From the NCBI RefSeq assembly GCF_000756815.1, contig NZ_CCVW01000001.1, forward strand, positions 1,602,001 to 1,666,000: a stretch of 64,000 nucleotides of DNA, written 5' to 3'. Of this stretch, positions 1 to 64,000 are shown piece by piece. The position numbers and the translations under genes are program-made. The notes under the pieces are model-generated. The model saw only the letters and a program-made list of their open reading frames with translations, was not told the origin of the DNA and made no database searches. How positions within the stretch are numbered: the first letter of the stretch is position 1; each line of letters opens with the position of its first letter. The DNA comes from Legionella massiliensis (GTDB lineage: Bacteria; Pseudomonadota; Gammaproteobacteria; Legionellales; Legionellaceae).

Positions 1-1
1 G

Positions 2-3000
2 GCAGTCATTGTTAATTCCAACTTTAGCGGGAATACGGCTAACTTTTCTGGTGGTGCGATTGAGAATGAGTCTAGTTCGCTTACCATAACTAATTCAAAC
101 TTTGCTGGGAACGCTGCTAGTTTTGGTGGCGGTCTAAATAATACCAACTCTTCTACGGCAGTCATTATTAATTCCAATTTTACAGAAAATTTAGGTCTTA
201 ATTTTGGTGGGGGAGCGATTAGTAATAGCAACAATACTGCTTTAGTTATCAGGGATTCAACATTCGCAAGAAATATTGCTGATTCTGGTGGGGGGGTACG
301 TAATGTTGTTAATAGTACTGTGGATATTGCAAACTCTAGCTTTACACAAAATATAGCAACTACTACTACCTTTGGTGGAGGGGCTATTGAGAATAACCTT
401 GGTTCTACCATGAATGTAACGAACAGCACTTTTAAAGGGAATGGTGCCTTCGACTCCACTGGCGGAGCGATTTTTAATGCTGGTAGTACGCTCAGCATTA
501 GTGACTCCAGTTTTAATGGCAATTTGGCTGTCAATGGCGGTGGCTTGATTAACATTAGCAATGCTATAGCAAGCATTAGTAATTCCAGCTTTACAGAAAA
601 TGCAGCCTCTGCCACCGGCGTCGGAGGGGCAATTGTGAATTCTCAGGTTAGTACCTTAACTCTTATAAATTCCAGTTTTATAGGTAATCTGGCTGGCAAT
701 GTTGCTGGGGCAATTTATAACGACCGAGGCACGCTAAACCTTGTTGCCTCAGCAGGTAATCAAATTCTATTCAGCGGAAATGCGGCTAATGATAAAGCTT
801 CTTCGATTAGCTTTACCAGCTTCAATGGGGCTGATAGTACCTTAAATGCAGCTGTGGATGCCAACGGGCTGTTGGATATGCGCGACCCTATGGACGCTCC
901 GATAAATTCATCAAATACCTTCATTAATAAGCTAGGAGCAGGTACCTGGGCCTTGGGCGGGACCAATCTTTTTACACAACTTGCTAATGGCTTGACGAGT
1001 TTTAATGTTCAAGGGGGAGAGCTGTATTTATACAGTCAAAATGAGGTTGCAAATCCAACTGCTATTTCTCCTAATGCCATGGTAGGTGCAGGGAATATAC
1101 AGTTAAAGGGTAGTGGTTCTTCATTCTCCCTAAGCTCTGGCGCGGTCTTAGTGGCTGGCGGTGACAACAGCATAAGTACGGACGGCGCTATCAGTTTTGC
1201 AAGTGGTAGTACAATTCGTGGTGCAAATGCAAATACGGCCTTGGGAGGCAGTGATCCAACTCGTCATGAATCTGGAGGCACAACCTCCCTTAGCTTGTCT
1301 GCAACTGCTGGTATTGCTTTGAATGGAACTGTTTCGGTAGTTGCTTTAGCGGCAAATGAGCAGTTGAAGCTATCTGGTGTTTTAGGCGGAAGTGGTGGTC
1401 TCAGCAAAACCGGCGAAGGCCTTGTTGTTTTACAGAGCGACAACAATTACACAGGGAATACCACGGTTAACGCAGGAACTTTGCTGATTAATGGAAACCA
1501 ATCAGCTGCAAAAGGAAGGACCACAGTTAATAGCGGAACCTTGGGCGGTAATGGGACGATAGGTGGAGATGTGCAAATGCTGGGTGGCACCATTTCCCCG
1601 GGTAATTCCATTGGGATACTGACTATTCTAGGAAATTACACGCAAAATCCTGGTTCAACCTATTTGGTGGAGCTGAATAATTCAGGTCAATCTGATCAGC
1701 TTGTGGTGGGTGGTAAGGCGACTATCAATGGGGGAGCCGTACAAGTTCTCGCAGCCAATGGTACCTATATCGCCGGGACTCTTTATCCCATTTTAACTGC
1801 TCAGGCTGGGGTGAGTGGCAGCTATGATAGTCTTGTCCAGAATCTACCCTTCCTTAATCTGTCTTTGATCTACGATGCTAACCATGTTTATTTAGATGTA
1901 ACGCGTAGCACGCTTCTCTTAGCTGCCTTTGCAGCGACAACCAACCAGCAGAATACCGCTAATGCTCTCGAGACAATGGTTGCTTCTCCTCTAGTAACCG
2001 CGATTACTAATTTGGTGACGGCTCCTCAAGCCCAACAAGCTTTTGATGCTTTATCAGGTGAGGGCTATGTTTCTGTTCTGTCAGTGTTGACTGAATCAAG
2101 TCGTTATGTACGGGAAGCAACCTTGAATCGTTTACAAAGAGCCCTCGGCAGACTTAACAATAACCTATTGTTGCTGGGATCAAAGGAAGCCAAAGAGGTG
2201 GACAACAAAAATGGCTGGGGATTGTGGGCTCAGGGTTATGGCGCTTGGGGAGAGCTTGAAGGAAATCGTAACACAGCCAAGGTTGATCGCCGAAATCAAG
2301 GTTTCTTTATTGGTGCGGATCGTGGAATGTCTGAGCGAAGCCGCTTAGGGATAATAGCGGGGTACAGTCATAGCGATATCGATATTAGTGCTCGACGCAG
2401 CTGGGCAGATGTAGACAATTATACCCTCGGCGTCTACGGCGGAGCTCTCGTGCATGGTGCCTCACTTCGAGCGGGAGCTGCCTATACCTGGCATCGCGTG
2501 GATATGAGTCGCCAGGTTCTATTTAACGGCTTTTTTAATCCCTTGAGTGCTAATTACAGTGCCTATAGCGGGCAAGGCTTTGCAGAAATAGGCTATCCCT
2601 TTAATTTAAAACAACTAGCGTTGGAACCTTTTGCTGGAGTGGCTTATGTGGATGTGAGTACCAAGCACTGGCAAGAACATGGTGGTGTTGCAGCCTTAAG
2701 AGGCAAGGGAAGCCAAAGCACACCATACTCTACCCTAGGTTTGCGTGAAGCCACAGTACTCTATCAAGGGGAACGTTTCGGTATCGATGAGCAGGTCACG
2801 CTGGGTTGGCAACATGCTTACAATCAGGTTACACCCAAAACAACCTTTTCCTTTATCTCCGGCAGCTCTCCTTTTAACATTTACGGCGCACCAATTGCCA
2901 AAAATGCCTTAATGGTTGATGCGGGGCTTAATTGGCATAATTTGAGTCGTAAGCTAAATTTTCGCCTCAGTTACAATGGTCAATTGGCTGAGCAAGCGCA

Positions 3001-3043
3001 GGACCACGCTGTTACTGGTAATGTGGCTTGGTATTTTGATTGA
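2..3043 (+). CDS. Autotransporter adhesin, Pmp-like passenger, 5' truncated
   Basis: The frame is open from the left edge of the window, so only the last 1013 residues are seen and the start and signal peptide lie upstream. The passenger has repeated GGAI/GGGL and FxxN motifs (for example GGAIEN, FTEN, FKGN, GGAIFN) through about base 720, the pattern known from chlamydial polymorphic membrane proteins. A PATR-type autotransporter strand follows near 1400-1500 (GLSKTGEG, NYTGNTTVNAGTL). The final ~280 residues from base 2200 form the outer-membrane beta-barrel (WAQGYGAW, GIIAGYSHSDID). Family knowledge says the barrel inserts in the outer membrane and the passenger is displayed at the surface, so adhesion is a reasonable inference. 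The chain ends WYFD, with Asp after the usual terminal aromatic residue. An ATG at 320 lies inside the repeats and is not the start. Confidence 0.9.
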   Translation, partial: AVIVNSNFSGNTANFSGGAIENESSSLTITNSNFAGNAASFGGGLNNTNSSTAVIINSNFTENLGLNFGGGAISNSNNTALVIRDSTFARNIADSGGGVRNVVNSTVDIANSSFTQNIATTTTFGGGAIENNLGSTMNVTNSTFKGNGAFDSTGGAIFNAGSTLSISDSSFNGNLAVNGGGLINISNAIASISNSSFTENAASATGVGGAIVNSQVSTLTLINSSFIGNLAGNVAGAIYNDRGTLNLVASAGNQILFSGNAANDKASSISFTSFNGADSTLNAAVDANGLLDMRDPMDAPINSSNTFINKLGAGTWALGGTNLFTQLANGLTSFNVQGGELYLYSQNEVANPTAISPNAMVGAGNIQLKGSGSSFSLSSGAVLVAGGDNSISTDGAISFASGSTIRGANANTALGGSDPTRHESGGTTSLSLSATAGIALNGTVSVVALAANEQLKLSGVLGGSGGLSKTGEGLVVLQSDNNYTGNTTVNAGTLLINGNQSAAKGRTTVNSGTLGGNGTIGGDVQMLGGTISPGNSIGILTILGNYTQNPGSTYLVELNNSGQSDQLVVGGKATINGGAVQVLAANGTYIAGTLYPILTAQAGVSGSYDSLVQNLPFLNLSLIYDANHVYLDVTRSTLLLAAFAATTNQQNTANALETMVASPLVTAITNLVTAPQAQQAFDALSGEGYVSVLSVLTESSRYVREATLNRLQRALGRLNNNLLLLGSKEAKEVDNKNGWGLWAQGYGAWGELEGNRNTAKVDRRNQGFFIGADRGMSERSRLGIIAGYSHSDIDISARRSWADVDNYTLGVYGGALVHGASLRAGAAYTWHRVDMSRQVLFNGFFNPLSANYSAYSGQGFAEIGYPFNLKQLALEPFAGVAYVDVSTKHWQEHGGVAALRGKGSQSTPYSTLGLREATVLYQGERFGIDEQVTLGWQHAYNQVTPKTTFSFISGSSPFNIYGAPIAKNALMVDAGLNWHNLSRKLNFRLSYNGQLAEQAQDHAVTGNVAWYFD

Positions 3044-3103
3044 TTTGTCTCCTTGCTATCGTGCAGTGAAAAAGACTCCCTCGCCACCGCGCGTAGCGTG
3101 GGG

Positions 3104-3239
3104 TCACTGCTATTAAGTTAAGGGCATTTGTCATTCCCGCGAAGGCGGGAAACCATCTCTACATTGGCACAGTGCTTAGCTAGAAATAGTTTCCCGCCTT
3201 CGCAGGAATGACAAAACCTTCCTTAACTTAATGGCAGTG
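3104..3239. repeat. MITE-like palindromic element, family B copy 1
   Basis: The element runs from TCACTGCTATTAAGTTAAGG to the near-perfect inverse ending TTAATGGCAGTG, so it has ~20-bp terminal inverted repeats. A second internal palindrome is built on CCCGCGAAGGCGGGAAAC and its inverse. It is flanked on both sides by AGCGTGGGG (3095-3103 and 3240-3248), which looks like a target-site duplication. The site it entered is itself a small palindromic repeat (CCACCGCGCGTAGCGTGGGG) that also occurs near 13175. Confidence 0.85.
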
Positions 3240-3263
3240 AGCGTGGGGAAGAGAGGATCATTT

Positions 3264-4988
3264 TTAAGGCTGCGACTCTACAGAAGGAGTATTATCATCT
3301 TCATCCGTAGTCGTGGAGGATGTCGTAAAAAAACCGGCAGATTTTGAATGAGAAAATACCTGGCTGTTTCGATAGGCTAAGACTCTTGTTTGAAATTGTT
3401 GAAATACAGCGTCTGCAGCATTGGCACTCATATGGGGGGCAAAACCACGCTGCGTACCCTCTTCTTTGTCTACGTAATATTCCAAATGCGCTTGCACTAA
3501 GGTGACATTTTGCGCCAGATTTTCTCCCACTACATCGATCATTTTGCCCCCGGAGGTTTGTGTTGAGGCGGTTGCTTCAAGACCGTGAGCCTTAGTTAGA
3601 TCGTAACCTTGATGATGCATAAAGATAGCACTAAGAACCTCTTTATCGGCTGTTGCTACTAAGTGCCTGCTTGTCGAATGAAGCGGGGCTGTCGGTTTCA
3701 CCTCTTTGGGTTGCAAGGTTTCAACAAAATATTGGCGTCTTTCTGGCGAATCAAGCTCTTGATAAATGGTCGCGCCATAGGAGGCTGCAATGACTTGTGA
3801 ACCACGGCAGATGCCACATAAGGGTTTTGGTGCGGAAGCGCGCTGTTGCATATAGACTAAGCTAAATTCAAGCACATCACGTCTTGGGTCACTCAATTCT
3901 GGATGATCAGCATAAGTGGGTAAACCGGTCTTTGGGTGGCGTTCTTCCCCGTAAAAACGAGGATCCATATCTTGTCCTCCGGTTAACATGATGCCGTCAA
4001 CCTTATCAAAAACTGCTTTGGCATGTTGGTAAAGGGCGTTCATTTGTGGGAATGCCGCTGTGTTTTTCTCATTTTCTTCTCGCATCAGTTGGATCATTAA
4101 CAAAGGGAAACTGATCCCTTGTTTTTTCCATTCTTCTGCAAAAAGGGCTGCGGCGTCTTGCTCGTTTTTAGCCCGTTTTTGGGCCTTATGGAGTACCTCA
4201 TCTTTTAATTGTTGTATTCTGTTTTTAGTTAGCAGGTTCAGCTGATTGATTTCTTGATCTAATTGGCTGGCATCGACTTCAGCCATGATATCCATCCGAA
4301 CAGAAGACATTCCCCGTTCCAATAACATTTTTTCAGCCAAGGTGGCAGACATTAGAGGGACTCTGTCATTCCAGCAAAGGAGTATCAAAGCTACCTTATT
4401 CTTCCCATAATTTTGTTCAAAACTAGCGTCTTTCGCGCCGCCCAACATGGAAGTGCGCTCTATGAAACAATTGTCAAAATTGACTTGTGCAAATTGCTTT
4501 AAATAATTCAAATTAGTGTGAAGAAAAAGGCTATCTGCAAAATGAACCTGAGCTAATTCGCTATAGGCAAAGGAGCAGTGGTTAAATTGTCCCTCTCTAA
4601 ATTGAACGTTTTGCATGGAACTATGGTTTAGTACCGCATTATTGAAAGAAGAGTTGTGAATAATTTGATCATAAAAAACTGAGCCTGTTAAGTCGCATTC
4701 ATTAAAGTTACAGTTTGATAGTTCACAACCTGAGAAATCAATATTAGTTAATAAATCTGTTCTACGCGGCACGGTTGTTAGGCTTGATAAACTACCATCA
4801 GCACGTTGCAATTGCGTCATCTTGACCGTTTTTTCTGAGGCAAAATCGAGGTCTTGTAAAATGGGTGAATAGTTTTTTGCTTTAAGATAATTGGCTAGCG
4901 GGAATTTAGAGCCAGGAGGGGTATTTTTCTTAGCCTCGGCAATATCATCTAAAAGTTGCTGGAGTTCTGTCTGAGTTAAAATTGGCAT
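3264..4988 (-). CDS. Pentapeptide-repeat / peptidase C26-type amidotransferase-fold protein, putative effector
   Basis: This 574-residue protein joins two modules. Residues ~80-185 are pentapeptide-like repeats (FSGCELSNCNFNECDLTG and following), which fold as a right-handed beta-helix. Residues ~320-500 match the class I glutamine amidotransferase / gamma-glutamyl hydrolase (C26) fold. Visible are the TGGQDMDPRFYGE loop, the nucleophile elbow GICRGSQ, and a HLE motif near QAHLEYY that corresponds to the family's HPE, so Cys, His and Glu of the triad are all present. The likely activity is hydrolysis of a gamma-glutamyl bond; the substrate is not predictable. The tail is acidic and Ser/Thr-rich (TTTDEDDNTPSVESQP), resembling Dot/Icm translocation signals, so an effector role is inferred. 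It is a lone gene between repeats. Confidence 0.75.
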   Translation of the reverse strand: MPILTQTELQQLLDDIAEAKKNTPPGSKFPLANYLKAKNYSPILQDLDFASEKTVKMTQLQRADGSLSSLTTVPRRTDLLTNIDFSGCELSNCNFNECDLTGSVFYDQIIHNSSFNNAVLNHSSMQNVQFREGQFNHCSFAYSELAQVHFADSLFLHTNLNYLKQFAQVNFDNCFIERTSMLGGAKDASFEQNYGKNKVALILLCWNDRVPLMSATLAEKMLLERGMSSVRMDIMAEVDASQLDQEINQLNLLTKNRIQQLKDEVLHKAQKRAKNEQDAAALFAEEWKKQGISFPLLMIQLMREENEKNTAAFPQMNALYQHAKAVFDKVDGIMLTGGQDMDPRFYGEERHPKTGLPTYADHPELSDPRRDVLEFSLVYMQQRASAPKPLCGICRGSQVIAASYGATIYQELDSPERRQYFVETLQPKEVKPTAPLHSTSRHLVATADKEVLSAIFMHHQGYDLTKAHGLEATASTQTSGGKMIDVVGENLAQNVTLVQAHLEYYVDKEEGTQRGFAPHMSANAADAVFQQFQTRVLAYRNSQVFSHSKSAGFFTTSSTTTDEDDNTPSVESQP

Positions 4989-5036
4989 TTTTTATCTTTA
5001 TGCTTGGCTTGTATGGCTCAATTATAGCAAAAGGCT

Positions 5037-5238
5037 AGACCCCGTGGTTGATGCCCATAGGTATCTACACAAATGTCCCTCCTTGTCTCAACATTAGGTC
5101 ATCCAGAGCGCAGCGAAGGATCTCCTGAATGTGGCACCTGGCACCGTGCTAATCTCGGAGATCCTTCGCTGCGCTCTGGATGACGTGCGTTTATTACAGT
5201 CACTTGTGTAGATACCTATGAGCTTGACCACGGGATCT
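5037..5238. repeat. Nested palindromic element: family A inside family C/F
   Basis: The outer arms are CATAGGTATCTACACAA on the left and the inverse TTGTGTAGATACCTATG on the right, bounded by variants of the GACCGCGGGATCT end. Inside at about 5098-5184 lies a family A palindrome (GTCATCCAGAGCGCAGCGA with its inverse TCGCTGCGCTCTGGATGAC). The same nesting recurs at 9356-9600 and 46300-46510. It fills the gap between two convergently spaced minus-strand genes and ends 5 bases before the next stop codon. Confidence 0.85.
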
Positions 5239-5242
5239 GTCC

Positions 5243-8200
5243 TTAATTCATCGAATGAAAGCCAGACCCAGAAGATAAGTCCGTCAAGAGCTCTGATGAT
5301 GACTCGCCCGAGGAAAGGCTATTAGTCATTTCCAATTGTAACTGTTCAGTATTTACTTTCACTTTAGCTGGTTGCTCAAGCAACCACTTGGCAACCAGCC
5401 TGTGGTCAGCATTCATAGAACTTAATGCCTGCTCAACTACATTATTCAGATAAATGGCAGGTATCTTTAGATTCTCCAGGGTCACGGTAGGAATCACTTT
5501 GATAATTAAAGATAGCCAGGATAATTTCGCCTCAGTTGGTGCGAGATCCCAGCGAAAGCGTTGCGCGACTCGAATTAAAGCACTTTCTAATCCCAGCTCC
5601 TTTGCCAGGAAAAATACACCCTTGGGGGCCGGTATTAGGCGGGAGTGGTGGTTATATTCTGTTTGTGCGAGCTCATCTCTTATGGTGTATCTGGGGGTAG
5701 GCTGCCTAGGTGTTTTCAATATATTTGAAGAGCTTGATGATCTGGGACTTGTAGGGGGGGAGCTTGTTTTTTTGAATAAGCGCCACAGAGAACTGCTTGA
5801 GTCATTCATATTAAAAGAAAGATCAGGGGGGGCAACCCAGGTTTCATCCAGAGGCAGTATCACTTCCAAACATGTTTTGGCAATTTGCAGATAGGCTTTA
5901 GTAGGACGCGTTGGAAATTGCAGATAAACAATTTCATAAGCCTTGGCCAATAAAGGGTGGGTGTAGGCAAAAAGATCTTTCCATGTGCTATCAGGATAGC
6001 GCTTGGTGAAGTTTTGCATCTTACGCAAAGTGCTATACATATCAGGTAAGTCAAAAGGACTAAATTCACGAGGGATCCCCAAACCTGACTCTGCATTAAT
6101 TGGCATAAAATGTTGCATACTTTGCAATCTTGCATACTCAAGATCCTGCTGATGCGTCATTTCCAAGCTTCGCAAAAGCAGGTTTTCTGCTGAGTCGGCC
6201 AGATTGACGACTAATGCATTTTGCAAAGGAGGCAAAAAGAATAAGATACACTTCAGGCCTGCCCAATGCCTTAGAGCAGGGGGATTTGCATTAATTTTTG
6301 CCTCAACCGTCTGTTGTTCAAGGACAATCGCGTGCTCCAAGACCTGTTCGCCAAAATCAAAGCAGACAATTCTCCAGCATTTTATAGTAAAGGTATTTTC
6401 CTTGGTTTCATCCGGATTAGACCAGTCAATGCAAACCTGAAAGTTGTCCGCTGTACCATCTTCCAGATTAACCACCTGACATCCCATTGCTAAAGCTACT
6501 GTGCTGGGAAGGTCAAGTAAATCCCAAAAATAGCTTAGCTGCTCATAGATTTTATCGCTAACCACGTCAAGGATCGGTGCTTTTTTTTCTACAAGAGGGC
6601 TTATCTTGTCCTTGCTGATGCGTAGAAAAAGTTCTGGCAAACGATTAAAGAGAGGAACCCACTTGACCACTTCAAAGAGCTTTAATCCTGCAACAAGCTC
6701 TGGCCATTTCAGGATGAAGGCATAAATTCGTCTGGCCTTTTCCTCGCCTTCTTGATTGATTATTTTTCTAAAATCCTGATCCAAACGATCGGAAATCTCA
6801 TCACCCTTAATCTCAATAAATTCTTCTAAACGCTCCTCAGGTTTTTTACTGAGCTGACTTTGAATAATCTCATTATATAAATCATTCGCTGATTTCTCAG
6901 GAATGTAATCCTCAGAAATCCAAGAGCCTATCGCGGCCATTAAACCCTCTTTGTGGACGCGCGCTTCAAGCATTGCTGTTGATTCCTTAATAAATAACCA
7001 ATCAGCAAGTGATATGCCTTCGACTGTCAAACTAGCATTTATAAAGGTAGGTTCTATTTCTTCCTGCTCGTCGGTATGAACATTGGAAAGTTGCAACAAG
7101 GTTGTTGGTGTTAAAAAGAAGGGCCAATGATTGGGAAATAATTCCATTAATACCCGTTGTACGAATTGCTCTGTACCAGTCGCTAAACCAGAGCGGCCTC
7201 CTTGTTTATAATGAACACCATTGGCATGGACTACGAAATGAGATGCTCCGGCATAGAAGCTTGCACCTCTTTGTCCATGTGAATCAATACCCAGCAACTT
7301 TTGCCCATCTTGCTGAGGGAGCAATCTTGCTCCCAATTTAGGACCTGTTAGCAAGGCTGGCAAATCACTCATAGGAAAGTTACTATAAATTTCATGCAAG
7401 TTTCTAAGACATTCATACAATTTATTGTGCGATTTGTTGTCAAATTGGCAAAGCAAAAAAGTTAATATCTCCAGTACTTCCTGTATGGGGTTTAGAGCAC
7501 CCTCAGCGCTGTTCTCATCACTTTTTTGATTTTTTAGTTCAAAGTAAGACAATAATTTTTGTGGGGGTAGTAAGGAGGGCAAGAGTTTGGATACAAGCTC
7601 TGCAATGGGAAATTCGCTGTCTTCGATTTTAAGCAGTTTTTCTGATTTTACTGGCTTTTTTGCTGATGAGGGCCGCTGTTTTTTAGGAGAAACACCAAAA
7701 AGACGCATCGGGGAAACATCCTTGAGTGACCACTTAGCCGAATTTTTCGATGCCTTTTTTTCTATTAATAGCGAGTCACTATTTGAGGAGAGGGAGCTTG
7801 AATCCTCAGCAAAGGAGACCTGAGAAGTTCTTGGTACTAAGGCATGATGTTTATCGTTGAATTGGCTAGCAACTAATCGATGTAAGATAGTTATATTATC
7901 GAGTAATTCACCCTGGCTAGAGATTTTAGGCGGCGAAGGGACTTGGAGCGTTGTTAGCAAAGCACATAATTCGCCTCTTAACTCGTGAAACAAGGATGGC
8001 TGCAAAGATCTACCATTTCCTGAGATATTGAGAATGGCTCGTTGTAAGGCGACAGGTAAATCCTTATTAGGCTTTAGGGGTGAGTGTTCTGTTAATTGGT
8101 TAGGGTAAAAACAAACGAAGTCATTGCGTATCCCTGCATTAGCTACTGGGGTGCTAAGAACAATAGTTCCCGAGTCATTATCTCTGGTCAGTGTTGTGTT

Positions 8201-9208
8201 GCTGTCCGCAAGGTTTCTTTGTATCTCTGAGAAGTAAGCCTCGCTGCCAAACACCAAGAGCTTGGCATCAAAATAGTGCAAATCACTTTCTGAAACAGCT
8301 AGGGATAACAAAAATTTATTATCTGATTCGCTAAAGGCAATTTTCAATTTACTGCAGTAGACCGAGCAAATAGCATCCATCATTAACCGCAGGAAGGCCT
8401 TTGCGGCCAGGGGATCATTGAGCTTAAGTGACTTAAGGCTAATTTGTGCTTCATAAGCGAGATCTTTATGAATGAAATCCCTGCCCAATTCAACAAGCAG
8501 GTTAAAGGTATCTAATAAATTAACCTCTGTAAGCAGCGATGGATTTAAGCAATCAGCGCCTAAGGCAGAAATAAGGGCAAGTTGTTTTAGGTGATCAGGA
8601 TTAGGATTTGGTCGGAGGATTAATGTGGATAAGAAGAGATGAAGCGCACGATTAATCTCTTCTTTCATTTTCTGGCGTTTATTTTCAAGCGTTCTATCTT
8701 CAATATGACCTTGGAAAAACAGCGGCGCTATATCACCCTCATCACTAAGTCGCCGAGTCTTTTCGACATGATCTGTTTTAATATGGGCTTCAAAGTTGCT
8801 GGTTTTAGAAAAATTAAATAACCTGTTGAAACTTGCATTAGTCGCTATAATTGCCCGGCCAATGCCGATGTAACCTGGGATCCCCTCAGATTCTAATCTG
8901 TTCAAACGCTCTCTAGCGTTAGTCAGGGTAATTTTTAGCCTTTGCAAGACCAGATTATTTGTTTCTACTAAGGGGACTAGTTTTAGGAGGAAATTAAATA
9001 AGGTTTCGTGTGGAATATTTTCTTGTAATTCAATAAGTTGCTCAACAACGGTTATCAGAATAAACTGCGAATGCTCTTTAAGATCCTCTGAGGGAGGTGG
9101 GTGGTATTTTTTTATAAGGATGACGAGGTTGTCGAAACAACGACGATCGCTTATTTTATAAGCCCTTAGCAACTCTACAATAGCTCTTTTAAATTCTTCT
9201 TTGCTCAT
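5243..9208 (-). CDS. Very large protein with atypical kinase-like domain, putative effector
   Basis: At 1321 residues this matches no named family I recognise. It starts at an ATG preceded by GGAAAGATA. The N-terminal half is helical, then a low-complexity Ser/Lys segment (~470-540). From about residue 630 there is a pattern resembling an atypical kinase: HANGVHYKQGG with a candidate beta-3 lysine near 667, a following Glu (TGTEQF), then EDGTADNFQV near 915 matching a DxxxxN catalytic loop, and CFDFGEQ near 950 matching a DFG-type metal site. The Lys-to-Asp spacing is long, so the assignment is tentative. The C-terminus (SSGESSSELLTDLSSGSG) is Ser/Glu-rich as in Dot/Icm substrates. I infer a secreted effector; kinase activity, if any, and target are unknown. 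Confidence 0.65.
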   Translation of the reverse strand: MSKEEFKRAIVELLRAYKISDRRCFDNLVILIKKYHPPPSEDLKEHSQFILITVVEQLIELQENIPHETLFNFLLKLVPLVETNNLVLQRLKITLTNARERLNRLESEGIPGYIGIGRAIIATNASFNRLFNFSKTSNFEAHIKTDHVEKTRRLSDEGDIAPLFFQGHIEDRTLENKRQKMKEEINRALHLFLSTLILRPNPNPDHLKQLALISALGADCLNPSLLTEVNLLDTFNLLVELGRDFIHKDLAYEAQISLKSLKLNDPLAAKAFLRLMMDAICSVYCSKLKIAFSESDNKFLLSLAVSESDLHYFDAKLLVFGSEAYFSEIQRNLADSNTTLTRDNDSGTIVLSTPVANAGIRNDFVCFYPNQLTEHSPLKPNKDLPVALQRAILNISGNGRSLQPSLFHELRGELCALLTTLQVPSPPKISSQGELLDNITILHRLVASQFNDKHHALVPRTSQVSFAEDSSSLSSNSDSLLIEKKASKNSAKWSLKDVSPMRLFGVSPKKQRPSSAKKPVKSEKLLKIEDSEFPIAELVSKLLPSLLPPQKLLSYFELKNQKSDENSAEGALNPIQEVLEILTFLLCQFDNKSHNKLYECLRNLHEIYSNFPMSDLPALLTGPKLGARLLPQQDGQKLLGIDSHGQRGASFYAGASHFVVHANGVHYKQGGRSGLATGTEQFVQRVLMELFPNHWPFFLTPTTLLQLSNVHTDEQEEIEPTFINASLTVEGISLADWLFIKESTAMLEARVHKEGLMAAIGSWISEDYIPEKSANDLYNEIIQSQLSKKPEERLEEFIEIKGDEISDRLDQDFRKIINQEGEEKARRIYAFILKWPELVAGLKLFEVVKWVPLFNRLPELFLRISKDKISPLVEKKAPILDVVSDKIYEQLSYFWDLLDLPSTVALAMGCQVVNLEDGTADNFQVCIDWSNPDETKENTFTIKCWRIVCFDFGEQVLEHAIVLEQQTVEAKINANPPALRHWAGLKCILFFLPPLQNALVVNLADSAENLLLRSLEMTHQQDLEYARLQSMQHFMPINAESGLGIPREFSPFDLPDMYSTLRKMQNFTKRYPDSTWKDLFAYTHPLLAKAYEIVYLQFPTRPTKAYLQIAKTCLEVILPLDETWVAPPDLSFNMNDSSSSLWRLFKKTSSPPTSPRSSSSSNILKTPRQPTPRYTIRDELAQTEYNHHSRLIPAPKGVFFLAKELGLESALIRVAQRFRWDLAPTEAKLSWLSLIIKVIPTVTLENLKIPAIYLNNVVEQALSSMNADHRLVAKWLLEQPAKVKVNTEQLQLEMTNSLSSGESSSELLTDLSSGSGFHSMN

Positions 9209-9355
9209 TATCTTTCCATGAATGGCAGTTCAATTTTCTAGTCAGTATGTCAAAATATATACTTATTGGGAAAGGATAAATCTTAGATTAAGGCTTAGTA
9301 GATTGCAACTTAAGGCGCTTTTTACAAGGCAAAATAAGAAATCCTCCAAAAAGTT

Positions 9356-9600
9356 CGAATTCCCGCAGCTTGACCGCGGGATCTAACGGTGGTGAAGGCT
9401 TCATGGACCCCACGGTCAAGCCCATAGTTATCTACACAAGTGTCTGTAATAGGTCATGTCCCTCCTGGTCTCAACACTACGCCATCCTGAGCGCAGCGAA
9501 GGATCTCCTGAATGTAGCACCGTGCTAATCCCGGAGATCCTTCGCTGCGCTCAGGATGACGTGGAGTTGGGTGACAAGGCGTTCAATTACAGATAGGGGG
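9356..9600. repeat. Nested palindromic element, copy 2
   Basis: A family C unit (GAATTCCCGCAGCTTGACC, then CGCGGGATCT) is followed by the GGTCAAGCCCATAGTTATCT arm and an inner family A palindrome at 9481-9560 (GCGCAGCGAAGGATCTCC and its inverse). Only a partial right arm (CAATTACAGATAGG) remains. The 9209-9355 stretch upstream holds no gene and presumably the promoter region of the 1321-residue protein. Confidence 0.8.
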
Positions 9601-9618
9601 TTTAAGAAAAGCCAGAGC

Positions 9619-10911
9619 TCATGCTTTAACCTGAGGAGAAGAATTTAAGATGTATTCTAAAAACTGATTTCTGAATGCGTCAGACAAGGCCTTATTAACC
9701 AGTTTTGAGGGTTTATCGCTTGGCAAATCGGGATAAGTCGCTTTTAATTTTTCTAAGGCTTGATTTGTAGAGATTAAATATTGGTCTACTAAAAACTGAT
9801 AATCTTCCACATTAAAATCAACTTTCGGATGAAAACGGATAGGTAATTTTTGCTGCATTTCTTTGTAAATTGTTGCCATATGCTCGAGGGTTTGTATCGA
9901 AAAACCTAAATTAATATTCCTTGGCATTTTAGTGGCTTCTGCAAGGTATTCTTCTAAGCTTTGTGGTGAATGATCAGCATCAACAACGACCAAGGTATTA
10001 TTTGCGATACCCCAGTTACCATTATTCATAACCAGATCTTGTATAAAGGTTCCTGCAACAGCAAGCTTAGCTAAGCCCTCTTCTCCTATTTGCTCGATAA
10101 TGTTTTCTCGTATGTTTTCCTCGAGTTCTAAATAAGGCGCTGTGCTTTTTCTAAAATGATTTGCTTTGATCACAGTTCTTGTGTAGTTGCGAGAAAGATC
10201 TTTGAAATTATTAAAATCCTCTACAAATTCTGAGGCAAGGTATTTTTCAGCACGAACTTTCTGACCTACTGATGAGACATATTTGCCATTTTTCTCATAG
10301 ATAAGCTTTATATTGGGAATACTGATGCCAATATTTTCTTTAATGAAATAGAGGTTATGCATCCCTAAAAGAATATTAGAGTATCTATCTTCTGCGCCAT
10401 CTACATTTCCCCAGGCTTTAAGATTATGTTTTTTGCCCTGAATCAGACAGATTTTACCCGCGCTAACCCCATTTGATTTTGATTGACAATCTCTAAGTTG
10501 TATTCCCATTTGAAGTTGCAAATTTGAACTTAGATCCTTAGCTACCAAGGGCACAGACGGTAGCGCTTGGCTGCTAGGTGGTGTTGGGACCACAGTAGTA
10601 CTATTAAATGATTGTGGGGCAAAAAATCTGTTATGGCTCTCTGGCAGGAGGGCTTGTTTGGTATCAACTATCCTTATATTTTGATTTGGGATACAGCTAG
10701 CTATAGCTATACCCAACCCTAGAAGAAATATTATTTTTTGTGTGGGCGTTAATTGATCAAAATCCATCATTTCGGGAGAAAAGATAAAGGGATCGAAGTG
10801 CTCATCTCTGCTTTTTTTAGAAGAAGAGTGTCTTTTCTGGTCATAGTGATTTACTGTGTGATAAGTCGAGCGATGTGGCAGTTTTCTCTTAAAATTATTT
10901 TTATCTCTCAT
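9619..10911 (-). CDS. HipA/atypical kinase-fold protein with one membrane segment, putative effector
   Basis: This is a 430-residue protein. Residues ~1-50 are basic and His/Ser-rich. A hydrophobic segment (KIIFLLGLGIAIASCI) at ~60-75 could be a membrane anchor. The rest resembles a minimal kinase fold. HNLKAWG is a candidate beta-3 lysine. QDLVMNNGNWG near 291 fits the DxxxxN catalytic loop, and VVVDADHS near 310 fits the metal-binding DxD site seen in HipA and phosphoinositide-kinase-like proteins. The same pair of motifs recurs in the protein at 18322-20301 (RDMHGGNVG and KIDHDQAS). I infer a phosphotransferase-type effector; substrate unknown. It stands alone between repeat clusters, with its ATG at 10911. 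Confidence 0.6.
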   Translation of the reverse strand: MRDKNNFKRKLPHRSTYHTVNHYDQKRHSSSKKSRDEHFDPFIFSPEMMDFDQLTPTQKIIFLLGLGIAIASCIPNQNIRIVDTKQALLPESHNRFFAPQSFNSTTVVPTPPSSQALPSVPLVAKDLSSNLQLQMGIQLRDCQSKSNGVSAGKICLIQGKKHNLKAWGNVDGAEDRYSNILLGMHNLYFIKENIGISIPNIKLIYEKNGKYVSSVGQKVRAEKYLASEFVEDFNNFKDLSRNYTRTVIKANHFRKSTAPYLELEENIRENIIEQIGEEGLAKLAVAGTFIQDLVMNNGNWGIANNTLVVVDADHSPQSLEEYLAEATKMPRNINLGFSIQTLEHMATIYKEMQQKLPIRFHPKVDFNVEDYQFLVDQYLISTNQALEKLKATYPDLPSDKPSKLVNKALSDAFRNQFLEYILNSSPQVKA

Positions 10912-10984
10912 TAGATTCTAACAACATTATTACAAATTGTTTTGAATTTTATCATTCGTGGATTAATGAAATATTAAGAGAAAA

Positions 10985-11160
10985 GACGTATGTCATGTCG
11001 AGCATAGAGAGACATCTCCATAGTGTGGCAGAGTGCTAATCCCGGAGATCCTTCGCTATGCTCCCAAAGACGTACGTCATGTCGAACGCAGAGAGACATC
11101 TCCTGATGTGTAGCACTGTGCTAATCCCGAAGATCCCTCACTATGTTCGAGATGACGGGC
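10985..11160. repeat. Family A palindrome, tandem dimer with 84-bp period
   Basis: Two copies of a unit starting CGTATGTCATGTCGAGC / CGTACGTCATGTCGAAC begin at 10987 and 11071, exactly 84 bases apart. Each reads GAGAGACATCTCC, then a GTGCTAATCCCG loop, then AGATCCTTCGCTATG or AGATCCCTCACTATG. The same 84-bp period occurs in the array at 29070-29455. The dimer fills most of the gap between two minus-strand genes. Confidence 0.85.
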
Positions 11161-11220
11161 TATGTTCGTGTGACGGGGGGGACCTATTACAATATTAAGA
11201 GATGAGATTGGAAAAGAGTT

Positions 11221-13116
11221 TTATGCCCCCAAGATTAACGGGCTGAGCTCTTTCACAACTAATTTTGAGCCTGCTGCAGTGAAGTGAGCACCATCATAAT
11301 AGAGAGGGACTTCAGCCTTTGTCATTAGCGGACAGATATAGTCGGAGCAGAAGCTATCCATTATTGAGATATATTGAATATCATTCCTTCCCCCAAAGCG
11401 TTTAAGCATTATTTTATCCGTGCGGGCTAAAAACTCTACATCCAGCATATCTTTGGTTGGTTGCATTGGGATTTTCATGACTAAAAAGTTGGCAATTAAT
11501 AGTGGGACATTAGCCTTGTATATAGGACTTATACCTAAAATAACGATCTGTATTTTTTCCTTAGCAAGGCGTTGAATGGTCTTTTCAAGCATATCCATAG
11601 TATGGGGATCAGCAAACCATATTGCTGATAAAATTAAGATCTTAGGTTTGATTTTTAAAATATTAGCAAAAGCTATTTCATTAAATCTTCTGCAATAAGG
11701 TCGAGCAGTCACATCCATATCTATGATAGGAGGGCATGCTGAAGCAGAAAGAAGCCCAGTTGAATATCCCTTCGTCGCTAAATTCTCTTTGAAGGCTTCA
11801 TATAAATGGGCTGCATGGCTGTCTCCCCATAAAATGGCGGATTTATTTTGCGGTTCCTGCGGCAGGCAGTCTGCAATATCAACTTGATCAGGATTTTGAT
11901 TCTCATCCAGAAAACAAGTACCGTAATGATAGCCAGGTTTATAATCATAATTCACATAGGCGAGTATTTTATTTAAGCGCTTATTCCGCTTATCAGGGAA
12001 TCCATGCTTATAAATGGTTAGCGAGGAAGTAAGCGCAACAAGAAAAATTAATGCGGCCGAGCCGGCTAAGACTTTTTGGGGATTGAGTTGAGGGCGGAGA
12101 TGGCGGAAGCGCTGTTCAATAAAGGTGTAATTTAAGTAAGCCAAAATGAAGGAAAGCGTTATTACTATTACAGGATAGATAAAATGCTCGGTATGAGGAT
12201 AAAAACGTTTGGTAAACACTATAACTGGCCAATGCATTAAATATAATGAGTAGGATATGTTTCCTACCCATCGCCATGGATTAATACTTATCATTTTATT
12301 CAGTAAAGGGCATGCCTGCTCACCTGCCCAAATCACTAATGCCGTGCCTATACAAGGTAGCAAAGCTGCGAATCCAGGGAATCTTGTCTGGGGATTGAAC
12401 AAAAATATAGCGTAAAGAATGCCTCCAAATCCTGTAGCACTGACAATGAATGGTAGCTGTTTACCTGATAAGCGAGGTAATTGGCCAATTGCTACTAAAG
12501 AGCCGATAAGAAGCTCAAAAGCTCGAAAGGGTAGCAAGTAAAAGGCTGCTGTAGGTCTGCTATACAACATCCATTGAGATAAGATTAGTGAGATTACTAG
12601 GCAAGAGATAATAGTTATAACTAGTACCTTGAACGATTTTCGGGCTAGGAACATTAAAAGGAAGGGGAAGAGTATATAAAACTGTTCTTCTATACCTAAA
12701 GACCATAAATGTAATAAAGGAATTTCATCGGCCGCGGGTGAAAAATAACCAAGGCTAGAGTAAAAATAAATATTTGCGGAAAACAGGGCAGATGCCATAA
12801 CCGATTTTGCGAAAGAGACGAGCTCTATTGGAAAAAGTTGCCAATAGGCCATCAGTGAACAAAGAAGAATTGTTGAAAACAGGGCTGGGAGAATTCGCTT
12901 TGCGCGGCGCTCATAAAAAGTAGTTAAAGAAAAGCGATTATTTAGAATTTCTCTATAGATAATGCTAGAAATTAAATAACCTGAGATGACAAAAAAAACA
13001 TCAACACCTACGTAGCCGCCTGGTAGTATTCCAAGATTTAAATGAAAAAAAAGAACAGCAAGAACAGCTATTCCTCTGAGACCATTGATATCCTCGCGAT
13101 AACGTATTCTTTCCAT
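11221..13116 (-). CDS. Acyltransferase-3 / SGNH fusion, OafA/YrhL type O-acetyltransferase
   Basis: This 631-residue protein has the length and order typical of the family. An N-terminal acyltransferase-3 membrane domain spans residues 1-~370, with about ten hydrophobic segments and the opening signature YREDINGLRGIAVLAVLFFH, whose His is expected to be catalytic. GGYVGVDVFFVISGYLI follows. The C-terminal periplasmic SGNH domain has ILWGDSHAAH (block I, Ser/His) and DGAHFTAAG (Asp and His of block V). Such proteins move acetyl or other acyl groups across the inner membrane onto LPS O-antigen, peptidoglycan or other glycans; the glycan here is unknown. No glycan genes flank it, so it looks like an orphan surface modifier. 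Confidence 0.9.
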   Translation of the reverse strand: MERIRYREDINGLRGIAVLAVLFFHLNLGILPGGYVGVDVFFVISGYLISSIIYREILNNRFSLTTFYERRAKRILPALFSTILLCSLMAYWQLFPIELVSFAKSVMASALFSANIYFYSSLGYFSPAADEIPLLHLWSLGIEEQFYILFPFLLMFLARKSFKVLVITIISCLVISLILSQWMLYSRPTAAFYLLPFRAFELLIGSLVAIGQLPRLSGKQLPFIVSATGFGGILYAIFLFNPQTRFPGFAALLPCIGTALVIWAGEQACPLLNKMISINPWRWVGNISYSLYLMHWPVIVFTKRFYPHTEHFIYPVIVITLSFILAYLNYTFIEQRFRHLRPQLNPQKVLAGSAALIFLVALTSSLTIYKHGFPDKRNKRLNKILAYVNYDYKPGYHYGTCFLDENQNPDQVDIADCLPQEPQNKSAILWGDSHAAHLYEAFKENLATKGYSTGLLSASACPPIIDMDVTARPYCRRFNEIAFANILKIKPKILILSAIWFADPHTMDMLEKTIQRLAKEKIQIVILGISPIYKANVPLLIANFLVMKIPMQPTKDMLDVEFLARTDKIMLKRFGGRNDIQYISIMDSFCSDYICPLMTKAEVPLYYDGAHFTAAGSKLVVKELSPLILGA

Positions 13117-13166
13117 TTAATACATACCTAACTTTATATTTATGTAATAGATCAGTATCTTCATTT

Positions 13167-13205
13167 ATCCCTCCCCACCGCGCATAGCGTGGGGGAGAGG
13201 GGAAT
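13167..13205. repeat. Short GC-rich palindrome, family D
   Basis: CCCTCCCCACCGCGCATAGC is followed by GTGGGGGAGAGGGG, an imperfect hairpin. The same motif at 3080-3103 was interrupted by the family B element, so this copy shows the empty-site form. Related text (CCCCTCTCCCCCAGGGGGCG) appears near 27700. Confidence 0.6.
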
Positions 13206-13342
13206 CTTTGGCGCATGAGCTGGGCCTTATCGGTCTTTTTTGTATAGCTTTCTAAGTGCCATTGGGCTTAACAGCCCAATCTACCTCAATTATTTCAATT
13301 AACCGGCGGTAAAATATACTTTAAGCCCATACTATGCAACTA

Positions 13343-14215
13343 CTAATAAACAAAATTCTCCTTGGCTCTACTCATTAAGTCATTAAAGCGTTGCAGATGT
13401 CTTTCCGTTTTTTCAGGCGAACTTAATACTAATTCAGACATACAAAGAGCGAAGAGTAAACGACGAATTTCCCAGATAGTTTCCTGGAAAAGATCGATCT
13501 GCTCTTTGCTTTTTGCACTGACTTTATTTTCAAGTTTTAAATTTTCCGAGCTTATTGAAATAGGCGCAAAATGTTCAATCACTTGATATCGCGTTCGTTC
13601 AATAAAGAGAAAAGCATTCTTGCCTTGTTGACGGCAGTGATTGATTTCTTTGACTTTGTTTTTAAAAAAATTGTAAATCAGCATTTGATGAAAGAAATAA
13701 AGCTTCTGTGAATAACGGTAACTTTGAAAGATAAAATAATCCCCTGACAAGACAATGATGACGCCAATTAAAGTGCAAAATCCTCTATTAATCATCATTT
13801 CAAAGGGACCCTGCGGAGAATTAGCTTCTGTAGTTTGCGCTAATAAGAGAAACACACAGAGAGTAATAAAAAAAACACTAATGTCATAGCGACGAGTATT
13901 TAAGGAGGCAACATTCAATCCAATGACTACAAGAGTAAATAAAACGGGAATAAAACGATAATTTAATTGCATTAAATAAATTAGGGGAATCAAAATTAAT
14001 AAAGCAGCAAAGGTTCCTCCTATACGGTGCGCAGAGCGGCGAATTACAAGCCCAGGTTCAATTCCCGCGCTAACGACTAACACAGTTAATAAAATCCAAC
14101 GTTTTTCGGGGATAGTTGAAAATAAATAAAGGAACATAGCAACCATAAAGACCAGAGCCAAATGTATAAAGCGAGCATAATCTAGTTTTTTCTTTAACTG
14201 TGCCGTAGTCTGCAT
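13343..14215 (-). CDS. FUSC-like inner-membrane permease, second half
   Basis: This 290-residue protein has six or so hydrophobic segments in residues 15-175 (ALVFMVAMFLYLFST, WILLTVLVVSAGIEPG, LIVLSGDYFIF-like segments), then a soluble helical tail. The pattern WILLTVLVVSAGIEP and the basic RSAHRIGGTFAALLIL correspond to the conserved membrane block of FUSC/AaeB aromatic-acid exporters. It overlaps the preceding permease gene by 22 bases, with GGAATAACTT before its ATG, indicating translational coupling. In AaeB one ~650-residue chain carries two halves; here the two chains of 310 and 290 residues may form the equivalent. Last gene of the four-gene efflux operon. Substrate unknown. Confidence 0.75.
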   Translation of the reverse strand: MQTTAQLKKKLDYARFIHLALVFMVAMFLYLFSTIPEKRWILLTVLVVSAGIEPGLVIRRSAHRIGGTFAALLILIPLIYLMQLNYRFIPVLFTLVVIGLNVASLNTRRYDISVFFITLCVFLLLAQTTEANSPQGPFEMMINRGFCTLIGVIIVLSGDYFIFQSYRYSQKLYFFHQMLIYNFFKNKVKEINHCRQQGKNAFLFIERTRYQVIEHFAPISISSENLKLENKVSAKSKEQIDLFQETIWEIRRLLFALCMSELVLSSPEKTERHLQRFNDLMSRAKENFVY

Positions 14216-15126
14216 AAGTTATTCCAATGAGCAAAGGCGCGATTTAAGCAATCGACTATATAGTGCTGTAGTTTAGTTTGTGGTGGAAAATCAATTTTTG
14301 GCGGAGGGCAGGGCGTATAACTATCCATATTCAGGCGAAGATGATTAAGATTAGTTTTAACAGACCTCCAAAAAATTTCAGTCTTTTGCTCGTAATAAAG
14401 ATTATCTAATGAAATTTGTATATTACGAATATAGACCGCCACTCTATAACTGCTTAGGAGGTATTTTTTTCCAACTAAGCGCTGATAATTTCGTACCATT
14501 TCAAAATGGATAATTGGTTCTTTAATAAATCTGCGATTATTCTCTAATAAGGCATTTTCGATGTCTTCTTCAAAATATTTTATGAAACCTTGCAAGGCCT
14601 TATTCCAAACTCTGAGATATTGGTTAGGAAAAACTTTTAAACAAATCATCACAGTAATCGATGAAAGGGCGACTGAAGAAATAATGCCATAGGCAATCTG
14701 TAAATTAGCTTCCGGTTCTGTACCTAAAACAATGGTGCCTGTTGATAAGACAAGCATCACTAAACTTTTTAAAGCGTAAAAATAACGCAATACTAAAAAA
14801 TAAAGTCCAGCTAAAACGAATAAAGAAAAAAAGAAAAAGGTACCGCGGAAGGGATAAACCAGATAGAACGATACGCTAACGAAGGTGACTGCAAGACTAC
14901 TGAAGAGTAGTAATTGTTCTTTCTTTTTAAAACTGGAGAGTATTGGGGTTTCATAAAGCGATACGATAAAAAAGGGCAGGATAAAAGATAGATAATTAAC
15001 AGGCAAAAAGAACCAATAAACATAAGTAATGACAATAGCAATAAATAGTGCTTTGTGGAGAGCGCCTCGCTGAATAGTATAGGGGTCAACTTCCTCAAGC
15101 CAGTTCTTAAACCTGGATATAAACAT
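14194..15126 (-). CDS. FUSC-like inner-membrane permease, first half
   Basis: The 310-residue product has an N-terminal cluster of hydrophobic segments (residues ~28-180: LFIAIVITYVYWFF, ILPFFIVSLYETPIL, FFFSLFVLAGLYFLVLRYF) and a C-terminal cytoplasmic helical half. The fold matches half of a FUSC-type exporter and is the probable partner of the next gene. Its ATG has GGAAGC at good spacing inside the end of the adaptor gene (20-base overlap). With the adaptor and outer-membrane gene it would form a tripartite pump exporting small organic compounds from the cytoplasm. The sequence is too divergent to assign a substrate. Confidence 0.7.
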   Translation of the reverse strand: MFISRFKNWLEEVDPYTIQRGALHKALFIAIVITYVYWFFLPVNYLSFILPFFIVSLYETPILSSFKKKEQLLLFSSLAVTFVSVSFYLVYPFRGTFFFFSLFVLAGLYFLVLRYFYALKSLVMLVLSTGTIVLGTEPEANLQIAYGIISSVALSSITVMICLKVFPNQYLRVWNKALQGFIKYFEEDIENALLENNRRFIKEPIIHFEMVRNYQRLVGKKYLLSSYRVAVYIRNIQISLDNLYYEQKTEIFWRSVKTNLNHLRLNMDSYTPCPPPKIDFPPQTKLQHYIVDCLNRAFAHWNNLCRLRHS

Positions 15127-16138
15127 AGGCGCTGCTTCCTACTCTTAGGGGAAAGTTAGGATCGGGATCGGTGACGCGAACGATCACCGGAAGGCGCTGC
15201 GGTAACAGGATCCATTGATTCTCATTCGTTACATTTTGCAGTTGAGTTCGATTATCAACAAGCTGGCGATTAGCGCCCCAATAATCAGATTCAACAATGC
15301 CATGAAACACTTTCCGACCTAAATACATCCGCGGATAAATAAGAACTCTTGAGCCTTTACGCACATCGCGCAAATCGGTTTCATTAAAATTAGCTTGGAT
15401 AAATATGTTATCGCTATCCACCAGGGAGAACAGCGGTTGATTAATATTGACCGGGGTTCCCAGGGTAAAAAATAGATTTTGAATGATTCCATTGCCTTGG
15501 GCATAAACATCTGTAAGCGCCAAATTAACCTTGGCGTTTTTAAGCCTTGCTGCAAGCGATTGAATTTGATGGCCTTGCACATCAATTTGATGTTTATCAA
15601 TTTCCAACTGTTTTAATGAAGCATCCCATTTATCTTTTGCTGCTTGAGTCTCTTGTTTTGAGTTTTGCAAGGTAATAAGCGAAACCGATTTTAATTGATA
15701 GCCCCTTTGATATTTTTTATCGTCTTGGTCTAAGCGGGTATAGCTACGCTGCTCATTGTCACTCAGTTTCAAATCACGCTCGTAGGTTGTTTTCAAGGCT
15801 GCTAACTGTGCTTTTGCCGCAGCTAAATCCGCGCTCAGTTGTTCCACTGCATAAAGGTAAGGCTTTTTGAATACAGTAAATAGCTTTTGGCCTTTTTGCA
15901 CTGTGTCGCCATTTTTCACATAAAGACCGGTAATATACCCATTGGTAAGTGCTGCAACGGGTCTAACGTTATTGACTACGAAGGCATTATCAGTAAAGGG
16001 AAACAAGAATGAAAAAAGATAAATAATGGTTGTTAACGCGCCAATCAAAATCACTGTATGGGTAAAGGTAAGCCAATGCTTTAATCGTTTTAAATAAGGT
16101 TTAATTGTTCTTTTATACCCCGCAAATTTTTGTTTCAT
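15107..16138 (-). CDS. HlyD/EmrA-family periplasmic adaptor of efflux pump
   Basis: This 343-residue protein is the usual length for the AaeA/EmrA group. One membrane anchor lies at ~25-47 (VILIGALTTIIYLFSFLF). A lipoyl-like half motif follows (VRPVAALTNGYITGLYVKNGDTVQKGQKLF), then a long coiled-coil hairpin (~90-200, LSADLAAAKAQLAALKTTYERD) and the second lipoyl half (GIIQNLFFTLGTPVNINQPLFSLVD) with the beta-barrel domain. It should bridge the permease and outer-membrane channel. GGAGGCAGGCC lies before its ATG, which overlaps the outer-membrane gene's stop by four bases (ATGA type), so translation is coupled. Confidence 0.88.
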   Translation of the reverse strand: MKQKFAGYKRTIKPYLKRLKHWLTFTHTVILIGALTTIIYLFSFLFPFTDNAFVVNNVRPVAALTNGYITGLYVKNGDTVQKGQKLFTVFKKPYLYAVEQLSADLAAAKAQLAALKTTYERDLKLSDNEQRSYTRLDQDDKKYQRGYQLKSVSLITLQNSKQETQAAKDKWDASLKQLEIDKHQIDVQGHQIQSLAARLKNAKVNLALTDVYAQGNGIIQNLFFTLGTPVNINQPLFSLVDSDNIFIQANFNETDLRDVRKGSRVLIYPRMYLGRKVFHGIVESDYWGANRQLVDNRTQLQNVTNENQWILLPQRLPVIVRVTDPDPNFPLRVGSSAYVYIQV

Positions 16139-17487
16139 TGAAGGCCTGCCTCCTTATTTGCCGCATATCCACCAGCTAAGTCTTGATATAAGACAACTAA
16201 GGACATGGCTAATTCTAACTTTGCCTGATTCACTGACAAGGCCAAATTATCTAAATAGATTTTACTTTGTATTAAGTCTTTATAAGAAATTAACCCGGTT
16301 TTTAATAGACCTTGTTGTAACTTGTATTTATGGCGGTAGTCATTTTCAGCCGCTAAATAAGTCAAATAGAGCTCATTCATTCGTTTATTGGCTGAATAGT
16401 CCGTATCCACTTCTTTTAAAATACGCTTGGCTGTTTTAATAAATTCAGCAATCTTAGCCTCATAGGCTCCCTTGCTTGCCTTAATTGTTCCCAAGTTGCT
16501 TGGGGCAAGAGTTCCATTGAAATAGGCGTCTGTCATTTTCGAGAAGACTTTATGGGGTAGATGGGACTCACCGACATACTCATCCAATTGCAGGGGAGGG
16601 AAAAAATTGCTGTAAGCAATATTAATATTCATTTTTGCTGCTTTTAGCGCGTATTCGGCCATCTTCATATCAGGTCGATTATTTAAAACCTGAGCAGGCA
16701 GGCTTCCTGGTTTAAAACGACTGAAATCGATTTGTGCAAAGTTATTTTTAGACTGTATTGGACCAGGATAGTCGTTAATAAAATAACGAAGCGCATTCTG
16801 ACTGACAACAAGGTTATGGCGAATAGGGGCGATCTGCGCTGCGACTTGCCGTTCATCGGCCTTTAATTGGTCTAAATCAAGGTGATTGGCCAAACCAATC
16901 TTAATATCCTGGGTGCTAAGGGTAATTAAGGTCTTTAAATCCTTATCCAACACTTTGATCAAACGCAACTGTTCTAATTGAGCCATCAATGTAAAGTAAG
17001 AGGCGCTGATCTGGCCAATTACGAGTAGACGAACTCCGGAAACCGCCTCTTGGAAGTAATTCACATTGTAGCTAGCCTGCTTTTGCTGCGAATAAAGCTG
17101 CATGATATTGACTGCATAATAGGGCCAGATCCCGTAAAAACCGCCTGGCGCACCTAAAGCGGGGTTTGTGGAATAACCTGCAAAGGTTTTTATAACAGGT
17201 ATCCAGCTGAGCCTTACCTGTTGTAAAGCGCCTTGGGCTTGATGCAGGTTCGCGATGGCAATATGAATATCATTATTATTTTTAAGGCCTAATTCAATTA
17301 AACGATCTAACTCTTTATCGTGAAATTGCTGCCACCAACCAAAGGAAGGTAGGTTTTCGATAGGTTTGTAGCTGTTTGTGCTTGAAGGAAATTGTTTAAG
17401 CGGCAGATTGTTAGGGGGCTCAACTTTCTTAGTACAGCTCAAGATCCCTAATACAATAAATACCAAGACTAATCGTCTTAAAATCAT
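16135..17487 (-). CDS. Outer-membrane efflux lipoprotein, TolC/NodT-OprM family
   Basis: A 450-residue first gene of the efflux operon. The N-terminus (MILRRLVLVFIVLGILSC) is a lipoprotein signal with the lipid-attachment Cys at ~18. The body shows the family's two-fold repeat of long helices and strands: FGWWQQFHDKELDRLIELGLKNNNDIHIAIANL early, and NNRPDMKMAEYALKAAKMNINIAYSNFFP at ~270-300, the latter being the diagnostic R-P-D motif of OMF proteins. It should form the trimeric exit channel of the pump with the HlyD-type adaptor. The promoter is expected in 17488-17680, shared with a repeat. Confidence 0.9.
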   Translation of the reverse strand: MILRRLVLVFIVLGILSCTKKVEPPNNLPLKQFPSSTNSYKPIENLPSFGWWQQFHDKELDRLIELGLKNNNDIHIAIANLHQAQGALQQVRLSWIPVIKTFAGYSTNPALGAPGGFYGIWPYYAVNIMQLYSQQKQASYNVNYFQEAVSGVRLLVIGQISASYFTLMAQLEQLRLIKVLDKDLKTLITLSTQDIKIGLANHLDLDQLKADERQVAAQIAPIRHNLVVSQNALRYFINDYPGPIQSKNNFAQIDFSRFKPGSLPAQVLNNRPDMKMAEYALKAAKMNINIAYSNFFPPLQLDEYVGESHLPHKVFSKMTDAYFNGTLAPSNLGTIKASKGAYEAKIAEFIKTAKRILKEVDTDYSANKRMNELYLTYLAAENDYRHKYKLQQGLLKTGLISYKDLIQSKIYLDNLALSVNQAKLELAMSLVVLYQDLAGGYAANKEAGLQ

Positions 17488-17581
17488 GTGTCTAACTTTT
17501 AGATTTTTTCTAATCGGCTAATGCTATACAAATCCTGTAGATCAAGCTAGATATTCTTGAGCACTTTGATTTTTCAAAGAG

Positions 17582-17652
17582 GTACGTCATGTCAGACGGA
17601 GTGAGACATCTCCTAAATGCTAAGAGCTCCCTCACTATGTGCGCGATGACGT
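17582..17652. repeat. Family A palindrome, divergent copy
   Basis: GTACGTCATGTCAGACGGAG, GAGACATCTCC and a loop lead to GAGCTCCCTCACTATG and GATGACGTTG. The next ~30 bases continue with repeat-like TTCGTGACTC and AATGACGTTACAGG. That last piece forms the 3' end of the neighbouring F-box gene. Confidence 0.75.
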
Positions 17653-17678
17653 TGGGTGTTGCAGGCTACATTCGTGAC

Positions 17679-18263
17679 TCAAATGACGTTACAGGGTGGG
17701 CCTTCTCTCTGGAAATTGATTTCTTCTGCACGATGCTGCCATGAAGCCAACTCTGCGCTTAAAAAATCGTTGTATGTTTTAATTCCCTTTTCTATTTTTG
17801 GATAAACAGCTTCATAAAGGGCGGTACGTAAACTATCACTAATGGTATCATCAGTTAATGCTCTGTCATATTCGTCAATAATGGCTTTAGTTTCTTGATC
17901 GTACTCTACTTCTTGGCTCTCCATATGCTCGTTGATTTTTTTGATAGCAAGATCAATGACTTCTTTTTTTAAGTTCAAAACATCATCAGATGACAATTTT
18001 CTAAATGCAATTTTAAAATTGAGGAACCTTTTTTCAAATTTGCAAGCTTCGTTATAGGCGGTTTGAAGATTTTTTAGCAACATCGACAAGTGGTTACAGT
18101 CTTCAGCAATTAGCGTTTTAACTAAAGAATAAGACTGCTCCAATAGATGTCGTTTTGAAAGCCTTCGCAAGCGTTTAGACACTTGGCTGGTAAGAAGCAG
18201 TTCTCTTTCCTGAAGAAAGGAAAGAATTAAGTCTTGAATTTCTTCAGGGAGTTCTTCTTCCAA
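17679..18263 (-). CDS. F-box protein, putative ubiquitin-ligase-hijacking effector
   Basis: This 194-residue protein starts at TTG with AGGA seven bases upstream; no ATG is near. Residues 3-45 fit an F-box: LPEEIQDLILSFLQERELLLTS, then VSKRLRRLSKRHLLE. F-box domains are eukaryotic and bind Skp1 in SCF ubiquitin ligases. In Legionella they occur in translocated effectors that recruit host SCF complexes. The rest is helical and charged with no recognised target-binding repeat. The last residues (NVI) and the stop are encoded by repeat-derived DNA (AATGACGTTACAGG), so the C-terminus may have been rewritten by an element insertion. The neighbouring kinase-fold gene ends 58 bases upstream on the same strand. 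Confidence 0.75.
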   Translation of the reverse strand: MEEELPEEIQDLILSFLQERELLLTSQVSKRLRRLSKRHLLEQSYSLVKTLIAEDCNHLSMLLKNLQTAYNEACKFEKRFLNFKIAFRKLSSDDVLNLKKEVIDLAIKKINEHMESQEVEYDQETKAIIDEYDRALTDDTISDSLRTALYEAVYPKIEKGIKTYNDFLSAELASWQHRAEEINFQREGPPCNVI

Positions 18264-18321
18264 AATTTATCCTAAATTTGCCCAAAGTAGATATAATTTT
18301 AACAAGACTTTAAAATCAAGT

Positions 18322-20301
18322 CTATATCATCAGTGTATTGTCAATTTGATTTTCGACAGCTGCCTGAGGTATCGCAATGATATTATGGTAAAAATCAGTG
18401 GTTTGAGTCTGGCGTTGATTAAACCAACCATGTCCTTGATAAGCCGTTGAAAGGGAGGCTTGCGCAATAATAGTGTTTAGGGTTGTAACCGCTGAGACAT
18501 TATCATTATTCTGATATTGTTGATAGAGATCAAAGATAGCAGCAGCACCGTTTGGTATTTTTATCTCCCTACCGTCGTCTAGTGTGCGTTTTTTACCACC
18601 AAAGACTCCTAACTTACCATCTAAGTTAATGATATCGTTTAAAATCTCTTTAAGAGCATTTGCAGCATTCCTCTCGATAACAAGCTCTTTGGAATTTTGC
18701 GGCTCAGTGTCCCATTCTTTTTTGATTTTATTAAAAATTAATTCAGCTTTGTTCTCGCTAATATTGCAAGTGGTTCTGATATTATCGATGGTTGTTTGTT
18801 TTCTATCAGAGGCAATTGCTGTTGCTTTATATTGATATAAATTAATATCCTGATCAGGTTGATAGTTTGTCATAAAGAGTGTTTTAGCTATTAATGGCAC
18901 TCTGACTCTATCCATGGTTTGCTGCACAAGCTCATCAAATTTATTAGCTAAATCCACAAGATCAAGGCGCAATGGACTACCTTCTTTATAGTCATTGTTG
19001 TACTCACCCAATTCAGCGATGATCTGGTCTTTAATATTAGGATTGTCGAGGAGAAAATCTAAAAATTTTTCGTTCTTTGTAAGCTCTTCTTTTAATATTT
19101 CACTGCGTCTGGTTTTGTGAGCTACCATGCGTTCTTGAAACTTTGGATTCTGAAGCGTCTCCTTTGCGATAGCGCGATAAATCTTCGCATCGAATAGGGC
19201 GCCTTTAATAAAAACCGAAAATACATCTTTAACAAACTCAGGATGATTTTCTATTCCGCTCAAATCTAAAAGCCTGCTATCAGTCCATTCAGGAAAATTA
19301 CGCGGTTTTGCATCTACTAGATGTGGGAAGTTACTAATATCTCTTTGGGTTATCGGAAAGGTATCTTTGGGTTTTACGCCATATTCCCTTTCACCCAAAT
19401 CTGTACTTACTTTATTAGGATTTCTGTTTTGGTATTTTGAAGTGATTGGCCAGGATGCCTGATCATGATCAATTTTGGAGGCAATCTTAGCGACAGGGTC
19501 ATAGCCAACATTACCGCCATGCATATCGCGTTCTTCACCGAAATAGGCTGCTGCTAATATTCTACCAATACCTGCTTTGACTAGGTCTGCCTGCGGTGGC
19601 GAACGCATAGCCCCAGTCAGTTGCTGCTGTTTCAGATAATAATCATGTAAGGATTGAAAGTTATCTATCGCTCTTGAGAGCACGCCGACTCTGTTGCCAT
19701 CAGCATCATGAACACTTCTGACCTTTGGGGTGCGGTCATTAAGTACAAGACGAAAGAGCATGCCATTAAAGGCTTCAATCTCAGTGATTCGTCGCCCAGA
19801 CTTTTCTGTTTTTAAAATTTCAATGGGTGAGCCATCGCCTTTTGTTACTTTGCTTGCGCTATGAGAAGGTTCTGGTGCTCCACTTTCTCTCACAATTGGG
19901 GCATTAACGGGCTTATAGTTTTCTTGAGCCTTACTTTTAGGTGGTAGAGCTTTAGAGTTTTTGGGTTTAGCTAAGCGTTGCTCGATACTTCTTAAGCTGC
20001 TCAGTAACTCAGTATTTTCATCATGGTTATAATCCGGGCTTGCAAGAATAGCGTTAATAACAAGACTCACCTTTCTGTTGCTGGTGATTGTTAGAATTTG
20101 TGTTGCACCCTGAATCTCGGAGTATCCCAGTTGTTTGAATAGAGGAAAATTACGAGCTAGATAGTTGATGTGACTAGAGTCTGCTGGTAAGGTCAGGATT
20201 ATAAATGGTTTCTTTTCTGGTTGCGCTATACTCTTTGGGAGTGCTTCTTCATGGGTATAAACATTTTGGAACCCGACACTTCTCTTACTTCTAATTTTCA
20301 T
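18322..20301 (-). CDS. Atypical (phosphoinositide/HipA-like) kinase-fold protein, putative effector
   Basis: In this 659-residue protein, residues 170-300 carry kinase-like motifs. GMLFRLVLNDRTPKVRSV is a candidate nucleotide-binding strand. RDMHGGNVGYDP near 257 is a DxxxxN catalytic loop, and ASKIDHDQASW near 274 is a metal-binding DxD site. This H-x-x-N / D-x-D arrangement is known from phosphoinositide kinases and from several Legionella effectors with atypical kinase folds. Residues 1-110 form a separate N-terminal region, and ~360-560 is largely helical. A lipid or protein kinase effector is inferred. The DNA is unremarkable and the gene starts at ATG 20301, just downstream of the F-box gene's strand-mate promoter region. 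Confidence 0.65.
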   Translation of the reverse strand: MKIRSKRSVGFQNVYTHEEALPKSIAQPEKKPFIILTLPADSSHINYLARNFPLFKQLGYSEIQGATQILTITSNRKVSLVINAILASPDYNHDENTELLSSLRSIEQRLAKPKNSKALPPKSKAQENYKPVNAPIVRESGAPEPSHSASKVTKGDGSPIEILKTEKSGRRITEIEAFNGMLFRLVLNDRTPKVRSVHDADGNRVGVLSRAIDNFQSLHDYYLKQQQLTGAMRSPPQADLVKAGIGRILAAAYFGEERDMHGGNVGYDPVAKIASKIDHDQASWPITSKYQNRNPNKVSTDLGEREYGVKPKDTFPITQRDISNFPHLVDAKPRNFPEWTDSRLLDLSGIENHPEFVKDVFSVFIKGALFDAKIYRAIAKETLQNPKFQERMVAHKTRRSEILKEELTKNEKFLDFLLDNPNIKDQIIAELGEYNNDYKEGSPLRLDLVDLANKFDELVQQTMDRVRVPLIAKTLFMTNYQPDQDINLYQYKATAIASDRKQTTIDNIRTTCNISENKAELIFNKIKKEWDTEPQNSKELVIERNAANALKEILNDIINLDGKLGVFGGKKRTLDDGREIKIPNGAAAIFDLYQQYQNNDNVSAVTTLNTIIAQASLSTAYQGHGWFNQRQTQTTDFYHNIIAIPQAAVENQIDNTLMI

Positions 20302-20374
20302 GGATATATTTCACTATGTCTATTATTTGGTCATTCTAAACAATAAAAATTAATGAAATATTAAGAGAGCCAGA

Positions 20375-20545
20375 ATTTTGCTATAAATCCTTTGTACGGG
20401 ACAAAAACTAGAAAACCTCTAGTTCATTGCGAATCCCCGCGGCTTGACGGTGGGTCTATGGAGCTTGTGCTGCAATCAGATCCCGCGGTCAAGCCGCGGG
20501 AATTCGAGTTTCTACGGGGATTATCCATTTTTTGTCCCTTACAAA
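20375..20545. repeat. Large palindromic element containing a family C hairpin
   Basis: The outer arms are CTTTGTACGGGACAAAAA and TTTTTGTCCCTTACAAAG, nearly perfect inverses ~130 bases apart. Inside are CCCCGCGGCTTGACGG and CCCGCGGTCAAGCCGCGGG. It occupies a 412-base gap (20302-20713) that holds no gene. The remainder (20546-20713) contains GCGGCTAAGCCGC and GTCTCGAAGCGTCAC, the latter shared with 35757, and otherwise nothing I recognise. Confidence 0.75.
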
Positions 20546-20713
20546 GCTATAAATCTTAAACAAATTTAGATTCTTGCGGCTAAGCCGCATAGTCCGTGTC
20601 TCGAAGCGTCACAGAGTGCTGCCCGTACGGCTTTGATGTAGTTAACGTCGGTGATCACTGCATTACTCGCAATAACAGCGCCGACTATCCTATTACACGC
20701 TTAGGCTATCCGA

Positions 20714-23074
20714 TTATAACCCAAGACTAGCGACGGGTTCGGACTTTATAACTAGATTAGAAATAGCTTGTTTATCTAATTCATGATCATCACTATATTT
20801 CTGTGCAACCTTTGGATTTTGGAAAGATTCACTAAGGTGCTTTTTCAATTTATTGATAAGCAGCTCATACACTGGCCCATTAAAACTGTTTATTTTCCAT
20901 TCTAGGTCTATGGCAAGCCATGGCGTAGTATAGGGCAGAATTGCTTCTATAACTTTTTTGAGTCTTGCTTTGTCAGCTTGGGTATCTCTATTAATCTGGC
21001 TAATGAGTACAGCGAAATTTTCATGTCTTTCAAGTGGGGTATTAGCGATAAGTATTTGAAATTGCTCGGGCGTTAAAACATTGGCAGCCATTTTACAAAA
21101 GGGTTCTTGCTTATTTTTAAAAATTTCCCAAAATTTATTTTGCTTCTCAGCTCGGATTAATTGTGGCTCAGATAAATTCAGCAAAACGATTTTTAGGCGC
21201 TCCTCACGATTATTCAGGAACGATAGTGCGTTGTTTGTCTTTGCTTCAATAAACCAAAGGTTATCTAAGAGAGAATCAAATTCAGGCAGGGAGGCACGTT
21301 CGACAAGCATTTTAATTCGGTAATCGGGTAAATGACTTAAAACCTCAACGATACTTTGTTCATAAATAAGATAGCTTTCACTATTCAAATGTTGAATGAA
21401 TTCATCAAAGGCGTCATCCTTTATATCTTCTCTTTTAATGGGCGCAGTATTATAGACAGGCGTTGTCGCAGCTTGTACGGTAGCCCATTTTGAAGGTCTG
21501 CGTTCGACTTTCGGTTGATTAGGATCAAAGTCTGCGAGAAATATTTTGTTATTAATATCAATGTAATGCTGAGCTAGTTTAGCTAATTTTTTATTAAAGG
21601 ATACGCGATAGGGTAAATGGGCAATCTGTTGTAGTAGCGCCTCCCGCAGAGTTTCATTCGCATAAGGCATAATTGCGAGAAGTTTGCCTAATAAATGGGG
21701 GGAGGGTTTAAGTTTTTTTACTAAGGTATTGAGCAGTTCTTGTCTTTTTGCATCGGATGCAAATAACTGTAATTGCTTGCGAGTTAAGGTAGTCGCTGCA
21801 GTTTCAGCATAGGCATCTTTATTTAGAATGTTTAGAAAAGTAGCAGAATTAAAAGCAGCTTTTAACTGTTCCTTAGACAGTGCTTTTATCAGCTGGGCAA
21901 GTTTGTCCCTGTTATACTCTCTTTTTGATGGCTCAATTTCTAGTCCATTAAAATGAAACCATACAGAATCTAATCCTCTCGAATCGAGCTGACTAACAAA
22001 AATCTGCAAGTCCTTGGGCGACATTTGCGCCAAGCGATCTAAAAACTCTGACTTGACTAAGGTGGTGTCTTGGTTAATGGAAATAAGGTTTGTAATGTAT
22101 TGATCACCGACCTTCCGTTTATCACTCGGCACTTGTGACGTTTCGGCAGTTGTCTCGCCATAGGCATCTTTATTTAGGATGTGCAGAAAATTAGGGGTAC
22201 TAAGAGCGGCTTTAAATTGTTCCTCAGACAGTGCCTCTATCAGCTGGCTAAATTTGTGCCTGATGTATTCCCTTTTCGATGGTTCAAGTTCCGAGTCATT
22301 AAAATGAAGCCATACAGATTCCAACCCTTCCGAATCGAGTTGGTTAACAAAATCCTGAATGTCTTTGTCCGACATTTGATCCAAGCGATCCAAAAACGCT
22401 GATGCGGCTAAGGTAGTATTTAGGTTAATGGCAATAAGGTTCGCAATGTATCGATCGCCTACCTTACGTCCATCAGTTAGCCTCGGCAGATGTGATGGTC
22501 CAGCTTTTGTATCAGCTTGGGGGAACTTTTCATCGATTTGTTTCGGGGATCCTTCACCATGGGGTTTGGGTCCACTAATTAGAGGCTCTTTCTCAGTTGT
22601 TGCGAAAAAGGTGGTAGAAACAGTGCTAACACTGGCAGATGATAATGGGCTTGGCTCTTGCGCTTTCCTACGCGGGACTTTTTTTAATCTAGTCGCTCGC
22701 TCTTGCTCTTGCTCACTATCCGAATCAATCTTTATCGATAGTTTTTCAGTTGCTAATAATTGTTTCTGGCTTGGCTCTTCATTCTCTACAGTTGCGTTTG
22801 TTAACTCTAAACCGTAAAGAGTCAGATCGAGAGAACCCAAGGAGCCAATTCTTGCGCCTACAAAGCCTGCATCCCAAGCTTTGCCGAAGAGTAGTCCGCC
22901 GAGGAAACCGATAAACCCCAGGACTAAAGATAACGGAGAGGTAAAAATAACGCCTATTGCACCGATAAATAGAAGGAAATAGCCACCAATGCGGGCTAAA
23001 TAATCAGGAGTTTCAGCATTGGAAGAAATCCTTTTTGTTGGTCCATTAACCCTGCGTTTATTCCCTTTAGCCAT
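20714..23074 (-). CDS. Membrane-anchored helical repeat protein with internal duplication, putative effector
   Basis: I take the ATG at 23074 (AAGAAG seven bases upstream; MAKGNKRRVNG) over an upstream TTG, giving 786 residues. Residues ~25-75 hold two hydrophobic segments (YFLLFIGAIGVIFTSP, LSLVLGFIGFLGGLLFG). A 117-residue block is duplicated in tandem: KVGDRYIANLIAINLNTT at 22465 and KVGDQYITNLISINQDTT at 22114, each ending ILNKDAY(G/A)ET. The rest is helical with LSEEQFKAAL / LTPEQFQIL-type units that echo the protein at 60246-62852. No enzymatic motif is seen. A scaffold or membrane-targeted effector is an inference from context. Confidence 0.65.
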   Translation of the reverse strand: MAKGNKRRVNGPTKRISSNAETPDYLARIGGYFLLFIGAIGVIFTSPLSLVLGFIGFLGGLLFGKAWDAGFVGARIGSLGSLDLTLYGLELTNATVENEEPSQKQLLATEKLSIKIDSDSEQEQERATRLKKVPRRKAQEPSPLSSASVSTVSTTFFATTEKEPLISGPKPHGEGSPKQIDEKFPQADTKAGPSHLPRLTDGRKVGDRYIANLIAINLNTTLAASAFLDRLDQMSDKDIQDFVNQLDSEGLESVWLHFNDSELEPSKREYIRHKFSQLIEALSEEQFKAALSTPNFLHILNKDAYGETTAETSQVPSDKRKVGDQYITNLISINQDTTLVKSEFLDRLAQMSPKDLQIFVSQLDSRGLDSVWFHFNGLEIEPSKREYNRDKLAQLIKALSKEQLKAAFNSATFLNILNKDAYAETAATTLTRKQLQLFASDAKRQELLNTLVKKLKPSPHLLGKLLAIMPYANETLREALLQQIAHLPYRVSFNKKLAKLAQHYIDINNKIFLADFDPNQPKVERRPSKWATVQAATTPVYNTAPIKREDIKDDAFDEFIQHLNSESYLIYEQSIVEVLSHLPDYRIKMLVERASLPEFDSLLDNLWFIEAKTNNALSFLNNREERLKIVLLNLSEPQLIRAEKQNKFWEIFKNKQEPFCKMAANVLTPEQFQILIANTPLERHENFAVLISQINRDTQADKARLKKVIEAILPYTTPWLAIDLEWKINSFNGPVYELLINKLKKHLSESFQNPKVAQKYSDDHELDKQAISNLVIKSEPVASLGL

Positions 23075-23196
23075 AGTAATCTTCTTATTTCTGTAGTTTG
23101 TTGATTCCAATTTAAACAAAAATTAGATGGTCAAGCAAATTAGGTTATAACTATCACGTGATATACTGATTTATATCAATTTTTTAAACGGAACCT

Positions 23197-23616
23197 ATGA
23201 GATATTTTGTCAGCTTTATTTTTTTGATTGTTTTAGGAGCAACTAGTGTTTTGCAGGCTGCTAATTCTAGATCTTATACAATTTTGTATACCGGCAAGGA
23301 TGGTAATTCCTATTTCAAAGAAGCAGAAGAACCCCTAATTCCCGCCAAGGTTGGTTTAGTCACACGTTTACTGCCCACAAAAAGTCTATTCTTTGGTGAG
23401 GCGGGTGGGGCAGCACAAGATTGGCATAATCCTGCCCAACGGTTGTTTATCATAGTCTTATCAGGTGTGATGCAAATAGAAACAAGCAGTGGCCAAATTA
23501 AAGCTTTTAAAGCGGGTGATATTTTATTGGCTGAAGATCTGACAGGGAAAGGGCATAGAACATCTAATTTAAATGAGCAACCTGTAAATTATTTGGCAAT
23601 CTTGTTAGCGGATTAG
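23197..23616 (+). CDS. Secreted cupin-domain protein
   Basis: A 139-residue protein with a clear signal peptide (MRYFVSFIFLIVLGATSVLQA, cleavage after ~22). The mature part is a single cupin: QDWHNPAQRLFIIVLSG corresponds to the first motif, and KAFKAGDILLAEDLTGKGH to the second, with His and Glu/Asp in positions that often bind metal. Cupins include many enzymes and sugar- or metal-binding proteins, so function cannot be narrowed beyond a periplasmic or exported small beta-barrel. It is divergent from the minus-strand duplication protein, with a 120-base shared upstream region containing TATACT at 23162. Confidence 0.8.
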   Translation: MRYFVSFIFLIVLGATSVLQAANSRSYTILYTGKDGNSYFKEAEEPLIPAKVGLVTRLLPTKSLFFGEAGGAAQDWHNPAQRLFIIVLSGVMQIETSSGQIKAFKAGDILLAEDLTGKGHRTSNLNEQPVNYLAILLAD

Positions 23617-23667
23617 GAGATGAAGAGGGGTGGTTCAAGCACAGTCCCCAGCCACTCTTCAGGAAAC

Positions 23668-24534
23668 TCACCCAAAAAAATGAGAAATAAAATGCGCAAC
23701 TGGAACTGGGTTATCCATATGAACATGATGGCCGCCATCTACTTCATAGATTGTTAAATCGCTTAGGCATTGGGCTCTATCTTGAAAGAGCTCTTGTGGA
23801 TAGGAAACCCCCTGTTTGGCACGAATAAGGCCAACAGGAACTTCAATAGCTCTAAGCATTTGTCTTAATTCATCTTCAGCAGGCAGTGTTGAACTCAGGC
23901 AGCGCAATCGCTGGTCAAAGGTCCAATACCAGCCATCCTTTGCTTTTATTGTTCCCCGCCTAACTAAAGCCTGTGCTGCATGGTAGCTTATATTGCCAAT
24001 TTTCATCCTATCGCGAATGGCCGATTCCTGATCAACAAATAGGGCGCGTTGTTGTGGGTTAAAGGATAAATAGGTTTCTAAATCATGGTGGAAATAATTG
24101 ATTCTTTGTTCAATGAAATTGGCTGTTGGCCCTAAAATATCAAGAAAAACCATACGGCCTAGTTGTTGGGGCTTGGCAATTGCGATGGTTGTTGCTAGTA
24201 GTGAGCCCAGCGAGTGGGCGATAATATCAAAAGACTTCCAGCCTAATTCTTTTATCAGATGTAGCATTAAAAAAGCGTCATTTTTCCAATTAGGCATCAC
24301 ACCTTCGGGATAGGCGCTTGATACTCCAGTCCCGGGGTAATCTACAGCGACAAATTGTCTATCTGGAAATAGGGGCGCTAAAAAATCAAAACTTGCTGCA
24401 TTATCCATTTTGCCATGTAAGCAAAGTACAGGATTTGGACAATCTGCATGCCAAATTTTTAAGCCAATAGAAAACCCGGGTAGGTTGATGCTTTTTTCTT
24501 CATAGTTAATACTTTTCAAGGAAGTACTTTCCAT
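23668..24534 (-). CDS. Alpha/beta hydrolase
   Basis: This ~288-residue protein shows the fold in order: oxyanion region LCLHGKMDNAASFD (~40), AVDYPGTGVS, nucleophile elbow DIIAHSLGSLLA (Ser ~110), an acid in the C-terminal third, and His in DGGHHVHMDNP (~275). Length and motifs fit general esterase/lipase or haloalkane-type hydrolases; substrate unknown. I prefer the ATG at 24534 to the TTG nine bases upstream. It overlaps the 3' end of the upstream gene by 29 bases, so the two are probably co-transcribed. Confidence 0.88.
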   Translation of the reverse strand: MESTSLKSINYEEKSINLPGFSIGLKIWHADCPNPVLCLHGKMDNAASFDFLAPLFPDRQFVAVDYPGTGVSSAYPEGVMPNWKNDAFLMLHLIKELGWKSFDIIAHSLGSLLATTIAIAKPQQLGRMVFLDILGPTANFIEQRINYFHHDLETYLSFNPQQRALFVDQESAIRDRMKIGNISYHAAQALVRRGTIKAKDGWYWTFDQRLRCLSSTLPAEDELRQMLRAIEVPVGLIRAKQGVSYPQELFQDRAQCLSDLTIYEVDGGHHVHMDNPVPVAHFISHFFG

Positions 24535-24997
24535 CCTGGCCAAAGTAATAGATTGTCTTCATATTTAAAAATACGCTCACATAGACAATACCCGCTTGGG
24601 CAAGTTCGCGGTGAAATTCAAAGACTGATAGCTTTTTAGTATCTAGATTTTCGATAGCATTTTTGACTCTAGCCTCATCTAAGCTATCCCCAAAAATAAA
24701 TTTAGTTTGGTTTGCTTTGTTTGTAGTTTCAGACAGTGCTAAGCGGTACAACATTGTATCTTTTGAATAAAAATAGAGACTGTCTTCTAATACGTCATAG
24801 GTTTGTCTGATAACACCTAAGGCCATTAATTGATTAGTAAATTCAGTAAAATCACCGGGTGACTTTGCTCTTGCTACACAAAGGTCCTTGATTTTTATTG
24901 CTATATTAGATGGAGTATTTTGCATATTAAAATTCCTGGCAGATACTAGATTGGAAATGATTATTAAAACTATAAATAGCCACTTTCTATCCCTCAT
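24506..24997 (-). CDS. Exported protein of unknown function
   Basis: A 163-residue protein with an N-terminal signal (MRDRKWLFIVLIIISNLVSA) and AAGGGAAATC before the ATG. The mature part is mixed alpha/beta with two similar halves around DVLEDSLYFYSKDTMLYRL and AGIVYVSVFLNMKTIYYFG, but I recognise no family. Overlap with the hydrolase suggests a two-gene unit. The upstream 25000-25080 stretch would carry the promoter. Confidence 0.7.
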   Translation of the reverse strand: MRDRKWLFIVLIIISNLVSARNFNMQNTPSNIAIKIKDLCVARAKSPGDFTEFTNQLMALGVIRQTYDVLEDSLYFYSKDTMLYRLALSETTNKANQTKFIFGDSLDEARVKNAIENLDTKKLSVFEFHRELAQAGIVYVSVFLNMKTIYYFGQDGKYFLEKY

Positions 24998-25080
24998 GAT
25001 TTCCCTTTCACTAGGTTTATGGCGAGGGAAGATACCCTATAATTTTATCCATTTCTATAGGAGAAGTAACTTCACCATAT

Positions 25081-25248
25081 TTAGGAGATCCTTCGCTACA
25101 CCCCCAAAGACCTACGTCATGTCGAGCGCAGAGAGACATCTCCTGAGCGTAGCACTGTGCTAATCCCGGGGATCCCTCACTATGTTCGGGATAACGGGGT
25201 CTTTATCGATATTTGCCCCAATGGGGCTGGGCGCTCAGGATGACGAGG
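25081..25248. repeat. Family A palindrome, long form
   Basis: This copy shows the full long form: CCAAAGACCTACGTCATGTCG, GAGAGACATCTCC, GTGCTAATCCCGGGG, ATCCCTCACTATGTTCGGG, then GGTCTTTATCGAT, TTTGCCCCAATGGGGCTGGG and GCGCTCAGGATGACG. The same order occurs inside the NRPS gene at 43467-43613 and, inverted, at 36462-36602. Its last bases contain the stop codon of the GNAT gene. Confidence 0.85.
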
Positions 25249-25720
25249 TTGGACAAACCTGGAATTCCATGATGGGAAAAGCCCCTGAACTAAGATTAAT
25301 TTCGTCAATTAGCTTTACTCCCATATGGAGATAAAAACCAACAATTTGAGGGATACTGTCAGAAATGAAACGAAATATCTGCCAACCTTGGTTTTTAGCG
25401 ATATTGATGACCTCATTCCATAGCAAGCGCCCATAGCCTTTACCTATTAAATGACTATCAACAAATAAAAGATCGAGTTCGGCAAAGTCTCTTTTAAGTG
25501 TTGGCCCTCTCATGCCAATGACGCCAATAAAAAGCTCATCAGCTAGTACCTTAAGTAGAATATGATCCTCAACATAGTAGGCTCGTGGTCCCCAGATATT
25601 TACAAAGTCACGAACATAATCCTCTTTACCTGGATGAAAGTGAGTCTTCGATCGGGTCATTAACTCCAATATATCGGGTATATCAGAGATTGATGCTGGC
25701 AAAAAATGTAGGTCTATCAT
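25235..25720 (-). CDS. GNAT-family N-acetyltransferase
   Basis: In this 161-residue protein the acetyl-CoA-binding signature is LIGKGYGRLLWNEV (~95-108), the Q/RxxGxG/A loop of motif A. It is preceded by the strand AELDLLFVDS and followed by GFYLHMGVKLIDE (motif B). Substrate unknown. The C-terminal residues (CPTSSS) and stop codon (complement TCA at 25235-25237) are read from the family A repeat, so the natural end was probably replaced when the element arrived. Confidence 0.88.
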   Translation of the reverse strand: MIDLHFLPASISDIPDILELMTRSKTHFHPGKEDYVRDFVNIWGPRAYYVEDHILLKVLADELFIGVIGMRGPTLKRDFAELDLLFVDSHLIGKGYGRLLWNEVINIAKNQGWQIFRFISDSIPQIVGFYLHMGVKLIDEINLSSGAFPIMEFQVCPTSSS

Positions 25721-25788
25721 AAGTTAACGTCAGTTAAGTTAAAGCGCTTTAAGGTTAGAAATATCATCGATTATATAGTGAATAACGG

Positions 25789-26289
25789 CTAATAAAATAC
25801 ATTGTGACCTTCTAAGGGCTTACTATTCGGCTTAGCTAGGCTTGGCATTGAATCCCCCGACTGCCAGTCTTTGGAAACCATAGTTAGGGTCTTCTTTCGT
25901 TGCTCTAATTGTTGTAACCGAGAGAATAATCGGTTGATATGATGTTCTTTTAAGGGTTTAAATAGAATGCTCGCCATACCTAAGTCAAAGCATTGCTCAA
26001 TGAGGGAGTGATTAATATATTCAGTCAGTGCAATCACTGGCGGTATAGTGATGGAACGAGCTGTTAATATTTTTTTGATGGTTATAAAGGTTTGGATGCC
26101 GTTTAATTTTGGTAAGCCTAAATCCATTAAAATACAGTCATAGGGTAGGGTGCACGCCTTTTGTAAAGCTGCTAGCCCATCACTTACTACGTCAACCTGG
26201 CATTGATATTGATTCAGTAGCAAATCAATCATTAGTTGTGATTCAAGCTCGTCTTCAACAAGTAAAATACGTTTAATTAATTTTGACAT
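25789..26289 (-). CDS. Single-domain response regulator (CheY-like)
   Basis: The real start is the ATG at 26289 (MSKLIKRILLVEDE), with GAGAGAACGGA before it. The frame is open 43 codons further upstream, but that part reads through a family C repeat (26345-26392) and is not credible. The 166-residue product is a receiver domain: acidic pair VEDE, phospho-acceptor Asp in DCILMDLGLPKLNG, Thr in ALTEYI, and Lys in ILFKPL. It ends with a short helical tail and no DNA-binding or enzymatic output, so it acts through a partner protein. No kinase adjoins it; the MHYT kinase at 31396 is a possible but unproven partner. Confidence 0.9.
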   Translation of the reverse strand: MSKLIKRILLVEDELESQLMIDLLLNQYQCQVDVVSDGLAALQKACTLPYDCILMDLGLPKLNGIQTFITIKKILTARSITIPPVIALTEYINHSLIEQCFDLGMASILFKPLKEHHINRLFSRLQQLEQRKKTLTMVSKDWQSGDSMPSLAKPNSKPLEGHNVFY

Positions 26290-26344
26290 TCCGTTCTCTC
26301 TTAAAAAGGTTAAATCGTAATAAGTCAGCACCCACCCCAGTATT

Positions 26345-26392
26345 GAATTCCCACGGCTTGACCGCGGGAATTCGGGATAGGGGTGACCTATT
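26345..26392. repeat. Family C palindrome
   Basis: GAATTCCCACGGCTTGACCG followed by CGGGAATTC is a near-perfect hairpin, with the common tail GGGATAGGGGTGACCTATTA. The same tail in related form ends the copy at 27788-27838 (GGATGGGGATAACCTATTAC). It lies between the response regulator and the UmuD-like gene. Confidence 0.8.
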
Positions 26393-26474
26393 ACGTTAAA
26401 TCTACAAATTTCAGACAATAGGAATCCACTCAGGATAAAAATCTTGCTTTTAACTGATTGTTTAAAAAGGGAAG

Positions 26475-26984
26475 TTATATTGTATGAATGACGTGAATCA
26501 CGACCCCTAAAATCCTAAAGTCAGCCTCTTCAGATACCTCAATAGGTGAAAAAGATGGGTTTGCTGGAAGCAGATAGATTAGATTGGCTCTAATCGATAA
26601 AAATTTAACGGTTAGCTCCCCATTAACAACAGCAATGACAATCTGACCGCTTTTCCCTGGTTGGCTACTATCTACAATTAACATATCTCCAGATTTGATT
26701 CCGGCATCAATCATCGAGTCGCCAGTTGCATTAACAGCAAAGGTTTTACTTGGTTTTCTAACTAAAAACTCCTGTAAATTAATGCTGTCTTTTAGAGAGT
26801 CATCGGCAGGTGATGGATAGCCCGCTGCAACCTTGCTTGAATATAAAGGTATTGTGTGATGATAGTCAGAATCTCGCACAGCAAGTACCGCATCTACTTT
26901 AGATAAAGGGACTCGCACTAATTTAACCTCTTCGCCTTTATGCCGCCCAGAACCTTCTCGACGACCTCCATGGGTGCTTGACAT
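26475..26984 (-). CDS. umuD: UmuD-like S24 peptidase (SOS mutagenesis/repressor type)
   Basis: I take the ATG at 26984 (AAGAGGAAT upstream), giving 169 residues; an upstream start at 27155 would overlap the divergent gene. The protein has a glycine/arginine N-terminus (GGRREGSGRHKGE) and no helix-turn-helix, so it is UmuD-like rather than LexA. The cleavage site Ala-Gly lies in SKVAAGYPSP. The catalytic Ser is in NATGDSMIDAGIKSGDMLIVD and the Lys in NGELTVKFL. Family knowledge: RecA-stimulated self-cleavage makes UmuD', the partner of UmuC polymerase V. No umuC is adjacent and I see no CTG-N10-CAG box upstream, so regulation may be unusual. Confidence 0.85.
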   Translation of the reverse strand: MSSTHGGRREGSGRHKGEEVKLVRVPLSKVDAVLAVRDSDYHHTIPLYSSKVAAGYPSPADDSLKDSINLQEFLVRKPSKTFAVNATGDSMIDAGIKSGDMLIVDSSQPGKSGQIVIAVVNGELTVKFLSIRANLIYLLPANPSFSPIEVSEEADFRILGVVIHVIHTI

Positions 26985-27148
26985 GTTTATTCCTCTTGAA
27001 AAGCGTTTATATTTTTCAAGATATCCTCTTTCGTTGAACTTGTAAATAGCAATAGAGTGTCGAATGAAGATACTCCCATCTATTGTTACGCTTGTGCTAG
27101 CATAAAAATATTCATTAAAAACGTCAGTTCGGGATAAGAGTGATTTAA

Positions 27149-27652
27149 ATGACAAAAAAGATCTTAATGAGTGCCTGCTTAGTTGGCGAGAAAGTACGTT
27201 ATGACGGTAAAGACTGCTTGCAATCCAATCTACGCTTACAGAACTATATAAAAAATGGATGGGTCATTGCAATTTGCCCTGAAATGGCTGGTGGTTTGCC
27301 AACTCCCAGACCTCCTTCTGAAATCGAGCCTAATGCCAATGCCGAAGCGGTATTAAATTTTCAAGCAAAGGTTCTTACAATAAATGGTGAGGATGTAAGC
27401 CAGGAATATAGGTCTGGTGCTGAAAAAGCCTTGAAATTAGCCCAAAAAAATCATGTTTGCTGCGCTATCCTCAAAGCACGGAGTCCATCATGCGGCTCTA
27501 AACAAGTTTATGATGGCACTCATTCCAAAAAACTAGTGGAAGGGATGGGGATCACTGCTCAGTTGCTAACCGAAAATGGTATTAAAGTATTTGATGAAAC
27601 AGAAATTGATAAGGCACTGGATTATATTGAGTTAAATGCGACTGTTCTCTGA
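27149..27652 (+). CDS. DUF523 protein, TudS-like thiouracil desulfidase family
   Basis: This 167-residue protein has the family's N-terminal MSACLVGEKVRYDG and central ARSPSCGSKQVYDGTHS. The conserved Cys residues in these motifs (with one in ICPEMAGGLPTPR) bind the 4Fe-4S cluster in the characterised family member TudS, which removes sulfur from 2-thiouracil. A role in nucleobase or thio-compound salvage/detoxification is inferred. It is divergent from the UmuD-like gene, with AAGAG upstream of its ATG. Confidence 0.85.
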   Translation: MTKKILMSACLVGEKVRYDGKDCLQSNLRLQNYIKNGWVIAICPEMAGGLPTPRPPSEIEPNANAEAVLNFQAKVLTINGEDVSQEYRSGAEKALKLAQKNHVCCAILKARSPSCGSKQVYDGTHSKKLVEGMGITAQLLTENGIKVFDETEIDKALDYIELNATVL

Positions 27653-27787
27653 TAGTGAGTGTAGGCTGGGCTGCTAAGTCAAATGGCACTTAAAAATATC
27701 CCCTCTCCCCCAGGGGGCGAGGGAATAAAGAGAGAGACCAGCTACCCCCTCTGTCATCTACGCTTTAGGCCATCACTTCATCGAGCC

Positions 27788-27838
27788 CATAGATCCTGCG
27801 GTCAAGCCGCGGGAATTCAGGATGGGGATAACCTATTA
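27788..27838. repeat. Family C palindrome
   Basis: GATCCTGCGGTCAAGCCGCG followed by GGAATTCAGG and GGGGATAACCTATTACT. It abuts the stop codon of the methyltransferase gene at 27839. A family D-like hairpin (CCCCTCTCCCCCAGGGGGCG) lies just upstream near 27700. Confidence 0.75.
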
Positions 27839-28933
27839 CTACTTCATCTTACGAATAACAAAAGTATTTGAAATAAATCGTGTTAGATCACCAGTACAGT
27901 TATCTTCACGAACTTCAAGTATCTCGCAGTTTAGGTTCTTAGCAATCTCGAATATTCTATGTTGAGGTATTGGATGCATTCCCATATCGGCATGATTAGA
28001 CCCGTCTATCCAGGCGCGTGCTTTAAACGAATAGCCGGAAATATATGTGGGTACCTGAAATATTGCCAGTCCACCTGGATTTAGACTATCGAGAGCAAGT
28101 TTGACTAGTTCATTAATGATTGGTGGCGGATTGTGTTGAAAAACTAGACAAGAATAAAAAAGATCACAACTAGTTAATTTCTGTAAGAGATCCTTAGCAG
28201 ACATAAGCTCATGGAGTACTAAGTTTGTGAGACCTAAGGATTTTGCGCGCTCAGCAGCAATGGATAAATGATTCGCAGAAATATCATAGCCATGTACGGT
28301 TTTGAGGTGCTGTGCCATTTCGGTTGTGACACGCCCTACGCCGCACCCGAACTCGACAGCAGTGAGACTTGGGGTAATTGCAAAATTATGGCGCTCTGCA
28401 ATAGTTTTAATAACCTGCCATTCCGTTTTACCACTTTGCCAAAATAGCTCTGCCTTCTTGTCAATATTCTCCGGCAAAAAGTCCGAAGAGGTGATAACTG
28501 ACCAGAAAGGGCGTTCTTGGCCAAATGCCGACCATGTTTGCTTGATTTTCTCAAGGCATTCCTGCAGGGTTTCTGCTGTGACTTTAATTTCAATATCATT
28601 AATGGGTAGATTAAGAGGTAGTAGCTGGAAGGCTAATGAAGCTGGTTGATGCTCAGGTTCCTGCTTAGGTTGCCGGCCTTTTTTTGCCCATATGCCTTTG
28701 ATTTTTGCTAGATATTTTGAATTAAGGTTAACGGGGGGCGCATAAGACAGTGGTGGAAAGTCTGAGGGGTGGGTTGCGGATTTCAATTGATATTCTTGGG
28801 AATTCAAGAGTCTTTGCTTGAGTTGTTGTAAATCTGCGCATTCCATGTGTTCAATAATCGTTTTTTCAGACTCTGGTGGGCGACCAAGTATAAATTGAAA
28901 ACCATAAACAACTTCGCTACGAGATACTGTCAT
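27839..28933 (-). CDS. SAM-dependent methyltransferase with N-terminal DUF4214-like domain
   Basis: The first ~50 residues of this 364-residue protein (SEVVYGFQFILGRPPESE, LRNSQEYQ-like LLNSQEYQ) resemble DUF4214, often attached to glycan-modifying enzymes. The class I methyltransferase core is at ~185-330: motif I AVEFGCGVGRVT, then YDISANHLSIA, and post-motif SCDLFYSCLVFQHNPPP. Its C-terminal loops contain a Trp/His-rich segment. The architecture suggests methylation of a sugar or lipid-linked glycan, but that is inference. AGCAGGTAA precedes the ATG. Confidence 0.82.
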   Translation of the reverse strand: MTVSRSEVVYGFQFILGRPPESEKTIIEHMECADLQQLKQRLLNSQEYQLKSATHPSDFPPLSYAPPVNLNSKYLAKIKGIWAKKGRQPKQEPEHQPASLAFQLLPLNLPINDIEIKVTAETLQECLEKIKQTWSAFGQERPFWSVITSSDFLPENIDKKAELFWQSGKTEWQVIKTIAERHNFAITPSLTAVEFGCGVGRVTTEMAQHLKTVHGYDISANHLSIAAERAKSLGLTNLVLHELMSAKDLLQKLTSCDLFYSCLVFQHNPPPIINELVKLALDSLNPGGLAIFQVPTYISGYSFKARAWIDGSNHADMGMHPIPQHRIFEIAKNLNCEILEVREDNCTGDLTRFISNTFVIRKMK

Positions 28934-29069
28934 TTACCTGCTCGAAATTCGAAAAGTGAGATTAGCATACCTTGTCTTTATTGGGAGTCAAGGTGCACAA
29001 ACTGCTAGGTCTAGGCTGAAAAATAAGAGTAATTTATCTAAGGTCACCCTCCCAGTACCCTAATACAGC

Positions 29070-29455
29070 CCGTCATCCAGAGAGCCCCAGCCCCTTTGGG
29101 GCAAACATCGATAAAGACCTCGTCATCCCGAGCGTAGTGAGGGATCTTCCGGGATTAGCACAGTGCCACACTCAGGAGATGTCTCTCTACGTTCGACATG
29201 ACGTACGTCTTTGGGAACGTAGCAAAAGATCTCCGGGATTAGCACAGTGTCACACTCAGGAGATGTCTCTCTACGTTCGACATGACGTACGTCTTTGGGA
29301 ACGTAGCAAAAGATCTCCGGGATTAGCACAGTGTCACACTCAGGAGATGTCTCTCTACGTTCGACATGACGTACGTCTTTGGGAACGTAGCGAAGGATCT
29401 CCGGGATTAGCACAGTGCCACACTTAGGAGATCCTTCGCTACGCTCTGGATGACG
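29070..29455. repeat. Family A tandem array, 84-bp exact period
   Basis: The start CAGGAGATGTCTCTCTACG occurs at 29173, 29257 and 29341, exactly 84 bases apart, and the units are almost identical. Flanking half-units at either end close the array into a long palindrome (ATCCAGAG on the left, CTCTGGATGACG on the right). Because 84 is divisible by three, open frames of 28-residue repeats run across it on both strands; these are not genes. The 28934-29069 bases hold nothing else I can identify. Confidence 0.9.
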
Positions 29456-29462
29456 GGTTGGG

Positions 29463-31385
29463 TTATAGGGCGGAGCTCCCCTTATTATCCTGATTCATAT
29501 TTTCTGATTTGAATATTTTTTCTAACTGCTCAGGAAGTAAGGGTTTACTAAAAAAGTAACCCTGGAATCGATAACAGCTTTGCGCTTCTAAATAATCTAA
29601 TTGAGATTGGTTTTCTATTCCTTCTGCAATAACATCCAGATCTAAACCTTTTGCCATTCCCAGAATGGCCTGGATAATTACTTCATCATTGGGATTAGAG
29701 CTAATATTGTGAATAAACGATTTATCGATTTTTATTTGATTGATAGGTAAGTTATGTAAATAATTTAATCCTGATTGACCTGTTCCAAAATCATCAAGGA
29801 CAATGGTGACTCCAAAATCTTTCAGTTCCCTTATTGTTTCGATTAAATGCAGCGAATTGATAATTACGTTTTCAGTAACTTCAACCTCTAGATATTTTGA
29901 GTCTAGTTTAGTTTCCTCTAAAATTGACTTAATCATTGCAATAAAATTGGGTTGAATGAATTGCTTGGTAGCTATGTTAACTGCTACACGAAAAGGAGGA
30001 ATTCCTTGCTCTTGCCAGGCTTTATTTTGAGCACAAGCTGTTCTAATAACCCACTCACCAAGCGGTACAATCAGCCCGGTTTCTTCTGCAATAGGTATAA
30101 AATCCATGGGTAATATCCGGCCAAGTTGAGGATGATGCCAACGAACCAGAGCCTCCACAGCAACAACTTGCTTAGATTGAGAATCATATTGCGGTTGATA
30201 TTCCAAGAAAAACTCATTTTCGATCAAAGCGCGCCGCAAATCTGACTCGTGTTCAAAGCGGGATTGACAGTTTCTTTGTAATTCATTGTTATAAATTTGA
30301 AATTGATTACCGCCCAATTCTTTAGCACGATACATAGCCAAGTCGGCCGCACTTAGCAAGGCTTCTACCGTTTCACCATGAGTTGGATAAAGGCTGATAC
30401 CAATACTTGCAGTGACTAGCATATCCTTTTTAGCAATTTTTATACTTTCAGAACTAATTGCATTTAATATTTTGGATGCAATCAATGAGGTATTTTCTGG
30501 GGCCTGTATAGAAGGAGTGACTGCAACAAGAATGAATTCATCACCTCCCAAACGTCCAACAGTATCTTCTGTTCGTGTTATTTTCTTTAATCTCTCGGAT
30601 ATAATTTTTAGCAATTCATCTCCCGCTTCATGACTCAGACTATCATTAATTAATTTAAAGCGATCGAGATCGATAAAGAAAAGGGAGAACATGGTGTTGG
30701 CCCGAGAGGCTCTGGCTATTTCTTGCCTTATTGATTCAGTTAAAAAAGCCCGATTAGGTAATAAGGTTAAATAATCGTGTTTAGCTTGATACTCCAAGGT
30801 TATAAGTGTTTTTTGTAAGGCATCAGTTCGGTCTTTGATAGTCGTTTCTAATCGCTCAGTGTGCGCTTTTGCTTCTTGCATTAATTGCCATTTTTTTGTG
30901 AGAGCACAGGCGAATTGACGTACCGCAATTGAATCAAAAGGTTTTTTTAAGATAAGTAAACTGTCGGTCACCCCGAGATTTCCTACTGTTTCTTCCCAGG
31001 TATAATCGGAATAAGCAGTGCAAATAACAATTTGGATCTCCTTATCCAAGGCCCATATTTTTTTTATGGTTTCAATACCATCTAAACCGGGAGGCATTCG
31101 AATATCAACAAAGGCAAGTGTGTAAGGGGTGCCATCGTTTAAAGCGTTTTCAATTTGCGAAATGCCATCCTTGCCCTGCGATGCGTAATCAATTTGGAAG
31201 GAGGGTAATTCCAGACTAGCAGTCTCTGCTTCATTGCCAAATATTATCGAATCTAATCGATCTAGTTTTTTAGATGAACGCTCTGTTAGTAATATTTTCT
31301 TAAAGTCCAAATGTATGGACGGGTTATCATCAATTATGAGTATTCGAAAGTTGTTATTCCTATCCATAGCCACATCTGCATTCAT
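29463..31385 (-). CDS. Response regulator with REC, GGDEF and EAL domains (c-di-GMP turnover)
   Basis: A 640-residue protein. Receiver domain at ~10-175: IIDDNPSIH, phospho-acceptor in LAFVDIRMPP, KKPF lysine. A coiled linker leads to GGDEF (~205-365) with GRLGGDEFILV intact and the RTED inhibitory site five residues before it. EAL follows (~385-630) with EALVRWHHP, EVTEN, LDDFGTG, KIDKSF and AEGIEN, so both diguanylate cyclase and phosphodiesterase residues look complete. It should make and/or degrade c-di-GMP under control of phosphorylation. AGGAG lies before the ATG, 10 bases after the kinase gene, so the pair forms one two-component unit. Confidence 0.93.
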   Translation of the reverse strand: MNADVAMDRNNNFRILIIDDNPSIHLDFKKILLTERSSKKLDRLDSIIFGNEAETASLELPSFQIDYASQGKDGISQIENALNDGTPYTLAFVDIRMPPGLDGIETIKKIWALDKEIQIVICTAYSDYTWEETVGNLGVTDSLLILKKPFDSIAVRQFACALTKKWQLMQEAKAHTERLETTIKDRTDALQKTLITLEYQAKHDYLTLLPNRAFLTESIRQEIARASRANTMFSLFFIDLDRFKLINDSLSHEAGDELLKIISERLKKITRTEDTVGRLGGDEFILVAVTPSIQAPENTSLIASKILNAISSESIKIAKKDMLVTASIGISLYPTHGETVEALLSAADLAMYRAKELGGNQFQIYNNELQRNCQSRFEHESDLRRALIENEFFLEYQPQYDSQSKQVVAVEALVRWHHPQLGRILPMDFIPIAEETGLIVPLGEWVIRTACAQNKAWQEQGIPPFRVAVNIATKQFIQPNFIAMIKSILEETKLDSKYLEVEVTENVIINSLHLIETIRELKDFGVTIVLDDFGTGQSGLNYLHNLPINQIKIDKSFIHNISSNPNDEVIIQAILGMAKGLDLDVIAEGIENQSQLDYLEAQSCYRFQGYFFSKPLLPEQLEKIFKSENMNQDNKGSSAL

Positions 31386-31395
31386 CGCTTTACTC

Positions 31396-33030
31396 CTATA
31401 GATTTGCTAAGGGATTTATCTTTTTATACGGTAAGTAGATAGTAAAAACAGCGCCCTTATCTTTTCCTTCCGAATCGACCCTAATTTCTCCACCTAATTC
31501 ATTGATTGCTATTGCAGTAGCATGGAGGCCAAAGCCGTGTCCTGATTTTTTTGTGGTATATCCAAAGATAAAAATTTTGTTTAAATTTGCGCGAGTAATT
31601 CCTGTTCCATTGTCTGAAATTACTATCGCTATTTTGCCTTTAGACGTTATCGACGTTGAGATATTTAGTTGTTTATTTGCATTTGTAGAGTCTAATAATG
31701 CATCTTTTGCATTGTTAATCAAATTAGATAAAATTTGAATTAACTTGACCCTTTCAATTAGGATTGGATGAATTTCACCATAATTTTTATTCACTGTAAT
31801 AGTTTGTTCTTGATCGATTCCAGATAAGAGCAATACTTCATCTAGTAACTCTTTAATTGATACAACTTGATCAATCGCTTTTACTTTTGTTACATCTTGT
31901 TGAGTGGCAATAATATTTTTAATTAGACCTATATTTTTATGAGAATCTTGCAGTTCGTTTATCAATAGTTCTTGCTCTTTCTGCAAACAAACGGCCAGTT
32001 CATCAATAAAATCTACTATATGAATACCTCGAGGATCGCTGCTAACGAACTCTCCTAAATTAGGCTTGTTTTCTTTCAATAAGCTAGATAGTTTTTGCAA
32101 TTTTTGCAGGGGTGATCCTGTTAGCTGTTCTGTCATGGATTGTACAGAAACATTGATACTATTTAAAACGTTTCCAACATTATGCAAAACACTAGCGGAA
32201 ATTTCGGCGATTCCTAAGGCGCGTGCTTTTTCAAATTGTTCCTGGTTAAGTGACTCTTTATAACTTGAAGCAAAAAAAGCTATGGCCAATATGACGAAAG
32301 TAACCGCTGCAATAGTAATGGCTAAGACAGAGGGATCAATTATCGCTGGCTCATTGACAAGAACTGGTTGGCAAAGCGGCGTAAATATGGAAGCAGCCAT
32401 CCCTGTGTAATGCATCCCCGAAATACCTAATCCCATAATAATCGCACTTAAGACTTTGATCCGGTTACGTAAGCGCAAAACTACGGCATTTGATTTTAAT
32501 GCGAACCAAATTGCAGCCCCAGATGCAATAATCGCGACAATAACAGAGAGGAAAAATAAACCAGGTAGGAAGCGGATATTTAATGAATAGATTAGTGCTG
32601 CCATGCCGGTATAGTGCATAGACGCAATCGCTAGTCCAAGAATTAAGCCACCGGAAATTAAGTGGATGACATTAATAATGGATTTTCTTAATAAAAGTAA
32701 TGCAAAACCTGAGGCTGCTATAGCTACGACGAGGGAAACAGCAGTCCAGAATAAATCATATTGGAGATTTAAACCGGGGATACTGAACGATAACATGCCG
32801 ATAAAATGCATAGACCAAATACCAGCTCCCATGGCGATTGCCCCACCAATTAGCCATATTAAACTAATCGTTGGGCTATTCGAGCGATCCCTTAATCGGC
32901 CAGTTAAATCCAGTGCTATATAGGATGCAAAAACAGCGACCAGATAGGATAGTAAGACTAAGCGAAGATCATAAACTCCTTCAAACTGATTGGCAGATAA
33001 ATCAGCTCCTTGAAAAAAATCACTATACAT
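31396..33030 (-). CDS. MHYT-domain sensor histidine kinase
   Basis: This 544-residue protein has an N-terminal seven-helix MHYT sensor (~20-255) with the diagnostic motifs MHFIGM, MHYTGM and MHYTGM; MHYT domains are proposed to sense diatomic gases through copper. A kinase core follows: phospho-acceptor His in SASVLHNVGNVLN, then N box NLINNAKDAL, DNGTGI, and GHGFGLH. The HNVGN form of the H box is distinct from classical HEIRTPL kinases. Its partner is almost certainly the REC-GGDEF-EAL protein encoded directly downstream. AGGGATATGT precedes the ATG. Confidence 0.92.
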   Translation of the reverse strand: MYSDFFQGADLSANQFEGVYDLRLVLLSYLVAVFASYIALDLTGRLRDRSNSPTISLIWLIGGAIAMGAGIWSMHFIGMLSFSIPGLNLQYDLFWTAVSLVVAIAASGFALLLLRKSIINVIHLISGGLILGLAIASMHYTGMAALIYSLNIRFLPGLFFLSVIVAIIASGAAIWFALKSNAVVLRLRNRIKVLSAIIMGLGISGMHYTGMAASIFTPLCQPVLVNEPAIIDPSVLAITIAAVTFVILAIAFFASSYKESLNQEQFEKARALGIAEISASVLHNVGNVLNSINVSVQSMTEQLTGSPLQKLQKLSSLLKENKPNLGEFVSSDPRGIHIVDFIDELAVCLQKEQELLINELQDSHKNIGLIKNIIATQQDVTKVKAIDQVVSIKELLDEVLLLSGIDQEQTITVNKNYGEIHPILIERVKLIQILSNLINNAKDALLDSTNANKQLNISTSITSKGKIAIVISDNGTGITRANLNKIFIFGYTTKKSGHGFGLHATAIAINELGGEIRVDSEGKDKGAVFTIYLPYKKINPLANL

Positions 33031-33086
33031 ATCCCTGTATGCCTTTTATATTTTTAATACAATAATAGCATCTTTGACTAAAAATT

Positions 33087-33716
33087 TTGCAATTTCAATC
33101 ATTTCTTAAAAAAAAGAGAAAGTTACTAACTATTATTCTTATTGATTTAAGTGTGATTTTTGCACTAATTCTCTATTTCGCAGCGCTTGCTCCACCTGGG
33201 AACATTAAAATCAGTGGAATATATATCAAAAATCCGGGGCCGATTGATGATTTTAAATTGATAGATAATGTTGGCAAAACTCTTACAAAAGATAAACTCA
33301 AAGGGCAGTGGACACTGGTGTTTTTCGGTTTTACAAACTGCCCCATGATTTGTCCGACAACCCTGCAAACCTTAAAAAAAACTTATGGAATATTAGAAAA
33401 AGATTTTAGTGAAAACAAAATACCTAGGGTTCTATTTATTTCAGTCGATCCTGCTCGAGATTCTATTGAAAAAATAAATCATTTTGTTAAATCCTTTCAT
33501 GCTAATTTTATTGGGGCAAGGGCCACAATCGATGAAATCAGAGCTCTTCAAAAACAATTGCATACTGCAGTTTCATCTAATCCCAATTCTCATGGCTTAG
33601 ATATTTTATTATTAAATCCAGAGGTAAAAGTTCAGGCTTATTTTTCTTCGCCAATCTTGCCCTTGCAATTGGCAAATGATATTAAGGCTATTGTCATAGA
33701 ATATGCTCCTAAGTAA
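33087..33716 (+). CDS. SCO1/SenC-family copper chaperone
   Basis: In this 209-residue protein, an N-terminal membrane anchor (LLTIILIDLSVIFALILYF) precedes a thioredoxin-fold domain. The copper ligands are the CxxxC of FTNCPMICPTTLQTL and the His of NSHGLDILLLNP. Family role: copper delivery to the CuA site of cytochrome c oxidase, or thiol-disulfide control of it, in the periplasm. The start is uncertain: I used a TTG at 33087 because no in-frame ATG precedes the anchor, and no clear Shine-Dalgarno is visible. Confidence 0.88.
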   Translation: MQFQSFLKKKRKLLTIILIDLSVIFALILYFAALAPPGNIKISGIYIKNPGPIDDFKLIDNVGKTLTKDKLKGQWTLVFFGFTNCPMICPTTLQTLKKTYGILEKDFSENKIPRVLFISVDPARDSIEKINHFVKSFHANFIGARATIDEIRALQKQLHTAVSSNPNSHGLDILLLNPEVKVQAYFSSPILPLQLANDIKAIVIEYAPK

Positions 33717-33833
33717 CGGGAATCATCCTATCATTCCAAGCTGGAATAAGGCATTCCATTTTCGACTTTATCCTTAAGCTACTATTAATAATTTTTTGCT
33801 AAGTTCAGCGACCCAAATAATTTGAGAAAAAAG

Positions 33834-35663
33834 ATGCTGACGAAATTAGAACATGAGCTTCAAAAGCAAATTAAGTCAACAAAGGCTGATGATTTTTATG
33901 GGAGTTTACCTCCAACTTTTCAATACATTGAATTAAAGAATCCCGAACTATCAGTTGGTAGTAAGCCCATTAAAAAACTACGATTATGTACTAATGTAAG
34001 GGACAAGAAAGACGCTTTTTTATATATACATTATCAAGATGGCACAAAAAAGACCCATCATGTGGAAGATTCCACAGCTTTAGCTAAGTTATTGCTAGAG
34101 GCCAATGGAGCAACAGTAGATGCTTTTAAAAGCATAGATAGATCGGTATACGCTTGGCAAAAATTTTCCATGCAGGAGGTTTATCAAGTCAGCAGTTTAT
34201 TCTCTACCTATGAAAAAATTCACACAGATATTATAAGTTCGCTGAGAGCTATCTTTAATAAAAATAAACAAGAACATATCACTATTATTGATGGGGGCTG
34301 TGGCAATGGACAATTGTTAAAGCAACTAGAAACTCAATTTGGGGCTAATTCAAACAATCTTAGTTTTGTTGGCTTCGATTTCAATACTCAAAATATCATA
34401 GACGCGTCTATGGGTTATCAGGGACAGTGTCACTTTATTGAAGGGAATTTACAGCAGCTTGATCAGGTCGTTTCTGAGTGTGTTGAGCAAGGATATATTA
34501 GGCAGGAAACGAATAAGACTATTTTAGTTCTTTCCGGTTCGCTGACCGCTGAAGTACAAACTGGATTCACATCACTAGAGATATTAAAAAAAGCAAAACT
34601 TGCTGGTATTAATTATCTAATTCTCTCTGGAGTTTCCGATGTTTTAGTTAACGATTCTATGGCTAGACGAATTGGATATCAACGTGAAAAAATCCAGATT
34701 AATCGAGCAAGCGAGAGAGACGTGTTTGTTTATCGCCAACTTTCTACTGAAGCTATTTTAATTAATAAAAGCGATAAATTAGCTCGCCGTAATTTTTTGG
34801 ACCTTTCTTTATCACCCAATCCTGCGGGGGTTTTATCAAGTTTAAGAAGGGACATAATATCCAAATCCTATCTAGCTATTGATTTATCCTTTTGTGATTT
34901 AACTGATAAATTGACAATGGCTATTCATTCTCTTTTACAAGAAAAACACAATATCGAGCTAATTTTTTGGACTAATAATAAAGCACAAGCGAAGGAGTTT
35001 TTTTTCGAATTTGCTTGGATGTGCAAAGGGATTGATGTGCGAGTTAAAAGCAGTGAAGGCTATTTAATGGCGCCCCGTGGCTTTTTTAACTCGATTGAGC
35101 TCCCTTTGTTTTTTAGCTCGCCAGAAAAAGAGCCAAGAGATTGTATTATTTCAACACTGAGAAACCTGGCTCTAGATTCTGAAACTAAATCAAAGATCTT
35201 GCTCAGTTACCTAGTAAAAAAACTTAAAAAATCAAAACTACTCTCGCCCGATGAATTCCTAAAAATTGACGATGGTATAGTGGTTCGATCTTTATTTGCG
35301 TTCATGCCCCAAAATGTTAATGACTCACTTCCTTATATTCAACCATTCATAGCCTGCTTAGAAAAAAAGGTTTGCCTCTCTAATCAGCTCACTCTACTTT
35401 ACGTTTATCAACATGGCATCATACCTCATGGGGTCGATCCCAAGACAGGTTATGGCTATCCTCGAACTCGTTCACCCAAGGGCGACCCTGGTAAGAACCG
35501 CAAAAAAGAAATAGAGCTGTACCAGCACTTGGCAAAAACTTATGCAGCAGAATTGGACAGACCTTATTTTGAGCAATTAATTCAGTGGAAACTGGAGGAA
35601 AGTACTAAGGTAGAGAAAACCATGATCTCCTTTAAGGACGTCGTCAATTTAACTATGAGCTAA
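33834..35663 (+). CDS. Methyltransferase-like protein of unknown specificity, putative effector
   Basis: The ATG at 33834 is preferred to the TTG at 33822 because GAG sits seven bases before it; the product is 609 residues. Residues ~140-260 resemble a class I SAM methyltransferase: ITIIDGGCGNGQLLKQLE (motif I), SFVGFDFNTQNI (motif II acidic residue) and TILVLSGSLTAEV. The remaining ~340 residues are unassigned, with a basic Pro/Gly/Arg stretch near the end (TGYGYPRTRSPKGDPG). A methyltransferase or a catalytically altered relative is likely; an effector role is suggested only by context. Confidence 0.6.
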   Translation: MLTKLEHELQKQIKSTKADDFYGSLPPTFQYIELKNPELSVGSKPIKKLRLCTNVRDKKDAFLYIHYQDGTKKTHHVEDSTALAKLLLEANGATVDAFKSIDRSVYAWQKFSMQEVYQVSSLFSTYEKIHTDIISSLRAIFNKNKQEHITIIDGGCGNGQLLKQLETQFGANSNNLSFVGFDFNTQNIIDASMGYQGQCHFIEGNLQQLDQVVSECVEQGYIRQETNKTILVLSGSLTAEVQTGFTSLEILKKAKLAGINYLILSGVSDVLVNDSMARRIGYQREKIQINRASERDVFVYRQLSTEAILINKSDKLARRNFLDLSLSPNPAGVLSSLRRDIISKSYLAIDLSFCDLTDKLTMAIHSLLQEKHNIELIFWTNNKAQAKEFFFEFAWMCKGIDVRVKSSEGYLMAPRGFFNSIELPLFFSSPEKEPRDCIISTLRNLALDSETKSKILLSYLVKKLKKSKLLSPDEFLKIDDGIVVRSLFAFMPQNVNDSLPYIQPFIACLEKKVCLSNQLTLLYVYQHGIIPHGVDPKTGYGYPRTRSPKGDPGKNRKKEIELYQHLAKTYAAELDRPYFEQLIQWKLEESTKVEKTMISFKDVVNLTMS

Positions 35664-35699
35664 ACTGTCTTTAGTTTATTAATAGATAAAGAGGCTAGA

Positions 35700-35875
35700 G
35701 ACGAAGCCCTTCGAATTATTAGTTTCTCATCCGCCCTTCGGGCACCTTTTTCTCACGTCTCGAAGCGTTACAATGAGAGGCTTTGAGACGGCGTAAAGGC
35801 CTCCTCAGCCCGAACGGTTTTGAGGTGGCGTCCTTGACTTAATGGCAGTGAGGGGGAGGGGGGGACCTATTAGTA
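35700..35875. repeat. Mosaic of repeat fragments
   Basis: In this gene-free stretch are a family E arm (CTCATCCGCCCTTCGGGCAC), the motif GTCTCGAAGCGTTAC shared with 20610, a CGAACGGTTTTGAGG piece, and a solitary family B terminus (GACTTAATGGCAGTGAG). It ends in GGGGGGACCTATTA, the family C tail. It looks like a graveyard of overlapping insertions. Confidence 0.6.
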
Positions 35876-35955
35876 TTTTTTATCTCCAATTGGCCGAGGG
35901 AGTTAATTCCTCAGTATTCTGTTCACTTGCTATATCTAATAACTTCCCTTTTATA

Positions 35956-36443
35956 TCATTTGACAAGACCGGTTTCGTAAGCTAACTGATAATTAGTTTT
36001 TACCTCAGATACCCAGGGGCCGCGGCCTCTTAAGGTTCGTGCATTATCCAAAGGAAGCATATTATCTTTTAAAACTCTCTCAGCAGTCAGTTCTGGTCTT
36101 TTGCTCGGGTCATAACTAAGATGTTTGGCCTTTACTAATCCATCTGTAGCTACCAGAGCAGACATTAAGGTCTCTTGAACTAACACATTCATTTGTTCAG
36201 GATTTAAGGGGACTCCCGCTTCAAAATCTAAGTCGCTTTCACAAGATTGCAAAATGCCTGCATCAGGATTACCACGTAGTTTCTCTCATGAGCCGCATGA
36301 CAATCTCTAAAGTTATTTTCAGTTTTAAGATTTTTCGTAATGAGGTGATCTAATGCGTTTGACACTTGTTAGTTTGCAGAATATCTTGCTTTATAACCCG
36401 ACATATCTCTGCTGTTGCAAGGCACGAGTCTGGCGTAAAAACA
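35956..36443 (-). pseudogene. Degraded gene, unidentified product
   Basis: Only the last 98 codons are an intact frame (TTG at 36252). Reading upstream on the same strand, coding sequence continues in other frames: KLRGNPDAGIL immediately before the open frame, NALDHLITKNLKTENNFRDC and CHAAHERNYV in a second frame, and TPDSCLATAEICRVIKQDIL in a third. This implies at least two frameshifts over ~490 bases. The preserved tail includes FEAGVPLNPEQMNVLVQE and DNMLPLDNARTLRGRGPW. I do not recognise the family. The 5' end is lost at the repeat near 36460. Confidence 0.6.
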
Positions 36444-36461
36444 AAATTAAAATAGGGTCTT

Positions 36462-36602
36462 TTGCGCCCCAGCCTCTTAAGGGCAAACATCGATAAAGAC
36501 CTCGTCATCCCGAACATAGTGAGGGATCTCCGGGATTAGCACAGCGCCACACTTAGGAGATGTCTCTCTACGTTCGACATGACGTACGTCCTTGGGAGCG
36601 GA
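36462..36602. repeat. Family A palindrome, inverted long form, copy 1 of duplicated pair
   Basis: GCGCCCCAGCCTCTTAAGGG, ATCGATAAAGACC, CGTCATCCCGAACATAGTGA, GGGATCTCCGGGATTAGCAC and GAGATGTCTCTCTACGTTCG follow in order, ending ACGTACGTCCTTGGGAGCG. It is the same as the element at 25081-25248 in reverse. A second copy starts ~343 bases downstream. Confidence 0.85.
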
Positions 36603-36696
36603 TATTTATATTCGCAATGAAGGAATGAGAGGAGGAGTGTTTGCCATCGTTTTAGTATCAAAGCGCATATCAAATGCGCTTTGATACTAAACTCGT

Positions 36697-36826
36697 CTAG
36701 GAAGGAGTAATACTGTGCCCTTCAGTCGCCCCAGCAGGTAAACCAGAAACACCGCCTGGGCAGAAGGTAACCTGATAGCTGGTAGTCAATAGCGTGCCAT
36801 TATCCTGATTGTATTGGAATGAATAA
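36697..36826 (-). pseudogene. Duplicated 3' fragment of the thaumatin-like gene
   Basis: About 43 codons match the C-terminus of the gene at 37040-39916 nearly base for base (both end in YQVTFCPGG and then AGATEG(H/R)SITPS). The copies differ by scattered substitutions such as GTG/GCG and TGT/TGC. The fragment is cut off at the family A element at 36827-36946. The duplicated unit of ~343 bases includes the element, the downstream hairpin and this gene end. Confidence 0.85.
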
Positions 36827-36946
36827 GGGCAAAACCGATAAAGACCTCGTCATCCCGAACATAGTGAGGGATCTCCGGGATTAGCACAGTGCTACACTTA
36901 GGAGATGTCTCTCTACGTTCGACATGACGTACGTCTTTGGGAGCGG
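36827..36946. repeat. Family A palindrome, copy 2 of duplicated pair
   Basis: AAAACCGATAAAGACC, CGTCATCCCGAACATAGTGA, GATCTCCGGGATTAGCAC and GAGATGTCTCTCTACGTTCG follow in order. It lies between the truncated and intact 3' ends of the thaumatin-like gene and so marks the duplication junction. Confidence 0.85.
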
Positions 36947-36996
36947 ATACTTATTGGCAATGAAGGAATGAGAGGAGGAGTGTTTGCCATCGTTTT

Positions 36997-37031
36997 AGTA
37001 TCAAAGCGCATATCAAATGCGCTTTGATACT
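36997..37031 (-). terminator. Perfect 15-bp hairpin after the thaumatin-like gene
   Basis: AGTATCAAAGCGCAT, a five-base loop (ATCAA), and the exact inverse ATGCGCTTTGATACT lie nine bases beyond the stop codon. The duplicate at 36654-36688 is identical. On either strand the stem is preceded by T and followed by A, so there is no U-tract. It may be a 3' stabilising hairpin rather than a classical rho-independent terminator. Confidence 0.45.
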
Positions 37032-37039
37032 AAACTCGT

Positions 37040-39916
37040 CTAGGAAGGAGTAATACTGCGCCCTTCAGTCGCCCCAGCAGGTAAACCAGAAACACCGCCT
37101 GGGCAGAAGGTAACCTGATAGCTGGTAGTCAATGGCGTGCCATTATCCTGATTGCATTGGAATGATGATGAGGGATCATCAAACTGGTATGAATAGGCAG
37201 TTGGGCAGGCCTGTTTCAACCAGGCAATGGCTTGGAAAGGCGTATAGTTACCAACTGTTGCAGAGATTGAATGGGTAGTCCAATCTAAATTCCAACCAGG
37301 CTGATAATTTGGACTGCCATTTCCGCAGGACTCAGAAGGTAGGGTCAGGTTCCAATCGAAACAGCCTCCGCAATGAGCAAAGAAGGTATTTCCAGTTTGA
37401 TAGCAGGAATTAAGCGAGCCATTGTTGGTTATACCTGGGATAGACAGCAAGACATCATAGGCTGGATATTGGTTCCCTGGTAAAACAATATTAGTTCCAC
37501 TTACCAGCGTTGTGCCGTAATTACTGCTACTTGATTGCCCAGCAATTTCTTTACCCATGCCATAGAGTGCGAATAAATTCCTGGATCCCCATTGAGCGTT
37601 GGCAATGTAAGCCGCATCATTGACCAAGGGATTAAACCCTAGAAAACCTCCTTGTCGTCGATTAACCGGCCCAGGCGAGTTTCCATTAGATTGAGGATAG
37701 CTATTGTATGACATACCGCAATTTACGCCATCCGCACAAGCGTTATCTGCTCCGGGAGTAACCCAGTAAAAATCGCTATTAATTGATGAAATTGGCATAG
37801 TTGCTTCAGGGTTAAAATTCCAAGAACAATTTCCAAGGGCATTATTGCTAGCCGGCTGGAGCAAGGCACCGGCGGCAGAACAATTATAAACTGTACCGGC
37901 GGTGTTACCTGTTGTAGGTCCAAAGGCCTTAACCTCTACGGGAACAGTCATGCCGTTGATTACAGAAACATCATAAACCCCATCCGCACCAGGCGTGCTG
38001 AGCATAGTTGCCTCAAACTTAGTAAAGGGGCTTTGTGGTTGAACAGGCCCTGTTCCACCATCTAAGGGCGAAAGGCAGGTTGCACTACCGGGCTTAGTTT
38101 GACAGGTCCCTGTAGCACAATTAAATTGACCATTTTGCATGGTGCAACCTGTTCTGGGCCAAAATGAGCCATTCTGATAACTGCTTAGGGAAAGATCAAT
38201 GGTTGAAGGAGCAACTCCTGCAGTTTGGGCTGAGAGATGATAAGCACTTGCTGGTGCGCCAGCAGGGAAGGTCAATAAATTAGGATCGATTGTTTGGCAA
38301 TTTTGGCCTGGACAATTATTGTTACCACCATTGGCTATACCATACCAGACATCAAAGGGACATTGATTGACAAAGACGACATGATGGCTAGGTTGATTAT
38401 TAGATTGCACGGTCGTAGCCGTTGTACTTCCTGTCGCCGGCGCAACGCCTCCAGTTGGCACAGAAGCTGTCACTGTCAACCCACTCGGGTTAATTGGTGG
38501 GCTTGGTATTATTGAGGCCGTGATGGTGCAGCTTTGACCAGCCGCTAAGCTTGTATTTGAGCACTTATCGTAGGTTGCTGGTGGCTGAGCTGGGGTTCCA
38601 GTAACAGTTGCATTTCCAGTTGTTGCTGTAATCCCAACGGTACCTAAGTTTATAGCATCTGTAGCACAGGTATTGGTTACTTGAAAGGTGACCATATTAT
38701 CTGCGTATAAATAGGTGCTTGTTGGCAAAGGTAGGGTTGCCACGACACTCGCAGAAGTACAGCCGCCACTTTGTGCTTGAATTGCAAAAGTCTTTTGGGT
38801 TGAGGCAGTCGCTTGATCACAAGTGACTTGTGCAGCGAGGGTTGCGCTGCTTGTACTTTGTAAATTAGTTAATTGCCCATAAACCACACAGGGTGGGGCA
38901 TCGGGATTGAGGGTAACAGGTGAGCCTGGTATACCACAGGTCCCTACAGTAGGCTGATTGGTGGTTACTGTAGCAGCTGATTGCGGCGAAATAGTTAATT
39001 CGTTTAGACCCCCAGCAGTTCCTGCTATGCAATTAGTTAGCGGCACACTACCGGTATTGCTAAATTGTACTGCAACAAAGGGTGCCTGATTAGTAAAGAA
39101 TGTGCTGGGAAATGGGTTTGGCTCTGAGAAGTTTCCTACTAAGCTGGCGGTAGAGCCTGCAACTGTTGAGTCGAAGGTCGGGTTAGCTGAAGTCTCATGA
39201 CAAGTTAGTAAAGACCCAATGGTAACAGCACCAACTCTGGTCGGTTTAAATTGTGCGTTCACTACACAACTATTGCTAGCAGAAGATTGCGGCGCTAAAG
39301 CAATAGGGCTATTTACGGTACCGCAATTTGAAGAAAGTACTTGCATTTCTCCCTGGCCAACTGAATTGGGTTCAAGTATTAGCTGATTATTTCCCGCGGC
39401 ATCCCCTAAGAAACAATTAGTTAATCCGGTTGTGCCGTTATTGGTATAGGTAACAGTAAAGGGGACCGCAGCACCTGGATAATTGATTGATAGGGGCAAA
39501 CCTGTAATTTTTCCACTTAGCAAATAAGTTAATGGCGATGCTATCGCAGTCAATGCCGGTACGAAGATAACATTTCGATTATATTGGTAGACAAGTTGAA
39601 AGGTTGATACTACCGCCGTTGTTGGATCAAAAGACAGATGGATATTACAACTAGTGCCTCGAGTTAGTGTCCTTAGGTTACATTGATCGTTATAACTCAA
39701 TGGGGATCCTGAAGATTGAATCATCGTGTAGATCACCACTGGAAAAGGCAAATTGCTTGTCAGGGTATAAACAGCTGGAGCATGCTGACCGGCTTGAATT
39801 GTTACTGGGTTAGTCGCGGGGGTTAATTGCCAGGAGACGGGATCAAAAGCAGCATAACTAAATAGTGGAGCTAAAACGCCATACATCATCAAGCATGTTT
39901 TTATTTTAATTTTCAT
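37040..39916 (-). CDS. Large secreted thaumatin-like protein
   Basis: This 958-residue protein has a signal peptide (MKIKIKTCLMMYGVLAPLFSYA). Residues ~25-505 are Ser/Thr/Pro/Gly-rich beta-sandwich repeats with regularly spaced Cys (NCFLGDAAG, NCIAGTAGG, SCVVNAQFKP). Residues ~510-958 look like a thaumatin/GH64 domain: HHVVFVNQCPFDVWYG at its start, GNCSWNFNP centrally, and CPTAYSYQFDDPSSSFQC with VTFCPGG at the end, the classic thaumatin C-terminal signature. Plant thaumatins act on fungal beta-glucans; bacterial members are little studied. An exported carbohydrate-binding or glucan-acting protein is inferred. The domain is about twice the usual ~210 residues, so it carries insertions. Confidence 0.85.
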   Translation of the reverse strand: MKIKIKTCLMMYGVLAPLFSYAAFDPVSWQLTPATNPVTIQAGQHAPAVYTLTSNLPFPVVIYTMIQSSGSPLSYNDQCNLRTLTRGTSCNIHLSFDPTTAVVSTFQLVYQYNRNVIFVPALTAIASPLTYLLSGKITGLPLSINYPGAAVPFTVTYTNNGTTGLTNCFLGDAAGNNQLILEPNSVGQGEMQVLSSNCGTVNSPIALAPQSSASNSCVVNAQFKPTRVGAVTIGSLLTCHETSANPTFDSTVAGSTASLVGNFSEPNPFPSTFFTNQAPFVAVQFSNTGSVPLTNCIAGTAGGLNELTISPQSAATVTTNQPTVGTCGIPGSPVTLNPDAPPCVVYGQLTNLQSTSSATLAAQVTCDQATASTQKTFAIQAQSGGCTSASVVATLPLPTSTYLYADNMVTFQVTNTCATDAINLGTVGITATTGNATVTGTPAQPPATYDKCSNTSLAAGQSCTITASIIPSPPINPSGLTVTASVPTGGVAPATGSTTATTVQSNNQPSHHVVFVNQCPFDVWYGIANGGNNNCPGQNCQTIDPNLLTFPAGAPASAYHLSAQTAGVAPSTIDLSLSSYQNGSFWPRTGCTMQNGQFNCATGTCQTKPGSATCLSPLDGGTGPVQPQSPFTKFEATMLSTPGADGVYDVSVINGMTVPVEVKAFGPTTGNTAGTVYNCSAAGALLQPASNNALGNCSWNFNPEATMPISSINSDFYWVTPGADNACADGVNCGMSYNSYPQSNGNSPGPVNRRQGGFLGFNPLVNDAAYIANAQWGSRNLFALYGMGKEIAGQSSSSNYGTTLVSGTNIVLPGNQYPAYDVLLSIPGITNNGSLNSCYQTGNTFFAHCGGCFDWNLTLPSESCGNGSPNYQPGWNLDWTTHSISATVGNYTPFQAIAWLKQACPTAYSYQFDDPSSSFQCNQDNGTPLTTSYQVTFCPGGVSGLPAGATEGRSITPS

Positions 39917-40085
39917 AATCCATCCGTAGACACATCAAGTCATAAGGCTGATTAATATATTCTTGATATATCTAAAATACAATGGCTTTCGAGAGGGCTA
40001 AATATCATTTTCTGCACAGGCACATAGCTGCCAATTTAAAGAGCATTTCTTTTCGCTTGGACCTGCTCCGAAGCGCGCAGCGCTG

Positions 40086-40424
40086 TCATTGATTCATATT
40101 AGATTGTTCATAAGAAGTGCCAGTTCCAGAAGCATCAGTGCCTGTACCAGAAGTGCCAGTTCCAGAGGCATCAGCCCCTGGGTTTACACTAAGATTTCCA
40201 GACTCCCCATTTCCTGTACTAGAAGTAGCAGTTCCAGAGGCATTGGCTCCATTGCTTGAAGTAATATTGCTAGAAGCATTATTTCCTGCGTTGGAAGTGC
40301 CAGTTCCAGAGGCATCGGCCCCAGGGCTTGCTGTAAGATTTCCAGAGGAGTCATCAGCAAAGCTGTTTTCTATAAAGGCAGCGCTTAAAATTAATGATAG
40401 GGCTAAAATGGTGATCCGTTTCAT
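40086..40424 (-). CDS. Secreted low-complexity Gly/Ser/Thr/Asn repeat protein
   Basis: I take the ATG at 40424 (GGAG six bases upstream), giving 112 residues. The signal peptide is MKRITILALSLILSAAFIENSFA. The mature chain is almost entirely repeats of the type GADASGTGTS, NGANASGTATS and GTGTDASGTGTS, with a short charged tail (YEQSNMNQ). The repeats are imperfect at DNA level, so selection seems to act on composition. Function unknown; such chains may be surface or matrix proteins. Lies directly upstream of the thaumatin-like gene's promoter region, on the opposite end of a 170-base gap. Confidence 0.65.
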   Translation of the reverse strand: MKRITILALSLILSAAFIENSFADDSSGNLTASPGADASGTGTSNAGNNASSNITSSNGANASGTATSSTGNGESGNLSVNPGADASGTGTSGTGTDASGTGTSYEQSNMNQ

Positions 40425-40525
40425 AAGAGTCTCCATAAGAAACTAATAAATAACTAACCTTAAATATAGTTTAAAAACCGTAAAAAACCTGCCTTTCACA
40501 ACGACGCATTGTAGCCTCGATTCTT

Positions 40526-40572
40526 CCCTTCTCCCAGACACTGGGAGAAGGTGCCTGCAGGGCGGATGAGAG
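40526..40572. repeat. Family E palindrome, short form
   Basis: CCTTCTCCCAGACACTGGGA, then GAAGGTGCCTGCAGGGCGGA and TGAGAGG. A long form with terminal inverted repeats is at 49432-49530. Confidence 0.7.
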
Positions 40573-40656
40573 GTTGTAGTCTTTAATCGCTTGACTAAAC
40601 TTTAAAATTTGCCATCCACCAACTATGCTTTAATTTTAGGGAGTGGAAAAGTTGGA

Positions 40657-42885
40657 ATGGAAAAAAAGCTATTTTACCGATTAGGAAGGCTTGTTTTTCG
40701 GTTTCGCTGGAGTCTCATTTTGGTTTGGGGGCTGATAATCTTAGCCTCCGCTTCTGTTCTTTTAACTATTGCTGCCCCCTTTAAAAGCACGGGCTTCATA
40801 GATGAAAACTCAAAAAGTGCTAAGGCGCAACAATATCTCAACGATAAGTTTGGTTACAATGATCAGAATAAGATTTTAATTATCTACCATAGCTCTAAGC
40901 TTCTGGCTAATCAGTCACTGTTTATAGAGAAAATAAAAAAATCGCTTTCTGAGTTAAAAGATTTCCCTATTAAACATGAAATTATTCTGCCTTCCGATAA
41001 AAATAAGCAAATCTCTAAGAATAAGCATACAGCCTATGTCGTATTAATCATGGAGAGCCCTGAAGTGCTTGGGTCTAAAGACATCCTTCGCATCAAATCA
41101 TTGATAAACACACCAGCCAATATGACTATTGAAATTGGCGGACAGGCTTTGTTTATTAATGAAGTGAATAAACAAACTCAAAGAGATCTTTTTCGTGCAG
41201 ATATCATTGCAGCACCTGTTGCAATGGTTACCCTGGCTTTTGTTTTTGGATCACTAACTGCCGCTGTATTACCGATAGTTTTAGGTGGGGGCTGTGCCTT
41301 AGTTATTTTAACTTCACTTTATATAATTGGAGAGAGTTGGACTCTGTCAGTTTATACGCTAAATATTGCTTTACTCTTGGGGCTTTGTCTAAGTCTGGAT
41401 TATGCGCTATTTATCATCAATCGCTTTCGTGAGGAATTTCATAATGGAATCAGTGTCGACGTAGCAATTGCTATTACTGTCGAAACAGCAGGGCGAGCTA
41501 TTTTTTATAGTGGTTTAGCAGTGTTAGTTAGTTTAAGTGCTTTATTCTTGTTCCCCATAAATATCTTATTTTCTATGGGGTTAGGTGGTGTTATTGCTGT
41601 TTTCGTTGCGGTAATTAATGCCATTTTTATACTTCCAGCAGTTCTTGGAATTATTAAAAGTAAAATTGATTTTTTACCGATTAAATTTAATAGAAAAACA
41701 AATAAAAATAAAACATCATTTTGGCATTGGTTAGCTGAAAAAGTAGTGAACAGGCCTTTAGCATTTTTCTTTCCAGTGATTGTTTTTTTATTAATGCTTG
41801 GTTATCCAATGACCTCTGTTAAATTTGGTGTTTCTGATTATCATATAATCCCTAAAAGCACAGATAGTAGGCAATTTTTTGACAGTTATGAAAAGTATTT
41901 TGATATTAAACAATTAACGCCAATTATCTTATTAGTTCATTCTCCTCATGGTTATATTTTGTCAAGAGAAAGCATATCAAACTTATATAATTTTGTGCAG
42001 AAATGGAAGGATAACTCCTTAGTAAACCGTATTAGTGGAGTTGTTTCATCTGATTCAGAGTTAACTAGTAAAGAATATTACAACTTATATTCAACTTCTA
42101 AGAATCATTTACCAGATAATATTAAACAATTACTCTCTACAACGACCAAACATTTATTCACGGTATTAAATGTTACTAGCAACTATAAGCTCAATTCTGA
42201 TCAAACAACAGAGCTGGTAAAAAAATTAGAAACCACCAAATCCTCATCAACGAAATTAGATATTCAAGTCACTGGTACTCCGGCTCTAAATGCTGATGTT
42301 CTATCAAAGGTTTTTGAAATCCTTCCTTACGCCTTATTATGGATTATGGTCTTTTCCTATCTTATTTTATTGTTTTTATTACGTTCTTTATTTTTGCCTT
42401 TTAAAGCGATTTTAATGAATATACTGAGCCTTTCCGCTTGCTATGGCGCTCTAGTATTAGTGTTTCAAGAGGGACATTTAGCAGAGTATTTCAACTTTGA
42501 GCCGCAGGGTCTCTTGGATATAAACTTATTAGTCATTATTTTTTGTGCTTTATTTGGTTTTTCCATGGACTATGAAGTCTTTTTATTATCGAGAATAAAA
42601 GAAGCCTATCAAGAGTGTAGCGATAATAAAGAAAGTATTATTTTTGGTATTGAAAAGAGCAGCAAAATTATTACCTCTGCTGCCTTAATTGTTATTGTTA
42701 TTTGTGGTTCATTTTTAGTTGCTAATGTATTGATGGTAAAGGCATTTGGGCTAGGCATTGCAGTCGCAATTTTTGTCGATGCCTTTTTAATACGTACACT
42801 TTTGGTGCCTTCTACCATGGTACTTTTGGAAAAATGGAATTGGTATCTTCCAAAATGGCTAGATAAGGTTATACCAGAATTGTAG
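40657..42885 (+). CDS. MmpL-type RND transporter
   Basis: I take the ATG at 40657 (MEKKLFYRLGRLVFRFRW); an upstream TTG at 40609 is weaker. The ~742-residue chain has the RND two-fold plan: one membrane helix, an extracytoplasmic domain (~35-170), five helices, then the same again. The paired proton-relay motifs are present: SLDYALFIINRFREE in the first half and SMDYEVFLLSRIKEAY in the second. Actinobacterial MmpL proteins export lipids and lipopeptides. The gene ends 17 bases before the NRPS gene, so the natural inference is that it exports the NRPS product. No outer-membrane or adaptor partner adjoins it. Confidence 0.88.
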   Translation: MEKKLFYRLGRLVFRFRWSLILVWGLIILASASVLLTIAAPFKSTGFIDENSKSAKAQQYLNDKFGYNDQNKILIIYHSSKLLANQSLFIEKIKKSLSELKDFPIKHEIILPSDKNKQISKNKHTAYVVLIMESPEVLGSKDILRIKSLINTPANMTIEIGGQALFINEVNKQTQRDLFRADIIAAPVAMVTLAFVFGSLTAAVLPIVLGGGCALVILTSLYIIGESWTLSVYTLNIALLLGLCLSLDYALFIINRFREEFHNGISVDVAIAITVETAGRAIFYSGLAVLVSLSALFLFPINILFSMGLGGVIAVFVAVINAIFILPAVLGIIKSKIDFLPIKFNRKTNKNKTSFWHWLAEKVVNRPLAFFFPVIVFLLMLGYPMTSVKFGVSDYHIIPKSTDSRQFFDSYEKYFDIKQLTPIILLVHSPHGYILSRESISNLYNFVQKWKDNSLVNRISGVVSSDSELTSKEYYNLYSTSKNHLPDNIKQLLSTTTKHLFTVLNVTSNYKLNSDQTTELVKKLETTKSSSTKLDIQVTGTPALNADVLSKVFEILPYALLWIMVFSYLILLFLLRSLFLPFKAILMNILSLSACYGALVLVFQEGHLAEYFNFEPQGLLDINLLVIIFCALFGFSMDYEVFLLSRIKEAYQECSDNKESIIFGIEKSSKIITSAALIVIVICGSFLVANVLMVKAFGLGIAVAIFVDAFLIRTLLVPSTMVLLEKWNWYLPKWLDKVIPEL

Positions 42886-42902
42886 TAATAGTGACCTAGA
42901 AA

Positions 42903-45900
42903 ATGCGTAAAAAACAAAACGATGATGATCAACAAACCATAGTTTGCATGTTTGAACAGCAGGTTGTGCGAAAGCCACAAGCAGTTGCAATAATTTGTGG
43001 AAAGCAGTCTATCAGCTATGACGAACTCAATCAGAGAGCAGATCAGTTGGCCTATATCTTAGCTGAACAAGGAGTAGAAAAGGATAGACCCATTGCCATC
43101 TGCATGCCTCGTTCTATCGATTTTCTGGTTGTGATTCTTGGGATCTTAAAGGCTGGCGGAGCCTGTGTTCCCTTAGATCTAGCTAATCCTGAAGAAAGAT
43201 TATTGCGTATTTTAAGCGACGATCAGATTCCAATGCTTATTACAACAAATGAGATGGATCTAAAACTGCGAGGTTATCAAGGCAGGATTTTTGTTGTTTC
43301 TAATCAATTAGAAACAAAAAAACCTAGGTTCAAAGCGACAGTCTTGCCTGAGCAACTGGCTTATATTATTTATACCTCAGGAACAACAGGGAAGCCAAAG
43401 GGTGTTTTAATCGAACATAAAAGCATTGTTAATTACACAAAATGGTTTGCTGAGGTTTGTTCCCTAGGCGCTCCCAAAGACCTACATCATGTCGAACGTA
43501 GAGAGACATCTCCTGAATATGGCAGAGTGCTAACCCCGGAGAGCCCTCACTACGTTCGGGATGACGGGGTCTTTATCGATGTTTGCCCCAAAGAAAGGGG
43601 CTGGGGCGTTCAGGAACGAATTGATTTTTCTTCCAATCATGCCTTTGATTTTGCCTTAACAACATCAATAGTTCCCTTATTACTGGGATTAACTGTTGTA
43701 ATTTGTGAAGACAAAATAAAAAAGGATCCTGATTTATATATCGATTATCTTCAGGCTAATAAGATCAGTGTTATTAAATTAACGCCTAGCTATTTTCAGG
43801 TGCTACTACAGCAAGCAGAAATGAAGACTAGTTCCTTAGATTGTTTAGAAAAAATTATATTAGGAGGCGAAAGACTATTAGCAAAATATTGCGCTTCTTG
43901 GTTAGCTCTTTATCCCTCTCATATCTTGTTTAATGAATACGGTCCTACGGAAACTACTGTTGCTGTTAGCTCAAAGCGAGTTGATAAAAAAAATATTAGT
44001 CATTTAGAAGCCGATGTACCAATTGGATCGATGATCCCTAATTGTGATTTTTATATTATGAATGACGAGGGAAAACCTGTTGAAAAAGGAGAGGTTGGTG
44101 AGCTTTGGGTAAGTGGGATTTGCCTGGCACGAGGTTATTTAAATCAAGCGGCATTAACTGCGAGAAAATTCATTAAAAATCCCTATGATTCAGACCAAAA
44201 TTCTTATTGGTATAAAACAGGGGATCAATGTCGTTTTCTCCCCAACTCAGAGCTGGATTACCTAGGCCGAATTGATGAGCAAATTAAGATCAGAGGATAT
44301 CGTATTGAGCCTGCAGAAATTGAAGATTCTTTAAGGCAACATCCTGCATTAGAATCAGTAATGGTTGACGCTGTTGATGATCATCGAAAAGAAAAAAGAC
44401 TAGTTGCTTATTATATTTTGCATAATAAAAAAATGCCGATTGCTGATGGGGATCTTCGCCAATATTTAAAACAGTATTTGCCTGATTATATGATTCCCGC
44501 TTTTTTTATAGTTATGGAGTCATTTCCTTTAAATGCAAATGATAAACTAAATCGCAAAGAATTCCCTGTACCTGACTTTATTCAGAATGTTGACTATGAG
44601 AGACCTGAGAACTCCTCAGAAAATACAATTGCTAGAGTTTGGTCAAATGAATTTGGTTATGAGGTTATTGGTATTAATGAGAACTTTTTTGAGTTAGGAG
44701 GTCATTCACTATCGGCAGCTAGAATTATTTCAACGCTAACCCAGGTAATGGGTAAAAAAATCAGCATGCAGCAGTTTTATCAGAATCCTACAATAAGAGC
44801 TTTAGCCAATTTGCTAGATAAACAGGAAAAAATTAGTCGTTTCGCTAAATTTCCTAAAAAAATTTACCAAAAAAACTTTCAATTGCTACTAAGTGATTTT
44901 CAATTTATTTTGTGGTTATCCAAAATTTTTGAACCTAAAGCCAATAAGCTAAATATATGTAGTCGCAAACGATTTCATGGATACTTGGATGAAAAAAAGA
45001 TTCATGAATCCCTTGATTTAATTTTAAAAAAACATGAGGTATTGTCCTATCGGGTTTCAAGTTTTATTCCCATGCAACAACGAAGCAAAAAAAAGTTGAA
45101 AATACAAATTGAAATTAACCATTTAGAATCACTGGCAATTAATAGAAGTGAACTAATTTTAGAACAATCTATAAATGATTTAAGATCTAAATACTTATGG
45201 TCTAAAAATTACGCTCTATTTAAAATCCGCTTATTTTATCTGGAAAGAGGGATGACAGAATTACAGCTCTGTACCCCTCATATCATTTCTGATGAGCAAT
45301 CTCATGAAATTTTGTTTGACGACTTATCTCAATTTTATCTCGCGAATGCTTTGAAAAAATCGAAAAAAGATCAGTCATATCGAGAATATTTATATGCAGA
45401 AAACGAGGACATTAATTCTAATAAAGATAGCAATATTTTGTTTTGGAAAGGCTATTTAAAAGAAGCTTCTTTGTTTGCTATCCCGCAACCTTATGTTGTC
45501 TCTAACATGAAAAGGTATAAATTCGCTTATTCAAGCTATACAGAAATACCTGAAAATTCCTTAGAGGATTTAAGGATTTTTTGTTCAAAAAATCATTTTA
45601 GTTTTGATAATGGCTTATGCGGGGTTTTATTGCTCGCTTTAACTAGACTTGCAGGCGAATTAAATAAAAATTCAGTGATCTGTATCAATAAAGTAAAATC
45701 AGCACGTGATAATTCTAGATATGATAGCACTATTGGTTGTTTTCTAAATTTAGAATTAGCTAAAGTAAAAATTGATGAGCAGCAGGATTTAGCTTCATTC
45801 TGTCAGCAGCTTAGTGAATCAATTATCAGAAGCAACCCTTATCAAAGCTGTTCAAATCTAATAAAACTCGCAAGTGTAGGCAGTTTTAGCAAGCTCAATA

Positions 45901-46286
45901 GAGTTAAAGATCTAGCCTTAAACTCACTGGTTTCACTTTATAATTTGATTTTTTCTCCTTATAAAATTAATAAAACGGTGATTAATTCTGGTCTTCGTTT
46001 AAAGACCGTTAAAGATAATTATTTTTTAATTAACGTTAATATTTATAGTAGTTTTTTACAAAGAGATAAAAGAAATGATCCTCTTTTTGGATATGCGCAA
46101 GAACCAATTCCAAGCAATAAACATGACTTATTAACAATAGACAATTTTCTTGATATTTGTTTTTTACGAATGGAAAACCATAAACCTTATCTAGTTGTAT
46201 CAGCGAATTTAACCTCAGAATTTCAAGAATTACTTAGACAGCAAGTATTAGAAATTTTTGAATCAATCAGGTCTTCTGACATTTAA
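42903..46286 (+). CDS. Single-module NRPS (A-PCP-C) with in-frame repeat insertion
   Basis: In this 1127-residue protein the adenylation domain (~10-550) shows YIIYTSGTTGKPKGVL (A3), NEYGPTETTV (A5), YKTGDQCRF (A7), IKIRGYRIEPAEIE (A8) and NDKLNRKEF with the A10 lysine. The carrier domain (~565-640) has ENFFELGGHSLSAA, with Ser for phosphopantetheine. The last ~480 residues are condensation-like, but HHxxxDG reads PHIISDEQS, keeping only the second His and the Asp. There is no thioesterase. Residues ~189-238 between A3 and A4 are encoded by a family A repeat (43467-43613), and the frame stays open. Product unknown; the MmpL gene upstream is the likely exporter. Confidence 0.88.
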   Translation: MRKKQNDDDQQTIVCMFEQQVVRKPQAVAIICGKQSISYDELNQRADQLAYILAEQGVEKDRPIAICMPRSIDFLVVILGILKAGGACVPLDLANPEERLLRILSDDQIPMLITTNEMDLKLRGYQGRIFVVSNQLETKKPRFKATVLPEQLAYIIYTSGTTGKPKGVLIEHKSIVNYTKWFAEVCSLGAPKDLHHVERRETSPEYGRVLTPESPHYVRDDGVFIDVCPKERGWGVQERIDFSSNHAFDFALTTSIVPLLLGLTVVICEDKIKKDPDLYIDYLQANKISVIKLTPSYFQVLLQQAEMKTSSLDCLEKIILGGERLLAKYCASWLALYPSHILFNEYGPTETTVAVSSKRVDKKNISHLEADVPIGSMIPNCDFYIMNDEGKPVEKGEVGELWVSGICLARGYLNQAALTARKFIKNPYDSDQNSYWYKTGDQCRFLPNSELDYLGRIDEQIKIRGYRIEPAEIEDSLRQHPALESVMVDAVDDHRKEKRLVAYYILHNKKMPIADGDLRQYLKQYLPDYMIPAFFIVMESFPLNANDKLNRKEFPVPDFIQNVDYERPENSSENTIARVWSNEFGYEVIGINENFFELGGHSLSAARIISTLTQVMGKKISMQQFYQNPTIRALANLLDKQEKISRFAKFPKKIYQKNFQLLLSDFQFILWLSKIFEPKANKLNICSRKRFHGYLDEKKIHESLDLILKKHEVLSYRVSSFIPMQQRSKKKLKIQIEINHLESLAINRSELILEQSINDLRSKYLWSKNYALFKIRLFYLERGMTELQLCTPHIISDEQSHEILFDDLSQFYLANALKKSKKDQSYREYLYAENEDINSNKDSNILFWKGYLKEASLFAIPQPYVVSNMKRYKFAYSSYTEIPENSLEDLRIFCSKNHFSFDNGLCGVLLLALTRLAGELNKNSVICINKVKSARDNSRYDSTIGCFLNLELAKVKIDEQQDLASFCQQLSESIIRSNPYQSCSNLIKLASVGSFSKLNRVKDLALNSLVSLYNLIFSPYKINKTVINSGLRLKTVKDNYFLINVNIYSSFLQRDKRNDPLFGYAQEPIPSNKHDLLTIDNFLDICFLRMENHKPYLVVSANLTSEFQELLRQQVLEIFESIRSSDI
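43467..43613. repeat. Family A palindrome inserted in frame in the NRPS gene
   Basis: GCGCTCCCAAAGACCTACAT, CATGTCGAACGTAGAGAGAC, ATCTCCTGAATATGG, GCTAACCCCGG, CCTCACTACGTTCGGGATGA and CTTTATCGATGTTTGCCCC match the long form at 25081-25248 step for step. It encodes about 50 residues (APKDLHHVERRETSPE through RGWGVQ) that have no counterpart in adenylation domains. No stop or frameshift is introduced. Confidence 0.92.
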
Positions 46287-46299
46287 GCCGGCTTTGTAG

Positions 46300-46510
46300 C
46301 CCCGCGGCTTGACCCATAGGTATCTAAACAAGTGTCTGTAATCCCTAAGCCACGTCATCCAGAGCACAGCGAAGGATCTCCTGAATGTGGCACGGTGCTA
46401 ATCCCGGAGATCCTTCGCTGCGCTCTGGATGACGTAGTGTTGAAACAAGGAGGGACGTGACCTTATTACAGACACTTGTGTAGATACCTATGGGCTTGAC
46501 CGCGGGATCT
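46300..46510. repeat. Nested palindromic element, most complete copy
   Basis: The left arm CCCGCGGCTTGACCCATAGG with TATCTAAACAAGTGTCTGT is mirrored by ACAGACACTTGTGTAGATA and CCTATGGGCTTGACCGCGGG. Centred inside is family A (46352-46434; CGTCATCCAGAGCACAGCGA to its inverse). The whole stretch could fold as one hairpin of ~210 bases. The gap 46287-46646 otherwise holds only the next gene's promoter region. Confidence 0.88.
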
Positions 46511-46646
46511 AAATATCTAATATCCTATCCCGGAACAGATAAGGGGCTAACCCATTATTGTCAAGTAGAGAATTAATTATAATTCACATTCCATTTATTT
46601 AATGTTCTGATAGAATCGAGAGCTAAAATTTATAAAGAGATTGGAC

Positions 46647-47000
46647 ATGTTAAAAAAGCTCGGCTTAATTGCAATATTTTCTTTGTTTATATCACTCTCA
46701 TTCGCTGCAACCTCTTGCCTTAAGGCTAAGCCTACTAATGATCCCTTGTTTTGCGCATCATTTAAATCAGTTGCCAAATGCCATTGCGTAGAGTTTGGGC
46801 TTCCTTCTGGAATGTGTGAGGATATGAATCAATTGTATTGGCGGATAGTAGCTATGTACGGATCGCTTGAGCAGGCTTGTAAGAGACAGCATGAGACATC
46901 TGCGCAAGATTGTATGGATAATTGGCATTGCTTTAGAGATGGCGGTATGGATTCTCAAGGACGAATTTGCAGCTCCAATTATAGCAGTTGTCCCGTTTGA
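46647..47000 (+). CDS. Small exported cysteine-rich protein
   Basis: I take the ATG at 46647 (AAGAGA six bases upstream) over TTG 46641; 117 residues. The signal peptide MLKKLGLIAIFSLFISLSFA is followed by a mature part with about ten Cys (TSCLKAK, PLFCASF, AKCHCVEF, SGMCED, QACKRQ, QDCMDNWHCF, RICSSNYSSC), suggesting a disulfide-bonded periplasmic or surface protein. I do not recognise the family. The next gene starts 21 bases on, so they are likely co-transcribed. Confidence 0.75.
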   Translation: MLKKLGLIAIFSLFISLSFAATSCLKAKPTNDPLFCASFKSVAKCHCVEFGLPSGMCEDMNQLYWRIVAMYGSLEQACKRQHETSAQDCMDNWHCFRDGGMDSQGRICSSNYSSCPV

Positions 47001-47021
47001 TCAAAGAGACTGGTTCTTGCA

Positions 47022-47684
47022 ATGAAGTTTGGAAAATTAGAGATCTATAGCTTAATTCTCTTAGAGTTGTGTTCGTTCTTTTGCTATGGCGATGGAATTA
47101 CATCGTCTCCCTTTAGTCGAGGCGCGTATTTTGGTTTTCTTGGAGGCTATGGCTCGACTACTTGGAAAGGATTAGTACCAGCAAAGGAAAATCAGAATGT
47201 AGCACTGAGTTTATCCACTCCCCTTCGTGCAAAAGAGGGGGGCGGGGTGTGGGGCGTACTAGCGGGCTATGAATTTATTCCTGCTCTTGCTTTAGAGGCA
47301 AGTTACATGCGTTTTTCTAAAGCAAAGGTTTTCTTTGATCAAGATAGCCTGTTTAGTTTTGATCATGATGACAATGTTAAATTAGTTACCAAAACAGAAA
47401 CTCTAAATCTAATGGGTAAGATTCTGTTGCCTATTTTACAAACTCCCTTCCGAGTATTTCTTAGTGCTGGAGTCGCTGGAATTCATCGTGACGATCTTCT
47501 TGTGAAGGATTGGCGCGTTAGCCCTACCTTTGGCGGAGGTCTGAACTATCGCCTGGGTCAACATGCTATGGTCGAAATTGGCGGAAATTATACTGCCGGC
47601 TATGGAGAGTCTCAGTTAAGTCCTTCTGACACCTATTTCCCTTTTCTTTACTCAGTTAGCGCCCGTCTAAGTTATCATTTTTAA
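47022..47684 (+). CDS. Outer-membrane beta-barrel protein
   Basis: This 220-residue protein has a signal-like N-terminus (LEIYSLILLELCSFFCYG). Amphipathic strands follow (GAYFGFLGGYGSTTW, GGGVWGVLAGYEF, LALEASYMRFS, VFLSAGVAGIHR, FGGGLNYRLGQHAMVEIGGNYTAGYG) and a C-terminal SVSARLSYHF with terminal Phe, the BAM-recognition signal. It matches small eight-stranded OmpA/OmpX-like barrels. Ligand unknown. Part of a two-gene unit with the Cys-rich protein. Confidence 0.87.
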   Translation: MKFGKLEIYSLILLELCSFFCYGDGITSSPFSRGAYFGFLGGYGSTTWKGLVPAKENQNVALSLSTPLRAKEGGGVWGVLAGYEFIPALALEASYMRFSKAKVFFDQDSLFSFDHDDNVKLVTKTETLNLMGKILLPILQTPFRVFLSAGVAGIHRDDLLVKDWRVSPTFGGGLNYRLGQHAMVEIGGNYTAGYGESQLSPSDTYFPFLYSVSARLSYHF

Positions 47685-47769
47685 ATAGTAACTATTCAAT
47701 TATGGTTATTTAATCAACAGTTGCAGTCCTGTTATCCTTGCATCATTTTTTGATGTGTAGGTATTAAAA

Positions 47770-49206
47770 ATGACCATAAGTACTCTGGCTGACTTAAGAC
47801 AAAATAAAGTTTTTCTACTCTTGAATGAAATCCAAAGTGAGTATGATGCAGCAGACTCAGCTGTACTCAGCGATCGATTTACGCGTTCTCCTATGCACGC
47901 GATACAATTTTTAATTGCTTACGCAGGTCTGGATCAAAACCAACGAAGACAGGTCATTGTCAATCTAGACTATGAAATAGCTTTGCAAGAGCTAGATGCG
48001 CTGATCGATGATATTGACTGGGCCGCACTGTTAAATTCTCCGAAGCGAGAAACCTTAGACTTTGAATTTACAATTAGTTTGGCCGACAGAGGCCAATTTC
48101 TTAGTGCAGTAAAATCAAGATGTCCGCAGCTATATACAGCTTTGCATAGTAAGGAGAACGGTTTTGTGCATATTGAAAATGCTGACGAAGTCATTTTCAC
48201 TACAAAAATTGCGCAAAAAGAGAAGTGGCTAAGGCCATTCGAACGATGGCCTGGAGATAATTTCTGGATTGTTCCAGACTTTCGTTTAAGTGATGCAGTA
48301 CTAGATACTCTTAATTCGCTGCCAGAAGGTAAGAAACACGTTATAAATGGTTTTACCCTTAGCAAGGGAAGGGGATGGAAGGGGGCGCCGCCGGAGATAG
48401 AACTTCATATCGCTGCCCCTCGTCGTTCTAATCAATATGCAGTTGAAAGTAAAATCAAAACAAATCAGGGAATCTATGGTGCTTTTGTCGGGTTAGAAAA
48501 TTTTTATGGCTTGCATCGGGTCGATGATCTGCGTGTTGAAATTGAAAATAAAGCAATGTTCTCCGATGAAGGTGCTTGGGCATCACAAACTCAAGTCAAT
48601 ACTTATATCGCAGAAAGTGGCCTAGTTAGCTTTGCGAGTACTGTTGAGGTAACTCAGATTAATGCTTTTTTTGAAGGTGCGGGTATTGTCGCTAGTTTTA
48701 TTGATGGGACAGAAAAAGGCGAGCATTTTGATAGTCAATTTTATGTGGAACTACCCACCCAAAATCAAGAGAATGGACCTATTAGATTATTTGCTTCAGC
48801 CCCCAAACCACAAGATGCCTTTATTTTGGTAGCTAGACGAAGTGAATTAAGCTCATCGCAAAACATGGATTTTTCAGTCCTCAAGCTACAAGATGACTTT
48901 ATTGTGACAGCTAGACCAAGTGGATTTGGCTCATCGCAAAACATCGATATTGAGTTTGTAAATACTCAAAAGAATGAAGGAACAACTAATTACTCATTCT
49001 ACCTTAAGTGTTTATCTGGTTTTGCCTTTGTGGCGGGTGGAGCCTTACTTGTTGTTGGGCTTATTATGGTTAATCCAATCTTGTGGGGTGTCGGAGCGGC
49101 AGCCTTTGGCGTTGGCGGCCTTAGTCTCTTTGGTTTATTTGCTGCAGGAGATTGTTTCAATAGTTCGCCGAAGAATGAAAGCCAGGAACCCTCCTTTTCA
49201 ATGTAG
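47770..49206 (+). CDS. Effector-like protein with C-terminal membrane hairpin
   Basis: A 478-residue protein of unknown family. Residues ~1-345 are soluble, with no catalytic motif seen. At ~348-400 a 26-residue unit is repeated: PQDAFILVARRSELSSSQNM then LQDDFIVTARPSGFGSSQNI. Two long hydrophobic segments follow (LSGFAFVAGGALLVVGLIMV; ILWGVGAAAFGVGGLSLFGLF), forming a hairpin, and a short polar tail NESQEPSFSM. C-terminal hydrophobic hairpins are common in vacuole-targeted effectors of intracellular bacteria. That role is an inference. Confidence 0.6.
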   Translation: MTISTLADLRQNKVFLLLNEIQSEYDAADSAVLSDRFTRSPMHAIQFLIAYAGLDQNQRRQVIVNLDYEIALQELDALIDDIDWAALLNSPKRETLDFEFTISLADRGQFLSAVKSRCPQLYTALHSKENGFVHIENADEVIFTTKIAQKEKWLRPFERWPGDNFWIVPDFRLSDAVLDTLNSLPEGKKHVINGFTLSKGRGWKGAPPEIELHIAAPRRSNQYAVESKIKTNQGIYGAFVGLENFYGLHRVDDLRVEIENKAMFSDEGAWASQTQVNTYIAESGLVSFASTVEVTQINAFFEGAGIVASFIDGTEKGEHFDSQFYVELPTQNQENGPIRLFASAPKPQDAFILVARRSELSSSQNMDFSVLKLQDDFIVTARPSGFGSSQNIDIEFVNTQKNEGTTNYSFYLKCLSGFAFVAGGALLVVGLIMVNPILWGVGAAAFGVGGLSLFGLFAAGDCFNSSPKNESQEPSFSM

Positions 49207-49283
49207 CTCTGAGGATTTAGAATGGAATGCGGTGATTAGATAGCGGCACTTAGGCGGTAGACTCAGTCTCGTCACCCTAAGCG

Positions 49284-49418
49284 CCACTGCTATTAAGTTA
49301 AGGAAGGTTTTGTCATTCCCGCGAAGGCGGGAAACTATTTCTAGCTAAGCACAGTGCCAATGTAGAGATGGTTTCCCGCCTTCGCGGGAATAACAAATGC
49401 CCTTAACTTAATGGCAGT
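49284..49418. repeat. MITE-like palindromic element, family B copy 2
   Basis: CACTGCTATTAAGTTAAGGA to CCTTAACTTAATGGCAGT, inverted relative to copy 1. It is flanked by CACCCTAAGCGC (49272-49283) and CACCCTGAGCGC (49419-49430), a 12-base direct repeat with one mismatch that fits a target-site duplication. The body carries TCATTCCCGCGAAGGCGGGA and its inverse. Confidence 0.85.
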
Positions 49419-49431
49419 CACCCTGAGCGCC

Positions 49432-49530
49432 CCTCATCCTCCCTGCAGACACCTTCTCCCCGGAGGGGCGAAGGGAATAGGAAAAATCCTTCGCTCTTTT
49501 AGGGAGAAGGTGCCCGCAGGGCGGATGAGG
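49432..49530. repeat. Family E palindrome, long form with terminal inverted repeats
   Basis: CCTCATCCTCCCTGCAGACA and CCTTCTCCC on the left are mirrored by GGGAGAAGGTGCCCGCAGGG and CGGATGAGG on the right, ~29-base arms with about four mismatches. Centre is A/G-rich. It adjoins family B copy 2 and ends 40 bases before the sterol reductase gene. Confidence 0.8.
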
Positions 49531-49571
49531 ATTTTAATGAATTCTTCTAGTCTCAGAATTAAGGATATGTA

Positions 49572-50867
49572 ATGAGTGCTAATTTGCGAAACACCCTAGG
49601 ACCTCTTTTCCTTATATTGGTTTGTCCTCCTTTTGTAATGCTAATGTGGTACAGCAATACAAAATTAGACGGATCCTTTTATAACCTATGGCTTCTATTG
49701 ACTAAAGAGGGTGTCGCACAAACCCTTTTCAATGTCTGGCAGCCTTATTTTGGGGGTTCTAGTACTGCTTGGATTATTATTGCCTCCTTTATTGCCTTTG
49801 AAATGGCTTTAATGCGCTTATTACCCGGAAAAATTTTCCATGGTCCTGTTACGCCTAAGGGGAATGTGCCAACTTATAAAGAAAATGGCATTTTAGCCTT
49901 TGCTATCACGATGCTTGCCTATTCTATTGCTTCCTTCGGATTCAACTTATTTCCTGCAACTATCCTTTACGATAATTTGGGTTCTATCTTAGGTGCACTG
50001 AATATTTTTAGCCTCTTTCTCTGCTTATTGTTATATCTAAAAGGCCGTTTTTTCCCTTCAACAAGCGATGCAAGTATCAGCAAAAATTTCCTATTTGATT
50101 ACTATTGGGGCACAGAGTTATATCCGCAAGTTGGCGGTTGGAATATAAAACAGCTGATTACCTGTCGTTTGGGAATGATGTCATGGGGCGTATTTCTTAT
50201 TTCCTATTGCGCAAAGCAAAGCGAATTGACAGGGCTAAGTAATTCAATGCTGATCTCTGCTGCTTTGCAAGGCATATACCTGGCAAAATTTTTCTTTTGG
50301 GAAAAAGGATATTTGCGCTCACTGGATATCATGCATGATAGGGCTGGATTTTATATTTGCTGGGGTTGCTTAGTATGGGTGCCCTGCGTTTACACCTCGC
50401 CATCTATGTTTCTTGTGATTCATCCAATAGAGCTAGGCTTTCCTTGGGCAGCTATCATTCTTATCCTAGGCACAGTCAGTATTGTTATTAATTATTTGGC
50501 AGATAAGCAACGTATGTTAGTTAGGGAAACGGAAGGGCGCTGTAAAATTTGGGGGAGAAAACCTCAGCTATTGTTAGTGCAGTATAAAACGCTGGATGGG
50601 GAGACAAAGGACACGGTTCTTCTGGCCTCAGGCTGGTGGGGTATTGCAAGACATTTTCATTATGTTCCAGAAATAACTGCTGCCTTTTTCTGGTCGGTTC
50701 CTGCTCTTTTTAGCTATTTTTCTCCCTATTTTTATGTTTGTTTCTTAGCGATTCTTCTGTTAGACCGCGCTTTTCGTGATGATAGACGTTGTGCTGAGAA
50801 ATATGGTCAAAATTGGAAAGAGTACTGTAGTCTTGTGCCTTATAAAATAATTCCGTTTTTGATTTAA
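49572..50867 (+). CDS. ERG4/ERG24-family sterol reductase, eukaryote-like
   Basis: A 431-residue membrane protein with about nine hydrophobic segments and AAGGATATGTA before the ATG. Central motifs are WGTELYPQVGGWNIK, LDIMHDRAGFYICWGC and NYLADKQR. The C-terminal family signature is complete: LLASGWWGIARHFHYVPE, then LLDRAFRDDRRCAEKYG and WKEYCSLVPYKIIPF. These residues bind NADPH and sterol in Delta14- and Delta7-sterol reductases. Bacteria rarely make sterols; related genes are known in Coxiella and Legionella and are thought to come from eukaryotes. Action on host sterols in the vacuole membrane is an inference. Reduced bond (Delta7 or Delta14) cannot be told here. Confidence 0.9.
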   Translation: MSANLRNTLGPLFLILVCPPFVMLMWYSNTKLDGSFYNLWLLLTKEGVAQTLFNVWQPYFGGSSTAWIIIASFIAFEMALMRLLPGKIFHGPVTPKGNVPTYKENGILAFAITMLAYSIASFGFNLFPATILYDNLGSILGALNIFSLFLCLLLYLKGRFFPSTSDASISKNFLFDYYWGTELYPQVGGWNIKQLITCRLGMMSWGVFLISYCAKQSELTGLSNSMLISAALQGIYLAKFFFWEKGYLRSLDIMHDRAGFYICWGCLVWVPCVYTSPSMFLVIHPIELGFPWAAIILILGTVSIVINYLADKQRMLVRETEGRCKIWGRKPQLLLVQYKTLDGETKDTVLLASGWWGIARHFHYVPEITAAFFWSVPALFSYFSPYFYVCFLAILLLDRAFRDDRRCAEKYGQNWKEYCSLVPYKIIPFLI

Positions 50868-50887
50868 GTATTTTGAGCTTCCCCTCA

Positions 50888-52027
50888 TCAACTGCTTTCT
50901 TCCAATTGCACCAACTCCTTATTCTCCAGAGCATTCCAGGGAAGCTCAGGCCACCAACGCTCAAAGGGAATAGGGCTAACTGGCTCTACGCTTTGCCCAG
51001 GCTTAGGTACTACGATGTGGATATTCTGCTGTTTTGCTGCTTGTAACGCGCGTTCAACAGGCTCTGTCCAACCATGGTAAGCGAGATTCAGTAAGCCCCA
51101 ATGCACGGGAAGCATCATTTTTCCTTTTACCAGTCGGTGCGCTTCAACTGCCTGCTCAGGAAACATATGCCAATCAGGCCAGGATTTATCATAGCCGCCA
51201 ATTTGCATCAGAGTGATATCAAAGGGACCATATCTGTTGCCTATTTCCTGAAAGGCAGCGGACATAGTTCCTGTATCTCCAGAGTAATAGACACGCTTTG
51301 TATCACCAATAAAGGCAAAGCTTGCCCAAAGCTTGCTATCGCGATCGAAGAGATAGCGCCCAGAGGCATGTCGGGCTGGGGTAGCGGCTATTGTGACATT
51401 AGCAATTTTTGTTTCTTGCCACCAATCGAGTTCAATAATTTGCTTTTCAGCAATGCCCCAATGGGTAAGATGTGCGCCAACGCCAAGAGGGACAATAAAC
51501 TGTGTTGACCAGTTCTTCATAGCAACAATAGTTGGGTAATCCAGGTGATCATAGTGATCATGTGAGATAACAACAGCGTCAATAAAGGGTAATTGCTCAA
51601 GAGCAAGAGGTGCCTTATACCACCTCTGTGGACCAAATCGTTTTAAAGGGGAAGCTCTCTTACCCCAGAAAGGATCAAGAAGTATATTTTTGCCGTCGAT
51701 TTCTACAAGTGTTGAAGCATGTCCTAACCAGGTAACACGCAAGCCATTAACTGGAGGATCTGCTAAGTGTTGAGCTCTGAACTCAAGCGGAGTTTTTGGT
51801 GAGGTATATTGCCTGGAACTTATAGCCCCTCTAGCCCCTTTTATCAATGTCCATAAGCTGTCATTGGCAAGTGGCTCTGGGTTTTGAAATTTTCTTTTAG
51901 ACCAATTTGCAGACTTGGAGATAGTTATTTTTCTTGCACCCTGAGCTTTTTTTCCAAACACGCTAAAGGGGCTCTTAATAAAGTCAGCGCGAAGATAGCT
52001 ACCGTACTTTGATATTATTTTTTTCAC
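50888..52027 (-). CDS. NAPE-PLD-like metallo-beta-lactamase-fold phospholipase
   Basis: In this 379-residue protein, starting at GTG with AGGAAA upstream, the order of metal ligands matches N-acylphosphatidylethanolamine phospholipase D: VTWLGHASTLVEIDG, VISHDHYDHLDYP (HxHxDH), ARHASGR, YYSGDTGT (Asp bridge) and LPVHWG (last His). The ~50-residue N-terminal part is basic. Predicted activity is hydrolysis of N-acyl-PE or a related phosphodiester with a dinuclear zinc centre. It converges on the sterol reductase gene, its stop 20 bases from that gene's end. Both are lipid-active, so a shared theme is possible. Confidence 0.85.
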   Translation of the reverse strand: MKKIISKYGSYLRADFIKSPFSVFGKKAQGARKITISKSANWSKRKFQNPEPLANDSLWTLIKGARGAISSRQYTSPKTPLEFRAQHLADPPVNGLRVTWLGHASTLVEIDGKNILLDPFWGKRASPLKRFGPQRWYKAPLALEQLPFIDAVVISHDHYDHLDYPTIVAMKNWSTQFIVPLGVGAHLTHWGIAEKQIIELDWWQETKIANVTIAATPARHASGRYLFDRDSKLWASFAFIGDTKRVYYSGDTGTMSAAFQEIGNRYGPFDITLMQIGGYDKSWPDWHMFPEQAVEAHRLVKGKMMLPVHWGLLNLAYHGWTEPVERALQAAKQQNIHIVVPKPGQSVEPVSPIPFERWWPELPWNALENKELVQLEESS

Positions 52028-52242
52028 GATTCATTTCCTGAGAATTAAAGTCTCTTCGAAGTGGTTAACAATACAAAATCTAAATCTAACATGGAATTCT
52101 CATCGTATAGGAAGTTTCCCGCATCAAACTTATCAATATGACATATCAACACAAGTAATTGGATTTTTGTTGCTCTACATGGATAAAATTCAATCTTTTT
52201 TGAGGTTTCTTGTTAAGAGACCAACAACTAGAAGCTAATCGA

Positions 52243-53763
52243 ATGACTATTTCAAAAATAGAAAATAATGGTATTAACCTAAGGAAAATTCGAAGAGGAC
52301 TGGAGTTTTTAAATCAATTCCCCAAAAAACGGTTTTTCCAGTTATTTGTAGATGGCGATATGCATATTATAGAAAATGGCCAAAATGGGTTTGAAGAACG
52401 CGAGCCTGATTGTGTCAGACGTTTCTATGATGGATTTATTCAGGCAATTAATACTATTAATCAACCTCTCTCTCTAGAGCTTTTGCTTGCAATTCATGAA
52501 GCTGCTACCCACGGACTTAAAGGTGAGTTCAAAGCTACTGTGACAGGCAAATTTCGTGATGTCCGAATGAAAGCAATGCCCTTTCATAAAGATATGTGCA
52601 CGATAGAGGGCATTAAAGAACAGATTAGAATAGCTGAGTCCTATGATCAGCGGGGAAATATTCTTGGTGCGGCGATAAAGGTGTACGTGCCCGAGATCTC
52701 TAGAGAGATTGATCTTCTGTCCCCTCGTTATTTTTCTATAATGAATAAGGCAAAAGCTATCTATGAGAACAGCGACCAATATCCTCCTTCTTTCATACCA
52801 CCTGCAAATACTGATTTATTTGCTAATGAAGCCCAAAAAATTATTGATGATTACTTAACTCAAATACAAGTTGCCGAAAATATGGATGCTGAATTATTGG
52901 TAATCGTAGGCTGTGCAAAAAAAATGTTACTACTTCATCCTTTTGAAGACGGCAATTTACGTGTATTTGTTAATATCATGCTCAACTTTTTGCTCATCCA
53001 GCAAGGATATCCTGTCTGTGTTTTTTATAACCCAAATGTTTTTTATTTGTTTTCAACAGAAGAATTAGTCGATGTAGTAAAAATTGGCATGATGGATAGC
53101 CTTTTTGTTAGTAAGAATCCTAGCAAGCCTTTATTTGGTTATCAGGTAGCGGAAACCTGTTTGCCAGATATTAACAAGATGAAGCAAGCGATTGTGAACC
53201 TTAGTAATCAGTATCTAATCTTTCAGGAAGAGCTAGAAAATGACGTTCAAGAGTTGGAGCAACGTTTGCAAAACTCAGTGAATCCGACTATTAAAGCATT
53301 CCATTTGGCTGCAACACAGGGGCTTATAGAACCTCTTGCAGAAACGGATATTTTACAAACAAAAGGGCCTGAAAATACAACAACTCTTTTTCAGGGAAAA
53401 ACCCTGCTTCATGTAGCCTGCTTAACAAAGCATTATCGTTTATTGAAACATTTGCTAACAATTTGTCCTCGATTGATCAATGAAAAAGACTTACTAGGTG
53501 ATAGGGTATTGAACTATGCAATAGTGTATGGCCAATTTGATTTAGTTGCTTATTTATGCAGCAATCCCTATCTGGACTTAGAGTCTGAGCCAATGAGCTA
53601 TCTAAATTTTGCCCTTATGCTTAATAAGGTTGATGTTGTAAAAATCTTGCTTGAACATGGGGCTAGGGTAACTGAAGACAGTTATCGAGCTATACCTCAA
53701 GATTCTATTTATAAAGCAGAATTTTATGATTTATTGGCTGGGTGCTATCATAAAACCTTGTAA
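52243..53763 (+). CDS. Fic-ankyrin protein, AnkX-like architecture, putative effector
   Basis: The ATG at 52243 (AGAAG upstream) is preferred over TTG 52210; 506 residues. The Fic-like domain spans ~60-300 and has LLHPFEDGNLRVFVN, with His at 232. Against the consensus HPFxxGNGRxxR, the second Gly is Leu and the final Arg is Val, so activity may be changed or lost. Ankyrin repeats follow at ~385-485 (GKTLLHVACLTKHYRLLKHLL, GDRVLNYAIVYGQFDLVAYL, NKVDVVKILLEHGA). Legionella AnkX has the same Fic-then-ankyrin order and attaches phosphocholine to Rab GTPases. AMPylation, phosphocholination or an inactive scaffold are all possible here. Confidence 0.8.
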   Translation: MTISKIENNGINLRKIRRGLEFLNQFPKKRFFQLFVDGDMHIIENGQNGFEEREPDCVRRFYDGFIQAINTINQPLSLELLLAIHEAATHGLKGEFKATVTGKFRDVRMKAMPFHKDMCTIEGIKEQIRIAESYDQRGNILGAAIKVYVPEISREIDLLSPRYFSIMNKAKAIYENSDQYPPSFIPPANTDLFANEAQKIIDDYLTQIQVAENMDAELLVIVGCAKKMLLLHPFEDGNLRVFVNIMLNFLLIQQGYPVCVFYNPNVFYLFSTEELVDVVKIGMMDSLFVSKNPSKPLFGYQVAETCLPDINKMKQAIVNLSNQYLIFQEELENDVQELEQRLQNSVNPTIKAFHLAATQGLIEPLAETDILQTKGPENTTTLFQGKTLLHVACLTKHYRLLKHLLTICPRLINEKDLLGDRVLNYAIVYGQFDLVAYLCSNPYLDLESEPMSYLNFALMLNKVDVVKILLEHGARVTEDSYRAIPQDSIYKAEFYDLLAGCYHKTL

Positions 53764-53794
53764 ATTCCCCTGCATTCCGTTATCCAGAGCAGCC

Positions 53795-53917
53795 TCCTTT
53801 AATGGCATTTGTCATTCCCGCGAAGGCGGGAAACCATCTCTATATTGGCACTGTGCTTCTTAGGAATAGTTTCCCGCCTCCTTTAATGACAAAACCTTCC
53901 TCAACTTAATGGCGGTG
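53795..53917. repeat. Family B element copy 3, left end degraded
   Basis: GGCATTTGTCATTCCCGCGA and GGCGGGAAACCATCTC to AATAGTTTCCCGCCTCC and AACCTTCCTCAACTTAATGG. The left terminal repeat is missing (AGCCTCCTTTAATGG instead). The right arm has lost part of its palindrome. Confidence 0.8.
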
Positions 53918-53943
53918 TCTGTCATCCTTCGCGACAGGCTGCG

Positions 53944-54533
53944 TTACTGTGACAGGACTATCCTATTCTCAAGAAAATCAACACAGGCCTTTACAACAAT
54001 TTCCCGCTCATTATCAACCGTAATAATGTGATAGCTGTTTTCTAAAAACAGTTTTTCAATAGACGTTGAGGAAATTTTTTCCTGAATAATATCCGCATTT
54101 CTCAAACTGGCTGTGTCGTCTTCTTTGGCATGAATAATGAGGGTTGGACAGGAGACTAGCGATAAATTTTTAAGGGTTAAATGGTTCAATAGATGAGCCT
54201 GATGTATTTTGAATAATGAAATTTTCGCGCCACCGGTAATCGAGACGGCATTTTCTGCCATTCCCTTAGAGGCCATAGCTCTTCGTTCAAGATTCTTAAT
54301 GCCAAAGGGTTCAGATGTTTATAATGCTCCATCGCTTGTTCTATCCAACGCTCAGAAGAGTTAAAAATTTCTTGACCAGCTTGGTAGGCATAGCCCTGGA
54401 TATGAGGAATTTCCACGGTGAAGCCTGCTGCATTGAGTTTGGTGGCTAGATAAATAATTTCCAAGGGACTGCCGTTTAGCCCATAAAGAAGCATGACTGC
54501 ATGCTCATTACCCTTTAAGTAAATTGGTTCCAC
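53944..54533 (-). pseudogene. Broken alpha/beta hydrolase (carboxylesterase type)
   Basis: Two frames on the same strand overlap at 54186-54276. The 5' part (from 54533) has an oxyanion-type start AVMLLYGLNGSPLEI and QEIFNSSERWIEQAMEHY. The 3' part has CPTLIIHAKEDDTASL (catalytic Asp) and ENSYHIITVDNE (catalytic His). The nucleophile elbow is missing at the junction, so an internal deletion with frameshift has removed the catalytic Ser. The gene followed the Rieske oxygenase in the same direction (21-base gap). Confidence 0.8.
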
Positions 54534-54554
54534 TATGCACCTGGTTGCTTAGGG

Positions 54555-55613
54555 TCAAGGGTCAACAGGCCCTAGTTGTTCTGATAAATATTGATGAAAA
54601 TAAGGAATTCCTGCTTCGCTTGGCATATGAACAATTCCTGAATCATTGAGGCCTTGTTGTACTAGCAATTTTTTTCCCTTAAAAATGCGTTCACAGATAA
54701 TCTCATCTTCCCTTGCCGTTTCTTCATAAGCTAATTGTGATAATTCAACGAGTTCTGTGTTTGATTGCAAAATCTGTTTGGGGTAAAAAAAGTCAACCAT
54801 ATTAATGCATCGCCCTGGGCCATCGGGCAAAACAACACTGATAGTAAGCATTTCTGGGTAGTGTTCGACCATAATGTTGGGATAGAGTAAAAACCAAATG
54901 GCTCCGAATTCTGGTGGACGGTTATTGCGATAATCTAAGATAGCCTTATGCCAATTAGAGTGAATTAGAGGGCCACTTTTTAATAAATTTCGTTGTGCAC
55001 CGACTTTTTGAATGGAATAGTTTTTGCCAAACTCCCAATAGATTTTTGTACAATCAACCAAGTTCCTCAGCCCGGGATGAAAGGGTTGGACATGATAATC
55101 ATCGAGATAATTATCAATAAAAATCTTCCAGTTGAATTCATGGTTAAAGGAAACAGAGTTGGAATAAGCATAATCACTGAAATCCAAGCTAGCCAAGATT
55201 GTTGCTTGATCATCAACAGGAACTGGCAGGGGGGATTGCTCGCCAGAGAAAAGTAAACCATTCCAATTACTCAATTTTTTTGTTGGTAAATGCAAACAAG
55301 GTGGTACGTCAAATTGCGGGGACAATAATAATTTACCCTCATTACTAAAATTCCATCGATGAATAGGACAGATAATTTTCTTTGAATTGCCTTGACCTTC
55401 CAGCATGATAGCCTGGTGATGCCTGCAAATATTTGAAATTATTTCAAAGCCATTTTTGTTGTGAAAGAGAATTTCCGCGTTGTTTTCTAAAACTCGATAG
55501 TCGTCGAGGTTAGGAACCATTAACTCGTGACCAACATAGTTTAATTTATTATCAAAAAGTGTTTGCTCATGAGCATAAAAATCAGAATTCACATAACAAT
55601 TAGTTTTAATCAT
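54555..55613 (-). CDS. Rieske non-heme iron oxygenase (ring-hydroxylating/choline monooxygenase type)
   Basis: This 352-residue protein has a Rieske 2Fe-2S site with ligands in SNICRHHQAIML and IICPIHRWNF (CxH and CxxH). The mononuclear iron site is DNYLDDYHVQPFHPGL, with two His and the bridging Asp from the same stretch, so both centres look intact. Length and motifs fit the alpha-subunit family that includes choline and carnitine monooxygenases. The reductase partner is not in the window. Its operon mate (hydrolase) and the divergent acyl-AMP ligase are broken, so the pathway is probably lost even if this enzyme is not. Confidence 0.88.
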   Translation of the reverse strand: MIKTNCYVNSDFYAHEQTLFDNKLNYVGHELMVPNLDDYRVLENNAEILFHNKNGFEIISNICRHHQAIMLEGQGNSKKIICPIHRWNFSNEGKLLLSPQFDVPPCLHLPTKKLSNWNGLLFSGEQSPLPVPVDDQATILASLDFSDYAYSNSVSFNHEFNWKIFIDNYLDDYHVQPFHPGLRNLVDCTKIYWEFGKNYSIQKVGAQRNLLKSGPLIHSNWHKAILDYRNNRPPEFGAIWFLLYPNIMVEHYPEMLTISVVLPDGPGRCINMVDFFYPKQILQSNTELVELSQLAYEETAREDEIICERIFKGKKLLVQQGLNDSGIVHMPSEAGIPYFHQYLSEQLGPVDP

Positions 55614-55937
55614 ATCTTAAAAACTTCTCATTAGAAGGCTATTTGCTTCAGCCATATAATCAACTCTAGCCTATTTGATGAGCAATTCAACTATTTCTTG
55701 GATTATTTTGTTCAACAAATGAGCAAATGTTTTTTAACATGGACTATACTGAAAAAATGTATCGGCTTATCTGCGAGCTTTTTGCCGGATAATATATAAC
55801 AAATAGATTGCAGTTTTTTAAGTAATTTCAAACGGAATTTACCTCTCTTTAAAATAAAAAATAAGCATAATTGACTCTGGATGGAAACAACTCAAGCTAT
55901 TGCTCTGGTAAAGACACTATGGAGTTGGGGTGTTGCC

Positions 55938-57530
55938 ATGCTAGATTACAATGAAAACTTAGTTGATATATTAGAAAATGCTGCAGGAGAAAATCCAAAA
56001 AAATCCTTCACATTTACGTCCTGTGATACCCATAAATCAACATCAATTAGCTTTGCTGAACTATTGCTAGAAGCTAAAAAAATTGCTGCTGTAATTCAAA
56101 GTAAAGCAGAGGTTGGCGGTCAAGTAATCTTACTATTTTCGCCGGGAATTCATTTTATTTCTGCATTTTATGGCTGTATTTTATCTGGTGTAATTTCTAT
56201 TCCTTTGCCTCCTCCATTTAATGTTTAATCTGCTTTAAGATTTGAAAATGTCATTAGAAATTCCAAGCAAAAACTAGTGCTTTCAGAGAAAATAATAACT
56301 AACAAAATTGGAACTATATCCAAAATTAAGCAAATATAAATCGCTGCTATTTTTTGAATAAATATTCGGATTTATTACAAAAATTAGTTGGCGTGAAACT
56401 GATTTTATTCATAGTAAAATTAGCAATGCGGGATTTAATTGGATTAATGTTGATGCTCTAAATGAGGACGCAAATAAATTTGAGTGGGGGCGAACTAAGA
56501 TTGATGCCTCAAAGCCTTGTTATATTCAATATACCTCTGGTTCAACTCGGATACCTCAGGGGGTTATTGTAAGTCACTCTAATGTGATTACCAATCTGGA
56601 TGGACTAAAGCACAATCTTGCAATTACCTCTGGTGATGTGGCTGTTAATTGGCTTCCTTTCTATCATGATATGGGGCTAATCGGTTATTTATTTGGCCCA
56701 ATTCAATTTCAGTCTGACTGTTGGTTTATGCCCCCCTTTGATTTCCTCAGAAATCCCTATAATTGGCTTGGGAGTATTTCTAAACATGGGGGCTCTATTA
56801 CCTCTGCTCCTAATTTTGCTTATGACCTCTGTGTGAAAAAAATTACTGAGGAACAAAAGTCTAATCTAAGGTTAGACTCACTTCGGGTTGCTATGTCAGG
56901 TGGAGAACCTATCCGCGAAGAGACAGTCAATAATTTTAGCGAGTACTTCCGCAGCTGTGGTTTTAAATCCAATGCTTTTTTACCTGCCTATGGTTTGGCT
57001 GAGTCAACTGTTGCTGTCTCTACCAAAATGGCTAATGAAGATCCTGGGCTCTTAGGTGTCGATGAAAATGATTTGAAACATCATTTAGTGTCAGAGTTAG
57101 CTGCGGATAGTAAGAATGGCAAAGCGATTTATAGCTGTGGAAAATTGCTGCCTGAGGCTGAGGTGATTGTTGTTGACCCCGAAGCTAAACAGCTTGTTAG
57201 CGGCAATCGAATTGGTGAGTTTTGGCTGCGTGGACCCTATGTTTCGCAGGGTTATTGGGGCGATCTAGCCAATAAAGATAATGCTTTTGCCTCCTATCTA
57301 GCTGATGGAACAGGCCCCTATTTTCGCACAGGAGACCTTGGTTTTATGCGTGATAATGAGCTCTATGTAACTGGACGCTCTAAAGATTTAATTATTATCC
57401 GAGGTCATAACTATTATCCGCATGATATTGAACGCACTGTTGAACATTGATCCGCTTGATTTATTCAAATATGACTCCTTTGATCGCTTGGCTGAGCATA
57501 TTTCTTCATCCACAGATCTTGGCAGCTAAA
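55938..57530 (+). pseudogene. Decayed fatty acyl-AMP ligase with carrier-protein remnant
   Basis: The start is MLDYNENLVDILENAAGENP at 55938. A stop at 56226 follows PLPPPFNV, yet coding continues beyond it (SALRFENVIRNSKQKLVLSE). After further stops the frame resumes near 56395 with CYIQYTSGSTRIPQGVIVSH, and stays open through NWLPFYHDMGLIGYLFGP and GRSKDLIIIRGHNYYPHDIE to 57450. The next bases encode IDPLDLFKYDSFDRLAEHIS in another frame, the tail of an acyl-carrier domain, so the FAAL C-terminus and most of the carrier are deleted. Family role: activates fatty acids as acyl-AMP for polyketide or lipopeptide loading. Confidence 0.87.
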
Positions 57531-57635
57531 AAGGAAAACCTTGATGTAGCGCTGAGTGATCCTAACATTTTTTTAATCTAAGTATCATTTAGATACCTAT
57601 ATGAATATTGATCAGTTACTTTGACTTATATGTGT

Positions 57636-57722
57636 GTCGTTCCCGCGTAGGCGGGAAACCATTTCTCAAAGTGGTTCCTCACTTTGTTTGCACGATGGTT
57701 TCCCGCCTACGCGGAAATGACA
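57636..57722. repeat. Palindrome related to family B core
   Basis: TCGTTCCCGCGTAGGCGGGA and AACCATTTC, loop, then GATGGTTTCCCGCCTACGCG and GAAATGACA. It shares the GGCGGGAAACC core with family B but lacks its terminal repeats. The remaining 57531-57841 bases show nothing else. Confidence 0.75.
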
Positions 57723-57841
57723 TAAAAAAAACAGAAAGAACTTATATTGCACATGTTTTCAGTTTAAAAAAATGCCAGTATTCCTCAGAGCGCAGCGTAA
57801 ACAAGGTTTCATTTAAAATATCTGATGTGGTCTAGGATTTA

Positions 57842-60106
57842 TTACATCAAAGTACAATCTTGAGTGAACTCATCCTCTTTATCCTCTTCTTCAGTAATAT
57901 CACTAATACCAGGTAGATTTTGCCAAAATGAAAAACCTGTACCCCATGAGCTAGTACTAAGCACGTTGCTATTATTGCTAGTCAAGCTATTTGATGATGA
58001 GCTTGTACCTCCAAACTGAGGCAAGTTGCTTACCCCAGGCCTTTGGAAAATTGTTTCTAGATTCCCCAACTGAGGAAATGACGCGGTTATCTCCGAAAAC
58101 GCACTCCCTAAATCAACAATCATCGGTAGAAATATTGCCATAATCTGAGAGGGGGTAATTTTTAAATCATTAATGCCAAAAGCAACTAATTTATTTAATG
58201 ACTTATTTGTATTAGCTGTTTCACCTTCTTTAGCTCCCAAACGAAGGGGGTCTGTAGCTTCTCTTTCTTTGGATACCAGCAGCATTAATTGTACAAACTC
58301 ACGTTGTTTGTCAGGCGTTAAATTATTAATTCTTTGATTAAATAAAGCAAATAAACTAGTAAAAGGCTTTATTATTTTAATGCCAATATTAGAGGCAATA
58401 TTCACAATATTTTCTGGAATAATTATTGTTCCTAAATTATCGGGACTTATGTTGAGTGACTCCATTAAACTCTTTAATCCCTCTTGCTTTTCAAGGCCTT
58501 CTTCTAAAGTATTCTGCAATGCATTTGGGGAGTTTTTAGAAATAAAATAGCCAAATTTTATTGCTTCAATGAAAAAATCAACAAGCTGTATTCTATTGTC
58601 TTTTATCTCATTTTCTTTTGCTGATTTTCTTGATTTGGACTGCGATCTATAGGTGCTATATGGCAATAAACTTTGGCGGTAACTATCTAAGTTTTTAAGT
58701 GTGGAGTCGAAAATTGAAGGCCACAGGGGAACAGGAATTTTGGGTAGGAGAATAGCATTAATCTTCATCGATTTTGCTATTAAATTTAAGTCAAGTTCTC
58801 CCTTGGAGAACGATTGAAACAGTGTTTTTATAAATACAGCACCTAAAGGAACACCTAGCTTATAAAACAGCAAGTTAGTTTCAATACGCTCATCCATAAA
58901 TGCTTTTTCATACATTGTTGTGCCATCAGATAACACAGTATTTAAAGAAATTTTTCCTCTTTTTAAAAGTTTTCCAATTGTTCTTGCGTTATCGTCTTGG
59001 ATGCATTTCTCAATAAAAGTTAAGGGGATATCAGTTAAATAAGTATAATAAGGTTCAGCGTCCTCATCCTCTCCATTTTTCAAACATTCTAAGCAGAAAG
59101 CACCTAGTTTATTTCTTGAGGTTAAAAACAAGCCCAAGCAATCAAATTGATTTTTCTCTTTTATAAAATTCGATCCAAAAAAGGTCTTTTCTAATTCAGT
59201 TAAAGATGCTTTTAGTTCCTTTGCTGTATCAGGGGATAAGGTTGGTTTTTTAGTTAATAATTTCACATTACTAACTAAGTCTTTCCATCGGGTAACTGCT
59301 GGGTTAGGCAGCCTTACCAGGTTTGCCTGCAAAGGAGTTTCTTCATCTTGATCTGAGGATGTTTTTCTTGGAGAAGTTGGCTCTTGTGGTGTCTGTTGCG
59401 CTGATGTCAGAAGCTCTCTAACAAATTCCAATTGACCCGCATGTATTTTAATTAGGGCATCCAAACTCGCAGGATCGAGAGAGCAGCGTTTTAATTCCTC
59501 TAATTTTTCAATACATTTTGTTATTCCACTTACATAGGATTTACGTTTTATTTGGTTATCTAGGGTATTGTTCTCTAACTCTCTGAGCAATCCATTATAT
59601 TCATTTTCCAATTTGGCTCGTTTTTCTTGTTCCTGTTCTCTTAGTTTTCTGATCAATTGAGAAACCGAATTAATTGCACATAGACTTATTAAGTTACTAT
59701 CATTCCTATCATCAAAAAAGTTAGGTAAAGGCGAAACAGGTTTATTCTCTTTTTCATTGTAAAGCCATGCTTTGGGTTCCATAGCAAGCTCATCATTTTC
59801 GTTAAAATACACTCGAACTAAGACAGGTCCTAAGTGCAGGGTGACATGATAAGCACTCAAATATCCCTCATCGTGGCTTTTTTCACTAAAAATAGTGACA
59901 TGGCCCTCTTTAATTGGATATTCCCTCCCTCTTATTTGTAATTTTGGATAGATGGGTAACTTAATTAAATAATAAGGATTGTTATAAATTCCTCCTTCTT
60001 TAAAAATTACGCTATAGACTTGTTCCTCGATTTTTAATTTTGATTGCGGATTATTTTGCAGAGGATTAAGAATATTGGCGAGGAGATAGAATAAAGGGTT
60101 TTGCAT
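57842..60106 (-). CDS. Effector-like protein with coiled coil and acidic tail
   Basis: This 754-residue protein matches no family I recognise. AAGGA precedes the ATG. Residues ~150-215 form a coiled coil (REQEQEKRAKLENEYNGLLR, KRKSYVSGITKCIEKLEELK). Around 355-430 two ankyrin-like helix pairs appear (IEKCIQDDNARTIGKLLKRG). Residues ~670-740 are Ser/Asn-rich. The C-terminus ISDITEEEDKEDEFTQD is strongly acidic, resembling the E-block signal of Dot/Icm substrates. A translocated effector is inferred; no catalytic motif seen. Confidence 0.62.
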   Translation of the reverse strand: MQNPLFYLLANILNPLQNNPQSKLKIEEQVYSVIFKEGGIYNNPYYLIKLPIYPKLQIRGREYPIKEGHVTIFSEKSHDEGYLSAYHVTLHLGPVLVRVYFNENDELAMEPKAWLYNEKENKPVSPLPNFFDDRNDSNLISLCAINSVSQLIRKLREQEQEKRAKLENEYNGLLRELENNTLDNQIKRKSYVSGITKCIEKLEELKRCSLDPASLDALIKIHAGQLEFVRELLTSAQQTPQEPTSPRKTSSDQDEETPLQANLVRLPNPAVTRWKDLVSNVKLLTKKPTLSPDTAKELKASLTELEKTFFGSNFIKEKNQFDCLGLFLTSRNKLGAFCLECLKNGEDEDAEPYYTYLTDIPLTFIEKCIQDDNARTIGKLLKRGKISLNTVLSDGTTMYEKAFMDERIETNLLFYKLGVPLGAVFIKTLFQSFSKGELDLNLIAKSMKINAILLPKIPVPLWPSIFDSTLKNLDSYRQSLLPYSTYRSQSKSRKSAKENEIKDNRIQLVDFFIEAIKFGYFISKNSPNALQNTLEEGLEKQEGLKSLMESLNISPDNLGTIIIPENIVNIASNIGIKIIKPFTSLFALFNQRINNLTPDKQREFVQLMLLVSKEREATDPLRLGAKEGETANTNKSLNKLVAFGINDLKITPSQIMAIFLPMIVDLGSAFSEITASFPQLGNLETIFQRPGVSNLPQFGGTSSSSNSLTSNNSNVLSTSSWGTGFSFWQNLPGISDITEEEDKEDEFTQDCTLM

Positions 60107-60245
60107 AATACGATCCTTATGTCATGAAAAGGCCGATGCTAACTACAAGTTAATGCGATGGGCGAGATTTTATCTATAGAATATTTAGTGATCCTTAAGT
60201 TGGTAGGAAAGTTTGGAATGGGGTATTCGCAAATGGAATAACTGA

Positions 60246-62852
60246 CTAGTTATTATCCAATCGAGTATTTTCTTGCAAGATCAAATGCTCTGAGAAATTA
60301 GCTGCGCATAGCATTGCTGTTGCTTTAAGTTGAGCATATTCAACATTAGTCTCATTTTTATCAACCGATTCAATTTGTTTTAGCAAGGAAACAAAAGCTT
60401 TCCTCAGTGGTTCATTGAGCTCCTCAGGAAGTTCAGCCCTGCTTATCAGTTCAATATTGAGTTCAACTAAGATCTTTTCAAGCAATTTGGCAGCCCACTT
60501 ACGGCAGTCAGATGATTTTGATTGATGAATAGCATGAAGTAAAAATGAGAGATCTAATTCGGGGTTTTTATATAGTTCACTGATCAAATAATCATGGAGG
60601 CTATTTTCAATTTGCGGGCGTATATACAAATTAGAATCCAACCAAGAGCTTACTATGGATATATAAGCGTTTTTTAGCTCATCGGTCAGTATGAGTAGTA
60701 TATTGCCGAAACTGCTTGTAGCTAACCAAATCAGCATTTGAATCCTTTGTATCTCGTCAGGAATTTCGGATGCTTGCTTTGGTATTTCGCTGAATCCAGC
60801 ATTCAGTAATTCGCAATAAAACTCTTTATGACGTTCTGTAGTCTCCTCATCAGATAAGGAGGTTACGACAGCTAATCCTCGAAGCAGTGAGAGAGGTAAG
60901 GGACGGAGGGCAATATCTTCTGCTTTATTAGCAGCGTTTTCTCTTTTCCAGGCATCAAAATCGTTTTTTAGTTTAGTCACATAAAGCGTTAGAGGATCAG
61001 GGTTAAGGTTGGTTCTTTGTGCATATAAGTGGAATAGGGAATGAGCATCACTAGCTACTTGCAGATTTTTATTATCTAAATAGCTAAAGATTATTCTCAT
61101 GCAAAGATTAGCTTGTTCCTGATCCATAGCGTCTATGAAGTCAGCCAAATAGCTAAGGATATTGATAGGGGGATTATCAGTTGCCTGGGTTAATTTGTTA
61201 AGGAGCGCGTTGATAAAAGCCTTTCTTTGATCAGGGGTTATTTCTTTTGCGAGTGGTTTTAAACCAAACCTAAATACATCGTCTACTGTGATATTGCCTT
61301 GCTCAAAATGCCTAAGTATTTTGTCAGCATATTCAATTTTCTTCTCCTTACTCATTCTAGGGATAAAGTATGAAAGACTTTTTATTAGGTCGCTTGGGCT
61401 GCTGTTTGCTTCATCCAAATTTTGAATCAGCTTAGAGGTATAGGCATTGATTTGAGGGGCTGACATATTGGTTATGAACGCATTTCGAACCATGGCTGTC
61501 ATTGAATTAATAGTTAGAGGGGTAGGTCTACTACCTAAAGTAATTACAGTGTTTCCCCTAGCAAGATCTTCTCTTAAAAGCAGATCCATAGATGCGGCTA
61601 CGTCTTCATCCTTCATTGAATCAGTCAAAACGGAAAGTACTTGAAGTGAGAGAAGATGTGTTTTCGTCATCCACTGTGAGTAATCTTTTTTAATAGCTAA
61701 AACTTGTTCGACAAGATGCGTTTTCAGCTCGGCATTCATCCCTTGGGCAAAGGAAGGAAGATGTTCCAGGGCAGCTCTATAATCATCACTGATGTAATCT
61801 TGCTCCTCCTCATCACATTGGGCATATCGATCTACAACGGTTTTAAGCATCTCACAACAGGATTCTAACTGGGCATCACCTGCATAAGATATGAGTTGAC
61901 TAAGAACTCCTATTTTGAACTGATTTAATTGACTTAAATCACTACTGTAACTAGTAATTAGCCGATTAATACAAGCCTCACGCTTGTCACTAACCATTTC
62001 AGACATGAAGGCAGAGATCAAGACTGAAGTCTGACCGGGTAAAGGAATAATAAGTTCCCAGTGTTCAATGCATTTTTGAGTGACTAACTGTCTTTTTTCT
62101 TGAGACATTCTATCCGATAAATAAGAGAGATCTCGTAAGAGCTTGTTAATCGTTTTTTTATCTTGATCTGCTTCAGCCTGAGGAAATTGCTTGAGGAACT
62201 CATCTGCATAAGAATCAAATTGCGCTGTTGTTATTAACTTTGCCAGATCAGAAAAATCATCGTTCAGCTCCTCTATCCTAAAAAATGTATTGCTCATCTT
62301 ATCTAGGAACAAAGCAATTTGCTCCTTACTTTGCCCGTCGCTCATTTTAAACGAACAGTCTTGCAGCAGCTGTAATGCAAGATGACGAGAAAATCCATAA
62401 CTATCTAGTTTAGTAAATACAAGATTGGCGAAACGGTTTTTCTGCTCTTCGCTCATAATTGGAATTAGTGGGGCTAAGTCGAGAATTTTTGATGATTCAT
62501 TAAAGTGTGTAAAGAAAAACTCAAAAATTTCATCGGGGACTCCAGCAAGAACTACCTTGTTTTTCTTAGCAATAAGCGCTAATCCCCATAGTGGGGGTAT
62601 ACCTAAGAATGGAAGTGCTTTTAATAGGGTTTGAATATCGGGAATACGGGCAGGCAGCGATTTAGCACTAAGCGAGCTCCATTGTTTCAATAGCGCTGTT
62701 TGATGTTTAATAGCTTCGGCATCCCTTTTTAGAAATAGTGCAGTTGTTAGCTGAGAGGCAAGTTGCCTATCTGAGCTAGTTAACTCTACTAAGGTTCTTG
62801 TTGGCAGACTGAGATAGTATTCTCTTGGTAGATTAAAAAAATTTGCACCCAT
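60246..62852 (-). CDS. Helical solenoid-like protein of unknown function, putative effector
   Basis: An 868-residue protein, starting at ATG with AGAGGA upstream. It is almost wholly alpha-helical with recurring units around an M-S/D-x-E-Q/K motif: IPIMSEEQKNRFANLVFTKL, LSDRMSQEKRQLVTQKCIEH, IPRMSKEKKIEYADKILRHF, ITPDQRKAFINALLNKL, DAMDQEQANLCMRIIFSYL. These look like HEAT/armadillo-type repeats of ~65-75 residues and echo units in the protein at 20714-23074. Such solenoids bind proteins. No enzyme motif or signal peptide. Effector status is by context only. Confidence 0.62.
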   Translation of the reverse strand: MGANFFNLPREYYLSLPTRTLVELTSSDRQLASQLTTALFLKRDAEAIKHQTALLKQWSSLSAKSLPARIPDIQTLLKALPFLGIPPLWGLALIAKKNKVVLAGVPDEIFEFFFTHFNESSKILDLAPLIPIMSEEQKNRFANLVFTKLDSYGFSRHLALQLLQDCSFKMSDGQSKEQIALFLDKMSNTFFRIEELNDDFSDLAKLITTAQFDSYADEFLKQFPQAEADQDKKTINKLLRDLSYLSDRMSQEKRQLVTQKCIEHWELIIPLPGQTSVLISAFMSEMVSDKREACINRLITSYSSDLSQLNQFKIGVLSQLISYAGDAQLESCCEMLKTVVDRYAQCDEEEQDYISDDYRAALEHLPSFAQGMNAELKTHLVEQVLAIKKDYSQWMTKTHLLSLQVLSVLTDSMKDEDVAASMDLLLREDLARGNTVITLGSRPTPLTINSMTAMVRNAFITNMSAPQINAYTSKLIQNLDEANSSPSDLIKSLSYFIPRMSKEKKIEYADKILRHFEQGNITVDDVFRFGLKPLAKEITPDQRKAFINALLNKLTQATDNPPINILSYLADFIDAMDQEQANLCMRIIFSYLDNKNLQVASDAHSLFHLYAQRTNLNPDPLTLYVTKLKNDFDAWKRENAANKAEDIALRPLPLSLLRGLAVVTSLSDEETTERHKEFYCELLNAGFSEIPKQASEIPDEIQRIQMLIWLATSSFGNILLILTDELKNAYISIVSSWLDSNLYIRPQIENSLHDYLISELYKNPELDLSFLLHAIHQSKSSDCRKWAAKLLEKILVELNIELISRAELPEELNEPLRKAFVSLLKQIESVDKNETNVEYAQLKATAMLCAANFSEHLILQENTRLDNN

Positions 62853-62992
62853 TATTTTGTTCCTCTACAAGGTCAAAAATGTAACCAAGTAATTAATTAT
62901 AGATCAATGAAGTTTGGCTCAATTGATTTTTCCTACTACATCGCAGATCTGAATGGTACTCTTAGCCGAGAGAAATATAAGGGGTTTTAGCC

Positions 62993-63667
62993 GTGGATAA
63001 AAATTCTATTTATTTTAAAGCTGTTCTGGAATCAACCTTAATCTTTAAAATAAAAGGGACTGCAAAATCCTTATTCGATATCTGGGTGGAACAAGCCAAG
63101 CAGCGATATTCTAATTATTTATTCCAGGCGCAAGATGAGTCTCTAGTCGATGACCTAATAACTGCTTTTGCTAAAGGCTTGGAGTTTGTCTGGAGGAATG
63201 AGAACAAGGCTAAACGCGCTATGCCAGAATGGTCTGTGAGCGTTTTTTTAGATATCGTCTCTACTACTCTAAATACTCATTGGTCTCAAGAATACATTTA
63301 TAAACAAACTCATGAGTATAAAGAGTTATGCTTTCTTAAAATTCTCTCCCAATTTCTGAAAGTTGATGCAATTACCTTAAAAAAAATAGAGTCTCTTTAT
63401 AGACATATGATGAAGAAAGAAAAAAACATTATAGAGCGCGACGTCGAACAGCAAGCTAAGATTATTGACCTGAATCAATTTAAAAAAAATAAAAAATCTG
63501 ATGTTGTTTTTAAAAAAAATATAACTGACTATTTGGATTCAATCTATTACGAAAAACATTTCCTTATCTTTGGCGATATCCTTAAAAATAAATCTAGCTT
63601 TGTGTTGGCGGATTTCTTTAACAATGATGAGATAGAAAATCTTATTGAAACTGTTGGTAATGACTAA
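62993..63667 (+). CDS. Hypothetical protein
   Basis: This 224-residue protein starts at GTG, with AAGGGG about ten bases upstream. It is helical, with aromatic-rich segments (LFDIWVEQAKQRYSNYLF, GLEFVWRNENKAKRAMPEW) and a Lys-rich central part (FKKNKKSDVVFKKN). No signal peptide, membrane segment or motif is visible, and I recognise no family. It is divergent from the solenoid protein, sharing a 140-base upstream region. Confidence 0.6.
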   Translation: MDKNSIYFKAVLESTLIFKIKGTAKSLFDIWVEQAKQRYSNYLFQAQDESLVDDLITAFAKGLEFVWRNENKAKRAMPEWSVSVFLDIVSTTLNTHWSQEYIYKQTHEYKELCFLKILSQFLKVDAITLKKIESLYRHMMKKEKNIIERDVEQQAKIIDLNQFKKNKKSDVVFKKNITDYLDSIYYEKHFLIFGDILKNKSSFVLADFFNNDEIENLIETVGND

Positions 63668-63737
63668 TGAAATTGTTTGATTCTGTTCGGGTTTCTGTGA
63701 ATGTTGTTGCAAAACCGTAGCCTTGATGCAGCGCAGC

Positions 63738-63774
63738 GAAATCCGGGAACAGTGATCCGATTTCCCGGATTTCG
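63738..63774 (-). terminator. Hairpin after the right-edge gene
   Basis: GCGAAATCCGGGAA, an eight-base loop, then TTCCCGGATTTCGC form a near-perfect 14-base stem just beyond the stop at 63783. No long T-run follows, so rho-independent termination is uncertain. It could also be another small palindromic repeat. Confidence 0.45.
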
Positions 63775-63782
63775 CTTAAAGA

Positions 63783-63998
63783 TCAATAACAACTAACGGT
63801 AACTGTCGGAAAACTATTGTTAATTGGTCCTGAGTTATTAGATATAGTGCAATTCTGTCCATCAGGGTACTCGACTATAGTGATGTTATAACTAGTATCG
63901 TTTGTTAGGGAACTAGGCATAACGAGATTAGTACTACCATTATCAGTATTAGTCAGTGGCAAATTATCCTGAATAGTTTCACCCAGCGAATTTTTGAA
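63783..63998 (-). CDS. 3' end of a large extracellular beta-repeat protein, truncated by window edge
   Basis: An open frame enters from the right edge and ends with TGA at 63783-63785, giving 71 residues. The pattern MPSSLTNDTSYNITIVEYPD and GQNCTISNNSGPINN to VTVSCY matches the bacterial beta-sandwich repeat usually written as TGQTCTVTNGSGT...VTC, found in large secreted or surface proteins. A hairpin of GAAATCCGGGAAATCGG type (CGAAATCCGGGAA / TTCCCGGATTTCG, 63738-63774) follows the stop and may act as its terminator. Confidence 0.7.
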   Translation of the reverse strand, partial: FKNSLGETIQDNLPLTNTDNGSTNLVMPSSLTNDTSYNITIVEYPDGQNCTISNNSGPINNSFPTVTVSCY

Positions 63999-64000
63999 TG

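What the first reader, a model, noticed from the sequence alone, without database searches (positions are those of the whole stretch)
43467..43613. Palindromic repeat inserted in frame inside an NRPS adenylation domain
The ~147-base family A element lies between motifs A3 and A4 and adds about 50 residues without breaking the frame. The same element occurs intergenically at 25081 and 36462. This recalls the Rickettsia palindromic elements that insert in protein genes, but in a different lineage and in an NRPS.
Basis: partly seen in the sequence, partly recalled or inferred. Interest (0 to 1): 0.85.

Follow-up and report, generated by a model that had tools for sequence, protein, structure and literature searches.

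The report
Mobile palindrome captured inside an enzyme
A short repetitive DNA element of a Legionella relative has landed inside an enzyme gene without breaking its reading frame, adding 46 amino acids, and kin elements have done the same in other genes of this bacterial family, seemingly most often in enzymes that build natural products.

Summary
Confirmed and extended. Window 43471-43611 is a copy of a palindromic element whose 5' half matches 127 places in the 4.38-Mb genome. It adds 46 codons (residues 191-236) to a conserved NRPS.

Of 58 copies with a 3' end, 51 have lengths that would shift a frame, usually 134 or 133 nt. This one is 138 nt because it alone has AAAGAAAG in its 3' hairpin.

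The gene diverges as its neighbour does, though it has the most departures from invariant columns of 15 rows.

Searches of 143 Legionellaceae genomes showed 12 further in-frame captures in long genes, plus one doubtful, in both orientations, each confirmed by a DNA profile with no control hits. Six of 13 lie in NRPS/PKS genes; 0.18 expected (post hoc). One PKS insert is shared by three species, absent from two orthologues, and drifts neutrally with its frame kept.

It works like Rickettsia palindromic elements; in-frame palindromes are a known kind. Four paper searches listed no Legionella report.

The parts
42903..46286 (+). NRPS gene (adenylation, carrier, condensation), 1127 aa, carrying the insert
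   Evidence: relatives
43471..43611 (+). Palindromic element in frame; net insertion 138 nt = residues 191-236, plus one copy of the CTC/TTC direct repeat
43476..43574 (+). Main palindrome AAAGAC...GTCTTT; the element folds as one long hairpin (-58.6 kcal/mol against -41.6, sd 3.8, for 100 simple shuffles)
43590..43597 (+). AAAGAAAG in the loop of the 3' hairpin, where the other 57 tails have a single unit; the 4 extra bases bring the insert to a multiple of three
43467..43473 (+). Left direct repeat GGCGCTC at the insertion point
43605..43611 (+). Right direct repeat GGCGTTC, followed by AGG
43371..43403 (+). Adenylation motif A3 (YTSGTTGKPKG); one residue is T where the other nine rows shown have S
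   Evidence: motif name recalled
43644..43649 (+). Phe-Asp of adenylation motif A4, about 11 residues after the insert
   Evidence: motif name recalled
40609..42885 (+). MMPL-family transporter gene 17 bases upstream, used as yardstick for rate of evolution
25103..25231 (+). Copy of the element outside long ORFs
36465..36598 (-). Copy of the element outside long ORFs
36827..36943 (-). Copy of the element outside long ORFs
29084..29216 (-). Copy at the edge of an 84-nt tandem array

Best explanation
A palindromic element that is spread over this genome, nearly always outside genes, inserted next to a CTC in the NRPS gene in the lineage of this genome (no other sampled relative has it). Shown: the site is a stretch whose residues vary among relatives, the insert adds exactly 46 codons, and everything downstream stays in frame. 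Inferred: an element of usual length would have shifted the frame, and a 4-base tandem duplication in the loop of the element's own 3' hairpin, most simply replication slippage, restored it or came with the insertion. Inferred: it is mobile, the peptide is a tolerated surface loop and the NRPS still works. The same has happened repeatedly in Legionellaceae: kin elements lie in frame, in either orientation, in unrelated genes. In the one case shared by several species the peptide drifts without detectable selection while the frame is kept.
For: Exact 46-residue gap in 23 of 23 relatives' ORFs. 127 matches genome-wide, control 0. Of 115 copies examined, 1 lies in a real gene. AAAGAAAG in 1 of 58 tails; in the own-genome loci fetched the string with GGGG occurs once more, in unrelated sequence. 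51 of 58 net lengths are not multiples of three. Direct repeats at the site. NRPS identity as expected from the neighbour: mean residual 0.001, terminal branch 7.05% of the tree against 7.98% for MMPL. Recurrence in 12 further genes plus one doubtful, each found by a DNA profile trained on 57 copies from outside these genes, E <= 1.9e-7, with 0 hits in the reversed loci. Shared PKS insert: pN/pS about 0.7, 1.7 and 1.7 inside against about 0.25 in flanks, same length in three species.
Against: The window protein departs from otherwise invariant columns more than any other of 15 rows (16 of 250; next 14 of 248), so mild relaxation is not excluded. Divergence measures the whole branch, not the time since insertion. 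Six of the other 57 copies also have a length divisible by three, so a frame-keeping length is not unique. Direct repeats are not clean at all copies: CTC on both sides in 27 of 45. Nothing shows that the protein is made or folds (prediction off). Order of insertion and duplication rests on one genome, with no reads or sister strains. No transposase was tied to the element.
Confidence: 0.85

Rival explanations
1. The NRPS is a young pseudogene: the element hit it and it is still open only by chance.
For: Most invariant-column departures of 15 rows; 6 of the other 57 copies have frame-keeping lengths too; one plus-strand frame is stop-free in 21 of 45 copies against 14% for shuffled sequence.
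Against: No internal stop in 1127 codons; the motifs looked at are kept apart from one S to T in A3; identity as expected from the neighbour; the one copy with the AAAG duplication is the one of 115 in a real gene.
Confidence: 0.12
2. The segment is an ancestral loop of this NRPS and the element arose from it.
For: None found.
Against: Absent from 23 of 23 relatives' ORFs, while the element matches 127 places here and occurs in other species.
Confidence: 0.01
3. The insert was selected for a new function: it alters how the adenylation domain is regulated or docks.
For: Six of 13 captures are in NRPS/PKS genes (post hoc).
Against: The one shared insert that could be tested evolves as if its sequence did not matter; it is in another gene.
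Confidence: 0.07
4. Sequencing or assembly error at AAAGAAAG: the true gene is frameshifted.
For: No reads seen; the extra 4 bases are unique among 58 tails.
Against: A random 4-base error would have to fall in the one copy inside a real gene and restore its frame.
Confidence: 0.05

Closest known systems
Rickettsia palindromic elements (RPE)
   Same: About 150 bp, palindromic, in frame inside unrelated genes as well as elsewhere (PMC10969869, passages; PMC3733652, passages and sections)
   Different: Another class of bacteria; sequence homology not tested; here 114 of 115 examined canonical copies are not in a real gene, both strands are used as coding, and NRPS/PKS genes look over-represented
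CGTC-tagged REPs, including intragenic ones (PMC3733652, sections 6 and 15 and passages)
   Same: The consensus arms begin CGTCAT and end ATGACG; inverted pairs; intragenic copies reported in several species, also in recB; no dedicated transposase reported
   Different: Published stems of 8-9 bp, loops of 4-5 bases and mostly CCA tails do not fit; this is one unit of usually 134 nt with a long hairpin and an extra 3' hairpin. 'Legionella' has 0 occurrences in that paper's main text
Enterobacterial RU elements with ORFs found intragenically (PMC2759123, abstract and outline seen)
   Same: Small mobile repeats of 103-168 bp that carry reading frames and lie in gene loci
   Different: Other lineage; sequences not compared

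Membership tests
Rickettsia palindromic elements | Palindromic element found both between genes and in frame within unrelated protein genes | tested here: met
Rickettsia palindromic elements | Conserved peptide encoded by copies in different genes | tested here: met
   Related peptides in each of the two orientations; weakest protein match E 0.0093, so DNA confirmation matters
Rickettsia palindromic elements | Sequence homology to an RPE family | not tested
   No RPE sequence was compared
Rickettsia palindromic elements | Host protein remains expressed and functional | not testable with these tools
   Only indirect: divergence in line with the neighbour
CGTC-tagged REPs | CGTC tag and A-T in the first two stem positions | tested here: met
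   Consensus CGTCAT...ATGACG, by eye; definition. The element itself extends beyond the tags
CGTC-tagged REPs | Stem of 8-9 bp, loop of 4-5 bases, mostly CCA tail | tested here: not met
   Lowest-energy fold pairs the two arms into one long hairpin; what follows the arm reads CTCC
CGTC-tagged REPs | No dedicated transposase flanked by the repeats | tested here: met
   The single Y1 (PF01797) gene found in the genome has only a weak 45-base match some 2 kb away; other transposase families were not searched
MITE | Terminal inverted repeats, target duplication and an autonomous partner | tested here: inconclusive
   Inner arms AAAGAC/GTCTTT; CTC on both sides in 27 of 45 copies; partner not found, only Y1 searched

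The most novel reading that the evidence does not exclude
Legionellaceae carry a recurrent coding-palindrome system: a mobile element readable on both strands that preferentially survives inside NRPS/PKS megasynthases, where it supplies new loops and linkers, and whose own hairpin slips in 4-base steps so that a frameshifting insertion can be turned back into an open one.
Probability: 0.3. Interest if true: 0.87.

Novelty: new variant of a known kind. Interest (0 to 1): 0.73.

Why it matters
In-frame palindromic insertions are known best from Rickettsia, where it is open how selfish DNA can lengthen proteins harmlessly. A second, well-populated case in an unrelated, genome-rich family, with orthologues that lack the insert, one insert shared by three species and one copy whose length fits its gene through a unique 4-base duplication, makes it possible to measure how such inserts arise, which proteins tolerate them and whether they ever gain a function. 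The NRPS/PKS excess, if it holds, points to megasynthase linkers as landing grounds for new sequence.

Tried and rejected
Ancestral loop: rejected, no compared relative has the segment.

A singleton oddity: this was my first reading, since 1 of 115 canonical copies is in a real gene. It was overturned by relatives and by peptide searches, which also found diverged copies in other genes of the same genome.

Array ORFs in L114 and L153 that span the element were set aside as lying in tandem arrays of it. The L060 copy lies between two different genes.

The PMT-like gene (L234) was dropped from the count of 13 because the insert is at its N-terminus and translation may start downstream. Matches in ORFs under 200 aa were not examined.

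A link to the Y1 transposase was not supported. PEPC orthologues as empty sites: none in the 21 other genus genomes at E <= 1e-60; against the solved E. coli enzyme 76 query residues stand opposite 41 at that place. GlnE and AddA/RecB-like alignments to solved structures did not resolve the insertion point. For the kinase-domain, FliK, Smr, STAND, G007, G020 and G072 genes no orthologue without the insert was looked for in other genomes.

Full report
What is there. Window 43471-43611 holds a palindromic element in frame in the ORF 42903-46286, an NRPS with AMP-binding, PP-binding and Condensation domains. It sits between the A3 and A4 motifs (motif names recalled). The genome (G000) has 4,382,654 bases in 8 contigs. 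The best relatives of the protein with named records are from Legionella nautarum (56%), Tatlockia MAGs and L. tunisiensis, so the organism is a Legionella relative; I do not name the species.

Is it an insertion? Twenty-three relatives' ORFs taken from the loci all lack residues 191-236 exactly, in register on both sides. Four pairs look like the same gene found by both tools, so about 19 are distinct; four of the 23 rows are partial. Three distinct ones (L037-L039) are less similar and lie on other contigs than their MMPL gene. One of the 22 genus genomes had no match at the threshold, and the match of another (G001) was to a different, larger synthetase and was not used. The site is flanked by GGCGCTC and GGCGTTC. 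Of 45 copies aligned for this, CTC stands directly before the element in 33, within 3 bases after it in 36, on both sides in 27; of the 36, AG follows in 20 and TG in 8.

The element. The 5' 41-mer occurs 127 times with up to 3 mismatches (control 0; only the first places are listed there) and the 3' module 50 times (control 0). I examined 115 copies with a 5' end in 74 fetched stretches plus the window. Three had an open frame running at least 60 codons beyond both sides: the NRPS copy and two units of one tandem array whose ORF is the array itself. So 1 of 115 lies in a real gene; one more lies between an ABC transporter gene and another gene and supplies the former's last codons. The consensus folds into one long hairpin (-61.5 kcal/mol against -42.7, sd 3.9, for 100 simple shuffles; NRPS copy -58.6 against -41.6, sd 3.8), with AAAGAC and GTCTTT as outer arms and a separate GCCCC-AAAG-GGGC hairpin at the 3' end. 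One plus-strand frame, the one used in the NRPS for copies that begin with CTC, is stop-free in 21 of 45 G000 copies, and one minus-strand frame in 8 of 12 copies of G007/G021, against 14% per frame for shuffled copies; in G000 the minus-strand frames are open in only 1-3 of 45.

Frame. Net insertion lengths of the 58 copies that reach the 3' end are 134 (23 copies), 133 (12), 124 (11) and others; 51 are not multiples of three. The NRPS copy is 138. Its four extra bases are a second AAAG in the 3' hairpin loop, seen in none of the other 57 tails. A search of the own-genome loci for the string found one more place, unrelated sequence in another gene. Six other copies also have a length divisible by three, by other changes. 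That the duplication restored the frame is inference; it may have arisen before, with or after the insertion.

Is the gene decaying? Identity of the NRPS to 14 orthologues follows the identity of the adjacent MMPL gene with a mean residual of 0.001; the terminal branch is 7.05% of the NRPS tree and 7.98% of the MMPL tree. The motifs shown for ten rows are kept (A5, YKTGD of A7, carrier serine, His-x3-Asp of the condensation domain), apart from T for S in A3. Against this, the window protein has the most departures from columns invariant in the other rows of the 15-row set (16 of 250; the next row 14 of 248); in the 18-row set it has 9 of 152, behind only the two most divergent rows.

Recurrence. 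In 20 stretches fetched from four other genomes, three copies turned out to lie inside long ORFs that are not arrays. I then searched 143 Legionellaceae genomes with the peptide read from the NRPS copy and with a peptide of the opposite orientation (15 and 22 genomes with a match; in G000 only 49 of 426 and 52 of 511 candidates were scored, and the same cap touched several other genomes, so copies may be missed). Most matches are in short frames. Those in ORFs over 200 aa, 15 places apart from the window and array ORFs, were read one by one and their ORFs scanned against Pfam whole or in part. Own genome: PEP carboxylase; a 1699-aa ORF with a kinase domain (in a repetitive stretch); FliK; and doubtfully the N-terminus of a PMT-like protein. 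G007: an AddA/RecB-like helicase-nuclease and an NRPS condensation domain. G020: two PKS-type ORFs of one cluster. G064: GlnE. G091: a 2000-aa ORF with weak AAA/STAND/LRR matches. G072: a PKS and an Smr protein. G099, G119 and G127: one PKS. That is 12 further events plus one doubtful. Some protein matches were weak (E up to 0.0093), but a DNA profile built from 57 copies outside these genes finds every one of the 15 places (E from 4.6e-31 to 1.9e-7) and nothing in the reversed loci at E <= 0.1.

One shared insert. In the PKS of G099, G119 and G127 the linker between KR and KS carries the element; orthologues in G103 and G125 lack it, and G095 and the more distant G134 have different linkers (7 of 45 genomes of that genus had a match). 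Among the three carriers pN/pS is 0.089/0.122, 0.165/0.096 and 0.194/0.115 in the insert and about 0.25 in the flanks, with no length change over 38 codons. The numbers of changes are small (2.5-3 synonymous). The peptide drifts as if neutral while the frame is kept.

NRPS/PKS excess. Counting 13 events (window included, the doubtful one left out), 6 are in NRPS/PKS ORFs, which make up 0.4-2.5% of coding sequence in the genomes concerned (carrier-domain ORFs over 450 aa; 87% coding density assumed). The expectation is 0.18, P about 9e-9, or about 5e-7 for five or more. This was noticed after the fact, two events share a cluster, short ORFs were left out, and long modular proteins may simply tolerate inserts better; I treat it as a lead.

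What it is most like. RPEs (PMC10969869, passages: about 150 bp, in-frame fusions in unrelated genes) and intragenic CGTC REPs (PMC3733652, sections 6 and 15 and passages, which also record REPs in recB genes and R. conorii RPE-4 and RPE-6 as CGTC repeats). It works like an RPE. I do not file it as a CGTC REP, because stem, loop and tail do not fit. My searches for Legionella with palindromic or REP terms listed no paper whose title or abstract start describes it; only listings were seen, and most subscription journals are not in that library. PMC2759123 (abstract and outline) describes enterobacterial repeats inside genes.

Not done. Structure prediction was off, the whole genome was not available as a file, and neither reads, sister strains nor expression data were seen.

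Noticed in passing
L237:7197-7297 and L237:12904-12983 (G020:C18): Two in-frame captures of the element, in opposite orientations, in two adjacent PKS-type ORFs of one cluster.
   Followed up: partly
L231:6355-8838 (G000:C1:1014354-1016837): PEP carboxylase with an in-frame copy; no match in the 21 other genus genomes at E <= 1e-60, so possibly acquired from elsewhere.
   Followed up: partly
L087 (G000:C1:1699726-1701448): Tandem array of the element with a period of about 124 bases, over a dozen units.
   Followed up: no
L114:1108-1626 and window 29148-29455: 84-nt arrays (28 codons); in L114 a 172-aa ORF runs through the array.
   Followed up: no
L060:1180-1318: A copy at the 3' end of an ABC transporter gene supplies its last codons and its stop.
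   Followed up: partly
window 3127-3215, 49309-49397, 53808-53896: A second repeat, TGTCATTCCCGCGAAGGCGGGAA, looks like the CGTC-1 / dRS3 type of REP (by eye; dRS3 sequence recalled).
   Followed up: no
window 40114-40346: 36-nt tandem repeats (12 codons) between the ORFs at 37040-39916 and 40609-42885.
   Followed up: no
window 48795-48950: 78-nt tandem duplication inside ORF 47770-49206, frame kept.
   Followed up: no
window 21801-22451: 300-nt direct repeat, 78% alike, inside ORF 20714-23119 on the minus strand.
   Followed up: no
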